DNA from: Helicobacteraceae bacterium
GTDB lineage: Bacteria > Campylobacterota > Campylobacteria > Campylobacterales > Sulfurimonadaceae
Reading direction: 5' to 3'
Length of the DNA: 39,002 nt
Assembly: GCA_021163845.1 (NCBI GenBank)
Contig: JAGGTH010000083.1
Location: 1 to 39,002, forward strand
Each line of letters begins with the position of its first letter. Positions within the stretch are counted from its first letter, which is position 1. Position numbers and translations under genes: made by a program. This document shows positions 1 to 39,002 of the stretch, one piece after another. The notes under the pieces were generated by a model, which was not told the origin of the DNA, made no database searches, and was given only the letters and a program-made list of their open reading frames with translations.

Positions 1-24
1 GTAAAAAAGATCTTATATAGCTTA

Positions 25-633
25 CTATAAAGGTTTTGGTAAATTTTTAAAATCTATTGGTATCTGCTTTTTATACTCAGCAGGCACCTGTTTTTCGCCC
101 GCTTTTTTCTTTTTGTAAAATGTAAGTCTCTCTTTGAGATAATTATCCTCTTCAAACGCCATCAAAGAACGTTCTAAACCCTCTATCGCTTTATCACTCG
201 CAAGGTCATCACGCCCAAAAAGTCTGTAGAGTGCCTCTTTTGGATCCCCTAAGATCACACCATACCATTTGTTGTGGTAAAAGAGCTGCAGCATCGCGCC
301 ATCTTCTCTTTTATGTTTTGCAAAATCGATGTAGTATTTATCGCTCGCATCAGCGCTCTTTTGGGAATACTCAGTCAAAGAAGTGTTACTTTGGGGGATG
401 TCGATCGTTGCGATGCGAAAATTAAGATGTTTGTGATTAAAAGCTATCTCATCACCCATAGCATGAAGTTCATCATCCCCTCGATGGATCGAAGCAAAAT
501 CATTAAACCAAGCAAAATCGATCTGCCCTGTAGCAAACTCTGTCATTTTGACCTTTTTATCCTTGCTAATGATATAAAAATCCGCGAGTAACGAGCCTGT
601 AAGTAAAAAAAGAAAAAGAAAAGACCGCATCAT
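25..633 (-). CDS. Hypothetical secreted protein
   Basis: A 202-residue protein whose first ~17 residues (MMRSFLFLFLLTGSLLA) form a signal peptide with a likely cleavage after LLA, so it should be periplasmic or outer-membrane associated. The mature part is hydrophilic and ends in a lysine/proline-rich tail; I recognise no catalytic motif. Its start ATG overlaps the stop of the upstream S4-domain gene by 4 nt (ATGA), so the two are translationally coupled. A second ATG one codon later is an equally good start. Function unknown. Confidence 0.7.
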   Translation of the reverse strand: MMRSFLFLFLLTGSLLADFYIISKDKKVKMTEFATGQIDFAWFNDFASIHRGDDELHAMGDEIAFNHKHLNFRIATIDIPQSNTSLTEYSQKSADASDKYYIDFAKHKREDGAMLQLFYHNKWYGVILGDPKEALYRLFGRDDLASDKAIEGLERSLMAFEEDNYLKERLTFYKKKKAGEKQVPAEYKKQIPIDFKNLPKPL

Positions 634-833
634 TCCACCTCTATGATCACATCGGCGATCTCTAAAGTATCCCCAGGATAGATCTTGGCACGTTTGCGTA
701 GTTCTACCTCAGCATTGCGGCGCACATAACCCTCTGCTATTAGCAGTTTTGCCTGCGCTCCACTATCTACGAGGTCTAGTAGTTTTAAAAGTTTGTAGAG
801 TTCTATATATTCTTCTGTGAGTTGATATCGCAT
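630..833 (-). CDS. S4 domain RNA-binding protein (YbcJ-like)
   Basis: A 67-residue protein that is almost entirely one S4 RNA-binding fold: a helix with KLLKLLDLVDSGAQAK, the motif AEGYVRRNAEVELRKRAKIYPGD, then a final strand. This matches the short YbcJ/RluB-type S4 family, which binds structured RNA and has no catalytic domain. A Shine-Dalgarno AAGGA lies 6-10 nt before the ATG. It is the first gene of a two-gene unit with the secreted protein downstream and is divergent from the metalloprotease gene. RNA binding is known for the family; the partner is unknown. Confidence 0.85.
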   Translation of the reverse strand: MRYQLTEEYIELYKLLKLLDLVDSGAQAKLLIAEGYVRRNAEVELRKRAKIYPGDTLEIADVIIEVE

Positions 834-852
834 AGTTTGTCCTTATTTAAAA

Positions 853-881
853 TTGAAATCATAGCAAAAATATCGTATAAT
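853..881 (+). promoter_or_regulatory. Sigma-70 promoter with leaderless start
   Basis: TTGAAA at 853-858 and TATAAT at 876-881 are separated by exactly 17 bp, a near-consensus housekeeping promoter. Transcription should begin about 7 nt after the -10 box, at 888-889, while the ATG of the downstream gene is at 890. There is no Shine-Dalgarno before that ATG, so the message appears leaderless or nearly so. Confidence 0.7.
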
Positions 882-889
882 CGCTTATT

Positions 890-1468
890 ATGCAAGTGGG
901 TTCAAGCTATTTATACGATGCCAGCACCAAATACTACACCTCCCTTGGCGATGGTCGCTACCTTGTCGCACGCGAAAAAAATGAGGATCCCCTAAGTACA
1001 GATGCTACATCCCAAGAGGAAGAGCAAAAACCAAAAGACCCATCCCAGCAAAATCAGCTCGAGCCTTCCGAAGAACAGATGCTCATGGAGCTTCAAGCAC
1101 GTGATGCCGAAGTACGCCAACACGAAGCTGCTCACAAATCAGCAGGCGCGCCTACAGGAGCTGCTAATTATACCTATCAAAAAGGTCCTGATGGGAGAAT
1201 GTATGCCATAGGTGGCGAGGTGAGTGTCACGATGAAAAGTGGCTCAACCCCAGAAGAGACCATCGCCAATGCTCAAGCTGTTATCGCCTCAGCGATGGCA
1301 CCTGCTGATCCAAGCCCACAAGATCACGCCGTTGCAAGCTCAGCACGTATGATGATGCTCAAAGCCGAGCAAGAAAAAGCAAAAGAGATCTACGCGCAAA
1401 ACGCACAGCAAAATCAAGGCATCAAAGAGCAAGAAGAGTCGCAGACGAAAATAGACTTTTCAGCGTAA
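890..1468 (+). CDS. SprA-related putative metalloprotease
   Basis: A 192-residue protein matching the SprA-related / CJM1_0395 family common in Campylobacterota. The core contains a zincin-type HEAAH motif (RQHEAAHKSAG, about residue 83), then GAANYTYQKGPDGRMYAIGGEVSV in two pieces, a GSTPEETI segment and an Ala-rich helix with PADPSPQDHAVASSA. The N-terminal ~60 residues and the Gln/Glu-rich tail are low in complexity. There is no signal peptide. Proteolytic activity is inferred from the HExxH-like motif and has not been shown for the family to my knowledge. The start at 890 is supported by the promoter directly upstream and by the absence of another Met before residue ~65. Confidence 0.8.
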   Translation: MQVGSSYLYDASTKYYTSLGDGRYLVAREKNEDPLSTDATSQEEEQKPKDPSQQNQLEPSEEQMLMELQARDAEVRQHEAAHKSAGAPTGAANYTYQKGPDGRMYAIGGEVSVTMKSGSTPEETIANAQAVIASAMAPADPSPQDHAVASSARMMMLKAEQEKAKEIYAQNAQQNQGIKEQEESQTKIDFSA

Positions 1469-1487
1469 AATCGCTTCCGATCTACGA

Positions 1488-2036
1488 TTACGCCTCTTGA
1501 TTAAGTATTGAAAAGCCTAGATCACTCATCGCTCTGTCGATCATCTCTACTGCTTTTTTCATGGTTTGTTGGGAGATATCTGGGAGTTTTTCTTCGCCCC
1601 ACGCTTGTTGGGCTTCTTCAAAACCTTTGAGCACGCCCTCACGTCCAGCTCGAAGTAGATCTTCATTGCCCCCTGCTCCATTGATGACAAAGTCAGCGAT
1701 TCTTTGGGATGTTTGTTCTATCCCAAAAAAGCCATCTTCTGCAACAAGTGCACCTGCTTCTTCTTGGCTCAGAGATGCGATAGGTTTGCCCTCATAGCCG
1801 ATATCTTTTAAAAAGCTTTGAAACTCCTGGTACTCTTTTTCAAAATCACTCTGTGGGTTAAAAAGATTGCTTTGGATCTCCACCGAGTTGAAGGTAAAAG
1901 CGTTTGCATTGAGCTCTACTTGTTGGCGCAACTCTTTTGCTTCATCAGCTGTAAGTTTCTCTGTATAAAGAGGTTTGATCCCTTTTGCATTTTCTTGAAA
2001 TGTTGGTGGTGGTGTTTGTGTTGGAGCTATTTTCAT
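1488..2036 (-). CDS. Conserved hypothetical protein, small and acidic
   Basis: A 182-residue soluble acidic protein beginning MKIAPTQTPPP. The ATG at 2036 is chosen over a TTG two codons upstream because AAGGA sits about 7 nt before it. The C-terminal half has a conserved-looking block with GREGVLKGFEEAQQAWG followed by ISQQTMKKAVEMIDRAM. I associate this pattern with uncharacterised Campylobacterota proteins sometimes mislabelled as hydrogenase-4 component G or DUF5610. No hydrogenase genes are nearby, so that name should not be used. It is convergent with the metalloprotease gene and lies downstream of ackA. Function unknown. Confidence 0.7.
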   Translation of the reverse strand: MKIAPTQTPPPTFQENAKGIKPLYTEKLTADEAKELRQQVELNANAFTFNSVEIQSNLFNPQSDFEKEYQEFQSFLKDIGYEGKPIASLSQEEAGALVAEDGFFGIEQTSQRIADFVINGAGGNEDLLRAGREGVLKGFEEAQQAWGEEKLPDISQQTMKKAVEMIDRAMSDLGFSILNQEA

Positions 2037-2064
2037 GATCAATCCTTTGATTTTTCTCTTGTGA

Positions 2065-3240
2065 CTATATCGGTTTTTGCTCTAAAAGCTTAAGTGATTC
2101 TTTGGCGATCTCTAGCTCTTCATCTGTCTTGATCACAAGTAACTCTATAGTACTTTTGGATGTAGAGATGCGTGTTGCATTTTGATCATTTTGTTCCCTA
2201 TCGAGTACAACTCCAAAGCCGAGATCTTCCAAGACTCTTTGGCGGATCACCGCACTATTCTCCCCAATGCCGCCTGTAAAGACGATCGCATCCACACGCC
2301 CCAAAAGCGCCATATACGCACCAATATATTTTTTGATACGTCGCACCATCATTGCGATGGCAAGCTTAGAAGCTTCATCCTCTTGCTCTAAGATCGTGCG
2401 CACATCCTTGATATCACAAATTCCCATGAGTCCTGATTCTTCATTGAGAATGCGATCGACCTCATCGACACTAAGACCCAACACTCTTTGCATATACACC
2501 ACCACAGCAGGATCGATATCACCACTTCGTGTGCCCATTACAAGCCCCTCTAGCGGGGTAAATCCCATCGAGGTATCTATACTTTTTCCATTTTCTATCG
2601 CACAAGCACTCGAGCCATTTCCAAGATGCAAGGTGATAATGTTAAGAAGATTCACATCTTTTTGCAAAAACTTTGCCGCCTCATCCAAGACATAGGCGTG
2701 AGAACTTCCATGGAAGCCATAGCGACGTATTTTATGCTCATCATACATCGAATGTTTGAGTGCGTACATAAAAGCCTCTTTGGGCATTGTCTCATGAAAT
2801 GCGGTATCAAACACTGCTACCTGTGGCACTTGTGGTGCTTTTTGCATAGAGATCTCTATCCCTTCTAAGTTGGCTTTATTGTGCAGGGGTGCCAAAGGGA
2901 TCAGCTCTTTTATTTTTTCTATCACATCCTCAGTGACAAAGGTCGCTGCACTAAAATACTCTCCCCCATGCACCACCCGATGCGCCATCAGGTCCAAAGA
3001 GCAAAAATCATCCAAAATATGTTCTTTTGCCAAAAGTGAAGCGATCTGTTCTAAGCCCTCGTGATGATCCTTGAGTATCGAAGTAATCACCTTTTTTTGC
3101 CCCTTAAAGCTCAGCGTTGTCGTAGAGCTAAACTCCCCTATCTTCTCTACATGGATATGTGCGAGTAGATCTAAATTATGATGATGAAACAACTTAAACT
3201 TGATCGAGGAGCTTCCCGAATTGATGACTGCTATTTTCAC
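2065..3240 (-). CDS. ackA: Acetate kinase
   Basis: Interconverts acetyl phosphate + ADP with acetate + ATP in the cytoplasm. At 391 residues it is the usual length and carries the ASKHA signatures: INSGSSSIKFKLF at the N terminus, AHRVVHGGE, VFDTAFHETMP (catalytic Asp), RRYGFHGSSHAYV, LGNGSSACAIENGKSIDTSMG and FTGGIGENSAVIR near the C terminus. The start is GTG, overlapping the stop of pta (GTGA). Together the pair makes the reversible acetyl-CoA to acetate branch, yielding ATP or activating acetate. Confidence 0.97.
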   Translation of the reverse strand: MKIAVINSGSSSIKFKLFHHHNLDLLAHIHVEKIGEFSSTTTLSFKGQKKVITSILKDHHEGLEQIASLLAKEHILDDFCSLDLMAHRVVHGGEYFSAATFVTEDVIEKIKELIPLAPLHNKANLEGIEISMQKAPQVPQVAVFDTAFHETMPKEAFMYALKHSMYDEHKIRRYGFHGSSHAYVLDEAAKFLQKDVNLLNIITLHLGNGSSACAIENGKSIDTSMGFTPLEGLVMGTRSGDIDPAVVVYMQRVLGLSVDEVDRILNEESGLMGICDIKDVRTILEQEDEASKLAIAMMVRRIKKYIGAYMALLGRVDAIVFTGGIGENSAVIRQRVLEDLGFGVVLDREQNDQNATRISTSKSTIELLVIKTDEELEIAKESLKLLEQKPI

Positions 3241-5315
3241 TCTTTTTCTCCTGCTTGTATCGCTGTGATCGCGACTGTATTAACGATATCATCGATGCTA
3301 CATCCACGGCTGAGATCATTAACAGGCTTATTGAGCCCTTGCAAAATTGGCCCGATCGCAAGAGCGCCACTAGAGCGTTGCACCGCTTTGTAGGTATTAT
3401 TTCCAGTGTTGAGATCTGGAAAGATAAAGACACTCGCCTCCCCCGCGACTTGAGAGTTTGGAAGCTTTGTATGGGCAACCTCTTTATCGATCGCGGCATC
3501 GTATTGGATCGGTCCTTCTACAAGGAGCTGTGGTCTTTTTGCCTTTACAAGGGCTGTCGCTTCGCGCACCTTCTCTACATCCGCACCACTTCCACTCTCC
3601 CCCGTCGAGTAAGAGAGCATCGCCACCTTTGGCTCTATCCCAAAAGCACGCGCCGTTGTCGCCGAAGCGATGGCAATATCTGCGAGCATCGCGGCATCTG
3701 GATCGAGGTTGACCGCACAGTCTCCATATACAAGAACTTTGGTCTTCAAACACATAAAAAACACACTCGATACCACGCTTACATCCGAAGTAGTTTTGAT
3801 GATCTGCAAAGCGGGTCGAATCGTGTCTGCAGTGGAGTGGATCGCGCCACTCACCATCCCATCTGCATAGCCTTTGTGCACCATCATCGTGGCAAAATAG
3901 CTCCCCTCACCCATCATCTCCTCGGCACCCTCAAGGCTCAGCCCTTTTTCTTTGCGCAGGGTATAAAACTCCTCTGCAAACTCTTTGTGCCATGGGGAAT
4001 TTATCGGATCTAGCACTTCTGCTTGGCTGAGATCAAGCCCGAGTTGAAGAGAGTTTTCCTTGATCTCTTGAGGGTCTCCAAGGAGAACCAGATCTACGAC
4101 ATTTCGGCGCAAGAGGATCTCTGCGGCTCGAAGTATTCGCTCATCTTGACTCTCGGGAAGCACGATCTTCTTTTTGTTTTGACGTGCAAGCTCAAATATC
4201 TTATAGGTAAACATCAGTGGTGTCATCACATCACTTTGGATGTGGCTGATCTTCTCTTCTATCTTTTTTATATCAACACTTGAGGAAAAAAGCCCAAGCG
4301 CAAGCGCTATCTTTCTTTCGCTCTTGACGCGCAATCTTGCGTAGACTTTTGAGAGATTTTGCACAGTCTTATAAGTATCTGTTGCGACACTCAGTATCGG
4401 TATTTTATGCCCTTTGAGCCCTTCGATGAGTTTTTGTATATTGGGATGTGCACGCATATCAAAGGGGAAAAGTATCCCGCTGATATTAGGATATGCACTC
4501 GAATAAAGCGAGCCAAAAAGAGCTAAGATGATCTCGGATCTATCCGCAGGTACGACGATAAGGTCATCCTCTTGGATATGATCTAAAAAATTATCTACTC
4601 CAAGAGCCGCTACACGAAACTCCCGCACCACGCGGGTATGATCATTTTCGCCAAAGAGAACTTTCTTTGCCCCGAGTGTCTCGATCACATCCTCTAGGAT
4701 CGGTAAACTCAGCTCCTTGAGCTCCTCTAAAAAGTAGAGATCAAACTCATAATTTTTGAGTTTTTGCTCCACACTCTTTCTTTTTTTTGGCTCTATGCGA
4801 GAGACAAAAGTAGCAAAAGGCTGTGATCCCTCATCGATTATATTTTTATTTTCGATGAGTATCTCTTCATAAATATCTTGCGTGCTCAGACCTTGTGCAC
4901 TTACGATAGGGATGATTCCACTTGAGAAGTTTTGTGCGAGTTTGAGATTGAGATCATAACCGATATTGGATCGAAACAAAGATCGCTGTATCCCCTCACA
5001 CAGCACAAAATCATACTCCTCTTCAAGCTTTTTAAATTTCTCTAAGAGCTCATTGATGAGTGCATCACCTTGGCGCGAAGAAAACATATCTTCCACATGA
5101 TCGATATCACATCCAAAACACTCCTCATACTCCATATCTAAACCATAGCGTTCTAAGATAAAGTCAATATCATTATCACGTTTATCACACGACTCGATGA
5201 TAGGACGGAAAAAAGCGACACGATGGAGGTTACGTTTGAGTATCTCCATCAGTCCTAATGAGACAAAAAGGGTTCCCGCATTCTTTTGTGATGCTGTTAT
5301 ATAGAGTGATTTCAT
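3237..5315 (-). CDS. pta: Phosphate acetyltransferase, long DRTGG-containing form
   Basis: Converts acetyl-CoA + phosphate to acetyl phosphate + CoA. The 692 residues show the three-part long Pta form: an N-terminal P-loop-like dethiobiotin-synthetase domain (ITASQKNAGTLFVSLG, a degenerate Walker A), a central DRTGG region (about 210-320), and the catalytic PTA/PTB domain (about 375-690) with VLPESQDERILRAAE, YADGMVSGAIHSTADTIRPA, LSYSTGESGSG and EGPIQYDAAID. It precedes ackA with a 4-nt overlap, the normal arrangement. Its start is divergent from the PAS-GGDEF-EAL gene across about 100 bp. Confidence 0.96.
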   Translation of the reverse strand: MKSLYITASQKNAGTLFVSLGLMEILKRNLHRVAFFRPIIESCDKRDNDIDFILERYGLDMEYEECFGCDIDHVEDMFSSRQGDALINELLEKFKKLEEEYDFVLCEGIQRSLFRSNIGYDLNLKLAQNFSSGIIPIVSAQGLSTQDIYEEILIENKNIIDEGSQPFATFVSRIEPKKRKSVEQKLKNYEFDLYFLEELKELSLPILEDVIETLGAKKVLFGENDHTRVVREFRVAALGVDNFLDHIQEDDLIVVPADRSEIILALFGSLYSSAYPNISGILFPFDMRAHPNIQKLIEGLKGHKIPILSVATDTYKTVQNLSKVYARLRVKSERKIALALGLFSSSVDIKKIEEKISHIQSDVMTPLMFTYKIFELARQNKKKIVLPESQDERILRAAEILLRRNVVDLVLLGDPQEIKENSLQLGLDLSQAEVLDPINSPWHKEFAEEFYTLRKEKGLSLEGAEEMMGEGSYFATMMVHKGYADGMVSGAIHSTADTIRPALQIIKTTSDVSVVSSVFFMCLKTKVLVYGDCAVNLDPDAAMLADIAIASATTARAFGIEPKVAMLSYSTGESGSGADVEKVREATALVKAKRPQLLVEGPIQYDAAIDKEVAHTKLPNSQVAGEASVFIFPDLNTGNNTYKAVQRSSGALAIGPILQGLNKPVNDLSRGCSIDDIVNTVAITAIQAGEKE

Positions 5316-5360
5316 GCGAATATGCTATCCTCTCTTTTGTTAAAATCTGCTTTTTTTTCT

Positions 5361-5388
5361 TTGCATTTCCAAGTAATTTGTGTAGAAT
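5361..5388 (+). promoter_or_regulatory. Candidate sigma-70 promoter of the GGDEF-EAL gene
   Basis: TTGCAT (5361-5366) and TAGAAT (5383-5388) are 16 bp apart in the divergent region between pta and the downstream gene, about 30 bp before its preferred ATG. Confidence 0.5.
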
Positions 5389-5416
5389 AGCATACTACGC
5401 TAATGGGGGATTTATC

Positions 5417-8116
5417 ATGCGTGCATTTGTAGGTTTATTTTTAGTCACCACTTTTCTTTTTAGCTTTGTTTTTTATTTTATTTACCAAAAAGAGTATTTT
5501 ACACAAGAGGATCAACTTTTCAAACAATCTGATCTCCTCCTCCAAGACATCTCCCTGATGTTACAAGAAGAACTCGCTCGTATCAGTGGAGACATCTTTT
5601 ATCTTACATCCAAATACAAAAAAGAGCATACAAAAAAAGAGCCCATCACTAACGAGCTTTTAGACTTTATGCGTTACAAGACGAGCTACAAAAAACTCCA
5701 TATTTTTGATCTTGAAGGAAAGGAACTTTTAATCATCTCTTCACAAAACGATGAGATCATCCTCGAAGATGAGCTAGACGCATCTCCTAACCCACATCTC
5801 CTCTACATCCAAGAAGCTCTCAAGCTCAACGAAGAAGAGATCTATATCTCCAAGCTCAACACCCAAGCTCCATCCACGGAGCCACTTCTCAAAGTCGCTT
5901 CTCCTATTTTTGATCAAGTAGGCAAAAAGCAAGGTGTTCTCGTTCTTGATATCTCTTTTGATTCACTCTTTGATAAACTCAAAAACTATACAAAACACAC
6001 CAAACTCAATATATTTATCGCCAATCATGATGGAGAATGGATCTTTCCACCTCAAACACAAATACACTTGTTCAAAGGGACAAATCAAGTTATGGACAAA
6101 TCTTCTGTTCTTTGGGAAGAGATACAGCGCTATGAGAGTGCGAAAGTACAAGGGGATGTAAATACCTTTTATTTCAAACTTTTCAACCCACTCAAAAATA
6201 TCCAACATTATGATATTTTACACAAAGATCTTAAGTCTACCACACTTACAGATGGTTTTTTAGACAAAAAACTTGAATTTATTCTTGTTGTAGAGATCCC
6301 TCAAGATGCTATTGTACAAAGAACATGGGAAAATGTCTCCAAAGGAGTTCCCTATTTGATCTTTGGGTTTTTTCTTGTTTTAGTCTTTTTATTTTTACTC
6401 CTTAAAATGCTTCAAGAAAGGATCAAGAACACTGCTGAACTCAAGCTCGCTGCAAGCTGTTTTGAAAATGCAGAAGATGGGATGGTAATTACAGACCCAA
6501 CAACCAAAATCATTAAGGTTAACAAGCGTTATATGGAAATCACTGGTTACGATGAGGAAGAGCTTATAGGTCAAAAAACAAATATTCTTTCCTCTGGCTG
6601 GACTCCTACTGAAGTTTATAAAAGCATGTGGGCTGATTTGATGGAAAAAAATTTTTGGGAAGGTGAGATCACAGATAGACGCCACGATGGTGCCGTGTAT
6701 TCTCAGTGGCTTCGCATCATCACGATTCGTGATCAAAAAGAAAACATCGTCAATTTTCTTGGTGTAACAACAGATATAACAGAAAGAAAAAAGAGCGAAG
6801 AAAAGATCAAGAAGCTTGCTTATCAAGATGCTCTTACAGGTCTTCCAAATAGAACTCTTTTTGATGACAGACTTGCAAAAGCGATCGAAGTAGCAAAACG
6901 TTACAACCGTAAGCTTGGCTTACTTTTTGTAGATTTGGATGACTTTAAACTCATCAACGACACTTCTGGTCATTATATTGGTGATATGTTTCTCATGAAG
7001 ATCGCTGAAACACTCAAGAAGTCGATCCGTCAAAGTGACACACTCGCACGTTTTGGTGGAGATGAATTTGTCATTATCTTAGAAGACTATGAAAAAACAG
7101 ATATAGTTGTTATAAGCCAAAGGATTCTTGATGACCTCAAAGAGCCACTACTCATTAACGGTATAGAATATCTTCCATCTGCAAGTATCGGAATAGCGAT
7201 CTTTCCAGATGATGCCAAAGATAAAATCGAACTTTTACAACATGCAGATACAGCGATGTATAAAGCAAAAGAATTTGGAAAGAACAACTACTGCTTCTAT
7301 CAACTTGATATGAATGTTGCCATCAACTTTCGACTCTCCAAAGAGAGAAATCTTAAAAAAGCACTTGAAAGAGAAGAACTTCATCTTGTATTTCAACCAC
7401 AAATTTCCTTGCAGGAGAAAAAAGTAATAGGGGTTGAGGCACTTTTACGCTGGCATAACGAAGAGCTTGGAATGGTTCCACCAGATAGGTTTATCCACGT
7501 AGCTGAGTCTTTGGGTCTGATTATTCCATTTACCGATTTTGTCCTCAAAGAGTCTTGTAAAGCTATTAAGCGCTTTGATGTGGCTGGATTTACACAAATG
7601 AAAGTTGCGGTGAATATCTCAAGTCTTCATATCAAAAAAGAAAACTTTGTTTCGAGTGTACACCAAGTTGTCAAGCAAAGTGGTGTTCATCCAAAAAGGA
7701 TCGAGCTAGAGATCACAGAGGGCGCTTTGATCGAGAACATAGAAGATACGATCGAAAAACTCGAAACTCTCAAATCTCTTGGCTTTTCTATTGCGATCGA
7801 TGATTTTGGAACAGGCTACTCCTCCCTCTCTTATCTCAAAAAATTCAACTTTGACAAACTCAAGATCGATAGGGAATTTGTCCGCCATCTTCCGACTGAC
7901 CTTGATGATATTAGTATTATCAAAGCGATAATCGCTGTAGCAAAAGCACTCAATATGCGCCTTATCGCCGAGGGTGCAGAAACAGAAGAGAATATAAAAT
8001 TTTTAGAGGAGAATCACTGTGACATCATCCAAGGATATTTCTTCTCAAAACCACTCAAACTTGAAGAATGCTTGGAGTTTATGGCAAGTTTTCATTACTC
8101 AGAGTATCGCACTTAA
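5417..8116 (+). CDS. Membrane PAS-GGDEF-EAL c-di-GMP enzyme
   Basis: An 899-residue inner-membrane signalling protein that probably makes and/or degrades cyclic di-GMP. A first membrane helix (about residues 4-24) and a second (about 312-333) enclose a ~285-residue periplasmic, Cache-like sensor region. A cytoplasmic PAS domain follows (DGMVITDPTTKIIKVNKRY), then GGDEF with an intact GGDEF (547-551) and an RxxD inhibitory site (RQSD) five residues before it, then EAL with EAL (674-676), EITEGALIEN, IDDFGTGYSS and AEGAETEEN. Both catalytic sites look intact. The ATG at 5417 is chosen over in-frame starts from 5258 because GGGGGA lies just upstream and the protein then begins with the membrane helix. 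Its stop overlaps the convergent GNAT gene. Confidence 0.92.
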   Translation: MRAFVGLFLVTTFLFSFVFYFIYQKEYFTQEDQLFKQSDLLLQDISLMLQEELARISGDIFYLTSKYKKEHTKKEPITNELLDFMRYKTSYKKLHIFDLEGKELLIISSQNDEIILEDELDASPNPHLLYIQEALKLNEEEIYISKLNTQAPSTEPLLKVASPIFDQVGKKQGVLVLDISFDSLFDKLKNYTKHTKLNIFIANHDGEWIFPPQTQIHLFKGTNQVMDKSSVLWEEIQRYESAKVQGDVNTFYFKLFNPLKNIQHYDILHKDLKSTTLTDGFLDKKLEFILVVEIPQDAIVQRTWENVSKGVPYLIFGFFLVLVFLFLLLKMLQERIKNTAELKLAASCFENAEDGMVITDPTTKIIKVNKRYMEITGYDEEELIGQKTNILSSGWTPTEVYKSMWADLMEKNFWEGEITDRRHDGAVYSQWLRIITIRDQKENIVNFLGVTTDITERKKSEEKIKKLAYQDALTGLPNRTLFDDRLAKAIEVAKRYNRKLGLLFVDLDDFKLINDTSGHYIGDMFLMKIAETLKKSIRQSDTLARFGGDEFVIILEDYEKTDIVVISQRILDDLKEPLLINGIEYLPSASIGIAIFPDDAKDKIELLQHADTAMYKAKEFGKNNYCFYQLDMNVAINFRLSKERNLKKALEREELHLVFQPQISLQEKKVIGVEALLRWHNEELGMVPPDRFIHVAESLGLIIPFTDFVLKESCKAIKRFDVAGFTQMKVAVNISSLHIKKENFVSSVHQVVKQSGVHPKRIELEITEGALIENIEDTIEKLETLKSLGFSIAIDDFGTGYSSLSYLKKFNFDKLKIDREFVRHLPTDLDDISIIKAIIAVAKALNMRLIAEGAETEENIKFLEENHCDIIQGYFFSKPLKLEECLEFMASFHYSEYRT

Positions 8117-8505
8117 GATACTCTTTGCACGTAAAGGGCATTTTGCTCTAAAGGCTCTGTGCAAACTCCCTCTTGAGAAAACACAAGATATCCACACATC
8201 CCCATTTTGGCATAATCGAGAAGATATTCATACAAAAGTGCATCGTATTTCTCGCTCTCATAAGGCTCGGCCGTGATGAACTCATAGACTCTTAAGTGGC
8301 GCTTGTAGATCAGGTCTGTACTCACTGCTACACCTGCATAGCTAATGATTTTCTCTTTTTCAAAAAGACCGATCATCTTGTACTCAATATGTCGCATATC
8401 ATAGATCAAGTCTTCAAACTCTTGATAACTCAGATCTTCATAAAGTTCGCGAACCACTTCATAAGCACTTAATAACTCTTTTAAACTCAGTTCACGTATT
8501 TGCAT
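8113..8505 (-). CDS. GNAT-like N-acetyltransferase
   Basis: A 130-residue protein with the look of a minimal GNAT fold: an N-terminal IRELSLKELLSAYEVVREL helix, central strands (MIGLFEKEKIISYAGVAV), a second strand HLRVYEFITAEPYESEKYD, then a helix and a YLVFSQEGVC strand. A similar layout occurs in small uncharacterised Campylobacterota acetyltransferases. The classic Q/RxxGxG/A acetyl-CoA loop is not clear, so both activity and substrate are uncertain. Its stop overlaps that of the convergent GGDEF-EAL gene in the sequence TTAA. Confidence 0.6.
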   Translation of the reverse strand: MQIRELSLKELLSAYEVVRELYEDLSYQEFEDLIYDMRHIEYKMIGLFEKEKIISYAGVAVSTDLIYKRHLRVYEFITAEPYESEKYDALLYEYLLDYAKMGMCGYLVFSQEGVCTEPLEQNALYVQRVS

Positions 8506-8558
8506 CTTCTTTTACCTAATAGTTTATTTGCTACAATTCTACAAAAAAAAGGAAACAA

Positions 8559-8714
8559 ATGAAACTATTACTCCTCGCATTTTTAACACTCCTCACTTTT
8601 AGCGCTTGTTCTAAAGAGGTCATCAATGAGAATGTCGATACGATCAGCTCTGATATTGTCAATGCTTTTGAAGGCTCTCGTGATACATCCCAAGATAAGC
8701 AAGAGGAGAAATAA
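8559..8714 (+). CDS. Small lipoprotein, 51 residues
   Basis: A short gene starting at ATG 8559, with AAGGAAA about 5 nt upstream. The product begins MKLLLLAFLTLLTFSACSKE, a hydrophobic signal ending in a lipobox-like FSAC, so Cys17 is probably lipidated after signal peptidase II cleavage. The 34 residues after it are acidic and polar (ENVDTISSDIVNAFEGSRD, then QDKQEEK). It resembles entericidin-sized lipoproteins in size only. It lies between the GNAT gene and the ABC-F gene on the same strand as the latter. Small enough to be missed by automatic calling. Confidence 0.75.
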   Translation: MKLLLLAFLTLLTFSACSKEVINENVDTISSDIVNAFEGSRDTSQDKQEEK

Positions 8715-8737
8715 TACGCTTTTAAACAACTCTTTTG

Positions 8738-8743
8738 TATAAT
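8738..8743 (+). promoter_or_regulatory. Candidate -10 box for the ABC-F operon
   Basis: A perfect TATAAT lies about 50 nt before the ABC-F start codon. No convincing -35 box is seen at the right distance. In the presumed leader a small hairpin (GGTGC / GCACC, 8759-8774, 6-nt loop) precedes the coding sequence. Confidence 0.45.
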
Positions 8744-8793
8744 TCCATCAAAATAATGGGTGCGCCTAAGCACCTCAAATAAAGAAGTGTTCT

Positions 8794-10398
8794 ATGGTAA
8801 TTGTACAAAATTTAACGATGCGTTATGGAAGCAGAGTCCTCTTCCAAGATATCAACCTCAAACTCGATCGTCACAAGCGATATGGACTCATCGGTGCAAA
8901 TGGTGCCGGAAAAACAACCTTTTTAAAAATCCTCTCTGGTCAGATTGACGAATATGATGGGGATGTGATCGTTGAAAATGGTCTCAAAGTAGGTGTACTT
9001 GGACAGAATCAATACGCATATGAAGACTACACGATCGCGGATGCGGTACTGTGTGGAAACAAAAGACTCTTTGATGCGATCAAAGAGAAAGAAGACCTCT
9101 ACACAAACGGTGACTTTGAAGATGATGCGGTCAACAACCGCCTTGCAGACCTTGAAGTGATCTGTGTTGAAGAGGATCCAACCTATGAGTATGATGTCAA
9201 CATCGCAAAGATCTTAGAAAATGTAGGTATCCCTGCAGATCATCACCACGATCTTATGAGTACACTCGATAGTGCAGACAAATTTAAAGTACTTCTTGCG
9301 CAAGTACTCTTCCCTCGTCCGGATGTACTCTTCCTCGATGAGCCTACCAACAACCTCGATATTGAAACAATCAGCTGGTTAGAAAATGAGCTTCAACGCC
9401 ATGAGGGAACAATGGTGGTTATCTCTCACGATAGACACTTTCTTAATGCCGTTGTAACGAATATTTTGGATGTGGATTATCAAAAGATCCGTGAGTTTAC
9501 AGGAAACTATGATGACTGGTATATCGCTGCAAATGTGATGGCAAAACAGATGGAACTTGATAATGCTAAAAAAGAGAAGGAAAAAGAGCAACTCGAAGCC
9601 TTTGTCCGCCGCTTTAGTGCCAATGCTTCAAAAGCAAAACAAGCAACATCAAGACAAAAACAACTCGATAAACTCGTGATCGAAGATATCAAACCATCTT
9701 CACGCCGTGATCCAAGTATCGTCTTTAAAGCAAAAAGAGCAATGGGGGATGAAGCCCTCGAGATTACCAATATCAGCCACGCTTATGGCGATAATCAAGT
9801 ACTCCAAGATATCACTCTCAAATTTGAGCCAGGGGAAAAAGTAGCTCTTATCGGTGGCAATGGTGTAGGAAAAACTACTCTACTCAAGATCATCATGGAG
9901 GAACTTAAACCTACAAGTGGTGAGATCCACTGGGGTGCTACCATCGAGAACTCTTACTTCCCACAAGATACGGCAGATACGATCAAAGGGGATGGAACAC
10001 TTTATGACTGGCTTAGAGGTTTTGATCCAAAACGTGAGATAGCAGAGATCCGTAACTGTCTTGGACGTATGCTCTTTAATGGTGAACAACAAGAAAAATC
10101 TGTTAAAAGTATCTCAGGTGGAGAAAAACACAGAATGATGCTTTCTAAAATGATGCTTGAGGGTGGAAATTTCCTTGTTCTCGATGAGCCATCGAACCAC
10201 CTTGACCTCGAAGCGATCGTAGCACTTGGTGAAGCTTTACATGAATTTAAAGGGAATGTGATCTGTGTATCGCATGACCGTGAGCTTTTAGACGCTTTTG
10301 CAAGTCGTATTATTGAGCTTCACGAAGATGGAAGCTATATCGACTTCAGAGGAAGTTACGAAGAGTTTGCAGAGGCAAAAGCCAAAGGGGAACTCTAG
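8794..10398 (+). CDS. ABC-F family ATPase (YbiT-like)
   Basis: A 534-residue soluble protein with two ABC ATPase domains and no membrane segments. Domain 1 has GANGAGKTTFLK, a degenerate signature in TLDSADKFKVLLAQ and LFLDEPTNNLD. A charged coiled linker (MELDNAKKEKEKEQLEAFVRR) follows. Domain 2 has GGNGVGKTTLLK, SISGGEKHRMMLSKM and LVLDEPSNHLD. The relaxed first signature is typical of YbiT. ABC-F proteins act on ribosomes, often at the E site. The next two genes follow with 1-nt overlaps, one of them a SUI1 translation factor, which fits a ribosome role. Confidence 0.93.
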   Translation: MVIVQNLTMRYGSRVLFQDINLKLDRHKRYGLIGANGAGKTTFLKILSGQIDEYDGDVIVENGLKVGVLGQNQYAYEDYTIADAVLCGNKRLFDAIKEKEDLYTNGDFEDDAVNNRLADLEVICVEEDPTYEYDVNIAKILENVGIPADHHHDLMSTLDSADKFKVLLAQVLFPRPDVLFLDEPTNNLDIETISWLENELQRHEGTMVVISHDRHFLNAVVTNILDVDYQKIREFTGNYDDWYIAANVMAKQMELDNAKKEKEKEQLEAFVRRFSANASKAKQATSRQKQLDKLVIEDIKPSSRRDPSIVFKAKRAMGDEALEITNISHAYGDNQVLQDITLKFEPGEKVALIGGNGVGKTTLLKIIMEELKPTSGEIHWGATIENSYFPQDTADTIKGDGTLYDWLRGFDPKREIAEIRNCLGRMLFNGEQQEKSVKSISGGEKHRMMLSKMMLEGGNFLVLDEPSNHLDLEAIVALGEALHEFKGNVICVSHDRELLDAFASRIIELHEDGSYIDFRGSYEEFAEAKAKGEL

Positions 10399-11231
10399 TG
10401 GCACAGTATCAAAATTTTCTAGGTCTTGGGATCGCAGGCAACTTTGCTCTGCACCTTGCTCAAGCAGGTGAGTTAGAAGATTTTAAAGATATTATCACAG
10501 CCGATGAAGCAGCTCCTAAAGGGATGTTTCCTTTTTATCTCCCAGGAGAAACAGATGCCAAAGATATCCTTAGCACCTATCCACTCTCTAGTGAATATAT
10601 CCGCTTAGCTGATGAAAAACTCAATATTCAAGCAGAACCAGAAGTAGCCCTCATCTGTAAGCTTGGCTATACAGATGGGAGACTCTCTTCAATCACACCG
10701 ACACACTTTGGCGCTTATAACGACTGTTCTATCCGCGTAGAGGGAGCAAGCAAAATCAGTGACAAAAAAAACTGGGGTGCAGAATCAAAAGGTCTGAGTG
10801 ATACCCTCCTTGAGATCGATACATTTGCTGAGGGTGGTGTGATGGATCGCTACTCTATTTGTAGCTTTTTACTACGAGAAGAGATACTTCATGCTTATGG
10901 TGAGGATGTAGAACTCACAGGGTACAGCTATTTTTATGAGAAACTCCAAGAGTGGATGTTAAATCAAGTCAACACACAAAAAGATTTTGGACCACTCGAA
11001 CCACTCCAAGAGTATATCCAAGCGCTGAAAAACCCTACAGATACCATCATTAGTATCGGTGCGACTCGCTATACAGAGTACGGTGAATCGACTTTTTTAC
11101 GCTCTGGTGACAAAGTATTTGTTGTTGTGTATGATCATACACTCTACTCAAATGAGACAATCACACAAGCTATAGAGTCTCAAAACTATCCAACAAAGGG
11201 GATAAGTATCCTCGCACAAAAAGTAAGATAG
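10398..11231 (+). CDS. DUF5718-like conserved protein
   Basis: A 277-residue soluble protein starting at GTG, which shares one base with the ABC-F stop (TAGTG). The N terminus QNFLGLGIAGNFALHLAQAGE, read as two segments, and the later PEVALICKLGY and FGAYNDCSIR match what I recall of the DUF5718 family. The order of acidic and aromatic motifs is reminiscent of the fumarylacetoacetate hydrolase-like fold, but I cannot confirm a metal site. It is sandwiched between an ABC-F factor and a SUI1 protein, so translation coupling is likely. Function unknown. Confidence 0.65.
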   Translation: MAQYQNFLGLGIAGNFALHLAQAGELEDFKDIITADEAAPKGMFPFYLPGETDAKDILSTYPLSSEYIRLADEKLNIQAEPEVALICKLGYTDGRLSSITPTHFGAYNDCSIRVEGASKISDKKNWGAESKGLSDTLLEIDTFAEGGVMDRYSICSFLLREEILHAYGEDVELTGYSYFYEKLQEWMLNQVNTQKDFGPLEPLQEYIQALKNPTDTIISIGATRYTEYGESTFLRSGDKVFVVVYDHTLYSNETITQAIESQNYPTKGISILAQKVR

Positions 11232-11575
11232 TGTCACGCGGAAAAAAGCTAGATCTTTTTATCGGTGCTGAGATCGAAGATGGCTGGGCAAAAGTAGAGT
11301 CTCCTCGCAAGTCCTCCATCTCCCAAGAGATCTTAGAGCCACAAAAGCACCAACTCTTTTTCAAAAAAGAGAAAAGAAGAGGCAAGGTGGTTACACTTGT
11401 GGGCGAGTTTTGTCTTGATGAATCACAAAACACTGCACTTCTTAAAAAGATCAAGAAGAGCTTGGGATGTGGCGGTACATCCAAAGAGGGCTGGATGGAG
11501 TTTCAAGGCGATATCAAAGAGCGCCTACGGGAGCTTTTAGTAGAAGAGGGATTTCGTTTTAAACCAAAACACTAG
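11231..11575 (+). CDS. SUI1/YciH (eIF1-like) translation factor
   Basis: A 114-residue protein of the SUI1 family: a charged N-terminal tail, then the core QLFFKKEKRRGKVVTLVGEF, LLKKIKKSLGCGGTSKEG (the conserved GxGGT loop) and QGDIKERLRELLVEEGF. Bacterial YciH is thought to act on initiation fidelity at the 30S subunit. The start is GTG and overlaps the previous TAG by one base. Its stop overlaps that of the convergent GGDEF gene (CTAG). An imperfect inverted repeat made of two uptake-like motifs (11461-11486) lies inside its 3' end. Confidence 0.9.
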   Translation: MSRGKKLDLFIGAEIEDGWAKVESPRKSSISQEILEPQKHQLFFKKEKRRGKVVTLVGEFCLDESQNTALLKKIKKSLGCGGTSKEGWMEFQGDIKERLRELLVEEGFRFKPKH

Positions 11576-12810
11576 GCTTTTTCTGCAAGATCACACGTTG
11601 TAGTTGTAATCATATACTGATCACGCCCTTTCTCTTTTGCTTGATAGAGCATCTTATCCGCGCACGACATCAACATATCTCCATCGAGTGCATCATCTGC
11701 AATACACGTTACCAAACCTATAGAGATCGTTAAAAAACGACTCGCTTTTGAGTGTGCATGTTCGATCTGTGCAGCTTTGACACGTTCACATATCTTTTGT
11801 GCAAGAGAGGCACTATCTTTTTCATCTGTTTGTGTGAGTAATACACCAAACTCTTCCCCACCAAGACGAAATAAAAAGTCACTTGGTCTTTTGAGAACAT
11901 CTCTGAGTACATCTGCGACAACTTTGAGAGCATTGTCCCCCTGAAGATGCCCATAATTATCGTTGTATTGTTTAAAATAATCAATATCAAGCATCATAAA
12001 GGTGATATAGCTGTGTGTACGTTTTGCACGCTTGAGTTCTCGCTCATATACCATATTAAAATAGCGTCTGTTATGAAGATCTGTCAAGGTATCGGTATAA
12101 GATGCACTCTCTAGTTTTTTGTTGAGTGCTTTGAGTTTTTTTGTTGCACCCTCTAGTTTAGACTGGTCATTTTGAATACTTCGAAATACACTGAACATCG
12201 TAAAAAGCACGACCAAGATCACTCCGCTGAGAACGATATTGAGCTTTAACACAAGGGCGTTATACTCTTTTAAAAACTCCACTCTTCTATATTTTGCAAC
12301 ATCCGTTTCATAACGGATCAATTTTTGCAAAATAAGATGAATATGTGATATTTTTTTCTCTAGCTTACTAAGAGAGATCTTGTCGTAGGAACCTCCATCT
12401 TCATGTGACCTGATGATCTTTTTGAAATAATCATTACTTACTTGAATCTCCAAAGCTGCATATTGGGTATAAGCAAGCTCTTCATCTCTTTTATAATGGG
12501 ACTCATAACTGATCCAAAGTTTTCTTATCGCCTCAAGTCCCTCTTCAAGCTGAAGCGTGATATGACTTGGACTCATCTCTGCATTCTGTGCTTTGTAGAG
12601 TGAGCCTGCGATATTGCTATGATATTTTTGAAGGATCTCATTGAGTTCGATAACGGGAACAAGAGAGCCAAAATAGAGTGTGTCAAGATTTTTCTTTGTC
12701 TCATTAACATTGATCGCGCCCATAATTCCTACACTGACAAGACCAAGTGTGACAAGAATAAATAATAAAAAAAGTTTGCTTCTTAGTTTGAGAGCTTCTA
12801 TAAACTTCAT
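11572..12810 (-). CDS. Membrane diguanylate cyclase with four-helix sensor
   Basis: A 412-residue protein likely to make c-di-GMP. Membrane helix 1 (about 14-34) and helix 2 (about 188-210) enclose a mostly helical periplasmic domain of the 4HB/MCP type. A short coiled segment (KLEGATKKLKALNKKLESA) follows, then a GGDEF domain beginning YTDTLTDLHNRRYF. The active site is GGEEF (RLGGEEFGVLL) and an RxxD inhibitory site (RPSD) lies five residues before it, so product inhibition is expected. There is no EAL domain. It is the second c-di-GMP enzyme within 7 kb. Confidence 0.93.
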   Translation of the reverse strand: MKFIEALKLRSKLFLLFILVTLGLVSVGIMGAINVNETKKNLDTLYFGSLVPVIELNEILQKYHSNIAGSLYKAQNAEMSPSHITLQLEEGLEAIRKLWISYESHYKRDEELAYTQYAALEIQVSNDYFKKIIRSHEDGGSYDKISLSKLEKKISHIHLILQKLIRYETDVAKYRRVEFLKEYNALVLKLNIVLSGVILVVLFTMFSVFRSIQNDQSKLEGATKKLKALNKKLESASYTDTLTDLHNRRYFNMVYERELKRAKRTHSYITFMMLDIDYFKQYNDNYGHLQGDNALKVVADVLRDVLKRPSDFLFRLGGEEFGVLLTQTDEKDSASLAQKICERVKAAQIEHAHSKASRFLTISIGLVTCIADDALDGDMLMSCADKMLYQAKEKGRDQYMITTTTCDLAEKA

Positions 12811-12943
12811 ATGATTTCCTGTTATGTTCTATGATGCAAAGCAACTCTTATACCAATTAACCTGATTTTTTTAGTCTCTAAAAATCTTTTTAGGCTAAAA
12901 TAGCGCAAGAAAAAAATAGCTCTATTTTTATAAAGAGGCACAG

Positions 12944-13261
12944 ATGGCAAAAAGAGAATTTAAGAACAAACGAATCAAACAAATAATCAAAAATATAGCT
13001 GAGGATTTTCGCTATTCCAATGAGATGGGAGAGTATGCTCTTTTATTTTACAAAGCGGATTCTAATGGAATGATAAATGGTGCTGAGATCGATCAGATGC
13101 TTGAATACGTGACAACAGGGCTCGAAGAACTCAGCAAGAATATAGAGTGGCGTGAAGAGTTTTTAAAAGAGAATGCAGGGGTTGATGAGCTCAAAATGCT
13201 TCAAAATATGAAAACGATAGAAGAAGAGTATATAGAACTTCGAGACTTTTTAAAAAAATAA
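12944..13261 (+). CDS. Hypothetical protein, small and helical
   Basis: A 105-residue protein, basic at the N terminus (MAKREFKNKRIKQIIKNI) and acidic after it, predicted almost entirely helical, with no membrane segment or signal. I do not recognise the family. A TAAAAT box lies about 45 nt before the ATG and GAGGCACAG supplies a ribosome site. The next gene starts 9 nt after its stop, so the two form an operon. Function unknown. Confidence 0.7.
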   Translation: MAKREFKNKRIKQIIKNIAEDFRYSNEMGEYALLFYKADSNGMINGAEIDQMLEYVTTGLEELSKNIEWREEFLKENAGVDELKMLQNMKTIEEEYIELRDFLKK

Positions 13262-13270
13262 GGAGAAAAT

Positions 13271-13705
13271 ATGAAACCAGATGCAATTAAAACAAAAAGA
13301 TATTTTGACCCATTTGAGATACAAAAACACCTAGAGAATGTTGAGTATATTATGATGGTAGCACCCGCACCTGAAAAATTTAAAGAGACACCGATCCACT
13401 TTAGTATATTTTTAAACACCTCAGACAATCTTCCAAAAGATATTCAAGCAGCGATACTTGACAAGTTTATGGACGAGCACAGAATCAAAAACCCCCAAGA
13501 GCTTATGAGCCAGCTAATGCCTGTAGGTTTTGGTGAAAGTACCCAAGATACGGCAATGCCGATGCTTCTTATCAAACCAGAAGATCAACAAAACATTCCA
13601 CATACCATCATGTTTGTGATGGACTTTCTTGCTGATTCAAACAATTTTCCTCAAGCTAAAATAGAAAATCTCACAGGCTGGACCTATGCGTATTCAGATG
13701 AATAA
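13271..13705 (+). CDS. Hypothetical protein
   Basis: A 144-residue soluble protein with AAGGAG close before its ATG. It has a strand-rich pattern (VEYIMMVAPAPEKFKETPIHF, in part IHFSIFLNTSDNL) and ends WTYAYSDE. I do not recognise it. It pairs with the preceding small gene and its last 22 nt overlap the end of the convergent aminopeptidase P gene. Function unknown. Confidence 0.7.
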   Translation: MKPDAIKTKRYFDPFEIQKHLENVEYIMMVAPAPEKFKETPIHFSIFLNTSDNLPKDIQAAILDKFMDEHRIKNPQELMSQLMPVGFGESTQDTAMPMLLIKPEDQQNIPHTIMFVMDFLADSNNFPQAKIENLTGWTYAYSDE

Positions 13706-14970
13706 GACTCTATATCTTCGATCTCTTTGATAATCTCTTTTGAGAGATTTTTAAAGCCTTTACTAGTCACTAAAATATTATCTTCGATGCGCACACCTAT
13801 TCCACGATACTTCAAAGGGATATCTGTATCATTTTCGTGAAAGTACAAAGCAGGCTCAATAGTGAGAACCATCCCTTTTTGTAGGGGGATCTCTTGGGCA
13901 TTATCATACTTGTATGGGGCTTGGTCATGCACATCTATTCCCATCCAGTGCCCTATTCCATGAGGATAGTACTTTTTATGTGTCTTATTTTCAAGCAACT
14001 CTTCCAACTCTCCCTCTAAGATGCCAAGAGCGATCATCCCCTCACATAAAAGCTCTTCTGATCTTGTCTGCAACTCACTACGCATCACACCTGGACGGAT
14101 CATTTGGATGATCTTTTTTTGTACATCCAATACGAGCATATAGATCTCTTTTTGCGCCTTTGTAAACTTTGTGCCTACAGGGATTGTTCTTGTAATATCG
14201 CTCGCATAATACTGATACTCGCACCCTGCATCAATAAGGATCATCTCACCTTCACAGAGCTTCTTATCATTTTGGATGTAGTGCAAAGTGTTTGCATTGT
14301 TTCCAGAAGCGACAATAGTTGTATAAGCATCACTATAGGCTCCATTTTTCTTAAATGTATACTCTATCTCGGCTTGGACTTGGTACTCATATTTTTCGCT
14401 CTTTCTCATCTTCATCACTTGATGGTGTGCTTCTTTCGTGATCTCTAACGCTTTTTGGATCAAGGCGATCTCATTTGGAGATTTTAAGAGTCTCATTTTA
14501 TAGACAAAAGATGCTACATCCTGATGGATCTTACATCTTTTTGCCAAACTTTTTATCTTAGAGAGAAGTTCATTGTCACAATCAAAGTCATACAAAATTC
14601 TTTGTTTTTTCTCTAAGAACTCTTCTAACCTCTTCTCTAAAGAACTACTCACATAAACCTTATCAACGTCAAAAACTTTTTTTGCCTCTTTTTTGCCCAG
14701 ACGTATGCCGTTCCATAGCTCTAATGTAGGATCTTTTTTTTGCACAAAAAGTATAGTTTGCACACTTTTATTTTTTTTCACAAAAACAAGTGCTGCATTA
14801 TCCTCTTTAAAACCTGTGAGATAATAAAAATTGCTATCTTGTCTATAAGGATACTCTGTATCATTGGAGCGTTTTTTATTTGTACTACTTAAGAAAATTG
14901 TCACACTTTTTTTTGGCAACTGTTTTGCTAAGATATCTCTTCGTTGTTTGTACTCTTTTTCTTCTATCAT
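13684..14970 (-). CDS. pepP: Xaa-Pro aminopeptidase (M24B, aminopeptidase P)
   Basis: Removes an N-terminal residue that precedes proline. With the ATG at 14970 it is 428 residues; this start is preferred over one 7 codons upstream because it gives an ATGA overlap with the preceding stop. An N-terminal AMP_N domain (YKQRRDILAKQL, NFYYLTGF) is followed by the pita-bread fold with all five metal ligands visible: DAGCEYQYYASDITR (two Asp), YPHGIGHWMG (His), LTIEPALYF (Glu) and GVRIEDNIL (Glu). It is the last gene of the mla run; a functional link to lipid transport is not evident. Confidence 0.93.
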   Translation of the reverse strand: MIEEKEYKQRRDILAKQLPKKSVTIFLSSTNKKRSNDTEYPYRQDSNFYYLTGFKEDNAALVFVKKNKSVQTILFVQKKDPTLELWNGIRLGKKEAKKVFDVDKVYVSSSLEKRLEEFLEKKQRILYDFDCDNELLSKIKSLAKRCKIHQDVASFVYKMRLLKSPNEIALIQKALEITKEAHHQVMKMRKSEKYEYQVQAEIEYTFKKNGAYSDAYTTIVASGNNANTLHYIQNDKKLCEGEMILIDAGCEYQYYASDITRTIPVGTKFTKAQKEIYMLVLDVQKKIIQMIRPGVMRSELQTRSEELLCEGMIALGILEGELEELLENKTHKKYYPHGIGHWMGIDVHDQAPYKYDNAQEIPLQKGMVLTIEPALYFHENDTDIPLKYRGIGVRIEDNILVTSKGFKNLSKEIIKEIEDIESYSSEYA

Positions 14971-15566
14971 TGACACACCTTTTCTAGCCATACTCTATTT
15001 TGTACAAATATCTCTTTTAATCCCTCATTGAGAGCCACAACTCCACCCTGAGCGTCATCACTCGGTGCATCTACTTTTGCCTCGAAGGATCTGGTGTCTA
15101 TCACCTGATTCTTTATTGCATCGATCAGGGTAAAATGGATCACTATTTTTACAAAAGAGTGTTTTGTATCTTCATCAAAATACTGCATGAACTCTACAAG
15201 GGAACTCTCTAATATCAGATCAGCTCTACTACGGGAATGATCTCCCAATACACTCTCAAAAAGTGCACTTTGTCGTAATGCATTTGTAAGTTGCATCGTG
15301 ATCGCTTTGTTTGGAGTATCCGCCCATTTCGCTTGTGTATAGGCATACTGTTTATAGGCTCCAACTCCATAATTCATACTATGAGTCATCAAACTATTTG
15401 AAGCAAAAGCACGCTCTACTTTGAGTCTTTTGTTGCTACATCCACTCTTTGGAACGGGTGCATTCTGTAAACTTGATGTCTCGATTCTATACTCTGTGAC
15501 AGCTGGTGTCGTCGTGCTACATCCAGAGAATAAGATCATTAAAATACCTATCATATATATACGCAT
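14967..15566 (-). CDS. Mla/Pqi-type transport auxiliary lipoprotein
   Basis: A 199-residue lipoprotein: signal MRIYMIGILMILFSGC with lipobox LFSGC, so Cys16 is lipidated. The rest resembles the ABC-type transport auxiliary component (PqiC/YmbA-like, PF03886): YRIETSS near the N terminus, RVERAFASNSLM-like strand (KVERAFASNSLMTH), a middle NALRQSALFESVLGD segment and the final ALNEGLKEIFVQN helix. It follows mlaD by 4 nt and probably forms the outer-membrane part of the lipid transport machine. Confidence 0.85.
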   Translation of the reverse strand: MRIYMIGILMILFSGCSTTTPAVTEYRIETSSLQNAPVPKSGCSNKRLKVERAFASNSLMTHSMNYGVGAYKQYAYTQAKWADTPNKAITMQLTNALRQSALFESVLGDHSRSRADLILESSLVEFMQYFDEDTKHSFVKIVIHFTLIDAIKNQVIDTRSFEAKVDAPSDDAQGGVVALNEGLKEIFVQNRVWLEKVCQ

Positions 15567-15570
15567 ATCT

Positions 15571-16533
15571 TTACTCCTCCCCAGGACCTTTTTTTATCTC
15601 TTCTTGTCTAAAGAAGATGTCCGCTGGACTTCTCTCATGCTTTTCTAGGAAATCTTCTGTTTTAGAGAGAACCTGTTGCATTTCAAGAAGAGCACTGTTG
15701 AGATTTGGCACCACATCTGAAGCGATCTCTTTAATATTGAATTGACCACTCTCTAGAGCTTCTCTAAAGCGATCCATAGTCAATCCTACATTGAGATAGG
15801 TTTGCTTGATAGAACCTATAGAAGTAGAGATCTCATCTTCAAACTTGACACTTCTTTGAACAAGAGCATCAATTTTTGGCGCCAAGTGTTCAAGCTTTTG
15901 GGATGTAACTCTTAAACTTTGCATCGTCTCTTGAAAGTTTGTGATCGTTTCCTCGCTGAGAGTTCTATCGATCTTCTCAAGGATACTCGCGCTTTTACTA
16001 AGTATTAATGCGAACTGCTCTTTATTCTTATCATCTAAGATATCGGCTGTGCGGGAGAGTGTTTCAGAAAGATTTACAGATACGTCTCCCAAAGAGCGCT
16101 CAATCGTATCCATAAAAGAGGGAGCAGATGGAATAATAGGATACTTTTCCCCCTCATTTGCTACCAAAGGCATAGCATCATTCTCACTCATAATCAAGTT
16201 AATATAACTCAAACCCGTAATCCCTTGAGGGGTAAGCTTTGCAAGAGTATTTGTTTTGATCGGTGTATCTTTTTGTACGGCTACCTGCACCTCTACTTGT
16301 TCCCTATTATTTGGGTCTAGATTGAGTTTTGTTACCTTTCCCACTGAGAGCCCTCTATACTTTACAGGAGCGTCAATATTGAGCCCCAAAACAGATTCAT
16401 CAAAATAGATATTATAGATCGTCGCATCATCTTTGGATGTAGGCTTTAAAAGCCAATAAGAGAATCCCATCATGAGGGTGAATCCAAAAAGAACAATGAA
16501 TCCAACAAGTGTATAGTTGACTTTATTATTCAT
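15571..16533 (-). CDS. mlaD: MlaD/MCE-domain substrate-binding protein
   Basis: A membrane-anchored periplasmic lipid-binding subunit. The ATG at 16533 (MNNKVNYTLVGF) is chosen over one 11 codons upstream; it overlaps the mlaF stop by 8 nt. One membrane helix (about 7-29) is followed by an MCE domain with YNIYFDESVLGLNIDAPVKY, RGLSVGKVTKLNLDP and LAKLTPQGITGLSYINL. A long helical tail rich in LSETLSRTADIL- and LEKIDRTL-type repeats follows, as in longer MCE proteins that span the periplasm. Length is 320 residues, longer than E. coli MlaD. Confidence 0.92.
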   Translation of the reverse strand: MNNKVNYTLVGFIVLFGFTLMMGFSYWLLKPTSKDDATIYNIYFDESVLGLNIDAPVKYRGLSVGKVTKLNLDPNNREQVEVQVAVQKDTPIKTNTLAKLTPQGITGLSYINLIMSENDAMPLVANEGEKYPIIPSAPSFMDTIERSLGDVSVNLSETLSRTADILDDKNKEQFALILSKSASILEKIDRTLSEETITNFQETMQSLRVTSQKLEHLAPKIDALVQRSVKFEDEISTSIGSIKQTYLNVGLTMDRFREALESGQFNIKEIASDVVPNLNSALLEMQQVLSKTEDFLEKHERSPADIFFRQEEIKKGPGEE

Positions 16534-17266
16534 GTGCAGCCTTAAAAAATGTTTGGATAAATTCACTTTTTTCTTGATGAATCATATCTAGAGTTCCTTC
16601 GTAAACTATTTTTTTATTATCAATGACAGCAAGTCTATCAAGTGTATCATAAATAGATCGTAAATCGTGTGAAACCATCACAATACTGAGTCCTAATAAA
16701 GAGCGGAGTTTTAAGATCAAACGATCGAATTCTCTTGCTGAAATAGGGTCTAAACCACTCGTAGGTTCGTCTAAAAACAAAAGTTTTGGATCCATAGACA
16801 AGGCTCTTGCTAGTGAAGCTTTTTTCTTCATTCCACCACTAATTTGGGAAGGATATAAAAAGGCATCGTCTTGTTTTAACCCAACGATATCGAGTTTAAA
16901 CTTGACGATATCTTGAATCATATTCTCACTTAGATCTGTATATTCCTTGAGTGGTAAAGCGATATTATCATAAAGGTTCAAGGAGGTAAAAAGTGCACCT
17001 GCTTGAAATAATACTCCCCATCTTCTACAAAGTGCTTGAGATTCTTTATGCGACATTCTTTTGAGGCTTTTACCAAAAATCTTGATATCACCCCCCTCAA
17101 ATTTTTGTAGCATCACCATCTCACGCAGGAGTGTCGATTTGCCACATCCACTCGGACCTAAGAGTCCATAGATCTCCCCCTCATTGATAGTAAGATTAAG
17201 GCCATTATGAACGACATTCGTATCAAAAACAGTTTTGAGATCCCTTACTTCAATAATTGCTTGCAT
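16526..17266 (-). CDS. mlaF: MlaF ABC transporter ATPase
   Basis: A 246-residue ATPase for MCE-type phospholipid transport at the inner membrane. It shows Walker A GLLGPSGCGKSTLLREM, the Q loop in RRWGVLFQAGALF, signature ISGGMKKKASLARAL, Walker B LLFLDEPTSGLDP and switch His in MVSHDLRS. The GALF after the Q loop is characteristic of MlaF. Its ATG shares one base with the mlaE stop. Confidence 0.95.
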   Translation of the reverse strand: MQAIIEVRDLKTVFDTNVVHNGLNLTINEGEIYGLLGPSGCGKSTLLREMVMLQKFEGGDIKIFGKSLKRMSHKESQALCRRWGVLFQAGALFTSLNLYDNIALPLKEYTDLSENMIQDIVKFKLDIVGLKQDDAFLYPSQISGGMKKKASLARALSMDPKLLFLDEPTSGLDPISAREFDRLILKLRSLLGLSIVMVSHDLRSIYDTLDRLAVIDNKKIVYEGTLDMIHQEKSEFIQTFFKAAHE

Positions 17267-18387
17267 CAGATCCCCAAATTCGTAAAGAATACGGAGAAAA
17301 TTGCATCACATACAATGACGGCAAAAATCGATTCAACGACACTCTTTGTAGTATTGATCCCTATACTTTGTGTATCATTTTGAACGCGAAGTCCTCTGTG
17401 AATAGCAATAGTTGCTATCAAAAAGGCAAAAAATGGTCCCTTAACAATCCCTACAAAAAAGTGTTTGGCTGCGATAACATTACTAAACCTTTCTATAAAC
17501 AGAGAAGATGAAATATCAAGATAAATATTAGAGATGATCATCCCTCCAAAAAGAGCCATCACATCAGAGATAAAAATAAGTATCGGCATAGCTATCATCA
17601 GAGCAACAATTCGAGGAATCACTAAAAAAAGATAAGGATCAAAACCCATCGTGCGCATCGCATCTAGCTCTTCGGTGATCTTCATCGCACCGATCTGAGC
17701 AGTATAAGCCGAGCCACTTCTTCCTGCAATAATAATAGCTGTGATGAGAGGGGAAAGTTCACGTAATATAGAAAGACCAAGCATATCAACGATAAAAATA
17801 TTTGCACCGTAAATTTTAAGTTGATATGCCGATTGATAGGCAACGACGACACCAATTAAAAAACTTGTTATAGCAACAATAAGAAGCGCTTTGATAGCGC
17901 TCTCATTCATCTCATAAAAGATCTCTTTGTAACGAAGATTTTTCCAAGAGAGAAGTGCAGAAAATTTTGCATAAAATAAAACCCCAAGAAAAGAGATAAA
18001 ATCTAGAAAACCCCTATAATTTTTACATGTCGCATCACCAATATACTCTAGGAATGTTCTTTTTTTATGAGAGGGTAAGTTCTTACTTTCTATCTTACGT
18101 TCACGAATAAGTTGGAGGGTCTCTTCTATCTCTTTATTTTCAAGAAGCCATTTGATGTTAATGTTTCTTTGAGAAAGATCTTTTTGAAGTCTATTTAAAA
18201 AAAGTGCAGCTGCCGTATCTAAGGAGTTTGTCTGTAAAAAGTCAAGAGTGATCTTGTCAAGAGTTCTCAAATCATATTTTTTAATCTGTGATTCACAATC
18301 GTTGATATGATAAAGATTGAACTCTCCAAAAAAAGAGATGGAGAGTTCCCGATCTTTGTGCGTGATCTCTATGCGAGCTTGTTGCAT
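17266..18387 (-). CDS. mlaE: MlaE permease with N-terminal STAS domain
   Basis: A 373-residue permease. Residues 1-100 form a STAS domain (HINDCESQIKKYDL, LDFLQTNSLDTAAALFL) equivalent to the separate MlaB of E. coli; the rest is the MlaE permease with about five membrane helices and the conserved ELSPLITAIIIAGRSGSAYTAQIG and MKITEELDAMRTMGFDP segments. The fused form is common in Campylobacterota and explains why no mlaB gene is present. It starts 11 nt after cheW stops, placing lipid transport in the chemotaxis transcription unit. Confidence 0.94.
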   Translation of the reverse strand: MQQARIEITHKDRELSISFFGEFNLYHINDCESQIKKYDLRTLDKITLDFLQTNSLDTAAALFLNRLQKDLSQRNINIKWLLENKEIEETLQLIRERKIESKNLPSHKKRTFLEYIGDATCKNYRGFLDFISFLGVLFYAKFSALLSWKNLRYKEIFYEMNESAIKALLIVAITSFLIGVVVAYQSAYQLKIYGANIFIVDMLGLSILRELSPLITAIIIAGRSGSAYTAQIGAMKITEELDAMRTMGFDPYLFLVIPRIVALMIAMPILIFISDVMALFGGMIISNIYLDISSSLFIERFSNVIAAKHFFVGIVKGPFFAFLIATIAIHRGLRVQNDTQSIGINTTKSVVESIFAVIVCDAIFSVFFTNLGI

Positions 18388-18398
18388 CGTATCACTAT

Positions 18399-18896
18399 TT
18401 AAGAGAAGTCTCTCTCTAACAACTTATTCACTTTTAAAATTGTTAGGATTCTATCCGCTTGCTTTCCAACACCATCAATAAGACTCTCATCTCCAGCCAT
18501 CGTGTCAGGAGCTGGTCCTATATCTGATTTTTTGATTCGAAGTGCCATTGTGAGTCTATCGATCACAAAACCTGCCACATCATCCCCTTGCTTGAGAACG
18601 AAGAAGCGTGTCTCTTCATTGTGTTTTTGTGCTTTAAGCCCAAATTTCAGACGCAGATCAATAAGTGGTATAACCGAACCTCTCAAATTGAAAACACCAA
18701 GTACATATCCAGGTGTTTGTGGTACTCTTGTCCACTCCATTGGCTTAATGATCTCTTGAATACTTAAAATCGGCACCGCGTACTCTTCTTCTCCAATAAT
18801 GAAGCCGACGAGTTGAACGATATCGTCTCCATGCCCTACTTCTATCTCATCATTTTTGGCTTGTTTACTGATTATATCTTTTAGTTTATCACTCAT
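18399..18896 (-). CDS. cheW: Chemotaxis coupling protein CheW
   Basis: A 165-residue single CheW domain linking chemoreceptors to CheA. Typical motifs: VGFIIGEEEYAVPILSIQEI, TRVPQTPGYVLGVFNLRGSVIPLIDLR and FVIDRLTMALRI. The start ATG shares one base with the cheA stop. It has a ~20-residue charged N-terminal extension before the fold. Confidence 0.95.
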   Translation of the reverse strand: MSDKLKDIISKQAKNDEIEVGHGDDIVQLVGFIIGEEEYAVPILSIQEIIKPMEWTRVPQTPGYVLGVFNLRGSVIPLIDLRLKFGLKAQKHNEETRFFVLKQGDDVAGFVIDRLTMALRIKKSDIGPAPDTMAGDESLIDGVGKQADRILTILKVNKLLERDFS

Positions 18897-21310
18897 TATA
18901 AGAACTCCGATTTAAAGTTAATATTTCTCTGAACCACACTTGAGAGATAGTCAGATGAATAAGGCTTCGTAATATACTCAACCATTCCAGACTCAACACC
19001 CCTCATTCTATCCGATTTTCCTGTACGGGATGTGACGGCGATGAGTGGTAGGTTTTTGTATTTGTTATACTTTTTGATCTCTGTAGCGAGCGTATATCCG
19101 TCCATACGTGGCATCTCAATATCAATAAGCATTGCATCATAATGATCTTCACCATTTTTAAGAATGTTCAAGGCTTCTTGTCCGTCACTCGCTTCAATCA
19201 GTTTAATGCCCAGTGGTTCTAAAGATTTTCTCATGATCGTTCTATCTGTTTTAGAATCATCCACGATCATCACGGTATAATCCGATGCACTTGTTTTCTC
19301 TTTATTCACAGCTGAACTTGTTTCACTGAGTGCTTGTGTTTTGACCCCTTTTGCCATCTGCATAAGATCTGCAACATCCACAATAAGCGTCACACCACCA
19401 TCACCACGGATCGTCGCTCCAGCGATACCATCGATCCCTTTGAGGTATTCACCAAGTGATTTAATAACGATCTCTTCTTGTCCTACAAGGGTATCAACGA
19501 TAAGTCCAAGCTTACTCGAACCGAGACCTAAAACAACCACATATGCGTGTTCGCTCGAATCTAGAATACGCTCTACTTCAAAGATATCTCCTATATGTAC
19601 TAAAGAGAGTACCTCATCACGTAGTCTCATAACCGAACGATTTTCAACTGTATAGATCTCTTCAGTTGAGATACGTACTGTTTCTAAAACCGAAGCTAAT
19701 GGGATCGCATAATGCTCCTCCTGCACTCCAACAAGAAGTGCTTGAATAATCGCAAGGGTAAGAGGGATCTTCAGTTTGATCGTTGTTCCTACATCAACCT
19801 CACTATCGATATCAATAATACCGTTGAGCTTTTCGATATTCGTTTTGACCACGTCCATACCTACACCACGTCCAGAAACATTAGTCACTTGCGCTGCAGT
19901 AGAGAAACCTGGCTTGAAGATAAGTGCAAACGCATCCTTATCTGTCATAAGATCTGCTTCTTTTTCTGTGATAAGACCTTTTTCTAGACACTTATTTTTA
20001 AGCATCTCAGCATCAAGACCTTTTCCATCATCATCTATTTGAATAACGATAGCATTTCCCTCATTGTAAGCTCTAAGCCCAATAGTACCACTCTCTTTTT
20101 TCCCTTTAGCAGCACGTACTTCTGGCATCTCAACACCATGGTCACATGAGTTACGGATAATATGCACAAGTGGATCACCAATCTCTTCAACGATCGATTT
20201 GTCAAGCTCTGTATCTTCCCCTTTGATCTCAAGCTCGATCTTTTTGTTGAGTTCACGTGTCAAATCGCGAATCATACGAGGAAATTTATTGAACACTTTT
20301 CCAATAGGGAGCATTCTTGTTTTCATTACGGCAATTTGAAGGTCTGTTGTTACAAGCGATACGATCGAAACTACTTGATTAAGCTCTTCTAAGAACTCTT
20401 CGCCTTCATATCTCTCTTCAACATCATCATTGATCTTAATAAGTCTGTTTTTCGCAAGGACAAGCTCTCCAATAAGGTTCATCAAATGATCAAGTCGCTT
20501 TACATCCACACGTATCGTTTGCTCTACATTTGAAGCAGCTCTGGCAGCTGGTGCAGCTGCTTTTGGTTCATCATCGGATGCTGATTCAGCTTTTGCACTT
20601 GCTCTTGGTGCAGCTGGAGCTGGAGGTTTTGGTGCCTCTTTTTTTGCTTCTGCTTTGGGTGCCTCTTCTTTTTTTTCATCTTCTTCGCTAGGAGCAGGAG
20701 GAGGTGCTGGAACATCTTCACCCGCAGCGATTTTTGCCTCACGTTTTGCTTTATCTTCCTCTTGTCTTTGTGCTAAGAGTCTCTCGATCTCAGCCTCGAT
20801 CTCATCTTCACCCATATTCTCATAATCAGGTTCATCTGCTTGTGGTTCATTCTCTTCTGGCTCTTCTTGTGAAGCCTCCTCTACAGGTGGAGCCACTTCA
20901 ACAACAGGAGTCTCTACCTCTCCATCACCACCACTGATCTTGTCAAGTCTTGATACACATTCAGATACATCCACACCCGCATCAGCACTTGTATCACGAA
21001 TCACATTGAGAAGTGTTTTCATTAAGTCAATAGATTCTAAGATCACATCCATTACTTCTGGAGTGATTTTGAGCTCACCATGTCTTGCTTTATTTAAGAC
21101 ATCTTCCATGTGATGCGTTAAGTGAGTTAAAATATCAAAATTTAAAAATGAAGACGCACCTTTGACCGTATGCGCCACACGAAAGATCCCATTGAGGAGT
21201 TCAAGATCATCAGGTCTTGATTCTAACTCTACTAAATCTTGGTCTAATTGCTCTATTAATTCAAAAGATTCAACTAAAAAATCTTGCAGTATTTCCTGAA
21301 ATTCATCCAT
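18896..21310 (-). CDS. cheA: CheA-CheY hybrid chemotaxis histidine kinase
   Basis: An 804-residue fusion typical of Campylobacterota. Domains in order: HPt (1-110) with the phosphorylated His in RVAHTVKGASSFLN; a ~120-residue Glu/Ala/Pro/Lys-rich linker that replaces a clear P2 domain; the P3 dimerisation helices (RLDHLMNLIGELVLAKNRL); the ATPase with NSCDHGVEMPE (N box), DDDGKGLD and GRGVGMDVV; a CheW-like domain; and a C-terminal receiver (about 683-804) with DD in MIVDDSKTD, the phospho-Asp in LIDIEMPRMDG and the Lys in ITKPYSS. The receiver may act as a phosphate sink. Start is ATG, 10 nt after the cheV stop. Confidence 0.96.
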   Translation of the reverse strand: MDEFQEILQDFLVESFELIEQLDQDLVELESRPDDLELLNGIFRVAHTVKGASSFLNFDILTHLTHHMEDVLNKARHGELKITPEVMDVILESIDLMKTLLNVIRDTSADAGVDVSECVSRLDKISGGDGEVETPVVEVAPPVEEASQEEPEENEPQADEPDYENMGEDEIEAEIERLLAQRQEEDKAKREAKIAAGEDVPAPPPAPSEEDEKKEEAPKAEAKKEAPKPPAPAAPRASAKAESASDDEPKAAAPAARAASNVEQTIRVDVKRLDHLMNLIGELVLAKNRLIKINDDVEERYEGEEFLEELNQVVSIVSLVTTDLQIAVMKTRMLPIGKVFNKFPRMIRDLTRELNKKIELEIKGEDTELDKSIVEEIGDPLVHIIRNSCDHGVEMPEVRAAKGKKESGTIGLRAYNEGNAIVIQIDDDGKGLDAEMLKNKCLEKGLITEKEADLMTDKDAFALIFKPGFSTAAQVTNVSGRGVGMDVVKTNIEKLNGIIDIDSEVDVGTTIKLKIPLTLAIIQALLVGVQEEHYAIPLASVLETVRISTEEIYTVENRSVMRLRDEVLSLVHIGDIFEVERILDSSEHAYVVVLGLGSSKLGLIVDTLVGQEEIVIKSLGEYLKGIDGIAGATIRGDGGVTLIVDVADLMQMAKGVKTQALSETSSAVNKEKTSASDYTVMIVDDSKTDRTIMRKSLEPLGIKLIEASDGQEALNILKNGEDHYDAMLIDIEMPRMDGYTLATEIKKYNKYKNLPLIAVTSRTGKSDRMRGVESGMVEYITKPYSSDYLSSVVQRNINFKSEFL

Positions 21311-21320
21311 ATTTATACTC

Positions 21321-22262
21321 CTACTTCATATACGCACGAACGACTCGTGCGACTTCATCATAAAATTCCCCAGACTTAAACTTCACTAGGTAAGCTTCCC
21401 CACCGGCTTCTTTGCCTCTATCTTGACCAAAGTGATCACTAATAGATGAGTTGAACACAATTGGAATATTATTAAATCTTCCATCTTTTTTAACACTCGA
21501 TGCAAAATGGTATCCATCGATCTTTGGCATCTCAATATCTGAGACTATAATCTTTAAATGTTCTTCGATCTTATCGCCATAGATCTCATAGAGTTCATCA
21601 AGCTTATCAAGTCCCTCTTGACCATCCAGCGCTTCAACCACATCAAAGCCCATATTTTCTAAGGCATCTTTGACTATTTTTCTCGCTGTTGAACTATCAT
21701 CAAGCACAAGAGCGAGTCCTGAGAAAGTATCTTGTTCTTTTGGGATAGAGCCTGTTTCTGGTTCATAAAGACCAAGGTCTTGCACGACTGACTCAAGGTC
21801 TAAGATCAAAAGGACATTATCATCTTCGATCTTTGTGACACCTGTTATCTTACTTCCATCAAGGGCTTCACTTCCACTCACAAAAGAAGCAGGTTCTATA
21901 TCCGCCCAGCTGATACGTCTGATCCTTTTTGCCTCATGCACAACAAAACCGATGAGAATATTATTAAACTCAGTAATAATGACTCTCTTGTTTGCCTCTA
22001 TCCCATCAGGCTCAGTAATCTTCATCCATTTGGCTAGATTTACAACAGGGATCACCACACTACGAAGATCAAAGATCCCCTCTATAAACTCTGGCGTTCC
22101 AGGAAGTTCTGTGAGCTGTGGCATTTTTATAATCTCTCGAACTTTCGAGACGTTTACGCCATAGATCCCCTCGTAAACTTTATCCTCTTCTTGTTTGAGT
22201 ATACGAAAGTCAACGAGTTCCATCTCATTGGAACCCACTTTCAATGAATCATCTATTTTCAT
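21321..22262 (-). CDS. cheV: Chemotaxis adaptor CheV (CheW-receiver)
   Basis: A 313-residue CheV with an N-terminal CheW domain (MELVDFRIL, YGVNVSKVREII, TPEFIEGIFDLRSVVIPVVNL) and a C-terminal receiver (ALVLDDSSTARKI, IIVSDIEMPKIDGYHFA, LVKFKSGEFYDE). The ATG at 22262 is preferred over one 12 codons upstream because AGGGA lies ~8 nt before it and the longer form would overlap the upstream gene. Phosphorylation of the receiver probably tunes receptor coupling. Confidence 0.95.
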   Translation of the reverse strand: MKIDDSLKVGSNEMELVDFRILKQEEDKVYEGIYGVNVSKVREIIKMPQLTELPGTPEFIEGIFDLRSVVIPVVNLAKWMKITEPDGIEANKRVIITEFNNILIGFVVHEAKRIRRISWADIEPASFVSGSEALDGSKITGVTKIEDDNVLLILDLESVVQDLGLYEPETGSIPKEQDTFSGLALVLDDSSTARKIVKDALENMGFDVVEALDGQEGLDKLDELYEIYGDKIEEHLKIIVSDIEMPKIDGYHFASSVKKDGRFNNIPIVFNSSISDHFGQDRGKEAGGEAYLVKFKSGEFYDEVARVVRAYMK

Positions 22263-22275
22263 ATTTTCATGTCCC

Positions 22276-23049
22276 TTAAGAGAAAATCTTCTCTTCAAAT
22301 AACGTAGCTTCGTTGCTCAATTTTACTATAAAGTATCTTTGATTGCAAGCAAAAGCACCAAGATTAATGTAGGTAAAATGGGGAAACTTCAAGCTTTTAT
22401 TTTGGTGATAATGTCCCTCAATGAAGTAGTCGCATATATAATTATCACCCAAGCGTTTCTCTATAAAATTGGCAAATCCTTCAAACTCTTTACAATCATC
22501 TTTCATTGAGAGATGTTTGTCTACACTCTTCAAAATTGCGTGTCCAGTAAGATTGTCAATGACTCGAAGTACTCTTAAGATGTACTTGTTACGGATAAAA
22601 GCAGTATAAAGTTTGTAAGGGTAGGATGTTCTCTTTGCATCAATATAAAAATCCCCATGTGCGAGATAGATTTTTTTTCCTTGATATTCAGATAGTACAG
22701 GCTGCGCCGTGATAGGAAATATCTTGATCGTATCAAACAAGTAAGAGAGATTAAAATCATGATTTCCCTCAAGATAGATCACTTCGATCTTTTGTGCTAT
22801 GAGTTTAAGTAGATCGATCATCTTTTGATTTTGTTGGTACGTGTAAGGGATAAGTCCAAAAAGAGCATCAAAGATGTCTCCCATGAGAACGAGTTGTGTA
22901 GGATTTTCTCTTCCATCTGCTATCGCTTCAAAAAAAGAGAGAAGCTCTGGGCGTTCTTGCGAATAGTGCGCATCTGAGATGATAAACGCACCCTCTTTGA
23001 GTACGAGCTTAGGGGACATAGGCAATATCTGAGATTCCACTTCGCTCAT
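22276..23049 (-). CDS. LpxH-like UDP-2,3-diacylglucosamine diphosphatase
   Basis: A 257-residue calcineurin-type metallophosphoesterase with its full metal set: IISDAHY, LVLMGDIFDALF, EGNHDFNLSYLF, LAHGDFYID and EGHYHQNK. This pattern fits LpxH-like hydrolases, which make lipid X in lipid A synthesis at the membrane surface. GHYH instead of GHTH is a modest departure. Start 23049 is preferred because GGGG precedes it, but an ATG at 23019 is possible; both overlap the end of argC. Confidence 0.8.
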   Translation of the reverse strand: MSEVESQILPMSPKLVLKEGAFIISDAHYSQERPELLSFFEAIADGRENPTQLVLMGDIFDALFGLIPYTYQQNQKMIDLLKLIAQKIEVIYLEGNHDFNLSYLFDTIKIFPITAQPVLSEYQGKKIYLAHGDFYIDAKRTSYPYKLYTAFIRNKYILRVLRVIDNLTGHAILKSVDKHLSMKDDCKEFEGFANFIEKRLGDNYICDYFIEGHYHQNKSLKFPHFTYINLGAFACNQRYFIVKLSNEATLFEEKIFS

Positions 23050-24013
23050 CGAGCCCCATCATCAAGTTTGCATTCACTACAGCTTGAGAGGAGGCTCCAC
23101 GCATAAGATTATCGATCGCACTCGAGATGAAGAGGATATCTTTATTTTGCTTCACATAGATATCACAAAAATTTGTTCCTGCAACATTTTTCATATCCAC
23201 AGGTGTTTTGCTGATACGTACAAAATGCTCATCATTATAATACTCTTTGAGCACTTTATAAGCGTCAAACTCCCCTTGAATATGAATGTAGATCGAAGAT
23301 AACATCCCACGTGTTACAGGAACGAGATGGGGCACAAAGTGCACCTCATCGAGATCGATATCTAGCTTTTGTGCGATCTCTGGTGCGTGTCTGTGCATCA
23401 GCGGATTGTAAGCAAAAAGGTTATCGTTGACATTGACAAAATGGGTCACATCACTGAGTTTTTTTCCTGCTCCACTCACCCCTGTTTTTGCATCAATAAT
23501 GATAGGAGTTTGCGCAACGCGATATTTCATAAAAGGTAAAAGTCCTAAAAGAGCGGATGTAGGAAAACATCCAGGGTTTGCGATGAGACTTGCACTCTCG
23601 ATCTCATCACGGAACATCTCAGGAAGTCCATAAACTGCACTCTCTAGATTTTCTTTATCTTTGTGTGGACAATAGAATGCTTCATAAATATCTTGTGGAA
23701 GTCTATAATCAGCTGAGAGATCGACTACTTTGACACCAAGCTCTCTGAGTGGCTTGACAAAGTCCATCGCTGTTTGGTGTGGAAGTGCTAAAAAAACAAG
23801 AGAGCATTTTTGTGCCGCATCACGCGCATCAGCCTTGAGCACATCACACTCATAAACACCTGAAAGTGAAGGGTGAAGTTCACTAAGAGTCATTCCACCC
23901 TCAGAGTTGGCAAGGTATGTGAGATTGAATCTTGGATGGTTGATAAGGATCTTGACAAGCTCTAAACCTGTATATCCACTCGCCCCGATAACACCTACAT
24001 TAATGGCACTCAA
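23009..24013 (-). CDS. argC: N-acetyl-gamma-glutamyl-phosphate reductase
   Basis: Third step of arginine synthesis, NADPH-dependent reduction of N-acetylglutamyl phosphate. The 334 residues show the nucleotide loop GVIGASGYTGLELVKIL, the active-site Cys in IANPGCFPTSALLGL, SGVSGAGKKLSD-type segment (TGVSGAGKKL) and HRHAPEI. The start is TTG, supported by a strong AAGGAG 7 nt upstream. It overlaps greA by 14 nt. An inverted pair of the GGATGT motif falls exactly on the active-site Cys codons. Confidence 0.95.
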   Translation of the reverse strand: MSAINVGVIGASGYTGLELVKILINHPRFNLTYLANSEGGMTLSELHPSLSGVYECDVLKADARDAAQKCSLVFLALPHQTAMDFVKPLRELGVKVVDLSADYRLPQDIYEAFYCPHKDKENLESAVYGLPEMFRDEIESASLIANPGCFPTSALLGLLPFMKYRVAQTPIIIDAKTGVSGAGKKLSDVTHFVNVNDNLFAYNPLMHRHAPEIAQKLDIDLDEVHFVPHLVPVTRGMLSSIYIHIQGEFDAYKVLKEYYNDEHFVRISKTPVDMKNVAGTNFCDIYVKQNKDILFISSAIDNLMRGASSQAVVNANLMMGLDERSGISDIAYVP

Positions 24014-24500
24014 AGACGATCTCCTTGTAAGTTACATCAATGATCTCTAGCTCTTTTTCTCCACCTGGAAGACGCACTTTCACCTCATCACCCTCCTCTT
24101 TTCCAAGAAGCTGTTTTGCTAGTGGAGAGGAAAAGCTAATAAGCCCCATATCTGGATTTGACTCACATCCCCCTACGATCGTGTAGGTCATCTCCTCATC
24201 TGTTGCCATATCACAAACAACCACCGTAGAACCAAAGCTCACACGAGCATGTTCAAGCTCACTAGGATCTACGATCTGAGAATTTCCGATAACATCAGCA
24301 AGCTCAGCAAGACGATTATCGATCTGCTTTTGTTGTTCTTTTGCCGCGTGATACTCCGCATTTTCTTTAAGATCTCCGTGTTCTAGCGCTTCTTCGATCG
24401 CTTTGACCACAGCAGGTCTTTTAACTGTTTTGAGGTCTTTAACCTCTGCTTGAAGTTTGTTGTATCCAAAAAGTGTCATAGGTTCAATTCTTTTTTCCAT
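24000..24500 (-). CDS. greA: Transcription elongation factor GreA
   Basis: A 166-residue GreA that rescues backtracked RNA polymerase by stimulating transcript cleavage. The N-terminal coiled coil (MTLFGYNKLQAEVKDLK, EALEHGDLKENAEYHAAKEQQ) carries the DLKENAEYHAAKE tip motif; the C-terminal FKBP-like domain has VSFGSTVVVCD, ISFSSPLAKQLLGKEEGDEV. The length is near the usual ~158. Confidence 0.96.
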   Translation of the reverse strand: MEKRIEPMTLFGYNKLQAEVKDLKTVKRPAVVKAIEEALEHGDLKENAEYHAAKEQQKQIDNRLAELADVIGNSQIVDPSELEHARVSFGSTVVVCDMATDEEMTYTIVGGCESNPDMGLISFSSPLAKQLLGKEEGDEVKVRLPGGEKELEIIDVTYKEIVFECH

Positions 24501-24534
24501 CTCTGCTCTTCCCTAAATATTTATAATTTTCTGA

Positions 24535-24804
24535 TTATATCAAAACTTTTCGTAGAGTTTGACGCATCGACGACAAATCAAACTCTAGAATATGTTCTTG
24601 ACACTCAATTGTGATGATGCAAGCTTTTTTGCTTAGTTTGAGCGGGTGCTCGATATTTTCTAAGAGTTTTGTATTCTCTTTTGATACTGGATCGTAGGCA
24701 AAAAGAACACCCTCATTTATATGAAAGATGCGTCCGCCTCCACACCCATCACCTACGATTCCCTCACAGACTAAAGCATGAGAAAGATCAAAACCATGAG
24801 TCAT
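24535..24804 (-). CDS. Hypothetical protein
   Basis: An 89-residue protein starting MTHGFDLSHALVCEG. The ATG at 24804 is preferred over upstream GTG/ATG codons because AAGAGGA sits 8 nt before it; it overlaps the preceding gene by 17 nt. A GDGCGGGR loop and a strand-rich middle can be seen, with no signal peptide. I do not recognise the family. It lies between a membrane protein and greA in the long operon. Confidence 0.6.
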   Translation of the reverse strand: MTHGFDLSHALVCEGIVGDGCGGGRIFHINEGVLFAYDPVSKENTKLLENIEHPLKLSKKACIITIECQEHILEFDLSSMRQTLRKVLI

Positions 24805-25162
24805 CAAGGCAATCCTCTTTTGTTTCATCATAAAACTCTTGGTAAGAAACACTCAGCTTATCTAAATCCTCAAAAGCAAACTCTTTAAAGAGCTCTTTGC
24901 CTACACACGAACAAAGTGTGGCATTGTTTTCAAACTGTGTGCACCCATCAAGGTACTCTTTTTTATCCAGATCTGTCCATGTGATATAGCTGTTATAAAA
25001 AGGGATCGCTGCCCAAATAAAAAACCCAATCGTTAAAACAATATTGGTAACATACTCTTTTTTACCTGTTTGGATGTAGCGACGTACATCATAAACGATC
25101 AAAACCAAAAACACCACTTCCAAGGAAATAATAAACCAATCACTACTTAAAAAATCAAACAT
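24788..25162 (-). CDS. Hypothetical two-helix membrane protein
   Basis: A 124-residue protein with two membrane segments (about 9-27 and 41-60) and a C-terminal ~65-residue domain holding four cysteines in C-x9-CSC plus a late Cys (GCTQFENNATLCSCVG, EDCLDD). If the tail faces the periplasm, these could form disulfides. I do not recognise the family. It begins 4 nt after the ThiF-like gene ends. Confidence 0.65.
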   Translation of the reverse strand: MFDFLSSDWFIISLEVVFLVLIVYDVRRYIQTGKKEYVTNIVLTIGFFIWAAIPFYNSYITWTDLDKKEYLDGCTQFENNATLCSCVGKELFKEFAFEDLDKLSVSYQEFYDETKEDCLDDSWF

Positions 25163-25166
25163 CTCT

Positions 25167-25823
25167 TCACTTTTCTTTTCTTATTTTTTTGAGTGCCTCT
25201 GCACACATCGTTAGCCCAAAGCTCGCTGTCACGCCCATGAAGCTCCCTTTTTCTTTGATTTGAGCTTCTTCACTCGAGAAAACAACCGTATATTTTTTCT
25301 TAAATCCACGCTTTTTAAGTTCATAGCGGATCTTAGAGCCAAATCTATCACCGTAGGTTTTAGAGATATCTGCCACCTTGATTTGAGTAGGATCGACTCT
25401 CTTCGCACTCCCAAAAGAGGAGATGAGCTTTTTATAACACTTTTGTGCTAAAGCGAGCTTGGCTTTGGTGTCATCGATCGCATCGAGGACAAGGTCATAC
25501 GGCTCAAAGTCAAACTCCCACACCCACTCTTCATCGATACGTTTGTTGATGATGGTAAGCTCTGGGTAATGCTCTTGGAGTGCTTGCACTTTATTTTCAC
25601 CCTCATGCAGTTCTGACCACATCTGGCGGTTTTGATTGCTCGCATCATAGCTATCAAAATCTACAATCGTGATATCTTTGACACCACTACGATAGAGACA
25701 ATCAAGACAAAAGCTCCCAACTCCACCAACTCCTAAGAGGATGATCTTAGCACTCGAGAGCTTATCAAAATCTTCACCAAGCAGAAGTTTTATACGATCA
25801 TATTGCAAGGCTACTCGATCCAC
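25167..25823 (-). CDS. ThiF/MoeB family protein, TcdA-like
   Basis: A 218-residue E1-like adenylating enzyme. It has the nucleotide loop ILLGVGGVGSFCLDCLYRSG, VDFDSYDASNQNRQ with the adenylation Arg pair, and DAIDDTKAKLALAQKC. This matches TcdA/CsdL, which dehydrates t6A37 of tRNA to the cyclic form, although the protein is ~50 residues shorter than E. coli TcdA. The GTG start at 25823 overlaps surE by 13 nt and has no clear ribosome site, so the exact N terminus is uncertain. Confidence 0.82.
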   Translation of the reverse strand: MDRVALQYDRIKLLLGEDFDKLSSAKIILLGVGGVGSFCLDCLYRSGVKDITIVDFDSYDASNQNRQMWSELHEGENKVQALQEHYPELTIINKRIDEEWVWEFDFEPYDLVLDAIDDTKAKLALAQKCYKKLISSFGSAKRVDPTQIKVADISKTYGDRFGSKIRYELKKRGFKKKYTVVFSSEEAQIKEKGSFMGVTASFGLTMCAEALKKIRKEK

Positions 25824-26608
25824 TCTTTGAGGCTATTGATACTTTTATACGCACTCAGATCAAGCATAATTGGGGTGAGTGAAATATGCCCTTCCTCGAT
25901 CGCCTCATAATCGCTCATCATATCCTCTTTGCCCTCACGCTTTTTAAACTCAAGCGGATGTAAGCCTAGCCAGTAATGCTCCTCTCCACGAGGGTTGCGG
26001 TGGAGGTGTGCGTCATTTCCATAACAGCGATATCCAGCATAGGTGACCACCATCTTTGCATCTTCTACATCCGAAGGTATATTGACATTTAAAAATTCAC
26101 GATGTGGTAGTGGGAAATTTCCCTCTTTTATTTTAAGGACAAGCTCTTTAATGGTCTTTTTGGCAAGTGTAAAATCCCCCTCAGGATTGGTAAAATCCAT
26201 CACTTGGCTGATCGCGATAGAGGGAACATCGTGCAAAACTCCCTCCATAGCGCCTGCAGCCGTTCCCGAGTAGGTGATATCCTCACCCATATTCGAACCT
26301 CGGTTAATACCACTGATAAGTAGATCGGGTTTTTGCCCCTCAAACATCGAGTGCAGTGCCAAATAAACACAATCACTTGGAGTTCCATCATCGAGCTTGA
26401 AAAAGTCATCGCCCACGCTGATAAAACGAAGTGGACGAACAAGAGTGAGTGAGTGCCCACACGCAGATTTTTCATTGGCAGGTGCAACAACTGTTACATC
26501 CACACCCTCCAATTCGCGCAAAGCCGACACAAGTGCCAACAAACCTTTTGCCTCATACCCATCATCATTTGTGACTAAAATTCTATATCTTTTTTTCATG
26601 AGTGGCAT
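25811..26608 (-). CDS. surE: 5'/3'-nucleotidase SurE
   Basis: A 265-residue survival protein that removes phosphate from nucleoside monophosphates. The metal site is clear: ILVTNDDGYEAKGL (two Asp), APANEKSACGHSLT (Ser), DGTPSDCVYLAL and SGINRGSNMGEDITYSGTAAGAMEG split here as ISGINRGSNMG and TYSGTAAGAM (Asn). It is the first gene of the minus-strand run to pepP. An ATG three codons downstream is a possible alternative start; neither has a strong ribosome site. Confidence 0.95.
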   Translation of the reverse strand: MPLMKKRYRILVTNDDGYEAKGLLALVSALRELEGVDVTVVAPANEKSACGHSLTLVRPLRFISVGDDFFKLDDGTPSDCVYLALHSMFEGQKPDLLISGINRGSNMGEDITYSGTAAGAMEGVLHDVPSIAISQVMDFTNPEGDFTLAKKTIKELVLKIKEGNFPLPHREFLNVNIPSDVEDAKMVVTYAGYRCYGNDAHLHRNPRGEEHYWLGLHPLEFKKREGKEDMMSDYEAIEEGHISLTPIMLDLSAYKSINSLKEWIE

Positions 26609-26641
26609 TTTAGCATTTTATTGATTTTTTTTGATGAAGTA

Positions 26642-27967
26642 CTACGCCACTTTTTTTAAAAGTAACTTCTCTAAATCCTCCTTTGCATCACCTGTGAGGT
26701 GAAGATTGAAATGTTCTGCTAAAAAGTTCATAATATCTTCGTTGACAAATTGTGGCGGTTTTGGTCCTAGGTAGATATCTTGGATTCCAAGACTAAAAAG
26801 AGCGAGTAAAATAATCACCGCTTTTTGCTCCATCCATGAAAGCACTATCGCAATAGGCAGATCATTGATCGGAGTGTCCAGTGCCCCACTGATCGCTTTT
26901 GCGATCTCTACGGCACCGTTAGAGTCATTACACTGCCCAAGGTCTAAATAGCGTGGGATCTCCGTGCCTGCAATGGTTCCAAAATCGATATCGTTAAAGC
27001 GAAATTTCCCACAACTCGAAGTGATGATCACGCAATCCTCAGGCAAATTCTCTGCCATCTCTCTATAGTAATTTCCTGCGCTCCCCGGTGCATCACATCC
27101 AGCAATCACAAAAAATTGTCTGATCTTACCACTTTGCACGGCCTCTAAGATCTGTGGAGCTAAAGTCAAAATAGTTTTGTAATGGTGTCCTGTTGTAAGA
27201 GTAAGATTATCATCCATATTTGTCTCTTCACACGCAAGTGTTTTTTGGATAAGCGGTTCAAAATCATCATTGACTATCTGTGTGCCACCCTCAATTCCCA
27301 CGATTTTATAGGTAAAAACTCTTTCAATATAATCCGCATTTTTCTTTGGTGGTACGATACAGTTTGTATTGACCACAAAAGTTCCTTTAAAACGTTTGAG
27401 AAGCTCTACTTGATCAAACCATGCTTTTCCAACATTGCCTTTGAGGTGGGCATATTTTCTAAGCTCAGGGTAGCCATGGGCTGGAAGCATCTCTGAGTGA
27501 GTATAGATATTGATCCCTCTGCCCTCTGTCGCTTGTAAGAGTTTTTCTAACATATCAAGATCGTGTCCACTCACCAAGATCGCTTTGCCCTCTACCTTGT
27601 TTTGATCGACTCTTATAGGTGTTGGGATCCCGAACTTTCCTGTATGCGCATTGGAGAGCTTATCCATCACCTCAACCCCAGCACTTCCCACTTTCATCAG
27701 TTGTGCAATATGGTCATCAAAGTTAAAGTTCACATTGGTCAAGGTAAAATACAAGGTCTCACTCATCACATCATCTACATTTTTTGTAGCACGAGGCTCA
27801 ATCGCATTGAGGTGTTCTCTATATGCACTCAAACCTTTGAGTCCAAAGATCATCGTATCTTGCAAACGTGCAAGATTTTCATCTTTTCCACAGGTTCCTA
27901 CTGTAGCACCCGTACTTCCACATCCATTGGGTGTACTCATCTCACATTGGTAACAAAACATACTCAT
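26642..27967 (-). CDS. hcp: Hybrid cluster protein, short class
   Basis: A 441-residue hybrid-cluster (hydroxylamine reductase-type) protein, now thought to reduce or detoxify nitric oxide. It is about 110 residues shorter than E. coli or Desulfovibrio Hcp, as in class III proteins that lack a helical block after the N-terminal cysteines. Those cysteines are spaced C-x2-C-x7-C-x9-C (5, 8, 16, 26), unlike the class I and II spacings I know. All expected hybrid-cluster ligands are visible: SGHDLDML (His), THSEMLP (Glu), NTNCIVPP, IAGCDAPG, TSSCGKF, LGQCNDSN (Cys) and SWMEQKAV (Glu, Lys). A CRP/FNR-type site precedes it. Confidence 0.93.
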   Translation of the reverse strand: MSMFCYQCEMSTPNGCGSTGATVGTCGKDENLARLQDTMIFGLKGLSAYREHLNAIEPRATKNVDDVMSETLYFTLTNVNFNFDDHIAQLMKVGSAGVEVMDKLSNAHTGKFGIPTPIRVDQNKVEGKAILVSGHDLDMLEKLLQATEGRGINIYTHSEMLPAHGYPELRKYAHLKGNVGKAWFDQVELLKRFKGTFVVNTNCIVPPKKNADYIERVFTYKIVGIEGGTQIVNDDFEPLIQKTLACEETNMDDNLTLTTGHHYKTILTLAPQILEAVQSGKIRQFFVIAGCDAPGSAGNYYREMAENLPEDCVIITSSCGKFRFNDIDFGTIAGTEIPRYLDLGQCNDSNGAVEIAKAISGALDTPINDLPIAIVLSWMEQKAVIILLALFSLGIQDIYLGPKPPQFVNEDIMNFLAEHFNLHLTGDAKEDLEKLLLKKVA

Positions 27968-27998
27968 TTATCTTTTCCTTATCTTAATTTGAGCTGCA

Positions 27999-28040
27999 AT
28001 ACTAACTTGAATAAGAAGATAAAAAATTGACGCCAATCAA
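27999..28040 (-). promoter_or_regulatory. hcp promoter with CRP/FNR-type operator
   Basis: TTGACGCCAATCAA (28027-28040) fits the CRP/FNR-family palindrome TTGAY-N4-ATCAA. On the minus strand TAGTAT (28004-27999) is a plausible -10 box, predicting a start near 27992; the operator centre at 28033.5 then lies at about -41.5, the classic class II activator position. Binding by an FNR, DNR, HcpR or NssR-type regulator is inferred. Confidence 0.65.
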
Positions 28041-28094
28041 TAAACTCGTTTGAAAATTTTGTATACTTCAACACTTAATAAAAAAAGGGAAATG

Positions 28095-28514
28095 ATGCTC
28101 TACATTGCCATAAAACTGATCCACATCTTAAGTGTTTTTATCTACGCAGGCTTTTTATTTACCGACAATCTTATCTTGATGCGTATGCAAAAGAGTTTGA
28201 GTGATGAGGAGTATGCAAAGGTCAGAGGCTATTTTGGAGCGTTTACAAAGGCGCTCGTGCCCAAGGCACTTATTATTGCGGTTTTAAGTGGTATCTATCT
28301 TTTTAGTGTCAATTTTGGCACCATGAGCCAAGAGGGGCTTTCAAACTTTCAGATACTCTTACTCATCAAGGCTTTTTTGGGTCTTTGGCTAGGGCTTCGT
28401 GGTGTCTTGCAAGTATTTTTCAAGATCGATCCACTTCTCTTTAAGAGCCACCGATTTCCTTTTCTTTTAGCCCTGAGTATCATTATCCTCTCACAATTGA
28501 TGTGGAGTGTTTAA
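28095..28514 (+). CDS. Four-helix membrane protein, CopD/DUF2269-like
   Basis: A 139-residue inner-membrane protein with about four helices (MLYIAIKLIHILSVFIYAGF, ALIIAVLSGIYLF, ILLLIKAFLGLWLGL, LLALSIIILSQLMWSV). The His in the first helix followed by a Gly/Phe-rich turn recalls CopD-like or DUF2269 heme-associated proteins, but only loosely. GGG lies 5 nt before the ATG; an upstream TTG at 28050 has no ribosome site. It is divergent from hcp and could share its operator. Confidence 0.6.
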   Translation: MLYIAIKLIHILSVFIYAGFLFTDNLILMRMQKSLSDEEYAKVRGYFGAFTKALVPKALIIAVLSGIYLFSVNFGTMSQEGLSNFQILLLIKAFLGLWLGLRGVLQVFFKIDPLLFKSHRFPFLLALSIIILSQLMWSV

Positions 28515-28516
28515 CA

Positions 28517-29095
28517 TTACAGGAGATGACTCATCTGCTCTTTTTTTGTTTGGATGTAGTTCTCGTTGTATTGATTCACCGCGGTGATCGCTGGGATTCT
28601 CTCAACCACGCGCACTCCTAAGGACTCTACAAACTCTATTTTGGCTGGGTTATTTGTGATAAGGTTGATCTCTTTGAGTTCTAGGTCTTCAAAGATCTCT
28701 TTAACGATGGCATAATCTCTATCATCCTCACCAAATCCAAGCTCCACATTCGCCTCGATCGTATTGCGTCCTTGCTCTTGGAGTGCATACGCGTTGACTT
28801 TATTCAGCAGCCCAATATTACGCCCCTCTTGTCTATGATAAATGATCATTCCACCATAACTTGCGATAAATTTGATCGCAAGTTCAAGTTGGTTTTGACA
28901 ATCACATTTGAGGCTTCCAAAGGTGTCGCCCGTCAAACATTCTGAGTGGATACGCACATAAGGGATCTCTAAAGATTCAAAATCATCACTGAGTAAGACC
29001 ATATGTTCTTGGTTCTCTTGCTTATAGACCTTGATACGAAATTTTCCGTGCTTTGTTGGTAGATTGGCAAAAGTTGATTTTTCTATTTGTTGCAT
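28517..29095 (-). CDS. ribA: GTP cyclohydrolase II
   Basis: First step of riboflavin synthesis, opening GTP to a diaminopyrimidine. The 192 residues hold HSECLTGDTFGSLKCDCQNQLE, split as HSECLTGD and GSLKCDC (zinc Cys residues), YHRQEGRNIGLLNKVNAY and ITNNPAKIEFVESLG. It is a stand-alone RibA, not the RibBA fusion. The ATG overlaps the Fur-family gene by 13 nt, so the two are co-transcribed. The stop lies 2 nt from that of the convergent membrane protein gene. Confidence 0.95.
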   Translation of the reverse strand: MQQIEKSTFANLPTKHGKFRIKVYKQENQEHMVLLSDDFESLEIPYVRIHSECLTGDTFGSLKCDCQNQLELAIKFIASYGGMIIYHRQEGRNIGLLNKVNAYALQEQGRNTIEANVELGFGEDDRDYAIVKEIFEDLELKEINLITNNPAKIEFVESLGVRVVERIPAITAVNQYNENYIQTKKEQMSHLL

Positions 29096-29448
29096 TGTTT
29101 ACATATCCCTTTGAGTATCATATCTTCTACGATGTAACCATCAATCTTAAGATCTGCCAAGCCATCGATACACTCTATCTTATTGCAAATATTACAGATA
29201 AAATGGGCATGTGGCACGCTTTGAACTTCGTAGTATCTTTTTTTATCATTTGATTCAAAACTGCTTACGATAGACTCTGCTTCAAATTTTGAGATATTTC
29301 TATAAAAGGTCGCCTTATCCATACTGATCTTGTCTTTGACGTCTTCAAAGCTCAGTGGCTTTTTTGCATGAAAAAATATCTCTAAAAGCTCTTTTCTCGC
29401 AGATGTAAGCTTAAAGTTCTTCTCTTGTATAAGTTTTTCTATTTTCAT
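29083..29448 (-). CDS. Fur-family transcriptional regulator
   Basis: A 121-residue regulator with a winged helix (FKLTSARKELLEIFF, MDKATFYRNISKFEAE) and a metal domain with two CxxC pairs (HFICNICNK and ICKQCNK), the structural zinc site. The usual HHDH regulatory motif is reduced to PHAHF, so the sensed metal or signal (Fe, Zn, peroxide) cannot be assigned. It heads an operon with ribA and is divergent from the peptidase/ATP-grasp operon, which it may control. Confidence 0.9.
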   Translation of the reverse strand: MKIEKLIQEKNFKLTSARKELLEIFFHAKKPLSFEDVKDKISMDKATFYRNISKFEAESIVSSFESNDKKRYYEVQSVPHAHFICNICNKIECIDGLADLKIDGYIVEDMILKGICKQCNK

Positions 29449-29525
29449 AAGGGAATCTTATCACTTTGTATCTTTACACTATCTTAGTTTTTGCGACTTA
29501 GTTGCATTCATTCATGAAACACTTA

Positions 29526-29552
29526 TGAGAATCTTTTTAGATATACTCATGG
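29526..29552. promoter_or_regulatory. Imperfect dyad, candidate operator
   Basis: Between the Fur-family gene and the M20 gene lies ATGAG-A-ATCT, a T-run and AGAT-ATA-CTCAT, an imperfect inverted repeat. TATACT (29542-29547) inside it could be a -10 box for the operon. The remaining 100 bp of this 136-bp gap show nothing specific. Confidence 0.35.
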
Positions 29553-29584
29553 ATGTCACAAATTGAAGACAAAGAGAGAAGAAT

Positions 29585-30691
29585 ATGCAATATCTCAAAG
29601 ATTTACAAACACTCTGTGCAATCAACTCTTACACGCAAAATAAAAGTGGAGTCGATCAAGTTGCAAGACAGATGCAACAATGGCTCGAACCACTTGGTTT
29701 TGAGACAAAACTTTTCTCTAGAGAGATCATTGGTGATCATTATCTTTTTGAGAGCAAAAAAGTTCCAGGGGATACGATCCTTCTTTTAGGACACAACGAC
29801 ACTGTATTTCCCCTGGGTGCCTTTGATACATTTGATGAAGATGCCTACTGGGTCTATGGACCTGGAGTGTGTGATATGAAAGGGGGCAATATTGTCGCCC
29901 TTGAATCGCTCAAAGAACTCTTCAAAAAAAACCATAAGATACAAAATATAGACTTTTTACTCGTGAGTGATGAGGAGAGCGGAAGTGATGATAGCAAGGC
30001 GTTGACACTTTCCCTTGCCAAAAATTATGACTACTGCTTTGTTTTTGAAGCAGCAGGGGAAAACCTCGAGGTGGTCACAGGACGTAAAGGGGTGGGCACC
30101 TACACCATCTCCATCACAGGCAAAGCCGCCCATGCAGGCGTGCGCTACACAGAGGGGATCAACGCAAACCTCGAAGCGAGCTACAAACTCCAAGAGCTTA
30201 CAAAACTCACAAATCTCTCACTCGGAACCACGGTCAATGTCGGCAAAATCACAGGGGGAATTGGTGCAAATACCATCAGTCCAAAATGTGATCTTCTTTT
30301 AGAGATCCGCTATACAAGTGAGCAAGAGCAAGATAGACTTCTAGCCGCTCTTGAGAAGATCACGCAGACCTCTTATGTGGATGGAACAAGTGCTGTTTTG
30401 AGTGGACTTATCCAAAGGGATGTGATGGAGCCAAACAAAGCCCAAGAGCACTTTATCCAAACGCTAGAGAAGATCAGTGGACACAAACTTCCCACAGAAC
30501 AAAGAGGTGGCGTGAGCGATGCCAACCATGTCTCAAGCTGTGGCGTTGTGACTCTTGATGGCTTTGGTCCATTTGGAGATGGCGATCATACGACAAGCGA
30601 GCGAGCTCTTAAGAGTAGCTTTGTGCAACGTATCGATCTGATGCATAAGATATTTGATTTTCATCAATCAAATAACTGTCAATTTAATTAA
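29585..30691 (+). CDS. M20 peptidase, carboxypeptidase G2-like
   Basis: A 368-residue cytoplasmic metallopeptidase. The dizinc site of the CPG2 branch is complete: LLLGHNDTVFPLG (His, Asp), GVCDMKGGN (bridging Asp), SDEESGSDD (catalytic and ligand Glu), VFEAAGEN (Glu) and FGDGDHTTSE (His). A dimerisation domain sits between (TISITGKAAHAGV). CPG2 removes C-terminal glutamate from folates; this homologue has no signal peptide, so it acts inside the cell. It is the first gene of a five-gene operon with two ATP-grasp ligases and an M14 carboxypeptidase; the next gene starts 10 nt later. The substrate is not known. Confidence 0.88.
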   Translation: MQYLKDLQTLCAINSYTQNKSGVDQVARQMQQWLEPLGFETKLFSREIIGDHYLFESKKVPGDTILLLGHNDTVFPLGAFDTFDEDAYWVYGPGVCDMKGGNIVALESLKELFKKNHKIQNIDFLLVSDEESGSDDSKALTLSLAKNYDYCFVFEAAGENLEVVTGRKGVGTYTISITGKAAHAGVRYTEGINANLEASYKLQELTKLTNLSLGTTVNVGKITGGIGANTISPKCDLLLEIRYTSEQEQDRLLAALEKITQTSYVDGTSAVLSGLIQRDVMEPNKAQEHFIQTLEKISGHKLPTEQRGGVSDANHVSSCGVVTLDGFGPFGDGDHTTSERALKSSFVQRIDLMHKIFDFHQSNNCQFN

Positions 30692-30701
30692 GGGGTAAAA
30701 A

Positions 30702-31637
30702 ATGGGAAAAGACAGAACAGTTGGGATGTGGCTCTATCAAAATGGAGGTGGGGAGAAGATCCAAAAAAAACTCGTCAAAGAGTTGCGCGCAAGGGAGATC
30801 GAGACGATCACAGGTCTCAATCTTCGCAATGCGATCGCGCAAAATGGAAATATCATTTGCCAAAGTGATTGCAATAAGAAAAAAAATATCAAGGTCAACA
30901 AACTTGATCTCTTCTTCTCTTACAATGCGGGGGAGCAAACGCAATATCAAATGTATCTCTACAAAGCTCTAAACAAAGTGCTCCCAACAATCAATAATTT
31001 TGATGCTTTTGAACTCACTGAAGACAAGTTTCAAACCTCTTTTTTACTTAGAAATAAAGGGGTTGCAACACCTGATTATAAGCTTTGTCATAGAGATGAT
31101 GGGCATCAGCTCAGCAAGATCATGAAAAAATGGGATAAAATGGTGTATAAACCGACCGATGGCTGGGGAGGTGTCGGGCTCACCAAAATAGAGAACGAGG
31201 CAACTCTTGATATGCTCTTGCCTTTTTTAAATCAGATGGATCTAAGATTTTTTTATGTAGAAAAGTTTATAGATTATGACAATACAGACTTTCGTGTAGA
31301 TATTGTCGATGGAAAATTTGTCAGCTGCTATGGACGCAAAGCAGGTGGAAAAGATTGGCGTACCAACATCAGTAGTGGTGGAAGCGTCTTTTTAAGAGAG
31401 CCAAATGATGCGGTCGTAGACCTTGCGATCAAAGCGGCTCAAATAACAGGACTAGAGATCGCAGGTGTGGATATCATTTATGATAGAAAAAAAGAGGAAT
31501 ATGTGGTACTAGAGGTCAATGGGATCCCTGCATTTGCGACCCCAGATCAAGAAAAAGCGGGACTTAGCTTTAACGATAAAAAAATAGAACTCATTGCGAA
31601 CTTAATAGACAAACAAACAAAAAAAGAGGAAAAATAG
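30702..31637 (+). CDS. RimK-type ATP-grasp ligase (first)
   Basis: A 311-residue ATP-dependent carboxylate-amine ligase. An N-terminal pre-ATP-grasp domain (with FFSYNAGEQTQYQMYLYKAL) is followed by the ATP-grasp core: VYKPTDGWGGVGLTKIE (Gly-rich loop), FYVEKFI, DFRVDIVDGKFVSCYGR, a TNISSGGS loop and VLEVNGIPAF with both metal ligands Glu and Asn. It belongs to the RimK/LysX group, which add amino acids such as glutamate to a carboxyl or amino end. AGGGG precedes the ATG. It stops directly at the start of the second ATP-grasp gene. The acceptor is unknown. Confidence 0.85.
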   Translation: MGKDRTVGMWLYQNGGGEKIQKKLVKELRAREIETITGLNLRNAIAQNGNIICQSDCNKKKNIKVNKLDLFFSYNAGEQTQYQMYLYKALNKVLPTINNFDAFELTEDKFQTSFLLRNKGVATPDYKLCHRDDGHQLSKIMKKWDKMVYKPTDGWGGVGLTKIENEATLDMLLPFLNQMDLRFFYVEKFIDYDNTDFRVDIVDGKFVSCYGRKAGGKDWRTNISSGGSVFLREPNDAVVDLAIKAAQITGLEIAGVDIIYDRKKEEYVVLEVNGIPAFATPDQEKAGLSFNDKKIELIANLIDKQTKKEEK

Positions 31638-33041
31638 ATGGCAAAAAAAGAGAAACTTCCAACACTAGGACTTTTGTATATGGACTTTGTCCTTCGGTTC
31701 TTTGATAAATCAAATTTCAAAGGTTGGCCTGAAAAAATTGAGGTGGTGACCTATCACTGGGGCAATGATAAGAATAGACTCATCAAAGAGATCAAAGCAA
31801 AAAAGATAGATGTGCTCATAGGTAACATCCCAGCGACAGCGTATGAAACCTTTCGTGAGATCAGTAAAGCGCTTCCAAACGTGCAGTTTGTCCCCTCACT
31901 GGACACACAATTTTCAAACAAATCAAAAGAGAATGTAACCCGTTTTGCATGGAAATACAAGCTCCCTATCCCAAAAACTTCTATCTTCTACAATAGAGAA
32001 GAGGGAAAAAAGTTTCTTCAAAAAACAAAGTATCCAAAGATCATCAAAAAGTCTTACGGACCATCAAACTACGGGGGCTATTTTGTCCATAAAGTTGATA
32101 GTGCCAAAGAGGCGATGGAGCTTGTAGCGACAAAAAAATACCACCCTATCTATGTCCAAGACTTTATCCCAATGGAAGCGGATATCAGAGTGATGCTCAT
32201 CGGGCACAAACCTGTGTGTGCTTTTTGGAGAAGACCACCAGAAGGAGAATGGCTTACAAACACGAGCCAAGGTGGAAGTATGGACTATATGAATGTGCCT
32301 AAAAAGGTGCTCGATCTTGCAGTTCAAACATCCAAAGCTGCCAAAGCGGAATATTGGGCGTGTGACATTGCCTATGGAATCGATGGTAAGGTACGTATTT
32401 TAGAGTGTGCAACGGCGTTTGCAGCCTTTCCTTATATACGTGACTGGATCGGTCAATATATTATGTGGAAATTTGGAAACGGTCACTTTAGAAAGCCGCA
32501 TATTCCTGTATTTAACTGGGAAGAGCTCAGTAAGATCGACAAATCTTTACTTCGAACGATGCGCCATATCACTTTTGGAAAATATAGTCCAAGTTATGAT
32601 GGCGCATATTTTGGTAAAAAAAAGAAGAACCTTATCGATGGTGAGTATTATCTCCATGAGCTCGATAGCATCTATACTATGCATAATAGTATTGATACAA
32701 TGAGCGAAGAGTGGCCAAGTGAAAAGTGGAATTTTCAAGATAAATTTGCTCTTAAAAACCTCAAAACTATGGAAGTTGAAGTAAGCAGTGATGAGTCTCA
32801 AGAGACAATAAACGAGATTCCAAAGCTTTCAAAAAAAGAGCTCAAAGCGGTAGTAACCTCTGTTAAAGGGATAGGAAAAAAGAAATTCAACAAAATTTTA
32901 GATGAGTTTGGCGGCAAAAACGAACTTATTGAGATCCTCGAGAAGAACCCAACGATGCTCACCAAAATAAAAGGTATCAGTAAAAAAATAACAAACAAGC
33001 TTCAAGACGTATGGAAGCAATTTAAGAGAATGGAAGTATAA
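31638..33041 (+). CDS. ATP-grasp protein with helix-hairpin-helix tail (second)
   Basis: A 467-residue protein. Residues ~1-115 are a pre-ATP-grasp domain, ~115-285 an ATP-grasp core (IIKKSYGPSNYGGYFVHKV, YVQDFIPMEADIRVMLIGH, LTNTSQGGSMD, ILECATAF). The second metal ligand, normally Asn in ExN, is Ala258, so catalysis may be altered. About 285-395 is unassigned and contains an aromatic DGAYFGKKKK segment. The last ~65 residues hold two helix-hairpin-helix motifs (VKGIGKKKFNKILDEFG and IKGISKKITNKLQDVW), which usually bind DNA or RNA backbones. This combination is unfamiliar to me. It directly abuts the first ligase, so the two probably form a complex. Confidence 0.75.
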   Translation: MAKKEKLPTLGLLYMDFVLRFFDKSNFKGWPEKIEVVTYHWGNDKNRLIKEIKAKKIDVLIGNIPATAYETFREISKALPNVQFVPSLDTQFSNKSKENVTRFAWKYKLPIPKTSIFYNREEGKKFLQKTKYPKIIKKSYGPSNYGGYFVHKVDSAKEAMELVATKKYHPIYVQDFIPMEADIRVMLIGHKPVCAFWRRPPEGEWLTNTSQGGSMDYMNVPKKVLDLAVQTSKAAKAEYWACDIAYGIDGKVRILECATAFAAFPYIRDWIGQYIMWKFGNGHFRKPHIPVFNWEELSKIDKSLLRTMRHITFGKYSPSYDGAYFGKKKKNLIDGEYYLHELDSIYTMHNSIDTMSEEWPSEKWNFQDKFALKNLKTMEVEVSSDESQETINEIPKLSKKELKAVVTSVKGIGKKKFNKILDEFGGKNELIEILEKNPTMLTKIKGISKKITNKLQDVWKQFKRMEV

Positions 33042-33047
33042 GTACTC

Positions 33048-35621
33048 ATGAAGCAACAGTATAAATCGTATGAACAAACCTGTATATTTCTCAAAGAGTG
33101 TGTCAAAAAATATCCAAAGATCATCTCTATCGAATCGATCGGTAAAACTTGGGAACAAAGAGATATCATGCTTGCCACGATCTCTTTGAATGTTGAAAAT
33201 GCAGATCTTAAACCAGCACTTTTATATACAGGTACAATTCATGCCAGAGAGTGGATCGGAAATGAGCTCGCAGTCTCTTTTATCGACTCTATTTTAAACA
33301 ACTATGAAAGCAATCCAACGATACTTCAAACACTTACTCACAACACTCTTTATATCGTCCCTTGCCTCAACCCCGATGGATTTGAATACAGTAAAAGCCA
33401 TTTTTCGTTTTGGAGAAAAAATAGAAGAGATAATAAAGATGGTACTTTTGGAGTCGATCTCAATAGAAACTTTAGTATCGGATATCAAAAGAGCAAAGAT
33501 ACCGCCTCAAATATCTATAGTGGACCTGAACCTTTTAGTGAACCAGAGACCAGATCTATCAAGGAGTTTGTTGATGCCCATGACAATATCACAATAGCTC
33601 TAGATTATCACTCCCAAGGCAATGTATTTTTCCCTGCTCATAAGTTTAATCATGAAGCGGAACTTGAGGGTACTGACCTCAACACAATTTGTGCGAACAT
33701 GAACTATAAGATCCACAAAGTCACAGGCAGAGAGTATGGTATCCACAGAGGCAAACCCCCGACAAAACTTATCAGCGGAAGTGGTAGAGAGTACTACTAC
33801 AGCAAAGGGATCATCTCCGCTGTAGTGGAAGTTGGTACACAAAATATACCTGACTATATGCAAAATATGAGTGAGAGTATCCATGAGAACATCCCTGCAT
33901 TGTTATATGCTCTCAGTGAAGCACAAAACTACTCCAAAAATGCTCCTGCGCGAGCTAATAATTTTATTGTTAAGAGCAAAACTTCAGCAGAGGTGACATT
34001 TACCTGGGAATATGAAGATACAAGAAACATCTATTTTGAGATCTACAGAAATACTGAAAATAAAAAAGCTTACAATCACTCTTCACTTGTGGGAGTGACC
34101 ACAAAAACGACGTTTACCGATATTGAGCTTAGTAGTAGTAAGAACTATTACTACTCTATTCGCGCGATACATAGTATCACAGGTATCAAATCACCTTTTG
34201 CTCCACAATTAAGAGTTCAAACAGAACTTGAAAACAGTGAGTTTTTTCGTACCATATTTCCTGCACCAACCGCAATAGGTTACACAGCAGAAAAAACGCT
34301 CGAACAAAACAGATCTCACTTTGGAACCAATTCGCTTTTCATTGGAGTGAGTAAAAACAGAGGTATTAGCTATGGTGTAATGGATTTTACCTTAGAATCG
34401 CTTCCAAAAGATGCGATCATAAAAGAAGCAAAACTCTCCTTGTATCCCCTCAACAGAGTCAATGCAAAGATAGAAAAATATGGGGAGTGGTCGATCTCTT
34501 TTGTGGACAAAGAGAGTGTAGCCGATATTATGGATTATGAACAGATAGCAAAGTGCGAGCTTTTACAAACTCTTGGTGCTACTATCCCATCGCAAAAGCT
34601 CACCCAAGGGATCTGGTCTCATTGGCAATTTAATGATTATGAAAAAGGTCTCCTCCAATCACAACTTCGAGAACATAACTCTGTTCTTTTTAGAATCTCT
34701 GGACCAACAGTTCTACCATTAGGAAGAGATTCTCAGATGATGATGTTTGATCTAGGATATGGCAAGTTTGGAGGTGGGATCCATTATCGACCGAACCTCC
34801 ATGTCAAATATACTGTTCCCGAGCAGACCCTAGAGATACCAGCGAAAAATCTCGCAAGCGTTTATAAAGATAAAATTATCCAAGACAAGCTTTCTTGTGG
34901 TTTTGATGCAGAGAACAATAAAGTCTATGGATACATGGAGTTTAACCTTGATTCTTTACCAGATTTTAAAAAGACCGTAATGACAGAAGCGTATATCAAT
35001 ATCAAAAATACAACAAGGACAAAGTCAAAGCAAGATATCCGTTACAATGTAGAGTTTGTAGATGTTAACGAACTTAACCATGCGGATATAAAAGAGAGGG
35101 AAAGAATAGAGTTTATTGGTTATGAAGTGAGTCATGGGGATCTTCAAGAACAAAAAAAACACTATTTTATCTTTGATAGTTTTTCAAGACTCTCTCTTGA
35201 GCAACGGCATCAAAATAAAACGCAGACAAAATTTATTATCAAGCCAACCTCTTCTATTACAAAAAATCATATTGTCGAATGGGATAAAGATGCTGTTTTA
35301 ACTATTAAATACATCCAAAGAAGAAGAGACTCACTCCCTCAACCTACAAACCTGAAATTAATTCAAGAAAATGGGAAGATAAAACTCAGCTGGGAAAATC
35401 CAAAAGATGAAGACTTTGTAGGGGTTTTCGTTGTACGCAATAGGTTTCATCCCCCATCAAATCCTTATGATGGAGATAAACTCTACGCAGGAAAAGACAA
35501 CTACACCTTTGATGATTTTGGCTCCCCTAAGATCTCAAAATACTTTGGAGTCTTTAGTTATGATGATGTGCCAAATTATAGCGAGGCGCTTGTGGCTTTT
35601 TATGAGGGCACACCCGAGTAG
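33048..35621 (+). CDS. M14 zinc carboxypeptidase with Fn3 and DNRLRE-like domains
   Basis: An 857-residue protein starting directly with an M14 catalytic domain (1-~295): zinc ligands His65 and Glu68 in TIHAREW and His188 in LDYHSQG, LNPDGFEYS, substrate residues Asn139-Arg140 in DLNRNF and catalytic Glu261 in VVEVGT. Arg247 (GSGREYYY) aligns with the pocket residue of carboxypeptidases A/B (Ile/Asp255), suggesting acidic C-terminal residues are preferred. Then come an Fn3-like domain (~300-385), two DNRLRE/CBM96-like beta domains (~400-580 and ~590-750) and a second Fn3-like domain (~755-857). No signal peptide is present, unusual with such extracellular-type domains. It follows the ATP-grasp pair by 6 nt. 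Confidence 0.82.
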   Translation: MKQQYKSYEQTCIFLKECVKKYPKIISIESIGKTWEQRDIMLATISLNVENADLKPALLYTGTIHAREWIGNELAVSFIDSILNNYESNPTILQTLTHNTLYIVPCLNPDGFEYSKSHFSFWRKNRRDNKDGTFGVDLNRNFSIGYQKSKDTASNIYSGPEPFSEPETRSIKEFVDAHDNITIALDYHSQGNVFFPAHKFNHEAELEGTDLNTICANMNYKIHKVTGREYGIHRGKPPTKLISGSGREYYYSKGIISAVVEVGTQNIPDYMQNMSESIHENIPALLYALSEAQNYSKNAPARANNFIVKSKTSAEVTFTWEYEDTRNIYFEIYRNTENKKAYNHSSLVGVTTKTTFTDIELSSSKNYYYSIRAIHSITGIKSPFAPQLRVQTELENSEFFRTIFPAPTAIGYTAEKTLEQNRSHFGTNSLFIGVSKNRGISYGVMDFTLESLPKDAIIKEAKLSLYPLNRVNAKIEKYGEWSISFVDKESVADIMDYEQIAKCELLQTLGATIPSQKLTQGIWSHWQFNDYEKGLLQSQLREHNSVLFRISGPTVLPLGRDSQMMMFDLGYGKFGGGIHYRPNLHVKYTVPEQTLEIPAKNLASVYKDKIIQDKLSCGFDAENNKVYGYMEFNLDSLPDFKKTVMTEAYINIKNTTRTKSKQDIRYNVEFVDVNELNHADIKERERIEFIGYEVSHGDLQEQKKHYFIFDSFSRLSLEQRHQNKTQTKFIIKPTSSITKNHIVEWDKDAVLTIKYIQRRRDSLPQPTNLKLIQENGKIKLSWENPKDEDFVGVFVVRNRFHPPSNPYDGDKLYAGKDNYTFDDFGSPKISKYFGVFSYDDVPNYSEALVAFYEGTPE

Positions 35622-35702
35622 TGCTACTGTGATGATAAAAGCTTGGCATTAGACTCTTTGCTATATAATCAAGCCAAAATCTCAGCCATCAGGAGCGCAT
35701 AC

Positions 35703-37688
35703 TTGCAAGAAGAATTTCAACAACTCGTACAATCTCTTGACAATGATGATCTCTTTGTCGTCGAAAAACTGGCACTCGTTATCGACTTTATACGACCTTT
35801 GGATGTAGGGGAACTTTCAAATACACTCACAGCCATGGAACTTGTCAAGGACTTTTTTCATACCAAAGAACACGTGGCTGTCGCTATCTCTGATGCGATC
35901 AATCTTTGGCTCATAGATTCAAAGATCTCTACGAACATTACAAGTCTTGGGATTTTATCGCGTGATGGTTTTCACCATGAGATCAGCGAGCGTTTTTATA
36001 ATAAGTTTCTCCCATCAGCACCCAAAAAAGGGGATTTCAAATATCTTTTTGCAACGCTTTTTTCCAAAAAAGATGACCATATTTGGGTCTGTGCGATCGA
36101 AAATGAAAAATGGATCGATTTTTTCTCTGCGATCCTTTGTAGCCAAACACATACCGATGAAGTAAAAGATTATCTCTTTAGCGAGTTTTTGTATGCTATT
36201 GAGATTCTCTCGATCTGGATCGCTTCTGAGGAGTTTGACGATAATTTTATCCGTCTTGATAGCTCCCTTTTAGAGCGTGACTCTGCTTTTATTGCCCTCA
36301 AGCGCGATATTGGGTCTTTTATACGCAGAGTGCAGTCAAAACAAATAGATATAGAGTCTGCCGAACTTGACTTTCAACATCTTCAAGTGATCCTAGCGCA
36401 ATGCGACGATCAGGTCAGCTCTTTGAAAAAGAGATCGATCAACAAAGGGATATCAGTTGATCTCACGTATGAACTCGAACGCCTCACACAGATTATCCAA
36501 AGACTCAGAGATATTTTAGAACTTATCAAAAAATTTGACACGCCTGAATCTTACCCTCCTCTTATCGAGCTTTTCAAAGAGGCTGTAAGAAAAAACGCCA
36601 CGCGAAACTCACTCTATGAGATCTATCAGCAAAATATCAAGATACTCGCAAAAAGTGTCACCAATAATGCAAGTGAACACGGCGATCACTACATCACCGA
36701 AAATGTAAAGCAGTATCTCAAGATGTTTCTCACGGCAAGTGGAGCTGGGATCATTATCGCTTTTATGGCACTGTTTAAGATCAAACTTGTACAGATGGGG
36801 TTTTCAGAGGGAGTGCAAACACTCTTGGCAAGTCTCAACTATGGTCTTGGATTTGTACTTATCCATCTCTTTGGCTTTACCGTCGCCACCAAACAACCCG
36901 CGATGACCGCCTCAACCTTTGCCAAAGCGGTAGAAAAAGGGGATCAAAACCGTGCCAACCAAAAAAAGCTCGTTGAGCTTATCATACAAGTAAGTCGCTC
37001 ACAGTTTGCAGCGGTACTTGGTAATGTCACACTCGCTCTTTTGGTCGCTTTTGGGATCGCTTTTTATTTGTTACACAAGGGGGAGACAATCCTCTCAGAA
37101 ACTGAGACACTCTATTATCTCAAAGGGCTTGAGCCCTACCCTGCACTTTTGTATGCAGCTATTGCTGGGGTTTGGCTCTTTTGTTCGGGGCTGATTGCGG
37201 GCTACTTTGATAACCGTGCCAATCTGCTAGACCTCAAAGGGCGCTATTTTCACCACCCTCTACTCAAAAAAATACTAGGAAACGAAAAAAGAGAAAAGCT
37301 AGCCAACTACATCCACGAACACCACGGAGCGATCGCAGGAAACTTCTTTTTTGGTGTGCTTTTGGGGATCACCCCTTTTATTGGGTCACTCTTAAATCTC
37401 CCACTCGATATCAGACACGTTGCCTTCTCCACAGCAAACCTCGGCTTTAGCGCATCACACATCGATCTGGGTCTGTATGAATTTATACTCTCGCTCATTT
37501 TCGTACTGCTCATCGGATTTGTCAATCTCACCGTGAGCTTTATCCTCGCGCTCAAAGTCTCACTCATGTCACGCGATGCCTATTTTGGAAGTCTTTTCTC
37601 ATTCTTAAAGCTCTTGCTTCTAGAAGCACTCAAACGCCCCCATCATCTCTTTTTCCCACCGACAGAGAAAACAGAAGAGAAACACTAA
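35703..37688 (+). CDS. Gcr-type membrane protein ("site-specific recombinase" family)
   Basis: A ~661-residue protein matching the PF10136 family named after Neisseria Gcr. The first ~350 residues are soluble and helical (including ALVIDFIRPLD and QDLERLTQI-like coiled stretches); the rest has about six membrane helices. The recombinase label is historical; no tyrosine or serine recombinase motif is visible, so a membrane role is more likely. A TTG at 35703 with AGGAG 7 nt upstream is preferred over a TTG at 35643 that has no ribosome site. It ends the M20/ATP-grasp/M14 operon; its link to that system is unknown. Confidence 0.75.
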   Translation: MQEEFQQLVQSLDNDDLFVVEKLALVIDFIRPLDVGELSNTLTAMELVKDFFHTKEHVAVAISDAINLWLIDSKISTNITSLGILSRDGFHHEISERFYNKFLPSAPKKGDFKYLFATLFSKKDDHIWVCAIENEKWIDFFSAILCSQTHTDEVKDYLFSEFLYAIEILSIWIASEEFDDNFIRLDSSLLERDSAFIALKRDIGSFIRRVQSKQIDIESAELDFQHLQVILAQCDDQVSSLKKRSINKGISVDLTYELERLTQIIQRLRDILELIKKFDTPESYPPLIELFKEAVRKNATRNSLYEIYQQNIKILAKSVTNNASEHGDHYITENVKQYLKMFLTASGAGIIIAFMALFKIKLVQMGFSEGVQTLLASLNYGLGFVLIHLFGFTVATKQPAMTASTFAKAVEKGDQNRANQKKLVELIIQVSRSQFAAVLGNVTLALLVAFGIAFYLLHKGETILSETETLYYLKGLEPYPALLYAAIAGVWLFCSGLIAGYFDNRANLLDLKGRYFHHPLLKKILGNEKREKLANYIHEHHGAIAGNFFFGVLLGITPFIGSLLNLPLDIRHVAFSTANLGFSASHIDLGLYEFILSLIFVLLIGFVNLTVSFILALKVSLMSRDAYFGSLFSFLKLLLLEALKRPHHLFFPPTEKTEEKH

Positions 37689-37689
37689 G

Positions 37690-37726
37690 TCTTGGGATGT
37701 AGCATACAAATCACTACATCCCAAGA
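37690..37726. terminator. Perfect inverted repeat made of two GGATGTAG motifs
   Basis: Immediately after the stop at 37688, TCTTGGGATGTAG (37690-37702) and its exact complement (37714-37726) form a 13-bp stem with an 11-nt loop. There is no T-run. It likely forms a terminator-like hairpin on either strand and uses the octamer that is repeated across the window. The rest of this 166-bp gap (to 37854) holds another copy of the octamer at 37783 and a small imperfect hairpin AGCGATGGC/GCCTTCGCT (37743-37762). Confidence 0.7.
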
Positions 37727-37782
37727 GCTATCCTCTCTAGGAAGCGATGGCTTGCCTTCGCTCTGAGCTTGCAACAAAACTG

Positions 37783-37790
37783 CTACATCC
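37783..37790 (-). repeat. Third intergenic copy of the GGATGTAG octamer
   Basis: A CTACATCC copy ~60 nt after the inverted pair in the same gap. Three of the 19 copies in the window fall in these 166 non-coding bases. Confidence 0.6.
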
Positions 37791-37854
37791 GAATTTAACA
37801 CTTTGTGGAACACGGAAAACTCATTTAAGTAATTTATGTTCCAAAAACTAGAGG

Positions 37855-38211
37855 TTATTGGCTACTCTGTTTTGTTAGCATATTCCCTCTTAATAGCTTT
37901 TGCAATAACAACTCTTCTACATTTTGTCTTGAATCAAAAATAGCCATTATAAAAACAGTGTCATTTTCAATTTTATACATAATTCTGTAAGGTTGTGCGA
38001 TCAGTTCTCTATAAATAGTTATACCTTCTTTTTGAAGTTCAGGGACTACTCTACCTCTTAAAGGAAAAAAGTTGCTAGATTGTGCTTTTTCTTTTATTTG
38101 TCCATAAGCTTTTCTTGCAGCACTTAAACTATCTTTTTTGATATAATCAACAATATTTAAAAGGTCTTCTTTTGCATTTGAAGTCCATTTAACTTTATAA
38201 GTTTTACTCAT
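37855..38211 (-). CDS. ParE/RelE-type toxin
   Basis: A 118-residue protein of the RelE/ParE fold: N-terminal YKVKWTSNAKEDLLNIVDYI, central FPLRGRVVPEL and the C-terminal YRELIAQPYRIMYKI and VFIMAIFDSRQN strands. The last motif is typical of ParE-like toxins, which target gyrase; RelE-type mRNA cleavage cannot be excluded. It starts in a 4-nt overlap (ATGA) with its antitoxin. The DNA here is noticeably AT-richer than the preceding operon. Confidence 0.9.
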   Translation of the reverse strand: MSKTYKVKWTSNAKEDLLNIVDYIKKDSLSAARKAYGQIKEKAQSSNFFPLRGRVVPELQKEGITIYRELIAQPYRIMYKIENDTVFIMAIFDSRQNVEELLLQKLLRGNMLTKQSSQ

Positions 38212-38480
38212 TTGCCAAGGAGTTCTTCAACAGAGTTAAAAACATCTTCTTCAGTATGAATATTTCCGCTTCTGATATCTTCTTCTGCAAATGAAAGAAG
38301 CTTCATTATAGCAAGAGCATTTTTCATATCTTCATAACTCTTTGGATCTTGTATAACAGCTTTAGCTTCACCATTTTGTGTGATAATCATAGGTCTATGA
38401 GTTTCATTGATATATTTTAGAACATCAGCTGCTCTACTTTTCAGGTAGGTAACAGGCTTTATATCATTTACAATTTGCAT
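38208..38480 (-). CDS. Phd/YefM-type antitoxin
   Basis: A 90-residue antitoxin. The N-terminal half shows the Phd/YefM DNA-binding fold (VTYLKSRAADVLKYI, PMIITQNGEAKAVIQDP, SYEDM) and the acidic C terminus (EEDIRSGNIHTEEDVFNSVEEL, read as EDIRSGNIHTEED) is the part that should wrap the toxin. A strong AAGGAG precedes the ATG. It is first in the TA operon and is probably autoregulated through the dyad upstream. Confidence 0.92.
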   Translation of the reverse strand: MQIVNDIKPVTYLKSRAADVLKYINETHRPMIITQNGEAKAVIQDPKSYEDMKNALAIMKLLSFAEEDIRSGNIHTEEDVFNSVEELLGK

Positions 38481-38501
38481 AAAATCTCCTTCAGTCCTTT
38501 T

Positions 38502-38530
38502 ATTGTACCAAATTAAGACTTAATGTGCAA
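38502..38530 (-). promoter_or_regulatory. TA promoter with palindromic operator
   Basis: On the minus strand TTGCAC (38530-38525) and TACAAT (38507-38502) are 17 bp apart, a strong sigma-70 pattern. The spacer contains ATTAAG-N-CTTAAT (38512-38524), a perfect 13-bp dyad, which is a good candidate for antitoxin binding and repression. Confidence 0.7.
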
Positions 38531-38552
38531 ATGTGACGCTAACGGTTGACTT

Positions 38553-38574
38553 CAGTGACGCTATGCGTTCACTG
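38553..38574. terminator. Hairpin after the HNH gene
   Basis: CAGTGACGC and GCGTTCACTG pair with one bulged T and a 3-nt loop, 21 nt after the HNH stop and before the TA promoter. The sequence GTGACGCTA also occurs directly 22 nt away (38533 and 38555). Probably a terminator or repeat remnant. Confidence 0.5.
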
Positions 38575-38595
38575 CTAGGATTTGTTGTACTTATT

Positions 38596-39002
38596 TTAAT
38601 TAAGTTCCTGTTCAATCACACTACTGAAACCAGCCTCATCAAAAGAACTTCTTATGTCGTCAATAGATGCACAATCTTTTTTTAATGCTTGTATTGTAGT
38701 TATAATATCAGCTCTTCTTCTTTTTAATGATTCACAATTTAGATTAAATATCTCAATTGTCCTTTTTGTTTTTCCATCTTTTTCAATTATCTCACCCCAT
38801 TGGTTGTATTCAAAAGGAATATCATCAACTACAGGATTGTATATTTCGCTATATTCTTCTCTTTGAATTCTGTAGCTATTGTCTTTAAAATTTGCTCCAA
38901 AATTATCATCTTTTGTAGCAACTACTAAGTTGTTCCAATCAAATATTAATTCAGAGAAAAACTCTCTTTTTTTATAGTGGTCAACATGGCACTCTTCTAA
39001 TT
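38596..39002 (-). CDS. HNH endonuclease, PtuB/TIGR02646-like, C-terminal part
   Basis: A gene entering from the right edge; the last 134 residues are present. They begin ECHVDHYKKREFFSE then FDWNNLVVATKDDNFG, matching the second half of the HNH core in the TIGR02646/PtuB family (H-x-x-H-[FY], then [FL]DWxNL). The N-terminal CxxC part lies outside. The tail is charged and helical (SLKRRRADIITTIQALKK). Family members work beside an AAA-type ATPase in Septu and retron defence systems; such a partner would lie beyond 39002. Base composition is AT-rich, as in the TA pair. Confidence 0.65.
   Translation of the reverse strand, partial: LEECHVDHYKKREFFSELIFDWNNLVVATKDDNFGANFKDNSYRIQREEYSEIYNPVVDDIPFEYNQWGEIIEKDGKTKRTIEIFNLNCESLKRRRADIITTIQALKKDCASIDDIRSSFDEAGFSSVIEQELN

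Follow-up and report, generated by a model that had tools for sequence, protein, structure and literature searches.

A mobile four-gene module of two ATP-grasp ligases and two zinc carboxypeptidases, a candidate system for reversible amino-acid ligation in the bacterial cytosol

Introduction

In eukaryotes, the tubulin glutamylation cycle combines an ATP-dependent ligase (TTLL) and an M14 carboxypeptidase (CCP), the latter acting on acidic tails. The amino-group-carrier pathway (LysW/LysX(ArgX)/LysK) pairs LysX with an M20 hydrolase, and in the NAGGN system ATP-grasp and peptidase pairs make and recycle osmolytes. CPG2, another M20 peptidase, is an exported enzyme. Pseudomonas has the RimABK system, in which S6 is polyglutamylated by RimK and the tail is taken off again by RimB, a retropepsin-like enzyme (PMC11957791); the glutamate chain is contacted by RimK residues R64 and S68 (PMC10092738). 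Among M14 enzymes, carboxypeptidase O owes its specificity for acidic C-terminal residues to Arg255 (PMC9925722).

Here we analyze a locus within a window of 39,002 nucleotides, contig JAGGTH010000083.1 of a Helicobacteraceae bacterium, in which an M20 peptidase, two ATP-grasp ligases (GR1 and GR2) and an M14 metallocarboxypeptidase are encoded together. Like RimABK, which works in the cytosol, the locus encodes a RimK-type ligase together with what would be cytosolic proteases dedicated to undoing its modification. It differs in having two ligases and two zinc exopeptidases, with only M20 and M14 partners and no retropepsin RimB or RimA. The locus and the LysW pathway both combine a LysX-type ligase and an M20 hydrolase, and LysX and ArgX are the nearest folds to GR2, but the locus has no LysW carrier, has an extra M14 enzyme and a second ligase, and its M20 protein is nearest to CPG2. 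The likeness to TTLL/CCP is one of working only; the analogy drawn in the first-pass annotation is not supported at the level of families, the M14 protein being nearest to CPA, CPB and CPT among the matches listed and both ligases nearest to LysX, ArgX and RimK. That annotation also knew of no described system with this exact gene set, and our literature search likewise found no description of it, although an earlier mention is possible.

Results

The four genes lie on the plus strand in the order M20–GR1–GR2–M14 and are separated by 10, 0 and 6 nt, as had been read from the sequence at the outset, and an intergenic gap of 21 nt separates the M14 gene from a fifth ORF (Table 1). The checked catalytic residues of the module enzymes are invariant among relatives, with the exception of one Mg-site Asn in GR2, and we therefore regard the module ORFs as real genes. 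Scans of the locus for sigma-70 promoters and terminators gave results near chance level. None of the five encoded proteins matched the PADLOC anti-phage defence models, and a known defence system was thus rejected for this locus.

Table 1. Positions of genes and selected features in the window
Feature	Position (nt)	Strand	Remarks
ORF 1: M20 peptidase	29585-30691	+	368 aa
Glu162 codon of M20 (CPG2 Lys208 position)	30068-30070	+	mostly Glu among relatives
ORF 2: GR1, RimK/LysX-type ATP-grasp ligase	30702-31637	+	311 aa
Replaced RimK acceptor residues of GR1, Y74 and E78	codons 30921-30923, 30933-30935	+	
ORF 3: GR2, ATP-grasp ligase (LysX/ArgX-like) carrying an HhH domain at its C terminus	31638-33041	+	467 aa, pI 9.5
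HhH domain of GR2 (HHH_5, residues 406-455)	32853-33002	+	canonical GIG hairpin
ORF 4: M14 metallocarboxypeptidase	33048-35621	+	857 aa
Arg247 codon of M14	33786-33788	+	position 255 of bovine CPA1
C-terminal part of M14 protein, ~560 aa	33939-35618	+	fn3-like and beta-sandwich (DNRLRE-like) domains
ORF 5: PF10136 (Gcr/'SpecificRecomb') membrane protein, neighbour outside module	35643-37688	+	681 aa, TTG start

The four genes form a true module. Their conserved co-occurrence had been set beforehand as a test, and they were found together in distant lineages far beyond chance: the module recurs in otherwise unrelated neighbourhoods of Campylobacterota, Gammaproteobacteria and one Desulfuromonadales MAG. 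Among 397 high-quality Campylobacterota genomes searched, 56 had any of GR1, GR2 and M14, and 50 of these had all three (Fisher p ~1e-59 for each pair, uncorrected for phylogeny and from counts that are not independent). The sets of genomes with M20 and with GR1 among 60 relatives were identical (23 and 23). The GR1 matches were sharply delimited, all being better than 1e-142 with an empty gap from there to 1e-30. Partial sets exist, one genome (G263) having GR2 and M14, another (G419) lacking GR2 and a third (G299) having M14 only.

Protein distances of the four members were correlated, most strongly for GR2 and M14 (Mantel r 0.83). The closest counterparts of the window's GR2 and M14 are in other families and are not the in-cluster copies of congeners, relationships that are consistent with transfer of the module as a unit. 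We regard the module as a mobile, self-contained one that has spread among marine bacteria of different phyla; the named genera that bear it are mainly marine. In plasmid and phage collections it was found only in Photobacterium sp. DA100, on a 2.1-Mb replicon and with a divergent M20.

The membrane protein encoded by the fifth ORF belongs to PF10136 (6.7e-195) and is Gcr-like, and had at first been counted as part of the system. A tblastn search (1e-8) found no copy of its gene at any related locus examined, and the protein occurred in 2 of 41 genomes, one of which, that of a congener (G012), lacks the four-gene module. We therefore rejected it as a module member.

Both ligases retain active-site features of LysX and RimK. 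For GR1, the family matches were PF08443 (1.6e-17) and, among NCBIfam models, MptN (1.6e-40, the best) and the RimK family (2.5e-38), and the Mg site is intact (D257/E271/N273). The RimK-type fold assigned to it at first reading was borne out, but a RimK-like poly-Glu acceptor was not supported: of the RimK contacts R64, S68, R189 and N262, which correspond to Y74, E78, R198 and N273 in GR1, only the last two are kept. GR2 combines a RimK-type ATP-grasp domain, whose best structural matches were ArgX and LysX (Z ~21, ~18% identity), with the HhH tail noticed earlier, confirmed here as an HHH_5 match. The tail is basic and fast-evolving, and is present in most GR2s, with several HhH types among relatives. 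In all 36 aligned relatives the ExN Mg motif of GR2 reads E256-C-A258, so that the Mg-binding Asn of related enzymes is lost; in a profile comparison with hhalign, A258 occupies the position of RimK N262. Because of this loss, GR2 could be weak or regulatory as a ligase. The basic, fast-evolving HhH and the invariant loss of the Mg-Asn are new features.

The M20 protein was nearest to PRK07338/PRK06133 in the family search and to CPG2 in the PDB. It is of the same M20 subgroup as CPG2, and the two enzymes have the zinc and catalytic residues (H70, D97, E130, E131, E155 and H335) and most substrate-site residues in common (H183, and N229, R242 and R278, equivalent to CPG2 N275, R288 and R324). 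However, CPG2 has Lys208 where the module enzyme has Glu162, and the module enzyme lacks the signal peptide of CPG2. The earlier description as CPG2-like holds for the core residues, whereas specificity for glutamate is not supported.

The M14 protein matched Peptidase_M14 (1.1e-56) and was nearest to CPA/CPB/CPT (E 1e-39; Z ~29), with no CCP entries among the matches listed. Its zinc ligands (H65, E68 and H188), base (E261) and residues R126 and N139-R140 are invariant among relatives and correspond to the HxxE...H, Glu270, Arg127 and Asn144-Arg145 of carboxypeptidases. Arg247, singled out in the first-pass annotation as a pocket residue pointing to acidic termini, aligned with CPA position 255 and was invariant in 27 of 27 relatives, in agreement with the published determinant in carboxypeptidase O. 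Acidic C-terminal specificity is therefore predicted. The assignment draws on sequence alignment because loop 236-252 is poorly modelled (pLDDT <50 in the AF2 model), and the place of Arg247 in the S1' pocket is thus a predicted one. Like carboxypeptidase O, the module M14 has no pro-domain; unlike that extracellular animal enzyme, it has C-terminal beta domains and partner ligases. It also lacks a signal peptide, which agrees with the action inside the cell proposed initially.

The genes next to the module differ between lineages. In Sulfurimonas, GR2 lies directly after efp, and M20-GR1-M14 follow rpsP-khpA-rimM-trmD-rplS; the module is found near rpsF-ssb-rpsR at four loci of the Sulfurovum type and on one additional contig; Arcobacter-type loci have argG upstream and a gamma-carbonic-anhydrase-like gene in place of translation-gene neighbours. 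A search across lineages for an additional conserved gene found none, the argG, gamma-carbonic-anhydrase-like, efp and L19 neighbours being lineage-specific, and the translation-gene neighbours could be incidental.

Discussion

We consider it an evenly balanced proposition that the module carries out cytosolic reversible amino-acid ligation, with GR1 and GR2 adding residues to one molecule and M14 and M20 removing them. GR1 would activate a carboxylate with ATP and join one amino acid, and GR2 would add another residue, probably acidic, to the same molecule; M14 would take off C-terminal acidic residues by means of Arg247, and the CPG2-like M20 the other residue, so that the modification could be set and reset. 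We infer that all four enzymes share a single product, that acidic residues are the ones attached, and that GR2/M14 and GR1/M20 are writer/eraser pairs. Of the tail writer/eraser suggested initially, reversible cytoplasmic ligation keeps its support, but the polyglutamate detail does not, given the loss of R64/S68 in GR1 and of Lys208 in M20.

The acceptor may instead be a small molecule, the ligases building a short peptide-like metabolite (an osmolyte, metal ligand or cofactor tail) that the peptidases recycle. This we hold to be possible, if doubtful. MptN, the best NCBIfam match of GR1, is a cofactor glutamate ligase, no carrier protein or precursor peptide was conserved within the module at the loci compared, and the mainly marine hosts and the NAGGN-like precedent point the same way; however, the basic HhH of most GR2s and the large accessory part of M14 are hard to explain on this basis, and no transporter or further biosynthetic gene was conserved with the module. 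These same two features, together with the translation-gene neighbours in some lineages, tip the balance slightly away from a small peptide and towards a macromolecule located near nucleic acid or the ribosome. A more specific form of tailing seems unlikely: protein C-termini would be extended, one ligase would be held to DNA or the ribosome by its HhH, and the two zinc carboxypeptidases would reset the tail, the whole being an independent bacterial counterpart of TTLL/CCP spread as a cassette between phyla.

Loading of an amino acid by GR1/GR2 onto a LysW-like carrier, with release of the product by M20 as by LysK, would suit the ArgX and LysX folds nearest to GR2, the pairing of M20 with LysX and the argG gene of Arcobacter-type loci. 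We rejected a LysW carrier, as none was found above the family cut-off in the window's genome and 25 other module-bearing genomes in which positive controls were detected, and the pathway has no role for M14; this explanation is improbable. Still less credence is due to control of S6 by C-terminal glutamylation with metallopeptidases replacing RimB, in spite of the RimK relationship of both ligases and the rpsF-ssb-rpsR neighbours. GR1 lacks the RimK acceptor residues, and a comparison of S6 C-termini gave no signal of a target, these ending in E in the window's genus whether the module is present or absent, and in A, K or E in other module-bearing genomes. Genes for peptidases and for ATP-grasp enzymes are common, and an accidental cluster of two peptide-scavenging carboxypeptidases and two unrelated ligases might be imagined. 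This is contradicted by the data, in which specific orthologous families are present or absent jointly and stay adjacent even in distant classes, and we give it hardly any weight.

The module is sharply defined across phyla, and we found no function assigned to the set. If reversible amino-acid tailing is the true reading, the module would join RimABK as one of the rare bacterial examples in which dedicated erasers accompany a ligase and, to our knowledge, would be the first with metallocarboxypeptidases. Sister species have the module whole or are without it, and this presence and absence within one genus provides ready strain pairs for finding the target.

A conserved four-gene module

At 29585-37688 the window holds five plus-strand ORFs separated by gaps of 10, 0, 6, and 21 nt. 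The first was assigned to the M20 peptidases, CPG2 group; the next two encode RimK-type ATP-grasp ligases, GR1 and GR2, of which GR2 ends in a helix-hairpin-helix (HhH) tail; the fourth encodes an M14 carboxypeptidase carrying fn3 and DNRLRE-like domains, and the fifth PF10136, a Gcr-like membrane protein ("site-specific recombinase"). The first-pass annotation had these genes, their places, and their order right. Scanning GTDB genome contigs with GR2 gave 80 loci, and the window proteins were mapped on these and on 40 further stretches. M20, GR1, GR2, and M14 were co-located in the same order in Campylobacterota, in Alteromonas, Colwellia, Psychrosphaera, Pseudoalteromonas, and Thiomicrorhabdus, and in a Desulfuromonadales MAG, M20 being in line in some loci and divergent in others; the module is also present in Photobacterium. 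Flanking genes otherwise vary by lineage. PF10136, which the earlier reading had counted in the operon, was found in none of the mapped GR2-scan loci and is rare (2/41 genomes of relatives, one a congener without the module), which rules it out as a member: the module is four genes. The neighboring Fur-family gene is not adjacent to it in related loci, and its control of the module is possible in the window genome only.

Features flanking the module in the window
Feature	Position	Strand	Remark
Fur-family regulator gene	29083-29448	-	divergent from module; intergenic 29449-29584, 136 nt
PF10136 gene	35643-37688	+	directly 3′ of M14
ParE-type toxin + Phd/YefM antitoxin pair	37855-38480	-	just downstream of PF10136 gene

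Among 397 Campylobacterota genomes filtered for completeness and contamination, GR1 occurred in 52, GR2 in 52, and M14 in 54, with all three in 50 of the 56 that had any (Fisher p near 1e-59 for each pair). These p values ignore phylogeny, but the genes are patchily present inside a single genus. All GR1 matches were better than 1e-142 and none fell between 1e-142 and 1e-30; this empty gap marks them as orthologues rather than generic family members. Across 60 relatives, M20 and GR1 had identical distributions (23 genomes each), and 20 of the 25 genomes with any module gene had all four. The co-occurrence proposed as a check in the first-pass annotation is thus conserved. Partial sets were GR2 and M14 without GR1 (genome G263), GR1 and M14 without GR2 (G419), and a lone GR2 remnant with stops (G088).

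The ligases and peptidases

GR1 aligns with RimK, ArgX, and LysX across the whole active-site region. Pseudomonas RimK holds the glutamate chain with R64, S68, R189, and N262 (PMC10092738). GR1 keeps the last two (as R198 and N273) and has Tyr74 and Glu78 in place of the first two. It would therefore be expected to handle an amino acid in the manner of RimK and LysX, but on a different acceptor.

The GR2 AlphaFold model (mean pLDDT 78.7) best matched ArgX (Z 21.4, rmsd 3.0, 262 residues), LysX (Z 21.0), and RimK (Z about 20), scores that are near-tied. GR2 has E256-C-A258 at the place of E271-V-N273 in GR1 (E256 aligned with E271), and A258 is invariant in 36 aligned relatives. Because A258 replaces the Mg-binding Asn of related ATP-grasp enzymes, GR2 may work by an unusual mechanism or have a regulatory role. 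The C-terminal tail of GR2, joined by an acidic linker, is in most members an HhH domain of HHH_5 (27/36), ComEA-like HHH_3, or S13-like type; some are degenerate and lack the GIG hairpin. HhH domains commonly bind nucleic acid, and by analogy the tail (pI 10.1 in the window) may do so.

M14 has a CPA/CPB/CPT-like fold (Z about 29), keeps every CPA catalytic residue checked, and is predicted to be cytosolic because the protein begins directly with the mature enzyme fold. The proposal that Arg247 is the pocket residue holds in alignment, where it lies at CPA position 255 and is invariant among aligned relatives; in the AlphaFold model loop 236-252 has pLDDT below 50, so the assignment is sequence-based. 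CPO owes its acidic specificity to Arg255 (PMC9925722). In M20, the zinc and catalytic residues of CPG2 are conserved, as are N275, R288, and R324, but Glu162 stands at the Lys208 position; a CPG2-like glutamate specificity is not supported.

Proposed activity and target

Most likely, the two ligases attach and the two peptidases remove amino acids: GR1 and GR2 would each join one using ATP, and M20 and M14 would each remove one, the M14 step acting on an acidic residue. We infer that GR2 pairs with M14, because these co-vary most strongly and G263 has both but no GR1. The identical distribution of GR1 and M20 likewise makes these two a probable pair. The acceptor could be either a protein or a metabolite. 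S6 is the known RimK substrate; its C-termini did not track with the module between genomes with and without it, and S6 is therefore not supported as target. No LysW carrier was found in the module-bearing genomes searched, and no conserved extra gene or precursor beside the module across lineages. Translation-protein neighbors in some Campylobacterota lineages (efp, L19 operon, S6 operon) and argG in another are only clues to the target. In outline the module would work like the TTLL/CCP cycle or RimABK, but it lacks defining features of both RimABK and the LysW pathway. Its parts are known families; neither the four-gene set nor its combination with an HhH-bearing ligase was described in the literature searched, with incomplete coverage of ATP-grasp neighborhood reviews.

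Possible transfer and lineage-specific neighbors

The window GR2 and M14 are nearer to copies from other families (L031, L034, L142, and G037; M14 identity 65-81%) than to in-cluster copies of congeners (46-48%), which suggests horizontal transfer of the module as a set. Over 51 complete sets, the distance matrices for these proteins and for M20 and GR1 were correlated, with Mantel r between 0.42 and 0.83 and the highest value for GR2/M14.

The best GR2 copy of Sulfurimonas is detached and lies a few tens of nucleotides after efp (elongation factor P), while M20-GR1-M14 stay clustered after rpsP-khpA-rimM-trmD-rplS. The detached copy lies directly 3′ of efp in L042, L043, L061, L083, and other Sulfurimonas loci; genome G011 has M20-GR1-M14 elsewhere from it, and G030 has one detached and one in-cluster GR2. 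In Arcobacter-type loci (L031, L033, L034, L140, and others), argG lies upstream of M20 and a gamma-carbonic-anhydrase-like hexapeptide gene lies 3′ of M14 (L031:10338-10862; 0-4 nt away in some loci), a lineage-specific extension of the operon.
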